A stretch of DNA of 30,378 bases, taken from NCBI GenBank assembly GCA_025201365.1, contig JAIXMF010000152.1:1-30378 (forward strand), given 5' to 3'. This document shows, in pieces, positions 1 through 30,378 of the stretch. The position numbers and the translations under genes are program-made. Each line of letters begins with the position of its first letter. Position 1 is the stretch's first letter. Below the pieces are notes generated by a model. It was given only the letters and a program-made list of their open reading frames with translations, searched no databases and had not been told where the DNA came from. Origin of the DNA: Syncephalis plumigaleata. Taxonomy: Eukaryota; Zoopagomycota; Zoopagomycetes; Zoopagales; Piptocephalidaceae.

Positions 1-200
1 CCGCTATTACCGCTGTTGCCATTGCTATTACTGTTACCATTGTTGCCACTACCGTTGTTGCCACTGTTGCTACTACCGTTGTTGCCACTGTTGCCACTAC
101 CGTTGTTGCCACTGTTGCTACTACCGTTGTTGCCACTGTTGCCACTACCATTGTTGCCATTACCATTGCTATTATTGCTACCGCCATCGTTATTATTCTT
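1..200 (-). repeat. Trinucleotide-scale repeat encoding an Asn/Gly/Ser-rich tract
   Basis: On the plus strand, units built from ttgccact, gttgccac and taccgttg alternate through positions 1 to about 180. On the minus strand, in the frame of the gene above, they encode runs of Asn, Gly and Ser. This is a coding microsatellite-like tract and probably varies in length. It continues beyond the window. Confidence 0.75.
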
Positions 201-1397
201 ATTATCTACAGAAGATGGATTGGAAGAAGTGTTAAGGTCAGCCGGTGTTGATGGAGGTGAGGTATTAAGAGAAGGGGGAGAGGAGGAAGAGGAGGGGCTC
301 GATAATGGCGATTTATTAGGTATATCGTCTCTAAGCGGATTAATTAAAACATTTCGCGTAGGGATAGATGCGGGATTTGGCTCGAGCTTGTTTGCTGGTG
401 GACTACCAGACGCAGGTCGACCTGTGAATGGTGTCGCATTTTGATTGCCGTTGGAGTTGGGTGAATTTGGCGGGTGGATAATTCTGAATTTCGAATCATT
501 CTCTGAATTAGATGGACCGGCATTAGTGTTAGCAGGAGTGGCCTCTTGTCCGAAATTAGAGCCAGTTGATGGTGGATTCGACGGGGAAGATGAAACGGGT
601 TTATCTGCCGGGGAGTTCACCGGTAGTATGAGCGGTATTGGTCGTCCACCAGCGTTGTTTGAAGGGCTCGACTCAGTGCCGTCGGGCGTTGCACCATTCA
701 CCAAGTCAGAGCCATCGTCATTGGGTGAAGAGGCGGGTGACGGTGAATTAGAAACAGAAGGGGTGGACGAAGGCGTAACCGTGACAGCCAATGAGCTACT
801 AGTAGGGGTTGGATTTAACTTACCTATTGGCTGGTTCGAATAGGTAACATTGGATGATGTGTCATAATACTGAGGAGAGGAAGAGGATGAGGGATTAGGC
901 TTAATGGTGCTGTTGGTTGCCGGTGCCGTATGATTGCCATAATTGCTCGAGCAAGTCTTACGTGGTTTATGACAGTGCCTTTGAGACATTGCCTGTCGAA
1001 TGGCCCATTGTGCGCAACTGAAATCAGCGGCAGTATGAATGTGTAAATTCTGCACATAAGTGCCATTCCAATGCCAGCTCGTGGCACAATTATTGGATGC
1101 CTTTAGCGTGACGCACGTCTTTAGTGCACACTCAATGAACAAATCGTCGCATCGTTTCTTGCAGGCAAAACGACTACTATAGCATTCTTGATGCTCTTTA
1201 CTACATTGTAGATACTCTTTGGGCCATGAGCTTTTTAGAAGATAGCTAACGGGCACGGTAGTATTTGCAGGCAAGGCATGATCCAATGGACAGTTGGTGG
1301 GTGGACGGGCAGTGTTATTACACGATGCTGCCTGAGCATCATACGCAATTAGTCCTGAAGCGAGTAGGATCGCTGTCCATTTGAATGAACGCGGCAT
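1..1397 (-). CDS. Secreted Cys-rich protein with long Ser/Pro/Asn/Gly-rich tail (partial); possibly phospholipase A2-like
   Basis: An uninterrupted minus-strand frame runs from the ATG at 1397 off the left edge (about 465 codons seen, C-terminus missing). Residues 1-25 look like a signal peptide (MPRSFKWTAILLASGLIAYD, then AQAASC). Residues 26-160 form a Cys-rich domain containing C-x3-H-x2-C-Y followed by CKKRCDD-x-F-x2-C, a spacing that recalls group XII-type secreted phospholipase A2. The Asp normally following the catalytic His is replaced by Gln and I see no calcium loop, so activity is doubtful and the assignment is weak. The rest is Ser/Pro/Thr/Asn-rich and ends in an Asn-Gly-Ser repeat, typical of O-glycosylated cell-wall or surface proteins. 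A GGTAAGTT near 821-830 resembles a splice donor, but the frame stays open through it, so I read straight through. Family assignment is inference; the secreted Cys-rich character is seen directly. Confidence 0.7.
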   Translation of the reverse strand, partial: MPRSFKWTAILLASGLIAYDAQAASCNNTARPPTNCPLDHALPANTTVPVSYLLKSSWPKEYLQCSKEHQECYSSRFACKKRCDDLFIECALKTCVTLKASNNCATSWHWNGTYVQNLHIHTAADFSCAQWAIRQAMSQRHCHKPRKTCSSNYGNHTAPATNSTIKPNPSSSSSPQYYDTSSNVTYSNQPIGKLNPTPTSSSLAVTVTPSSTPSVSNSPSPASSPNDDGSDLVNGATPDGTESSPSNNAGGRPIPLILPVNSPADKPVSSSPSNPPSTGSNFGQEATPANTNAGPSNSENDSKFRIIHPPNSPNSNGNQNATPFTGRPASGSPPANKLEPNPASIPTRNVLINPLRDDIPNKSPLSSPSSSSSPPSLNTSPPSTPADLNTSSNPSSVDNKNNNDGGSNNSNGNGNNGSGNSGNNGSSNSGNNGSGNSGNNGSSNSGNNGSGNNGNSNSNGNSGNS

Positions 1398-2800
1398 CAG
1401 CGGTGTCCTTGAAGAGATATCGACACCTTAATTGAAGGAAAGGGCGGAGATGAGTATAAAGTTGATTTAGGTTACTGAACTGGAAAAGAAACAATGATGA
1501 CAATGATGATGATAATGATGATGATGATAAGGAAACAATCAATTTCACCAACGAACTACTAGTAAAGAAGAGGTTGCAAATGCACAAGCGATGGAGAATT
1601 GCCGATGAAATTGGGCTTGGAATGCTAACAGAATGCTATTTAAATAAAACTAAAAGTGTAACAAGTATTGCTGTTTCAGCTCAATAATGCTATCTCAGAA
1701 TGGGTGCAGTAGATTGACGCTATAGCTCGGGAGAACACAATGTCGTGTGGATGAAAGAACACACAGAAAGAGAGATAGAGAGATAGAGAGAGAGAAAGGC
1801 AGAATAGTTGAGGACGGATATAGGCAGCGTATTATAGCTACCGGTTTATTTAGTATGTCGCTAAATAAGTCAAAGGCCATTCAACATGACCGAACGCGTG
1901 TTCGGCCTTGACTATAGAAGAATTCGCTGATATATGGCGTAGGTAACACGAATGATGACAGCGAATGGGCCTTTGGCATGCAAGTTTCACCAAGCGTTGC
2001 GTGCATATTAACATAGCTTATTTTAGTATATCGGCGTCATATTCGGCCATGCTCCAACGGATGCACATGCCAATGGGAGATGCGAGCATGCTGTTGCTCG
2101 ATACCGCGACATTAAACGATGAACCTCTTACTTAATCTGCTTTGCATTACAAGTATGACAGGATACCTCAGTCAAATGTGTTGTACTACAACCTGTAAAT
2201 ACTATACCATGCCAATGCCACGATTCATTCCGTTATCTTTTGCATTTATAGTAAGGGAAAAGCACTTCATTTGTGTATTTAATAATTGCTAGTAATATTA
2301 TCAAGTTGCAGTTGTATAACATCCCGAATGTTTTCCACTTTTGCAATTTTGTTCATTACTCCATGTAAGCTTTAGTATAATGAGTAATATAAATAAAATC
2401 GATCAAATTTACATTGAGGAATAAATGACATTGTAAAAGTAGAAAACATTCCAGTAGTTGTGTAAGTCGGTTTATTTGTACTAGTATTATTGAGCAGTAA
2501 TACGATGTACTTAATATATAACATCGTTTATTTCAAAGCAGCTTCTTTACGAGTAGTAATGATTATAACACATTCTTTACATTAAACATCGCACGGTTAG
2601 AGGTCGTGATACTTTATTTATATAGCAATGAGTACTATAAACGGTTGACATGATTATTTTTTTGGTTTTTACGGGCTTTAACTACTACTCTATGAGGAGT
2701 AGGTCGAGTTTACAGTCGAGTTTGTAGTTGTGGTGGCGTTGTTGCTATTGCTGCTATATGGAACAGTAGTAGTTTCATAGGTAGTTGTTGTCGTGTAGGT
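1398..2800. other. Intergenic region between two minus-strand secreted-protein genes
   Basis: I see no supported gene here. It contains the 5' flank of the Cys-rich gene, with a GA-rich simple repeat near 1765-1797 and an ATG/ATA-rich run near 1495-1530. It also contains the 3' flank of the Tyr-Pro gene: read on the minus strand, an AATAAA polyadenylation-type hexamer lies at 2613-2618. The few short open frames are repetitive or lack coding character. Confidence 0.6.
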
Positions 2801-4111
2801 CTAATTGTCGCTGCTATTGTTATACGGGACGGGAACCGTGTATTCTGAGCTATAATCATAAGTTGAATTGTCGCTCTTATTATAACCATATGAGTATTTA
2901 TCCGTGCAGTTGATATACTTTGTGCCAGATCCATCAGTGCCATAGTAAGTATTGTTCACTGGAGTGCAGTGATTGCAGTTAACTTTGGTACCATTATTGA
3001 ATGTGTAGGTTTGATTAGCGTAGGAGGCGGGGACAATGTAGTAATGAGGGTATTTCTTGTACTTGGTGGGCTTGCCAGTGGATTTATATTTCGGCTTGTT
3101 CTTGCTGGGATAGGGAGCAGGCGGGTAAGGAGTACAAGTAGGTGCTGGGACTGGATAACCAGGTGCTGGGTAAGCAGGAACTGGATAAGCAGGAACTGGA
3201 TAAGCAGGAGCTGGGGTTGGATAAGCAGGAACTGGGTAATCAGGAGTTGGATAGGAAGGAGCTGGATATGACGGGGCTGGATAAGCAGGAACTGGGTAAG
3301 CAGGGACTGGATAATCAGGTGCTGGATAAGCCGGAGTTGGATAAGTCGGAGCTGGATAGGTAGAGGTTGAATATGAAGAAGGAGCGGGATACGGAGAGGT
3401 TGTATAAGTAGAGGTTGGATATGAAGAAGGAGCGGGATATGGAGAGGTTGTATAGGTAGAGGTTGGATATGAAGAAGGAGCGGGATATGGAGAGGTTGAA
3501 TAAGTAGAAGTTGTATAGGTAGAGGTTGAATATGGAGAGGTTGTATAAGTAGAAGTTGAATATGGAGAGGTTGTATAGGTAGAGGTTGAATATGGAGAGG
3601 TTGTATAGGTAGAAGTTGGATAATCAGGAGCTGGATAGGTAGAGGTTGAATATGGAGAGGTTGTATAGGTAGAAGTTGGATAATCAGGAGCTGGATAGGT
3701 AGAGGTTGAATATGGAGAGGTTGTATAGGTAGAAGTTGGATAATCAGGAGCTGGATATGGAGAGGTTGGATAAGTAGAAGTTGGATAATCAGGAGCTGGA
3801 TAGGTAGAGGTTGAATATGGAGAGGTTGTATAGGTAGAAGTTGGATAATCAGGAGCAGGATATGGAGAGGTTGGATAAGTAGAAGTTGGATAATCAGGAG
3901 CAGGATATGGAGAGGTTGGATAAGTAGAAGTTGGATAATCAGGAGCCGGATAAGCAGGGACTGGATAATCAGAAGCTGGTGCTTTCTTGTAGTCCGCCGG
4001 AGTATCGCTCGAATAAGTGTCTGCTGGCTTAGCTTCAGCTATAAAGTGGCCATTGTTTGTGGCGATAGCTAGAGAAGCCACAATCAAGGCGAGATATTTA
4101 AATGATTGCAT
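2801..4111 (-). CDS. Secreted Tyr-Pro-rich tandem-repeat protein, probably cell wall or adhesive
   Basis: The 436-codon frame starts at ATG 4111 and ends at TAG 2801. Residues 1-27 form a signal peptide (MQSFKYLALIVASLAIATNN and on). From about residue 45 to 320 the protein is an imperfect tandem array of five-residue cores such as YPAPD, YPTST, YTTSP, YPTSP and YPVPA, so that Tyr recurs nearly every fifth residue and is mostly followed by Pro or Thr. The array is followed by a Lys/Tyr-rich stretch (KNKPKYKSTGKPTKYKKYP) and a C-terminal domain with several Cys (VNCNHCTPV) and many N-glycosylation sequons (NQT, NGT, NCT, NKS, NST). No membrane segment or GPI signal is evident. The composition is like extensin or Tyr-rich structural and adhesive proteins, where Tyr can be cross-linked; that role is inference. 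I recognise no named family. Confidence 0.85.
   Translation of the reverse strand: MQSFKYLALIVASLAIATNNGHFIAEAKPADTYSSDTPADYKKAPASDYPVPAYPAPDYPTSTYPTSPYPAPDYPTSTYPTSPYPAPDYPTSTYTTSPYSTSTYPAPDYPTSTYPTSPYPAPDYPTSTYTTSPYSTSTYPAPDYPTSTYTTSPYSTSTYPAPDYPTSTYTTSPYSTSTYTTSPYSTSTYTTSPYSTSTYTTSTYSTSPYPAPSSYPTSTYTTSPYPAPSSYPTSTYTTSPYPAPSSYSTSTYPAPTYPTPAYPAPDYPVPAYPVPAYPAPSYPAPSYPTPDYPVPAYPTPAPAYPVPAYPVPAYPAPGYPVPAPTCTPYPPAPYPSKNKPKYKSTGKPTKYKKYPHYYIVPASYANQTYTFNNGTKVNCNHCTPVNNTYYGTDGSGTKYINCTDKYSYGYNKSDNSTYDYSSEYTVPVPYNNSSDN
3142..3990 (-). repeat. Coding tandem repeat (Tyr-Pro-x-x-x units)
   Basis: The plus strand shows units near 15 bp long, variants of ggataagcaggagctgg and ggttgtataggtagaagt, arranged in higher-order blocks of about 60 to 90 bp. 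Two blocks, near 3600-3730 and 3770-3960, are almost identical, which indicates recent expansion or contraction by unequal exchange. Confidence 0.85.
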
Positions 4112-4165
4112 TGTAAATGCTTAGACTTGCTACAAGGTGTTAGTAAACAAGTATGTGCGTGCAAG

Positions 4166-4174
4166 TATATATAT
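4166..4174 (-). promoter_or_regulatory. TATA-like element of the Tyr-Pro repeat gene
   Basis: An alternating TATATATAT run lies about 55 bp upstream of the ATG at 4111 on the minus strand. Position and sequence fit a core promoter TATA element, but dinucleotide runs are common in this AT-rich DNA. Confidence 0.4.
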
Positions 4175-5753
4175 GTGTGTGATATATTGCCACTAATGCA
4201 AGATCGATAGGTATAATCTTATGGTACTTGCTTCTGGAATGATGATAATGCAAAGAATGCTAAGGATAACAACTAGATGTTAATCCTGTTCAAAGGTTAG
4301 AAAGAATGCAAAGAAGATGTGATGATGTAGTAAGAGGAAAATACGCCGTATACTGACCTAGTTTTTATATCGGATTTGCACTGCTACAAAGATCATTAGT
4401 AATATGGTATACCAACTATAATTCTCCTAATCCCTGTACTAATAATAACCAGTCTATCATCTTTGTCCCAGGGAAAGAAATAAAATTGTATGGGCAATGC
4501 TTACTTAACAGGGAAATTAATTACACAATAACAATAGTTGTAGTGCAAGGCGGACATGCATGGTGTACGTAACACTGCTTAGTTGTATTCTTCCGCTTGT
4601 TTACCGTTACCTAACTAGCAGTATGAATGAGCGTCATCAGTGTACTACTGGTGTAAGGGAAACCTTAAAAATAGATGTGAGTGTACAATAATAGACCTAC
4701 TTATCGATCCTTATCATCGCCAATGATTATGGTGACATCGGCTCATGGCCAAGAGCACCTACAGAATTCGATAGAAATGTGTACGCTTCTATTTCTAGTT
4801 CATATCAATCTATCAATATTAATGTGTGCGTGTGCACGTATCAGTCCAGCCAAACGTTCATCTAGATATTTTTACGATCTACAAAGTAAAGGCATGACGA
4901 TATGTACTTTCTCGATAATTATTATACGTAATCACGGTCAAATAGATGTACAATAACAACAGCGGTAACAATCGCCGTGCCATGTAATGTAACAAACTTG
5001 ATTGCTACAAGGAGAGCAATCAATATCATGGCATCTCCACATTTCTTTCATCCATACATACAAACATACAAACATACAAACATGCGATACTATCATGAGT
5101 CAAAGTATTCAGCATGAGTGCTATCACATCATTCTATGTATTGCGTATAGTTGTAGAGAGTGAACGAGTGCGAGATAGGACAATGTAAACAGCAAAGTCC
5201 TATTGTTTTGTATTGTTCGATAAACTGGGATTGTTGTGTTGCCTGGTGTAGTACGTGCCTATCACATCAACGATACTATTATCGTCGCGTCTAATAATAA
5301 CATCTACTGCTACTCCTCCTGTTAATAACAGTAACCGTTGCTATCAGAATATGCACTAATATTCTCTTTGGCCACTGATAATGACTGACGATAAAGATAG
5401 CGTCTAGTTCAAATAGAGTCGAGTATTTGCACGTGCTCCATTGTGTGCGTGTGTTGTGACTGATGTGTGCATGCTGGATCATTGAAGGTTAACTCCGCTC
5501 TCTTCACATATGGTAGCAACCTTGTGGTGCTATAGCGTGGAAATAATATAGATATCTACATGTTGTATGATCATTTGATTAATCATGTGTGGATCTTAAC
5601 AGCAATAGTAGTAGTAGCAGCAATAGGAGTAGTAGTAAGAGGAGCACACCATATGCATGCATGCATGTGTGCGTGTATGTGCGTGATGAGGCATCATGAC
5701 AGGCAAGTATCAGAAGCGTGCGTAATCCCTAATCATCCACATGACAGAGATGG
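4175..5753. other. Intergenic region left of the retrotransposon
   Basis: No gene is supported. Simple repeats include an (ACAAACAT)-type run near 5053-5086, a CATGCATG/GTGTGCG run near 5650-5690 and short GTA runs near 5600-5640. Short open frames here, such as one at 4681-4956, show no recognisable domain, start context or splice structure. Confidence 0.55.
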
Positions 5754-5928
5754 TGTCACGGCCCTATCTGGTAGGGGGCACGATAGGGGCCGGACAAGGG
5801 ATTCCAGAAGGTGACGTGCAGCAACCTCAGTTAGCTGCAGTGGCTCACGGTTGGAATGTATAGACAAATAAAACACTTTAACACGATTAATACTTGTAAG
5901 ACGCTTCGAGTACAGTAGTGTAGAGATA

Positions 5929-6668
5929 CAGTGAGCGAAAGAATTGTTCACGTGTTTTGTACTTTCCCACTTTTCTAATCACCACATAATCAGTATGCAA
6001 TGTATTTCTCTATTCTTTCACAAGTAAATAAAGGTATTTATTCTCTTTCTAACGATATAAATTAATCATATATTTAATTATAAAATGCTTGAGATATTAG
6101 TGTTGAAAGTCACGTGGTGCACGTGAACAGTTTTTTCCATTACTAATAAAATTAATATTCTTGAGCAATAATCAATTTTTATTCAATTTAAATGTAATAA
6201 AATGTTTATATATGAGTAAATACGAGCTGTCGTGCATCGTACGAGCAATAAATAATTATAAAGCAAGTTGATGTGGTTGAGCAATATGGCTATAATTGCT
6301 CATTTTAATGTATAGTAAAAATGTTACTACAGTATGCTTTATTCACTTCCAATTGCCGTGCAAATGCTTATTAAAGCGCTTTTAAGCAATGGTAGCCTCC
6401 CTAGAACCACTGCGGGCAAGTTAGCTATGGTTAAAGATATGATTACATTGAACAATCACGCATGCAGTTGCTGGAATAGCGTTCACGTTACTACAATTTC
6501 GCTTATTACTCAGTGTACATTCGACCGATCCTACTTAAATTGCAGGTTATGATAAAGCACGTCTTCGCGCAGATAATGATATAAAATAATGCTATGTCGA
6601 TGGGAAAAGTGTCTAGTTGCCATCCTACAAAGATGATGTCACATTAATGTCACTGAATAGCGTAAATT
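5929..6668 (+). repeat. Left 740-bp inverted arm
   Basis: The arm matches the reverse complement of 6818-7557 nearly perfectly. It holds a 72-codon open frame at 6334-6552 which recurs identically in the other arm; it has no recognisable domain and is probably not a gene. Confidence 0.92.
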
Positions 6669-6817
6669 TTAATTTTAATTTTTTGTAATAAATTTATTAA
6701 TTAATGCCAAAAATAATAGTAAAAAATAGCGCAGAGCACGTTAATAAAGCATAATAAACAATAACAATAGCAGTTAATAAAGTGTTAAAGAATTTATTAA
6801 AAGATCTAATAAGAATT

Positions 6818-7557
6818 AATTTACGCTATTCAGTGACATTAATGTGACATCATCTTTGTAGGATGGCAACTAGACACTTTTCCCATCGACATAGCATTAT
6901 TTTATATCATTATCTGCGCGAAGACGTGCTTTATCATAACCTGCAATTTAAGTAGGATCGGTCGAATGTACACTGAGTAATAAGCGAAATTGTAGTAACG
7001 TGAACGCTATTCCAGCAACTGCATGCGTGATTGTTCAATGTAATCATATCTTTAACCATAGCTAACTTGCCCGCAGTGGTTCTAGGGAGGCTACCATTGC
7101 TTAAAAGCGCTTTAATAAGCATTTGCACGGCAATTGGAAGTGAATAAAGCATACTGTAGTAACATTTTTACTATACATTAAAATGAGCAATTATAGCCAT
7201 ATTGCTCAACTACATCAACTTGCTTTATAATTATTTATTGCTCGTACGATGCACGACAGCTCGTATTTACTCATATATAAACATTTTATTACATTTAAAT
7301 TGAATAAAAATTGATTATTGCTCAAGAATATTAATTTTATTAGTAATGGAAAAAATTGTTCACGTGCACCACGTGACTTTCAACACTAATATCTCAAGCA
7401 TTTTATAATTAAATATATGATTAATTTATATCGTTAGAAAGAGAATAAATACCTTTATTTACTTGTGAAAGAATAGAGAAATACATTGCATACTGATTAT
7501 GTGGTGATTAGAAAAGTGGGAAAGTACAAAACACGTGAACAATTCTTTCGCTCACTG
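6818..7557 (-). repeat. Right 740-bp inverted arm
   Basis: Reverse complement of the left arm, same length, separated from it by the AT-rich spacer 6669-6817. Near-identity of such long arms implies recent formation or ongoing arm-to-arm gene conversion. Confidence 0.92.
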
Positions 7558-7640
7558 TAAAAGATAGAATTTGTTCGTCTTTATTAAAATTTGCTTTTGC
7601 GTTTGCTTTTTCTTCTCTCGACGCTGAACGTGCAGCTATC

Positions 7641-10600
7641 CTATTCTGGACCGCTAAGCCACGAGGTCAAGATATGGCGCCACATCACTCCCTCTTCGAG
7701 TGTTGAGCGTCCCGCCAACATACTAGGTTGGTCTTCGCTAGATAATAATAAAGTGTTAGTTAATGATAATACTGAAACTGGCTCATTGGCCGTGGGGGAT
7801 AATAATAAATGTTGTGGACGAGAGTGTAAAGGAATAATTCGATCAGCGTGTGCGGGGAATGTCCTTTTTGTGTCGAGATCACATAGTCTGTAATTGACAG
7901 CTGACGTCTGCTCTACGACTCGGAAGGGTCCACGTATACGTTCCTTCATCTTCTTTAATTTGGATCCTTTCAACAGCGTTTCTTCTAACCATACCAAATC
8001 ACCCTCATTGAATGCTTCTCTTCTTCTTCCTTTGTTATAACGTGCTGATTGACGGCGTTGGGCGGCTTCGATCATGAGGCGAGCTCGTTCTCGTACATCA
8101 TTCAACCGTAATTGTAAATCCTTCACGTACTCTTCGTATTCTTCAGTTCGCTTATTGAATCGTGCTTTTGTCGCGGGCATGTTGTTAACAGCGACTTCTA
8201 ATGGTTGAGTGGCTTCGCGGCCGTAGAGTAGGTTGAAGGGCGTCTGACCAGCAGACGATTGCGGTGTAGTGCGATAGGCGAACAACAGTAAAGGTAAGTA
8301 CTTGTCCCAGTCGGTTTCGAAGTCGTTAGTGAACTTGGCAATCATTGAAGCTAGCGTATGATTGAAACGTTCAACGAGACCGTCAGTTTGTGGACGTCGT
8401 GCTGATGTAATTCGCTGACGAATGCCTAGGCGGCGCGCGATTCCTGCTGTGAGACCAGACGTGAAGTTGGTACCTCCGTCTGTGAGGAGTACACGGGGCA
8501 TTCCATGTCGAGCGATAATGTTATTCATAAGGAACTTGACGGTAGTCTCGGCTGTAGCGTCCGGTATCGCAGCAGCTTCGATCCATCGAGTTGTGTAATC
8601 GCAACATACGGCAACATACTTATTACCATACTCTGACTCAGTAAACGGTCCCATTAGGTCGATAGCGATAAAGTCGAACGGCTTCTCGGGTACCGGCAGA
8701 GACTGTAGCAAGCCAGAACGCTGTGTGATGCGTCGTTGCTTCTGGCATCTCACACAAGTTGCTACATAATCTCTAACGTCACTATGTAAGTTCGACCACC
8801 AGTACTTTTGTCGAATTCGTTTATATGTGCGATATCTACCGAGATGGCCGGATAATTCTTGATCATGATTATGATATAGAACAACGGGTTGGAACTGTTT
8901 CGGTACTACGTCCAATAGTACTTCTTGATCTTCTTCCATCTTTCGGCGCATCAATCGACCGTCGACGAGGCGATAACTTCGAGCGCGTTTCTTGATCGAA
9001 CGTCGTGTAGGTTCGTTCATCGTGATAAGATGATCGTTACCTTTCAACAAATATCCGTAGATGTCACAAGTGGCGTTCTCACTGCGTTGTGCCTGGAGCC
9101 ATTCGTCTGCCGTAGGTAATAATGGTACAGCGGCCGTGGACATGATTTCGACAGCTTTATCTTCTTCGGCTTGAGCGACTAGTTCCGGCCATGGCAAGGG
9201 ATCTCGCGACAAGGCATCGGCGTTGGAGTTGGCAGTGCCTCGACGGTACTCGATAGTGGGGCAATACTCTTGTAATCGCAGCACCCACCTACCTAGTCTA
9301 CCGGTTGGATTTGGACGAGACATTAACCAGCGTAAGGCGGAGTGATCGGTAACGACAGTGAATTCACCACCGTAAATGTATGGTCGAAATTTATCGATGG
9401 CCCACACGATCGCTAAACATTCACCTTCCGTGGCTGAGTAGTTGCGTTCAGCTTGGTTGAGAGCACAGCTGGCGTATGCGATAGGCTTCCATTGGTCGTT
9501 CACGAGTTGAGAAATGACGGCACCAATACCAGTAGAAGAGGCATCGGTCTCAATTCGGAAAGGCTTGGAAAGATCGGGGTAAGTGAGAACAACATCATCG
9601 GTAAGGGCTTGACGTAACTGATCGAAGGCAGCTTGCTGGGCATCGGTCCAGGTAAATGGCGTGTTCTTCTTGGTGAGACGATGTAGCGGTTCAGCTTTCT
9701 CAGAGAAATTAGGAATGAACCGTCTATAATAGGAAGCAAGACCTAAGAAGCTTTTACATCCACGGACATCTACAGGAAGAGGAAATTGATGAACAGCGGC
9801 GATTTTGTTGGGATCCGGTTTAACACCGTTGGCAGTGACCAAATGACCAAGGTAAGCAATCTCTTGATGACCGAAGTGACACTTGCTCTTCTTTAGTCGT
9901 AGGCCAGCCGTACGTAAGCGTTGAAAGACTTCTCGTAGACGTTCTAGATGTTCCTCGAACGTCCGTCCATAAACGATAATATCGTCCAGGTACACGATGC
10001 AGGTACGCCATTTCAATCCAGCCAATACTTCGTTCATAAGACGTTGGAACGTAGCTGGTGCATTGCAAAGTCCAAAAGGCATGACTTTGAATTGATATAG
10101 ACCATCGTGTGTAATAAAAGCAGTCTTTTCTCTATCTTTAACGTTCATTTTGACTTGCCAATAACCTGAAGCTAAATCTAACGTAGTAAACCAACGAGCG
10201 CCAGACAGCATGTCCAAGGCGTCATCTACTCGCGTAGTAGGATAAGAATCCTTCTTGGTTACTTCGTTAAGCCTACGGTAATCTACACAAAATCGTGCGC
10301 CTCCATCCTTCTTACCAACAAGAACAACAGGGGAAGACCAAGGGCTGAAAGAGCGTTCAATGATTCCGTTTTTGAGCATATCATTAACAGAATTGGTGAT
10401 AATCTCGCGTTGACGATGAGCTACGCGATATGGCGGTGAGTTGATGGGTCTACTGTCGCCAGTATTAATGAAGTGTTGTATACTAGTAGTTGCACCAGGA
10501 TTATTAGGATTATCTGCAAATAGATCCGTAAATTCCCGTAGCAACTTGTCGAGAAGGTACTTGCGTTCCGATTCGACCAGTTCAACATGTGGAGACTGAG

Positions 10601-11189
10601 ATACTGCCGCAGAAATAAGGGCTGTAGGAGTCTCTTCGTTGAGTTGGGGCTGAATAGCATCATAGCATTGTTGTAGCTTCCTGCTAAGCCGACTATTGCG
10701 TATGCGTTTCTCAGCAACGGCAACAAAGTGTATACCGTGCGAGTGGGTTGACATTTTCATAGGTAAGGAATGATTGCCGACTGTCAACGTGCCAGCAGCG
10801 CAATCTATGGTGGCGCTAGCATCGGTTAACCAATCCATACCTAATAGGAGATCATATGGAGATGCATGAAGTATGATCGCTTCGACTTGACGTTCCACAT
10901 CAGCAACTTGCACTTGTACTTGACAGTATCCGCAAGTGTGAGCGTGTCGTCCATCTGCTAGCTTAACAAACGAGTTCCGATTCGGTCCAACCTTTATGCC
11001 TAGACGTGAGCATAAGGCGCTAGAGATTACCGTTTGTTGGGCTCCTGTGTCCACTAGCATAGTTGTTGCGTGTCCGTTCACAAAACCGGCCTGTAAGAGT
11101 GCGTTAGCGGTAACAGCACCTATCACGGCATCTGGTTGTGATAAGGGATTTGCTAGAAGGGGGGTGCCAATACCCTCAATCATCGGCAC
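7641..11189 (-). CDS. pol: Pol polyprotein: protease, reverse transcriptase, RNase H, integrase
   Basis: An intact frame of about 1,180 codons; the first ATG is at 11183, but the frame is open upstream into the end of gag, so translation by -1 frameshift is as likely. The aspartic protease active site is LVDTGAQQTVIS (residues 45-56). Reverse transcriptase shows DLASGYWQVKM, GLCNAPATFQ and the catalytic YLDD near residue 400. RNase H shows ETDASSTGIGAV and TEGECLAIVWA. Integrase has an HHCC finger (HLGRYRTYKRI to CVRCQKQ), the D-D-E core (IAIDLMGPF, LTDGGTNF, LVERFNHTL) and a GPF motif (RIRGPFRVVEQ). I see no chromodomain after it. The last 15 or so codons run into the 3' LTR and end there. 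All key catalytic residues are present, so the element may be active. Confidence 0.95.
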   Translation of the reverse strand: MPMIEGIGTPLLANPLSQPDAVIGAVTANALLQAGFVNGHATTMLVDTGAQQTVISSALCSRLGIKVGPNRNSFVKLADGRHAHTCGYCQVQVQVADVERQVEAIILHASPYDLLLGMDWLTDASATIDCAAGTLTVGNHSLPMKMSTHSHGIHFVAVAEKRIRNSRLSRKLQQCYDAIQPQLNEETPTALISAAVSQSPHVELVESERKYLLDKLLREFTDLFADNPNNPGATTSIQHFINTGDSRPINSPPYRVAHRQREIITNSVNDMLKNGIIERSFSPWSSPVVLVGKKDGGARFCVDYRRLNEVTKKDSYPTTRVDDALDMLSGARWFTTLDLASGYWQVKMNVKDREKTAFITHDGLYQFKVMPFGLCNAPATFQRLMNEVLAGLKWRTCIVYLDDIIVYGRTFEEHLERLREVFQRLRTAGLRLKKSKCHFGHQEIAYLGHLVTANGVKPDPNKIAAVHQFPLPVDVRGCKSFLGLASYYRRFIPNFSEKAEPLHRLTKKNTPFTWTDAQQAAFDQLRQALTDDVVLTYPDLSKPFRIETDASSTGIGAVISQLVNDQWKPIAYASCALNQAERNYSATEGECLAIVWAIDKFRPYIYGGEFTVVTDHSALRWLMSRPNPTGRLGRWVLRLQEYCPTIEYRRGTANSNADALSRDPLPWPELVAQAEEDKAVEIMSTAAVPLLPTADEWLQAQRSENATCDIYGYLLKGNDHLITMNEPTRRSIKKRARSYRLVDGRLMRRKMEEDQEVLLDVVPKQFQPVVLYHNHDQELSGHLGRYRTYKRIRQKYWWSNLHSDVRDYVATCVRCQKQRRITQRSGLLQSLPVPEKPFDFIAIDLMGPFTESEYGNKYVAVCCDYTTRWIEAAAIPDATAETTVKFLMNNIIARHGMPRVLLTDGGTNFTSGLTAGIARRLGIRQRITSARRPQTDGLVERFNHTLASMIAKFTNDFETDWDKYLPLLLFAYRTTPQSSAGQTPFNLLYGREATQPLEVAVNNMPATKARFNKRTEEYEEYVKDLQLRLNDVRERARLMIEAAQRRQSARYNKGRRREAFNEGDLVWLEETLLKGSKLKKMKERIRGPFRVVEQTSAVNYRLCDLDTKRTFPAHADRIIPLHSRPQHLLLSPTANEPVSVLSLTNTLLLSSEDQPSMLAGRSTLEEGVMWRHILTSWLSGPE

Positions 11190-11232
11190 CCGGTTTAGTT
11201 TTCCGACGGCTGAGCAGCCTCAGGCAATTTGC
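11190..11232 (-). promoter_or_regulatory. Gag-pol overlap with candidate -1 frameshift site
   Basis: On the minus strand the last gag codons are TCG GAA AAC TAA. Pol is open in the -1 frame from just after a TGA near 11230 through the gag stop, so the frames overlap by about 30 bases. A G-GAA-AAC heptamer directly abuts the stop. It resembles, but does not perfectly match, the X-XXY-YYZ slippery pattern. Reinitiation at ATG 11183, 12 nt past the stop, is the alternative. Confidence 0.5.
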
Positions 11233-12622
11233 CAGTGACTGACTCACGAGCCGCAGATAACTTAGGACACTTATAGGCGGCGTGTCCTGGATCGTCACAG
11301 AGAGCACAAGGATGGCGCGGCGCAGAAGGTGGCTTCTCCTTGCGTCGTGGACGTTGTCGTCGGTCGTCATATTGCTTCTGTGTCGATCGGGTGTTAGAAG
11401 GGATAGAATCATCTTCTTGTACGGCAGCTACGAACTTTGGTTTAACAGGCGTTGATGACTGGGTAAGTAGTTTGTCGATACTCTTTCCGCGTGATCGTAA
11501 TTCCTCGAGTGATGAAATCAGATATAATTTGAGTAGATCACGAGTAGATTCATCGGCGTTGACCTTGAAGTAGTACCAAATCGTTTCGTCGCTGACTTTG
11601 GCGCGTATTCCGTTCATCTCGATGCGATCGGCATAGTCGAGGAGAGATTCCTTCGGACGCTTGCGAGTAGAATGGAACGTAGCTAACACTCCTTCTTTAG
11701 GATCTTCTTGATACCAATGACCTCGTATACTAGTTACAAGTTCATCATAGAGACCAGGTTTAAACGAAGCTAACTGTTTCGTAGCGCGAGCACACCATAC
11801 CTTTTCATGCTGTCGTAAACCATATATTAATGCACAGCATTGATCCTTTTCGGACCATGGAGACATATCTGCGACAAGGGTGAATTCGTCTAACCATTCC
11901 AAAGGGTCATCCTTCTCGTTCAGTATGGGTATCTCCATCTTTGGTGCGTAGGAATGACGATACGACGGTGGTAATATAGGGAGTTCAACATCGTCATGAT
12001 CTGATTCATCATCTGGCGTCATCACGCTTTCACGACGAACAGGGCGACGAATCTGGATAGTTGGAGATGGTGTGTGATCGTTCTGCGAAGGTAAGCGATA
12101 TGGAACATGAGCAGTGCCAGGTGTTTCGACGATAGGTTGTGAGGGCGGATCAGGGCGAGTTATGCCAAGCGTAATGATCATTTGCTCAGCTAACGCTACA
12201 GCCTGTGTCTGTGTCAACCTGTGTTGTTGGTTGACTACGTAATCCATAAACATAGCAACTGCATTTGGAGACTGGTCATCCTGTGTACTAATAGCTTGTT
12301 GTACAGCAGCGAACGGATTATTCGGATCAGTAGGAAGTGTGACGTCTTCGGCGGTTGGCGTAGGGACGGTCTCGACGGCCTGTTCCGGAGGGATAGTAGT
12401 GGGAGCGGTCCTAACAGCCTGTGGGTGGAGAACAGTAGTGGCAACGGCTTGAGATACCGCTGCGGTAGGCTGAGGATCGGTCGTCACTGGAGGGTCGCCT
12501 TCGACTGGGGAAGTCGGCACAGACGCCTCAGATTCTTCCTCGGCGGGAACAGCCGGAGCGTTGGATGGGCCTGCAGCTTCGTCCTCGCGCTGGGCCGACG
12601 CACGTGTATATATGGGTGTCAT
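11195..12622 (-). CDS. gag: Gag polyprotein of the Ty3/Gypsy element
   Basis: The frame starts at ATG 12622 (MTPIYTRASAQ) and ends at TAA 11195-11197, about 475 residues. Residues 1-200 are Pro/Thr/Ala-rich and low in complexity. The middle contains a capsid-like retrotransposon Gag region, with Trp-rich motifs such as LEWLDEF and RGHWYQEDP. Near the C-terminus a CCHC zinc knuckle, CALCDDPGHAAYKC, fits C-x2-C-x4-H-x4-C, the nucleic-acid-binding module of nucleocapsid. Gag should form the cytoplasmic particle that packages the element RNA. The reading frame is intact, and pol follows in the -1 frame. Confidence 0.93.
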   Translation of the reverse strand: MTPIYTRASAQREDEAAGPSNAPAVPAEEESEASVPTSPVEGDPPVTTDPQPTAAVSQAVATTVLHPQAVRTAPTTIPPEQAVETVPTPTAEDVTLPTDPNNPFAAVQQAISTQDDQSPNAVAMFMDYVVNQQHRLTQTQAVALAEQMIITLGITRPDPPSQPIVETPGTAHVPYRLPSQNDHTPSPTIQIRRPVRRESVMTPDDESDHDDVELPILPPSYRHSYAPKMEIPILNEKDDPLEWLDEFTLVADMSPWSEKDQCCALIYGLRQHEKVWCARATKQLASFKPGLYDELVTSIRGHWYQEDPKEGVLATFHSTRKRPKESLLDYADRIEMNGIRAKVSDETIWYYFKVNADESTRDLLKLYLISSLEELRSRGKSIDKLLTQSSTPVKPKFVAAVQEDDSIPSNTRSTQKQYDDRRQRPRRKEKPPSAPRHPCALCDDPGHAAYKCPKLSAARESVTGKLPEAAQPSEN

Positions 12623-12827
12623 TATGTGCAATGATCGTAAAATAAGGTGAAATAAATAGGAAATAATAGAACGTAAGGGAAATGGGAGTAATAACGTAGA
12701 ATGTAAAGATCGTTAACGTAATATGTGATAGGAAAGGTAGAGCGCGGGATTCGTGTCCTACAAGATTAGTGAAATGTGGTTGGGCACCGAACGCGCTTGC
12801 TACTAGAAGGTAAGTTTTCGCTTCACG

Positions 12828-12845
12828 CGCCCGGGTTCTCCACCA
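12828..12845 (-). promoter_or_regulatory. Primer binding site candidate of the retrotransposon
   Basis: Just inside the 5' LTR, after 2 bp, the minus strand reads TGGTGGAGAACCCGGGC. It starts with TGG, as expected for pairing with a tRNA 3' CCA end. I cannot assign the tRNA: a TTC motif is present but at unusual spacing from the CCA. Confidence 0.55.
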
Positions 12846-12847
12846 GT

Positions 12848-13147
12848 TGTCACGGCCCTATCTGGTAGGGGGCACGATAGGGGCCGGACAAGGGATTCCA
12901 GAAGGTGACGTGCAGCAACCTCAGTTAGCTGCAGTGGCTCACGGTTGGAATGTATAGACAAATAAAACACTTTAACACGATTAATACTTGTAAGACGCTT
13001 CGAGTACAGTAGTGTAGAGATAAAAGATAGAATTTGTTCGTCTTTATTAAAATTTGCTTTTGCGTTTGCTTTTTCTTCTCTCGACGCTGAACGTGCAGCT
13101 ATCCTATTCTGGACCGCTAAGCCACGAGGTCAAGATATGGCGCCACA
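12848..13147 (-). repeat. 5' LTR of the Ty3/Gypsy element
   Basis: This is the uninterrupted 300-bp copy. On the minus strand it begins TGTGGCGCC and ends CCGTGACA, and it is followed outside by the GATGG duplication at 13148-13152. It should carry the element's promoter and polyadenylation signals; an AATAAA-type hexamer is readable on the minus strand near 13042-13047. Confidence 0.93.
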
Positions 13148-13152
13148 GATGG

Positions 13153-14181
13153 CTTATCTGTCAATTAGTCGTGTGGGTGTCATTTCTTTTCTTAATGAAG
13201 TCACCTTGACAATGATAACAACATTATGACACTAATGAATGATGCCAACATGATGATTATACGCCATAGTCAATATCTACCATTCTTTATAGTTGACATT
13301 CAATTACTAGTAAATGACACTATCTCTTTATTCATATCTCCATGTCTATCATGTAGATGTCAAATACAATCGAGTATATCCTAGTAGTAAATAGTATATC
13401 ACTAGAAGGATTACTTGTTTCTTGTTCATTGGGGAGGAAAAAAAAGGGAATTTGTACGATAACCTTTGCGATTCCCCTGATTTGCTTTTTTCCTTTCTCT
13501 CTCATTCTCTCTTCAAGTGCATCTTCGTTCCGTCTTTTTCCTGCTTCTTTATTTCTTCTCGGTTCGTACTACCAAACAATCCTTGCTTCTATCCATTCGT
13601 TTCTCTACTACTACTATTACTACTACTACTACGCTTCTCTTCTTTTACTACTATCTCCTCTACTATCACCGCTACTATTTTACAGTTTTCTCTTACAATC
13701 TATTAGGTTTCCTTGAGTTGGCGTCAATCCGTGTGCATGTAAGCCGATTACACTTTCTCTCCTGCCTACATTACATTGATTTAATTGTTTTCTTCTCTAT
13801 TGCTATCTCGCTCTTTCTCTTTCTAGTCATGTGCTAGCACCGGTGTCGTTATATTATTCTATCGTAGATATATGTCGACGTGAGACTAGTTGGTTTGCTC
13901 ATTTGATTGATTGAATGTATGCTATTGAGCAATCTATATATACAACGTTAACCGCCGTCAACCACTCTCTACCATCACGACAGCCTAAGACGCTTCTCAC
14001 TCACTTACTCACTTACTCACACGAATTCGTCGCTATCTTTCTACACTATCGTTTCTTCGATTGTTGCGCACGCATTTATCATTCATCGTTCTCTATCCGT
14101 TTAATTCTACGTATCCTTCAATCTACTTATTGCAGTGATAGTAGCGCAAGTTTCATTGTTGTCACTTGCGCTCGTTTACAC

Positions 14182-14229
<48 letters not shown>

Positions 14230-14985
14230 CTAGCTTGATTGATTCTCTTATTATTACACTCTACTACACTACGTTTATTTTGATTACACGCAAACAACTT
14301 ACTATCATCATCATTATTGCTACTGCTACTGCTATTATCACCTACATCTACCGGCGACATTATTGACCGCGATCTCCTATTGTTATCGTCTATCCCATCT
14401 TCATTGTGTCTCATTATATCCTGTACTACTTTTATTAACGTCTTTCTGTCTTTTTTATATATCCTATAGCGTGTTGACTTTCTTTTTTGTTCGTTTGTTC
14501 AACCATTGATTGCGTAGATTTTTGCGTTTCATTCCTTCTCTATTTGCTTTACGTGACGTGTCCTCCCCATCCCATCTCGTTTCATCTCATCCCACCTCTA
14601 TCTATCTATTTCATTCCATTCCATTCTATTCAGCGCTATAATCATACACCGTTTCTTTCTAGTATTTAAACAATCTCTGCTACCACTATTATTATTGATA
14701 TTGGAGATTATTGCATCCAAGTTACATTCATCGCTCGATCATCTCATTGGTAAGTAGATAGATAACAGTATGCATGCATGCATACATACATGCATGTGAT
14801 AATTATATGAACATTAAACTGATCATCTTGATTTATTTGATGCTCACCTTTGTATTTATGTATTAATCACATGAACATTTGTGATATAGAGCTTGTCACT
14901 TTTAGAATTAATACTATTCCGCGTTTAGTTTTTATTTTACTACGCAAACGCATTATTATTATCGTTATTATCACATCATATTATC
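13153..14985. other. Long CT-rich 5' region of the FYVE gene
   Basis: No gene supported. From about 13440 to 14680 the plus strand is strongly pyrimidine-rich, with a (CT)n run at 14184-14227 and TCATT/CCATT-type runs near 14580-14630. A GTAAGTAG at about 14751-14758 could be the donor of a 5' UTR intron. A CATGCATG run lies near 14771-14797. Open frames here are Ser/Leu/Phe-rich reflections of the CT bias. Confidence 0.55.
14184..14227 (+). repeat. (CT)n microsatellite
   Basis: An uninterrupted run of CT dinucleotides about 44 bp long inside the pyrimidine-rich promoter region of the downstream plus-strand gene. Confidence 0.9.
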
Positions 14986-16246
14986 ATGGACGTTTACGCT
15001 TTAACTCGCAAGGAACGACCACGCGTTATTACGATGGCACCACTCCCAAGTGCCAACAACAATAATAACGGCAATAATAATAATGCTAAGCCTGCTGTAG
15101 CTGCTACTACGACTGCTGCTACTACGGCCGCACCACAAGCACCATCTTCATCCTCTTGGGTATCCACAGATTCGTCCATATCCTCACATCGGTCTGCACC
15201 TCGTATGTCGCGTCCTACATCGCATGGGCCTGATCATCTAATGTCAAATACAACGAGTGGCGGTCATTATACGGGATATGGATCAAAGGGGCGACAATCT
15301 ATTCATAGATACGGATCATGGTCTACTGGATCAGGTGCATCATCTAGCGCCACCATTCATACACATCAGTCCTCGTTGCAGTCGTCCATCTACAGTGCTA
15401 ATTCCATGTCGAACGGTCTAGGCAGTCATGGTAGAGCTCGTTCATCGTTGCTGCTAGGAAAGAGTGTATCGGCGGGAAGGGTTGCCACTCCTGGTGTTGA
15501 CAGTCATTGGGGCGAGGTAACTGGTCTACCTACGCGTGTTCATTGGAAGGTAATTATTATTCTTATTATTACTTGTACTATGTTAATATATAAACTAACT
15601 ATCATCGCACATAATATAGCCGGATGATCAAGCTGATCGTTGTGCGGCATTTACTTGTCAGAAGCCATTTACACTGTTCGAGCGTCGACATCATTGTCGT
15701 CGATGCGGTGAAGTATTCTGTGCTGGGTGTTCTGCAAATCTATTGCCATTAGACCAGGATGCGGAATATCATCCAGCAGGTGTCATGTCGCGGGTGTGCA
15801 ATCGATGCATGAGTGATGCGCAAAAAGCCGTGGCAAGGAAACAACAAACCTCTACACGTAGTAATACGAGTGGCACGACGTCTATCGCATCATCACCGGG
15901 TGCCAGTACGGATTCTACGATCATTAGTGGTTCTACCACTGCTGCCAATCATGCAGCATACCTGGCGAGCATGACATCCATAAACGAGACAGATGATCGT
16001 ATGTTATTACGTACACCAGAACAAACGAATGATACTATTGCTGCTACTACTACTACTAGTACTGCCGCTAACACTACATCAAATATAACAGCAGCTCCAT
16101 TAGCTACAAAAGATAATAATACCGCCGCTACAAATCCATTAAGACGAAACAATGGACAAGATGCTACTACCCGCCATGCCAATTCTACCACCACCACCAC
16201 TACTACTACTACAATACCACACGATTGGACATGGTCTACATTCTAA
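14986..16246 (+). CDS. FYVE zinc-finger protein (PI3P-binding), two exons
   Basis: Exons 14986-15549 and 15620-16246 are joined across a 70-nt intron (gtaatt to atatag, phase 0), giving about 396 residues. The ATG at 14986 is the first in frame; a second at 15034 (MAPLPS) is possible. The N-terminal half is Ser/Asn/Ala-rich and low in complexity. The FYVE domain spans about residues 186-265 and has all three signatures: WKPD (WxxD), RRHHCRRCG and RVCNRC, with four Cys pairs. FYVE domains bind phosphatidylinositol 3-phosphate on endosomes and vacuoles. The C-terminal 130 residues are again Ser/Thr/Asn-rich, ending in a poly-Thr stretch. The exon join falls right at the start of the finger. No catalytic domain is present, so this is likely an endosomal adaptor; its ortholog is not identified. 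Confidence 0.9.
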
Positions 16247-16619
16247 GTAAATTGAACGTTTATTTTTATGAGCATATCTATCGTGCGTCGTCGTTTCTTT
16301 TTATGTTATTGCTCTCGTATAAGTTGTGATTGCTGTATCATTTCCTAGCAATGGAGTGATATATCTATACCATGTCAATCGAATAGATTGATCGTTTGAC
16401 TCATGTATATACTGTCGTTACTGTGATTAAATTATAAACAAATATAGTGGCTACTTCTCATTAGATTTACTACAAATCATATGGTCTATCTGGTGCATTA
16501 ACGAATATTTCTATGAACAATTCGTTGCATCGGATTGACTGGGGTACTGCCGCTATACTAGTCGACCAAATAGAAAAGATGATGTCATTTGATATGTCAT
16601 CAATGTAATGGTCAACAGG
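16247..16619. other. 3' region between convergent FYVE gene and microexon gene
   Basis: No gene is supported. This AT-rich stretch should carry the 3' UTR of the plus-strand FYVE gene and the end of the minus-strand microexon transcript. Confidence 0.5.
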
Positions 16620-16780
16620 ACATATATTTATTCAATAAATGATTGAATGATCTTGTAGATATACTTGTTGCTGTACCAAGGAATAATGACTTGAATGGCA
16701 TGGACACTAAAAGGTCTTGCACCAATCCATTCTTGACTTGATTACCTATAATGTCTACTTGATGATGTCCTTGTCTTGTT
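16620..16780 (-). other. 3' UTR exon of the microexon gene with polyadenylation signal
   Basis: A 52-nt intron (16781-16832; gtaagt to ttacag, branch TACTGAT) joins the stop-containing 9-nt exon to this terminal exon. An AATAAA hexamer on the minus strand at 16627-16632 fits the polyadenylation signal. Confidence 0.6.
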
Positions 16781-16835
16781 CTGTAATCATAATGGATCAG
16801 TATGGGTATGATTATTGTAAATTATTACTTACTGC

Positions 16836-17901
16836 TTATTCCTATCATTCAATGTATATCGTATCGCGATTAGTATACCGTAGATGACGGTTGAAATGAT
16901 GACTTACAAGCTGTTATGCAGAGATATACGGATTGTGTACCATAGCGTGATTAGTACATTCATTCATTACAATGAGAAACATTAGCTTACAGGCTATCGT
17001 AAGGAATACCCATATTGGCCGTGTGCCACATTTTAGTCAGTACACCGTTCGTTGCAACAATCGTATTAACTTACAGGCTACCATACGGGACCATACGTGA
17101 ATCGTGAATCGTAGTATAATTAGTAATCATAACGTGTAATTAGTGTGGCAACTTACGGGCTGTTATATCCAAGTGTATGGATTGTGTACCATTTGCAATT
17201 AGTACGTTATTCATTGCAACCAGAGCGCTAATAACTTACAAGCTGTTATACGCAAACAAAAATGTACAATGAGCGATATTATAATTAGTATCCCGTTCTT
17301 CACAGTCATAACGATAACTTACAATCTGTTTATACACAAACATATGTAGTTAGTACCTCATTCATTACAATCAGAATGGAAACTTACCTTCTATCATACA
17401 CAAGCAGACATGAATAATGAGACATATTGATATTAGTACATTGCTCATTACAAGCGAACGGTGCCTTACCTTCTATTATATTGAAATATACGTGGATCGT
17501 GTATCATATCATAATTAGTACAGATAACTTGTAGCCGTTATGATAACTTACAGGTACTTGAGAATAGTAGTCATACATATTATTTTGATTTGTACTACAA
17601 TTAGCATAGTACTTGTTATGGTCAATAGGATAGCTTACGAGGTTGTGCTAACAAATTAATAGGGAGAATAAACATTATAGTATGATTAACATGTGAAAAC
17701 AACCATTTAATATACATGAACTTACGAGCTATCGGTAATCATCGGTGGACAATGAAACAATAGGCTACGATTAGTACATCAATTGATAGGGTCACAGCCA
17801 GACATACCACGACGATCCAGGACGGGACCAGCTTCAACAGTGACCAGACTGGTGAGAGCGACAACGGCGACGGCAATAGCGATAACGGCAGAGAACTTCA
17901 T
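16836..17901 (-). CDS. Secreted pre-propeptide encoded by an array of single-codon microexons (13 coding exons)
   Basis: Exon 1 (17808-17901) encodes a 24-residue signal peptide (MKFSAVIAIAVAVVALTSL...), GPVLD and Arg-Arg, plus one base. Next come exons of 3 nt (17726-17728), 9 (17639-17647), 5 (17552-17556), then eight of 3 nt at 17470, 17388, 17323, 17240, 17157, 17075, 16991 and 16908 (left ends), and one of 9 nt (16833-16841) holding the TAA stop at 16836-16838. Every intron starts GTATGT or GTAAG and ends AG; most contain TACTAAT. The 1+3+9+5 nt sum to whole codons, and the eight 3-nt exons are AAG, AAG, ATT, CTT, CCC, CCT, CCT, CTT. The joined product is 46 residues: Arg-Arg then APQPLPKKILPPPLE. 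Arg-Arg, and the internal Lys-Lys, fit Kex2-type cleavage of a secreted peptide. The weakest join is the 5-nt exon, whose acceptor is AAG. Function unknown; a signalling or effector peptide is inference. Confidence 0.82.
16908..17472 (-). repeat. Tandem array of intron + one-codon-exon modules
   Basis: Seven intron-plus-codon modules lie between the first AAG exon and the last CTT exon. Intron lengths are 79, 62, 80, 80, 79, 81 and 80 nt, so the unit is about 83 bp (one shortened). Shared landmarks recur at similar offsets: GTAAGTTA at the donor, TTG(T/C)AATGAATGA before the branch, TACTAAT, ATGGTACACAATCC after it, and TATAACAG at the acceptor. The introns are thus diverged copies of one another rather than independent insertions. 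Confidence 0.8.
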
Positions 17902-17967
17902 GTTGATGTTGGCCTTGTGGAATGGATAGACAGATATGTTGACTAGAACGAGAATACAGAGCAATAC

Positions 17968-17973
17968 TATATA
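17968..17973 (-). promoter_or_regulatory. TATA box of the microexon peptide gene
   Basis: TATATA in the context CGTATATAGT lies about 67 bp upstream of the ATG at 17901, a normal core-promoter position. Confidence 0.5.
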
Positions 17974-17991
17974 CGAGAAGAAGTAGAAAAG

Positions 17992-17999
17992 TGACGTCA
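17992..17999. promoter_or_regulatory. CRE-type palindrome TGACGTCA
   Basis: A perfect 8-bp TGACGTCA lies about 19 bp upstream of the TATA element of the microexon gene and about 210 bp upstream of mscL. This is the consensus site of ATF/CREB bZIP factors, which in fungi act in stress and cAMP-linked responses. Regulation of either gene by such a factor is inference. Confidence 0.5.
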
Positions 18000-18211
18000 T
18001 CCGATAGGTCACGTTTCAAGAATGCCATGCCATATACCACCTATCACATACCACATTAATGGGATACTAATGAAATGAAGATGCGCGTACGTAGCACTAT
18101 TAAAATAAGTCAACGTCCTTGGCCATTCATATCCGCCCCATTACAGTGCTTGTTCTTCTTGTTCTTCTTTGTTTGTTTTATATTTGTTTACCCTAACCTT
18201 CGCTATTCATT

Positions 18212-19079
18212 ATGGCATTCTCGCACCAGTTGCTTGATACTGCTCGTAGTCAGTCGGTCAGTTTCTGGACTGACTTCAAAGCGTTTATCTCTAAAGGCTC
18301 AGTGATTGACTTGGGTATTGGTAAGTACATGTTAATAATCAATGTCATAATATTATTAGCTGGTTAACTAATAGATATATATATACGTAATCCTATTTTA
18401 TTATGTTGTGCGTAGGTATCGTTATTGGTGCGGCGTTTACCAAGGTGGTCAATTCATTTGTGGTAAGTTAGTTAGCTATCTTGTATAGCTAGAGTGACAT
18501 TATTGACCTATAATCAATGATAGAATGATGTCATGACGCCTCCTCTCGGTTTATTCATCGGTGATCGTGATCTCGATAATATGTTCTGGGTGATTAAAGC
18601 GGGCAAGAATCATCATACGGACTACAAGACGATCGATGAAGCCCGTGAAGATGGTGCCGTGTAAGTAGTAATCATCTACTATGATGGCGACGATGATGAA
18701 TATTGATGTCTGTATATATATGCGTATGTCTATAGTACGATTAACGGTGGTCGATTCGCCATGGCCGGTATTAACTTCTTTATCGTGGCCTTTATGTTGT
18801 TCTGGTTCGTACGATGTAAGTCATACTACTACTTGATTATTGTATTGATGGCGACTATATTAAATGTGCCTCTCTCTTTCTCTCTTTATCTTTGTAGTTG
18901 CCATGATATTCCGTCGTAAACAAAAGAAGGCGGAAGTAGCCGATGCTCCACCCGAACATCGATGCGACGAATGCATGGAAGTAATTCATCCGCAAGCACG
19001 TCGTTGCAAGCATTGCACAGCTGTAGTGCAAGATCATGGTGAACGTGGCACAGCTAGCGGTAATCTCATTCAAGCCTAA
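18212..19079 (+). CDS. mscL: MscL large-conductance mechanosensitive channel with C-terminal zinc ribbon, five exons
   Basis: Exons 18212-18320, 18416-18462, 18524-18660, 18736-18815 and 18898-19079 join in frame to 184 residues (555 nt with stop). All four introns are GTAAGT...AG. Residues 20-60 carry the MscL hallmark: amphipathic N-helix WTDFKAFISKGS, TM1 VIDLGIGIVIGAAFTKVV, then NDVMTPPLGLFIG. TM2 is GINFFIVAFMLFWFVRF. In bacteria this homopentamer opens under membrane tension to release solutes in hypo-osmotic shock. The cytoplasmic tail replaces the usual helical bundle with a CxxC...CxxC zinc ribbon (CDECMEVIHPQARRCKHC), a tail I recall in some bacterial MscL proteins. Bacterial origin followed by intron gain is inferred. 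No targeting peptide is obvious, so plasma membrane or an organelle are both possible. It diverges from the microexon gene. Confidence 0.94.
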
Positions 19080-19801
19080 TGATACTACTGCTACTGCTAT
19101 TCCTCTCTCTCTCTCTCTCTAATAAATGGATAGTCTCTTCTACAGGCTATAATATAAACCACAACAACGACGTCGTCATCATCGACATCAACAGCAACAT
19201 GTATAAATCACGTCACGTGTCCACCTTTTCCCTTTTTTTACTCTCTCTCTCTCTTTCCTCTGTTCGCTCTTTTTCTTTCCTACTTTTCAGTAACAGTGTA
19301 GCGTCGTTACTTGTGGCGCAGCTTCCATGTATTTAATCCCTCCATTATTCGTTTACTTTACTAGATAAACGAATTCGTCTTCTACATATACTTGCGTCTA
19401 CACTGTTATTTATACCGCTTAACTATTATACACGCATATATTTATTTGAATATTGGTGTACACAAACGATACTACTATCAGAGTTACAACCGTAGCAGTA
19501 GTAGCAGTAACATTGCTCATTTGTTTATAGTGAACTAATGTGAATATATGCACCACGTTGTCACGTCAAAACATAGCTCGCCCTTCTCCTTTCTTGCTCT
19601 CTCTCTCTCTTCATTTCCTTCTACACTTTACCGTTTGTTATTGTTATTTATTGTTATTTATCATCCGCGACACTATTTGTTAGCTTATCAACAACATTAT
19701 CATTGTATCTATACTGCGCGATAGTACACGTATACACCTTCTTATTTATAGATTTGTAACAGTTGAACACGAAAGCGTATCACATTCTTTGATATACAAT
19801 C
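19080..19801. other. Intergenic region between mscL and the ankyrin gene
   Basis: No gene is supported. It has CT-rich tracts near 19105-19123, 19240-19280 and 19590-19625, as in the promoters of the other plus-strand genes, and AT-rich DNA up to the ATG at 19802. Confidence 0.5.
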
Positions 19802-22107
19802 ATGAGTGACCCGGTTAATGATCGTGGTATTAAGGGATTACGTCGACGTAGTCGTGAAGTAAAGTCCACCTTATTATCTCGTCGTATTGCTGATTATGAG
19901 AAACAATGCACGACTGATAGTCAACAACAACAACAACAACAACAACCTCGTAGTCTAGTCACCTCCAATACAGTGAGTGCTAAACGAGCCTATCCCACTA
20001 GTGCTAGTATTAGTAGCAATAATGTGAATAGTAAAGCAACAACAACCACGACAGCCACAGCAACCAAATCAGCAGACATTCATACAACAAATACCGCAAC
20101 TAGTACTACAACTGCAACTACAATAAAAGCATTATCACCGCAACAAAAAGCATCACTAGCATTAGAATCATCCACGTTAACAGAACAATTGGAACAGGAT
20201 TCTCGACCTGAATCGCCATTTTCTACATCATCGGATAATGCATCGATAGAGGAGGACACAGATGATGCCACGATACATCAATTGCAATCGGGTATACTTG
20301 AGGCAATCAATTTGGAGTCACGTTCTCGTTTAGCGGGTGTATTGGCAGCAGCAGATCCAGCACTGTGTCTACAAGCACTACTGAGCTATTCGAATCCTAA
20401 TCGTGAACTTAAATATCGACATGATCCTGATGTGCAAAATGATGCAGACGAACTACTTGGTAGATCGGTGGCCAATCTTAATGCACTACATATCGCTTGC
20501 TTCCTAGGAGAGGAGGAACTCGCGTGTATTGTGTTGGACTACGTGGCGCGTGTCACTAAATCGATGGATGCACGCAAAGTGCTCTACGAATTTCTAGGTC
20601 GTGTTTGGGGTGATGGCAATACCGCATTGCATCTGGCCAGCTTCTTCGGCATGGACGATCTAGTGCAACGTTTATTGAAGCTGGGTGCCAACATGAACAA
20701 ACGCAACGATCGAAAGTATAAAGCGGTGGATTGTGCAGACGATGATGCCACCCGTAAATTGTTCTTGGAAATGATGCAAGGAACAGGTGAGGGTTTATTG
20801 TATTTGTATTTGTTCTATGAATCAACTCATTAATATCTATGTTGACTGTTCTAGTTATTCGTATTCCTATGCGTAAATCTGTATCAATGGATAACATATT
20901 CCACGGGGAAAGCAAGGATAAGTCGACGACTCATTCTACGACATTATCTGTTAAACCTCCACCTAATAGTGATAAATCACCACGCGTACTCTACAAATTA
21001 CCGACAAGTGCTCGTTCTGCATTAACTATTAGTGAAGAGACAAACGAGGTTACTACTACTAGTACTAATAGTACAACGACAAAGGATACAGTACATGTCA
21101 AACATCATAAATCAACATTATTATCATCATCGGCTAATGAGACAAGATCATCAGCAGCATCATCAGCATCTACAAGACAACAAAAACCACTCAAGTGTAC
21201 ACCATTAGATACTAACATTACTGCCACATCTAATACATCTAACCATTCTCGTAGCGAATCTATTGATGCACCATTGTCACCATCAAAGAAACGTACAATT
21301 GGTCGATTAATTGAAGCATTATCCACTCAATTCCGCGGTATGAGTAATAGTAGTACAGCAAATGAGCAACATATCAATAACAGTAGTAGTAGTAGTAACA
21401 ACATTACATGGAAACATAATCATTTAGTAACAAAATCATCTAAAGGTCAACATTCTACTAAAGCAACATCATCAACATCACCAACATTGGATGTATCAAA
21501 GGATACAAAAGTAGATAGTAAACTAGATACTCATCAATTATCATCTACATCTACTAATACATTCAACTCGACTGCAACTAGTAATACTAGTAGTAGTGGT
21601 AATACAATGGATAACACGATAAAGCATACTGCTACTACTATTGATATGATTGATACTGTAGCATCACCGTCTATTACTCAATCTAAACAACGAAAATCAT
21701 TACGTGTACGATTTGATCCTGCCGCTGTATTACTCGATGCTGCACGTTATGGCGATATCGGTTTAATGCGTCATTGTCTAGAGGCGGGTATCTCACCTGA
21801 CTATCAATCGGTACATCGTCGTATGGGTGCCATTCATATGGCGGCATCTTACGATCATTTAGATGCATGTCGACTATTAGTGGATACGGGTGCTAATCCT
21901 AATCTACAAGATGCCGAGGGTTGGACGCCATTACACTGTGCTGCTGCAGAGGGTCATTTACGCGTTGTCACCTTTCTATTAGGTCATGATGCGGTTGACA
22001 CGACATTAATGAATGGCGATGAAGAGACTGCAGAAGATGTAGCAGAGGAAGAGCGTGTACGTAGTGTGTTACACGCCTCTATTCTCAATGCAACACGATC
22101 ATCATGA
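19802..22107 (+). CDS. Ankyrin-repeat protein with PP1-docking motif, MYPT-like phosphatase regulatory subunit
   Basis: Exons 19802-20786 and 20855-22107 are joined across a 68-nt intron (gtgagg to ttctag) to give 745 residues. Residues 1-150 are low complexity with poly-Gln and Thr/Ala runs. A first ankyrin block lies near 220-330 (LNALHIACFLGEEEL, GNTALHLASFFGMDDL). Residues 330-600 are Ser/Thr/Asn-rich. Near 611 a RVRF PP1-docking motif (RVxF class) directly precedes a second ankyrin block: VLLDAARYGD, GAIHMAASYDHLD, GWTPLHCAAAEGHL, ending in NGDEETAEDVAEEE. This order and the acidic end closely parallel the MYPT/PPP1R12 family, which targets protein phosphatase 1 to myosin and other substrates. 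PP1 binding is inferred from the motif. The first ankyrin block is extra compared with animal MYPTs. Confidence 0.85.
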
Positions 22108-22435
22108 TGATGACGATCACATTACCGAATTATTGAGATGTACTTTTATTCTTGTCGATTCTTTCTCATTCCTGTTTATGTCATTATTGTTGCCGTGTTT
22201 TCTTGACTAACATTTATCTATTATCCATTCATTTAGTTAATTGATTGATTGATTGATTAATCAATTGATTATAAAAAGTAAAATATTATAGTTATACTCG
22301 ATTATGAATGATGTGTAATGTATGTAGGTATGTAGGTATATTTAGAGAAATGCAAATGTTTACAATGAGATTATACAACTAAGATTAATAAAGTAATAAA
22401 TAATATGACATATATATAATTATGTAGAAATCACA
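22108..22435. other. Convergent 3' region
   Basis: Short AT-rich spacer between the converging ankyrin and IML2-like genes. A GATT-repeat palindrome, TTGATTGATTGATTGATTAA followed by TCAATTGATTA, lies near 22240-22271 and could form a hairpin. AATAAA-type hexamers occur on both strands. Confidence 0.45.
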
Positions 22436-25400
22436 CTATTGAGCATGTTGTCGATTGCGTAATTGTTCTACGGCTAATGCTGCTCGTCGTCGAAGATAAT
22501 CGGAGAATTCGTATTTCTGATATGCAGGAGCACCACCACCACCATTGCCATTCCTTCTTTCATTGGTTGGTTGATTTGCTCCATTACGATGTCCTGCATA
22601 TCCACTTTTACCATCACCTTTAGACATGGCTAGTTCAAATTCACGCATTGCTTCACCGGGTCGATTGAGCTGCATGGCGAGTAGTTCACCAAGCTAGTAT
22701 ATCAGTATTATTAGTATATATTGATTGCTATTAATATAGGATGAGTGACTCACCTCGTATCTACAATGAGGCAATACCCAATTCTCGTATTCAATTAGAG
22801 GTTCCATTTGAATACACGTATGGAATGCTTCCAATGCTAATTGTGCATTACTGCCTAGTTGTTTATAAATGACACCACGAAGAAATGTGTAGATAACACG
22901 CGTGTCATCATCTGGATCTACTTCATACTAATATCATATACATACATACATATGTTAGCATTGCTTACTAGTATTATTATCATAAGTGATGATGACTTAC
23001 CTCCCATGCTTGTTTAATAAATTCATGCATGGTTTTTAGTGTATCTGGACGCATATGTGCTAGATCACGTCGAAGATAGAGTAATACAATAATCTGTACC
23101 ACTGGTATTCTACCACGTTGAATGGTACGCTCGCATTGATACATGGCGAATTTAACAAATCGATTTGGCTAACATAATCCATTAGTACTCTAGTAACAGC
23201 GTAAATACAACTCATTACCTTTAATTTCTGTTTACTCGATGTTGTACTGCCACTAAGCATTTGATCTAATAGTTGTTTTACTTCATGCATTACCGATAAT
23301 GCTTTCCGTTGACTATCCTCGGTCATGGTGGCAGCATAACATGCCGCGAGTACTACACCGCTGAATGGTTGTAGTGCCACTTCATTCGGTCGATAGCTAA
23401 TTCTATTATACGTGATGGCATCTTTATCGATACTATTACGTGTGGTATCATAGTCGGCGTGTTGATGCTCATTAGCTGGTTCCTCAGTTTGATGATCATC
23501 TACTTGTAGTGCGGCATTCAACGGCAATTGCGATACATGTTTAATGGTATTCTGTCGTGAAAATGAACGTCTACCGTAGAATCCCATCTCGAATAAACGT
23601 GTAGCCGATGCTATATCCAATCGTATCAGGTAGAGTGCACCCAATTCGATACGGAAATTGATCGGTCTTATACGTGCACGCTCCGCACCAGCAATGGCTT
23701 GTGTGAGATGTGCCATGGAACGATGGATTAGATCGGATTTACGCTCGAGTAACGCGGCCATGAATAGAAATACCGGACTATTACTATAGTAATAATAGTA
23801 ACAGTAATAAAATGATATCAATATATTATAGATATGTATGATATAATCTACTTACGGAAATTGTTCTAGACATAGTTTTAGTATTTGACGCGCAGGTTGC
23901 AGTGTTGTAGCTAATGGTTGCAAGGCGCGTGGCATCATTAAATGGTTAAACAGCAATAGGACGGCAGCAAATGGAGCTATATATCGATAAACATGTCGAT
24001 CAGTCATCTATTACTCGATGCTATATACATCACTGTATACACATATATATGTGTCACTTACCTCGTGCACCACCTCGTTCGAATACAACGTTTAACAAAC
24101 GAATACCCTTACTTCTATCCGCACTGAACCCGATAGCTTTTAAGATGGATAGAAATGAGCCTGGCACGACAGATAGTACAAAGTAGAATACACCTAGGCC
24201 ACATACGAGTGCATCACATAGATCAGGGTCTGCTTCCGTGCCATCGGCTGTTGTACTACCAAATGAGCCGATACCGCTATACCAACTACTTCGTACGGCA
24301 GTTCTCGGTTGAATGACACGCTGTCGACATGTCTCCTCATCCAGGTCCATATCAGTTTGTAGACGTGTGTATAATTTCCACGATTTACGTAAATTAAACG
24401 CGCCTTTAATCTCCGAACCACCTGATAGCATTTGTAATACGGCACGGAATAGTAAGGCATCAGCACGCGCTAACATACAATCCCATCGATAATTTTGTCG
24501 TAGGGCGGGTGTGGCAGCGTATGGCACAGCATTGCTAGTTGCTCGATAGAGTTGAGGATAGTTACGTCGTATAAATTGTTGAAATGATGCTTCCTATTGA
24601 TCATGATACCTGTTAATTACTTGTTAAACAGCAATAATGATGTAATTACCCATTCACTAGTGGAATCAAGTACACGACCGGCCAATTGGTCTGTAATATC
24701 GGCATATTCCAATGTGGCCTCTCTATCCCTTAGATGACCTCCAACTAATAAGCGTACTAGATAAATCTACACATATATATATACATATTAATAAATTGAT
24801 AAATGAATGTGTAGAATAAGCTTACCTCGGTATAATGGATAGCCATACGTGGTATTTGATTACGTAGTGTTAATAGACGTGTAGCTTTGTCGAATTCACC
24901 ATTCCATATTGCTTGAATGGCCTCACGTATATATTGATGCATACGACCATGATCATTCCTACCGATACCATTATCGATTGGAGAGGATGCCGGTAATGAT
25001 GACGAGAGCGCTGTTGCAGTTGCTGCTAACTCTACAGCAGCCGGTCTAAATGGTAATCGCGCCTTATTGCCATTGGGTGGATTAGGGAATGCCGATGGTA
25101 CAGGTGATGTAGATTTAGACAACATCGTCGGTGATACCTTGTTCAAGTGTGAAGGTGCCGGTGGAAGTGATCCCGCCACAACAGCTACTTGTTGTCCATT
25201 ATGAATATCGTTGTAGTGTATATCCTGTTGTATTAACCCATTAGTCTTCTTGTTAGCAATAGGTGTCGATCGATCATTGGGTATTTGCGGTGTAGCCACT
25301 AATGTTGCTCGCCTCGTCTCCAATTCCTCTACAATCATGGCGGCATCTTTTTGTGCATGAATATCAAATCCCACTGTACGTCGTAATGGATTAAGCTTCA

Positions 25401-26612
25401 ATGATCCATTACTACTACGCGATGCCATACCATTATTCGACCATGGTGAGTCTTGTGTTGCCACCTTGTTATACTGTGGTATGACTTGTCCCTTTGCCGA
25501 ATAATGTGAATTGAGTGGCATCGATCCAGTATCATCTATTAGTTGTTGTTGTTGTTGTGATGTATTATGTTGACTAGTGGTATTATATTCTGATACATTT
25601 GTTGTAGTACTTGTAGTGTTGCTCGATGATAACGATGATTGTTGCTGATGATGTTGTAGTTGATTTACAGTCAAATCTATCATGGGTGCAAGAAATCCAT
25701 CAGGATTACCGTCGCTATGTTGTTCATATTCATCTTCTTCGTCACTAATTGATGACATATGATCATGGCCATTACTATTAACTGAATCTACTACTACTGT
25801 AGTAGTAGTTGGTAGAATAGGCGACAGTTCCTCAGTTAATAAATTGCCGTGAATAGATGTGTTCACATTATCTGGTGGAATAGGTGACAATTCGTTATTC
25901 TGTAACTGTGCCGTTAATGATAAATGTGCGTAGCCTTTCATTGAACCTGATCCTGGCAATGTTGGACTAGGCATGCTATGCATTGGTGTATCATAAGCAT
26001 TACGGAAGAAGCTGTATGAGGCAACTGGTAGTCCATTTGGATGATTCAATGACTGTGGCGACAATGACGGATGACTGAGCTTGTTGAGAGAATTTCTATC
26101 GGATGTATTCTGTTCAACTGGTGATATACTACTCACTGGCAAGACACTCGTTGATAGAGGATGATTACCAGTATTAGTATTAGTGGAGATGGTAGTTTTT
26201 AGGGAGTATGCAGTTACAACATCAGGATGATTGTTGTTAGTAGCTGGGGTACATCAGCTAACGATTTATCTGGTATGATATTAGGTGAGAATGGTACAGA
26301 CTCATCCCAATGATCATTGATGTAATGAGAGCGTCTAATGGAGGATGTCGGTCTAGGTAGACTACCAATAGATATGATATGATTCTGAATATTTTGAATA
26401 ATATCCTCCTCCTCTTCTTCCTCTTCTTCTTCAATCAGATTGGTTTGATTATCCATCATAGGATCAATACTTGAATCTACCATTCGTTTAAGACTGAACT
26501 CGCTACGACCATGATTACTACGTCCGCTAGTTGCAAAACTACTACGATTACGCGATGATATACTACTATTGGATGGTGTTTGTGGAATAAGAATAGGTGC
26601 TGATGCTGCCAT
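22436..26612 (-). CDS. IML2/TTC39-family TPR protein, eight exons, N-terminus uncertain
   Basis: Well-supported exons, read right to left, are up to about 26250-24826, then 24650-24766, 24062-24593, 23856-23976, 23219-23783, 23001-23168, 22754-22927 and 22436-22693. Seven introns of 50-85 nt are all GT...AG and all phases match. The conserved region starts at FDKATRLLTLRNQIPRMAIH and includes CGLGVFYFVLSVVPGSFLSI, IGFSADRSKGIRLLN and SPVFLFMAALLERKSDLIHRS, hallmarks of the IML2/TTC39 (DUF3808) family. Yeast Iml2 has been linked to lipid droplets, mitochondria and protein-inclusion clearance. About 450 residues of Ser/Asn/Gln-rich sequence precede it. No ATG opens that frame before about 25990. 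The neighbouring upstream frame (26214-26612, with a poly-Glu run) looks coding but is offset by one base near 26245. The true start may be at 26612, or further upstream in the membrane-protein segment. Confidence 0.82.
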
Positions 26613-26676
26613 ACGCTGTCTAGCTGATGCGATGGAGGCAGCCTCGGCAGCAGCAGCAGCAATAGGTACGGCTGTT

Positions 26677-27495
26677 TTAAGTGGTGCTGCATAGGATAGT
26701 GCACCATAATGAGTGCAGGTGTATCAATACGTAAATGTTGCTGTTGTTGATGTGCACTGATCCTACGCCTAACAATCCCGATGACGATGATTGCCGAGTA
26801 ATTGTTGCGATATATGGTTGATAATGACGTAAATACAAATAGATAGACATGTAAATAAACGTATGAACAATGGTGAATATCCCTGTAATGGCCCATAATC
26901 CCATAGTAACGCCATATGTCCATGGAAACTCTATCTTATTGATCCATAGTAGATAGCCTGTTAAGAGTATGACTGACCAGTAGAATAGAATAATGAAGTG
27001 TGCATGTCGAGTGAGTAATACGAATATATCACTGGCGATATAACCGAATATTGCGATACGTAATACTGCTAGAATGATAGTTGGTAGAATAATAGCTGAT
27101 CCATTACCCGAACCTATAACAGCGCCCAATAATGTAGCTAGTGCAAGTAGATCTAATAGTAAACTAGTTCGTAGTATATTACGATAGATAGTCGAATGAA
27201 TAGGTTGTAATGTCGAATAATTACTATTATAGATTAGTTGATAATCTTCACCTAGTGTATTAGCATAGTAGTATTGTTGTTGTTGTTGTTGTTGTTGCTG
27301 TTGTTGTTGAGAGTGAATAGAGTCGATATCTTCGGTTGAATATACATTATGGTGTTTATGAAGGAGTAACGGGTCGGATTGCTCGTTGGTATTCAAGGTG
27401 GATTCATTATTATGTGCTTGTCCCGTAGTAGAAGTGGACGGCATATCCTGCAGTTGATTGCGTGATCCAGTATAGGAATGACCCTGGTGATACAT
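26677..27495 (-). CDS. Polytopic membrane protein segment with poly-Gln N-terminus; 3' end unresolved
   Basis: The frame opens at ATG 27495 (MYHQGHSYTG). Residues 1-105 are hydrophilic with a 12-Gln run (about 27273-27310). Four or five membrane segments follow: SLLLDLLALATLLGAVIG, AIILPTIILAVLRIAIFGYI, FIILFYWSVILLTGYLLWI and TMGLWAITGIFTIVHTFIYM. After residues ITRQSSSSG (about 26780) the frame runs on to a TAA at 26677, but the more coding-like sequence moves to another frame (AHQQQQHLRID), then again near 26700 to an Ala-rich frame leading into 26612. I found no canonical intron that explains these changes. I do not recognise the family. It may be a separate gene or the N-terminus of the IML2-like protein. 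Confidence 0.6.
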   Translation of the reverse strand: MYHQGHSYTGSRNQLQDMPSTSTTGQAHNNESTLNTNEQSDPLLLHKHHNVYSTEDIDSIHSQQQQQQQQQQQQYYYANTLGEDYQLIYNSNYSTLQPIHSTIYRNILRTSLLLDLLALATLLGAVIGSGNGSAIILPTIILAVLRIAIFGYIASDIFVLLTRHAHFIILFYWSVILLTGYLLWINKIEFPWTYGVTMGLWAITGIFTIVHTFIYMSIYLYLRHYQPYIATITRQSSSSGLLGVGSVHINNSNIYVLIHLHSLWCTILCSTT

Positions 27496-27519
27496 ATTAT
27501 ACTTGGTGCAAGCAAACAA

Positions 27520-28108
27520 GCAAGCAAGAAAGCGAACTGTGACAGCAAATGAAACAGTTGTACGGTCAGGACGTTTAACGAATTAACTTATCCATTCATC
27601 AACACGACAGATACTATAAAATGTAGAATGAATATACTGAAAGCAAGCAACGGAATAGAGGCGTAGAGTAGAGTAGAGTAGAGTAGACGAGGATACGAGT
27701 GTAGTTAGTGGAGGAGGACAATAGGGAAAGACTAGAATGAAGTACAAATGATGATTGTAATAGTGGCTGAGTTAAGAAGTAAGAGAAGGAACAACAAATA
27801 GAATTGATTGGTAGGGAGGAGAGAGAGAGACCGACTAGAATTGTAGATCGTAATTATCGTCTTCATTGATGGAGTAAGTGATTCCTGTATAGAAATTCAT
27901 GTGTTAAGTGATTATGTGACATGACAGTGATCATGCGTGATGTACAACACTTGTACGCTAGAGATATATAACAATGGCATTGGCTGCAATAACTTGTATA
28001 ATAACAGTGCTATGCATGATGTACGAGCTATCTCACCATTATCAGCTGACATATTGATGCATATACGTATGAAGAAGTAGATTTCCATTGTTTATGTATA
28101 TATACCAT
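27520..28108. other. Intergenic region with GTAGA microsatellite
   Basis: No gene is supported. It contains a (GTAGA)n run at about 27664-27687, GA-rich DNA near 27815-27830 and GCAA repeats near 27520, and it should hold the promoter of the membrane-protein gene on the minus strand. Confidence 0.5.
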
Positions 28109-29487
28109 TTATTGATATAAATAGTTATGAGTATTAGTGTTTACTGGCATCTTCAAAATGTGATACAGTACTTGTGTGTAGCGTTCAGGTTCTTGTATAC
28201 CGAAGGCATGTCCGGCATTCTCAATAATTCAAATCGAGCAGCTAACGTATCAGCAATGATATAGGAATTCGTCGGTGGAACGGTAGTGTCCATATCACCG
28301 GTACACACCATTGTGGGTATGCCAGCTTGTCTAATCGTGTAAAGTCGATCATGTTTAACGAGATGCGTCATGACGGCGGCTACTTGACCTGGAAAGTTTC
28401 CTCCATCCGTTTCACCATTACCGATGGATGTTCTTGCCAGCTAGACAAAAGCCGAATCATTTGATGATGATTAGTTCAGCTTCACTCGCTCGATCGTATT
28501 GCTAGTGCTAGTTCTCCACTTACTTCATCCACCACTTGACGATTAGTTTTACCGGGAATTCGCTTGGATGGTTGATCTAACCATACCTAATCATCGCTAG
28601 TCAGATCGATACCATATAGGTGATAGTTTAGTTTGCGTACCTTTGGAACATCTCGTCGATTAGATGAGCATAGCGTTCCTTTGGAGTTTCAGTCAAGCTT
28701 TTCTTGATCTTCTCGCCAGCTTGTATATTCTGTAGAGTAAAGTTAATGAGTGCTAATTATTTTTGTATTACGTGCGCATATGTGTGTGTTGCACTTCTTA
28801 CAATGGGTAGTGTGGTGTCGGCAACCGTGCAGGAGAGGGTGAGTATTTCAGCATATCTGGTCGAGCAATGGCAAGCTCCATTAATATCATACCGCCCATA
28901 CTTGCACCAACTAGATGAACATCTGACTTCCAGCCAATATGTTCCAATACTTCAACGGTGTCTTGTGCCATCTCCTTGATACTAGTTACGAATTGATAGT
29001 TAGTAAAATAAATTATATACATATACATTAGCAACAATACAGTTACTTACGTGTAATTACCGGGTGGTGCTCCTAAAATCGAACATAGTAATAGTAATGA
29101 GTAGAGAGTATGTTGTTTCGTGAATGGTACTGCTTACCCGATTCACCAACACCGCGATTGTCGATGATACATACTTGATAGCCGAGGCTGGCTAGTGTCC
29201 TCGCTTGTGGTTGAGATTGCTTGAGATTACCGCCCAACCCTATACATTTAGAAGTCATTTAATACACACATTCCATCATTGAATTAGCTAGTACGTAATA
29301 ACTAACCGGTAACCAGCATGACGCGTTCCGATCCACTACCATAAATTTCATAGTGCATATTGAATGGACCACCCGTACGATTGGCGGCAACTTGACAGAA
29401 TTCTGCGGCGGTCATTGCGACAAATTGACTGGCAATGGATAATACGCCGATAGCAGCACTGAATAGACCAGATGACGAAAAACGCAT
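28109..29487 (-). CDS. Secreted alpha/beta hydrolase, seven exons, with three single-base frame breaks
   Basis: Exons are 29307-29487, 29138-29239, 29051-29072 (22 nt), 28802-28981, 28641-28729, 28524-28586 and 28109-28440, all with GT...AG introns. An N-terminal hydrophobic segment (MRFSSSGLFSAAIGVLSIAS) suggests secretion or membrane insertion. Alpha/beta-hydrolase hallmarks are DNRGVGES, nucleophile elbow GASMGG (Ser), GDMDTTVP (Asp) and GHAFGIQEPERY (His). Substrate is unknown; the fold covers esterases, epoxide hydrolases and related enzymes. The coding frame changes by the equivalent of one missing base at three places: near 28841-28846 (before LSCTVADTTLP), at the exon junction near 28587 (before VWLDQPSKR) and near 28221-28228 (before ENAGHAFG). 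Each uncorrected break truncates the protein before the catalytic His. Either this is a decaying gene or the sequence has base-loss errors. The stop at 28109-28111 overlaps an AATAAA (28108-28113). Confidence 0.75.
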
Positions 29488-29573
29488 ACTATTGTTGGCA
29501 ATGGAATCAGACCGTAATTGGGTAAAGTCGTGTTATGAATGAATTATTTGAAAATTACAAAACATCAGTCCTA

Positions 29574-29581
29574 TATTTATA
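29574..29581 (-). promoter_or_regulatory. TATA box of the hydrolase gene
   Basis: TATAAATA on the minus strand lies about 87 bp upstream of the ATG at 29487, a close match to the TATA consensus at a plausible distance. Confidence 0.5.
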
Positions 29582-30378
29582 GTGCTTTTAATCTATGACA
29601 TATCCAATGAACGTGTGTACATACACGATCATCGATATTGATACTGCCAAGAAAGCGTATATCACTACTTACCGTAAGATAAACCGGTTACTAGCCAAGG
29701 ATCATGGTCACAGTGTGACATGAACGATTGCCATCAGGATGATAATATAGGCCTAGTATCGCTGAGTGTATACACATACACGCGCGGATTTAACCACATC
29801 TTTTCCGTATAGGATGATTGTATGATGCCGTACTACACGATATTGCTTCGTATGTCCAGCACTTCAAATAATACTCTAGGTATTTCTCGACTTGGCAAGT
29901 CAGCCTTCAGTCGAAATCGCCAAATAAATTCGTGTATTGTACAGATATATTGTATTACAAATGGGTCATCAGACAACCCTGAGATTAACCGATGATAACT
30001 GGGGAATAGACTTGAGATTATTGCAGCTTCTGCTATTAATGTATGGTATGGATGGATGGTAATTATTGCGCTAGGTATTCGATAATACGGTATCGAAATG
30101 AATCAAAGCAATATCATTCTAGGGTGCACTTGACGCCTTCTATTATATTCATCCACCTATAGTCTATTGATTATGCCGATATTATTGACAGGACACGCTG
30201 CCAAATACGAATGACTTAATGCTAGTTTCTCCAGAATGAAATGCGAATAAGGGATGCATTGCTGCATAGGCGTTTCAAAATAGTCAAGGGAGCGCATTTA
30301 TTGTTTCAAGCCTACCTGATGGGCGTACAACATAGGCGAGTGTGACTGAATGGTAACTGTCATGACAAGCAGCACATA
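29582..30378. other. Unassigned right end
   Basis: I find no supported gene, RNA or repeat. A short CTTACCGTAAG inverted motif at 29669-29679 is isolated and has no acceptor or exon around it on either strand. The region may be upstream DNA of the hydrolase gene or the edge of a gene outside the window. Confidence 0.4.

Follow-up and report, generated by a model that had tools for sequence, protein, structure and literature searches.

A predicted secreted-peptide gene composed largely of single-codon exons, and its family, in Syncephalis plumigaleata

The locus and its predicted gene

The window – the whole 30,378-nucleotide stretch of DNA analyzed here, contig C60 of a 32.6 Mb genome in 383 contigs – carries on its minus strand a candidate gene for a small secreted peptide (Table 1). 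An ATG at 17901 begins an exon that encodes a hydrophobic leader (by inspection) and a short pro-region with Arg-Arg at its end. After it come thirteen introns of 52–82 nt, and the tiny exons after the first measure 3, 9, 5, eight times 3, and 9 nt. When joined, the exons read MKFSAVIAIAVAVVALTSLVTVEAGPVLDRRAPQPLPKKILPPPLE, with the stop in the closing 9-nt exon; exons 1-13 add up to 144 nt, and their genomic span (17901-16833) is 1,069 bp. A mechanosensitive-channel gene with ordinary exons (MscL, 18212-19079, plus strand; PF01741, E 5.8e-13 for the first two exons) begins at 18212 and is oriented divergently to the peptide gene. Also on the minus strand are two long open frames resembling an LTR retrotransposon (7641-12712; reverse transcriptase and integrase-like motifs, by eye) and an open frame for a secreted-looking protein of YPTSTYPTSPYPAPD-like repeats (2801-4120). 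Scans of the window for tRNAs and Rfam families gave no match. CotH was looked for as a marker of phylum and not found (3 of 14 controls gave a signal), which, given the distribution of this family, is evidence against Mucorales; the flagellar family RIB43A gave no signal either, but as its controls also gave none, that result carries no weight.

Table 1. Components of the predicted peptide gene in the window, in order of transcription.
Feature	Position	Strand	Description
Exon 1, 94 nt	17808..17901	minus	signal peptide and pro-region, MKFSAVIAIAVAVVALTSLVTVEAGPVLDRR plus one base
Intron 1, 79 nt	17729..17807	minus	donor GTATGT, acceptor ATAG
Exon 2, 3 nt, CTC	17726..17728	minus	frame-blind model; both junctions joined in intronless L041
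Exon 3, 9 nt, CACAACCTC	17639..17647	minus	frame-blind model
Exon 4, 5 nt, TACCT	17552..17556	minus	restores whole-codon frame; frame-blind model
Exon 5, single codon AAG (Lys)	17470..17472	minus	frame-blind model
Exon 6, single codon AAG (Lys)	17388..17390	minus	frame-blind model
Exon 7, single codon ATT (Ile)	17323..17325	minus	frame-blind model
Exon 8, single codon CTT (Leu)	17240..17242	minus	frame-blind model
Exon 9, single codon CCC (Pro)	17157..17159	minus	frame-blind model
Exon 10, single codon CCT (Pro)	17075..17077	minus	frame-blind model
Exon 11, single codon CCT (Pro)	16991..16993	minus	frame-blind model
Exon 12, single codon CTT (Leu)	16908..16910	minus	frame-blind model
Closing exon 13, 9 nt, GAATAAGCA	16833..16841	minus	Glu, TAA stop and 3 bases of 3' untranslated sequence; frame-blind model
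Last intron, 52 nt	16781..16832	minus	joined junction TAAGCA/AACAAGACAAGGACATCATC in intronless C223:1333278 and C223:1553091
Terminal non-coding exon	16627..16780	minus	ends at AATAAA 16632-16627; common to array genes and intronless copies
Array: introns 2-12 with exons 3-12 between	16842..17725	minus	introns 62-82 nt, GTAAGN...branch site...AG; unit ~83 bp

Exon boundaries were obtained without reference to reading frame. Donor, branch-site and acceptor matrices were trained on clear units (introns between 3-nt exons), and the main search found the best chain of introns with frame ignored and all exon lengths from 1 to 20 nt treated as equal (an earlier search favored 3-nt exons). Exons 1-13 were recovered, together with the peptide of the preliminary description, which had placed a signal-peptide exon ending in Arg-Arg before twelve tiny exons: all lie where it put them, and its phases and peptide are correct, as is its claim that the frame closes with a stop in the last tiny exon, at the end of the array. 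Its count of eight 3-nt exons is right for the consecutive run but not for the total, which is nine, since CTC also has this length. On its own the search placed the last acceptor farther downstream, at AG/GTAATCAAG; the acceptor at 16781 was chosen because contiguous intronless copies show that junction. In frame-blind models of relatives the exon 4 position carries 5 or 2 nt, and the closing exon of relatives is TAAGCR or similar.

The pattern GTAAG-N60..90-AG-NNN-GTAAG occurs seven times in the window, always on this strand and inside the array, compared to a mean of 0.13 and a maximum of two in 100 dinucleotide shuffles of the window. A profile of the repeat intron, made from other genes with the window gene left out, matched the window eleven times at E<=1, in every case within 16853-17794 of the minus strand; two of the matches are weak (E 0.0011 and 0.077). 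With seven motifs where shuffles give 0.13, and profile matches in the window only inside the array, the earlier view that chance is an unlikely cause is borne out.

Upstream of the ATG, a CTATAAATC box is found at a distance of 127–200 bp in 28 of the 41 family loci for which the sequence extends far enough. The window gene, one of the 13 that lack it, has no such (TATA) box within 300 bp upstream, and its likeness to relatives begins only from about -86. From its sequence we infer that the window copy is transcribed, spliced and secreted; it may also be silent, or driven by another promoter, and because the usual TATA box is missing our confidence in this particular gene is lowered, while the family-level reading is unaffected.

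A dispersed family of exon arrays

The preliminary description treated the locus as a single peptide gene: the architecture stands, but the scale was set too low, the window gene being a small member of a large family. The exon-1 protein has at least 150 matches in the genome (a lower bound, because 150 of 174 candidates were scored), and exon 1 lies directly before a GTATG donor in 78 places. A double unit, consisting of two successive 3-nt exons with introns of ~80 nt, gave 1,949 matches genome-wide, compared to 15 for the reversed pattern and two for the same pattern with 4-nt exons (nine when reversed). Sequence downstream of exon 1 was read over at most 4.5 kb for 40 of the 150 loci, to 2 kb for ten more and partly for some others; ~100 of the 150 are known from the match alone.

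Fifty-one loci entered the frame-blind search and 46 were modelled, five without an exon-1 donor (L024, L025, L041, L081, L085) being omitted. Exactly 3 nt is the length of 824 of the 966 microexons in 44 models, and 920 of the 966 are multiples of three (L029 and L034, which contain insertions, were left out of this count). For closure, 39 complete arrays were considered, since in seven of the 46 models the fetched stretch ends inside the array. The first in-frame stop falls in the closing exon of 28 of the 39; L035 is counted among these by hand, as one run of the frame-blind search added a false intron after the closing exon and another run of it closes the array. Seven of the 28 are near-copies of another, leaving 21 distinct genes. 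In the L021 model there are 53 introns, and its 48 three-nt exons include an unbroken run of 47; it reads ...KCDGHVCCKQDWAGAVCLPDPDAKTNDPMIEARKQAEKETQAINDRMKNRH to a stop; other large models have 50 (L019), 48 (L039) and 38 (L013) introns. If these models hold, some family members encode mature parts of 40–60 residues almost wholly in single-codon exons. Seven otherwise unlike genes (L013, L018, L019, L021, L026, L027, L035) have a C...CC...C framework in common. A Pfam search with six spliced proteins gave nothing above cut-off and one sub-threshold match (Wzz, E 0.17).

The 11 of 39 arrays that do not close in their models count against the spliced-array reading. Two contain an insertion (L029, L034), three have an apparent missed intron (L037, L042, L043), in one the closing exon was missed (L033), one has an early TGA (L028), and for four the model lacks or misplaces the phase-setting exon (L038, L048, L050, L078); some of these arrays may be broken genes. 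The insertions in L029 and L034 interrupt the array, and the near-identical L030 and L035 are without them.

Arrays differ by whole units. L016 and L017, with flanks 98% identical, have 11 and 13 three-nt exons respectively; so do L031 and L032, and between L014 and L015 one unit is gained in one place and one lost in another. Small contigs (C32, C189, C186, C40, C178, C281, C328) hold copies with flanks 91–100% identical to loci on larger contigs, their arrays differing by whole units or an insertion; such near-identical copies may be two haplotypes. Recent duplicates within arrays were defined as units with both flanking introns at least 90% identical (14 pairs from six arrays, e.g. L010, L014, L019, L043, L088): 5.6% of their intron sites differ, compared to 28.6% of codon sites, about five times more. 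This suggests fast replacement of codons in newly duplicated units, to which conversion among introns could contribute. Intron identity averages 0.70 within arrays and 0.69 between them, the exceptions being some arrays of recent amplification, L010 and L045 among them. The repeat-intron profile gave 853 matches in arrays and none outside them in the regions scanned, namely the 30-kb window and 110 kb of flanks; four matches outside the models are continuations of arrays that reach the end of the fetched stretch.

Codons, splice signals and intronless copies

When runs of four or more 3-nt exons are concatenated, no stop occurs among 822 codons in phase, and the other two phases give 7 and 100 stops, each out of 771 (near-copies included). 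The 706 distinct 3-nt exons include a single stop, namely the TGA at which the L028 model ends; for a first set of 531 three-nt exons, position-specific composition predicts 13.0 stops and intron triplets predict 41. A further property of the codons concerns the acceptor. If an exon ends in CA or TA, the G that opens the next donor completes a YAG, and NYA codons thus create a competing acceptor, whereas NRA codons give no good one. NYA makes up 7 of 284 middle-pyrimidine codons in arrays; in the ordinary-gene reference, five coding stretches within the window, the figure is 330 of 768 (Fisher P 1e-45). For NRA codons no difference is seen (100 of 422 vs. 174 of 684; Fisher P 0.57). Competing YAG sites are nearly absent, which suggests that selection keeps the exons faithfully included. 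The rule is not absolute, because a second gene type (L049, see below) uses several NYA codons.

Across 12 pairs of related arrays, differing sites amount to 1.5% in donors, 1.3% in acceptors, 3.5% in branch sites, 7.2% in the rest of the intron and 8–11% at codon positions. The 705 distinct introns conform to one consensus (sample of 150). On the codons themselves there is no overall sign of purifying selection between related genes, a point against the spliced-array reading: among 241 compared, 8 differences are synonymous and 31 nonsynonymous, which is not above the 23% expected. The synonymous to nonsynonymous ratio varies by pair, from 4:1 in L086/L087 to 3:18 in L021/L046.

Several predicted junctions are found already joined in genomic DNA. 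The closing exon is joined to the terminal exon in 19 places (one mismatch at most), and the reversed pattern in none. The predicted spliced form of L089 equals intronless L056 exactly over 36 nt and seven junctions, and those of L050 and L090 have contiguous matches of 29 nt across six junctions; the frame of L089 is not open in its own model. Twenty-seven of the 49 models are without a contiguous junction match, and a search of the genome with the mature peptide of L021 found no contiguous copy. For the window gene, exons 1, 2 and 3 joined match contiguous L041 exactly over 27 nt and two junctions. Direct genomic support thus extends to three of its 13 junctions, the last one included, a low number that we count against the model. 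As a control, exon boundaries were shifted by -2, -1, +1 and +2: matches crossing 3–4 false junctions appeared in 6, 0, 1 and 9 of 49 genes, respectively (16 of 196 trials in total), and none reached six or seven; we take these to be low-complexity matches. Frames that are intact, with Arg-Arg and a mature peptide, occur in intronless L065, L066, L069 and L071; others are broken.

Interpretation and known systems

The reading we prefer, with a probability of about 0.88, is that the locus encodes a small secreted peptide, its mature part mostly at one codon per exon, and that the gene belongs to a dispersed family built in the same way. As first proposed for the window alone, a secreted peptide from consecutive one-codon exons now draws support from the family, the open frames, the codon avoidance and the intronless copies, all of it evidence from sequence.

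That the array is a tandem repeat with chance splice-like signals and no gene is scarcely credible. Its units are indeed repeated and mutually related, but the excess of motifs over shuffles (7 vs. 0.13) and of double units over their 4-nt counterpart (1,949 vs. 2) is not what such a repeat predicts, nor are open frames and a codon-like composition. Very improbable too is a single long intron in which the microexons are decayed repeats. Exon 1 spliced to the terminal exon would give a short product, in frame and ending ...DRRE QDKDIIK before a stop (read by eye), and the terminal exon is well conserved among relatives, with a 3-nt insertion in L012 that preserves that frame; however, a long intron would hardly contain hundreds of exons with open frames and stops absent, or avoid codons that make YAG, and in the intronless copies exon 1 and the terminal exon are separated by sequence of the microexons.

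It is also conceivable, though we think it unlikely, that the array is used but its single-codon exons are optional, skipping of in-frame exons giving many peptides per gene. With 920 of 966 microexon lengths divisible by three, skipping would seldom shift the frame, and the introns have one common consensus; against this, loss of a 5- or 2-nt exon is a frameshift, and the apparent selection for faithful inclusion noted above points the other way. Finally, the intronless copies may be older than the arrays, a mobile intron having invaded between codons, in which case the copies hold no record of splicing. We find this doubtful. The existence of 705 distinct introns with one consensus, as in introners, is in its favor, as are the TATA region kept in intronless L067, L075 and L077 and copy ends with no clear poly(A) tract. 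On the other hand, L063, L073 and L074 are without the TATA region, and in L063 and L073 likeness to array genes starts ~35 bp below the TATA box (by eye), as it would in copies of mRNA; moreover, neither the ordinary genes of the window nor 110 kb of flanks yielded a unit intron outside arrays. We lean, on this sequence evidence, toward retrocopies. Invasion, if it did occur, would not remove the need for splicing, since the frames are open only once the introns are gone.

Under the preferred reading of a codon-per-exon gene, splicing probably proceeds by stepwise intron definition, because 3-nt exons are too short for exon definition: they are not recognizable as exons, and the definition of each intron must rest on the donor, branch site and acceptor within it. 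The spliceosome would remove the thirteen short introns in the order of transcription, each removal adding one codon to the upstream exon and setting it against the next GTAAGT donor – in effect, a ratchet with a step of one codon. Translation would yield the signal peptide, the pro-region to Arg-Arg and the mature peptide APQPLPKKILPPPLE, which a Kex2-like protease, of a kind known in fungi, would free after Arg-Arg. Since the ~83-bp unit (intron plus codon) can be gained or lost without harm to frame or splicing, peptides would change by whole residues. The family has the look of a secreted repertoire in rapid change, and the number, small size and fast change of the peptides hint that they may have a role in dealings with other organisms. 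A bolder and distinctly tentative suggestion is that the codon-per-exon system is a generator of peptide diversity, recombination adding, dropping and swapping 83-bp cassettes and optional inclusion of exons multiplying the peptides from each gene.

Stepwise removal of adjacent or nested introns is a feature of recursive splicing and stwintrons, which leave no codon between the introns; here one codon would remain per step. Among insects, the bicycle genes of aphids encode secreted effectors by way of many small exons, each larger than one codon. Bicycle genes are named in PMC11333574. In the micro-exon genes (MEGs) of Schistosoma (PMC10526429), exons are given as 6–81 bp long (3–81 in the abstract), most of them 15 bp, introns are 0.1–5 kbp, and there are 10–20 exons per gene in 35 genes. 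MEGs have also been proposed to yield many peptides through skipping of in-frame exons. Like MEGs, the present genes combine a signal peptide, on a conventional exon by inspection, with many tiny exons that are mostly multiples of three (920 of 966), in a secreted and variable multigene family (PMC10526429). Unlike MEGs, they have mostly single-codon exons, up to 48 per gene, separated by mutually related introns of ~80 nt, and they are found in a fungus, with at least 150 exon-1 matches; the likeness meant here is one of architecture.

Introner-like elements (PMC4457414, PMC9860276) are related introns found in many unrelated genes, adjacent ones lying 145–626 bp apart (PMC4457414). Many related introns per genome are common to both, but the introns described here stand in tandem arrays three bases apart. 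Plant microexons of 1–15 nt (PMC8831610) show that exons down to 1 nt are spliced, and for one of them intronless copies by reverse transcription are inferred; they occur singly or a few at a time in ordinary genes, whereas the present exons form long runs. The preliminary description considered a run of single-codon exons in a fungus to be undescribed, and among the matches listed in the open full-text literature (most subscription papers lie outside it) arrays of one-codon exons are nowhere described. The architecture would appear categorically new; if all secreted microexon genes are counted as one kind, it may instead be viewed as an extreme variant.

If true, this would be a new mode of protein writing, at one amino acid per exon and up to 47 in a row, used by a family whose exon 1 has at least 150 matches. 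It makes testable how the spliceosome handles exons too short for exon definition, how such arrays originate, and whether introns can serve as cassettes by which secreted peptides diversify in frame. Genes of this kind will probably escape standard gene finders and RNA-seq aligners, and relatives may therefore lie hidden in other genomes.

Two variants were observed in this genome. The second gene type, L049 (G000:C1:1410500-1418500, minus strand), has a similar array and another exon 1, without signal peptide (MELSADNNNNNNSQPIV...); its model contains 76 introns, 63 three-nt exons and 21-nt exons reading LKAEKQR and LEKANQH, its frame is not open throughout, and in Pfam it has nothing above cut-off. 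L049-like arrays (codons GAT TAT ATT TAT) lie ~2.7–4.5 kb past exon 1 in L024 and L025, where the usual donor is missing. In L052 and L060 the same exon-1 leader is followed by no intron and continues into a longer, Gln-rich mature protein.
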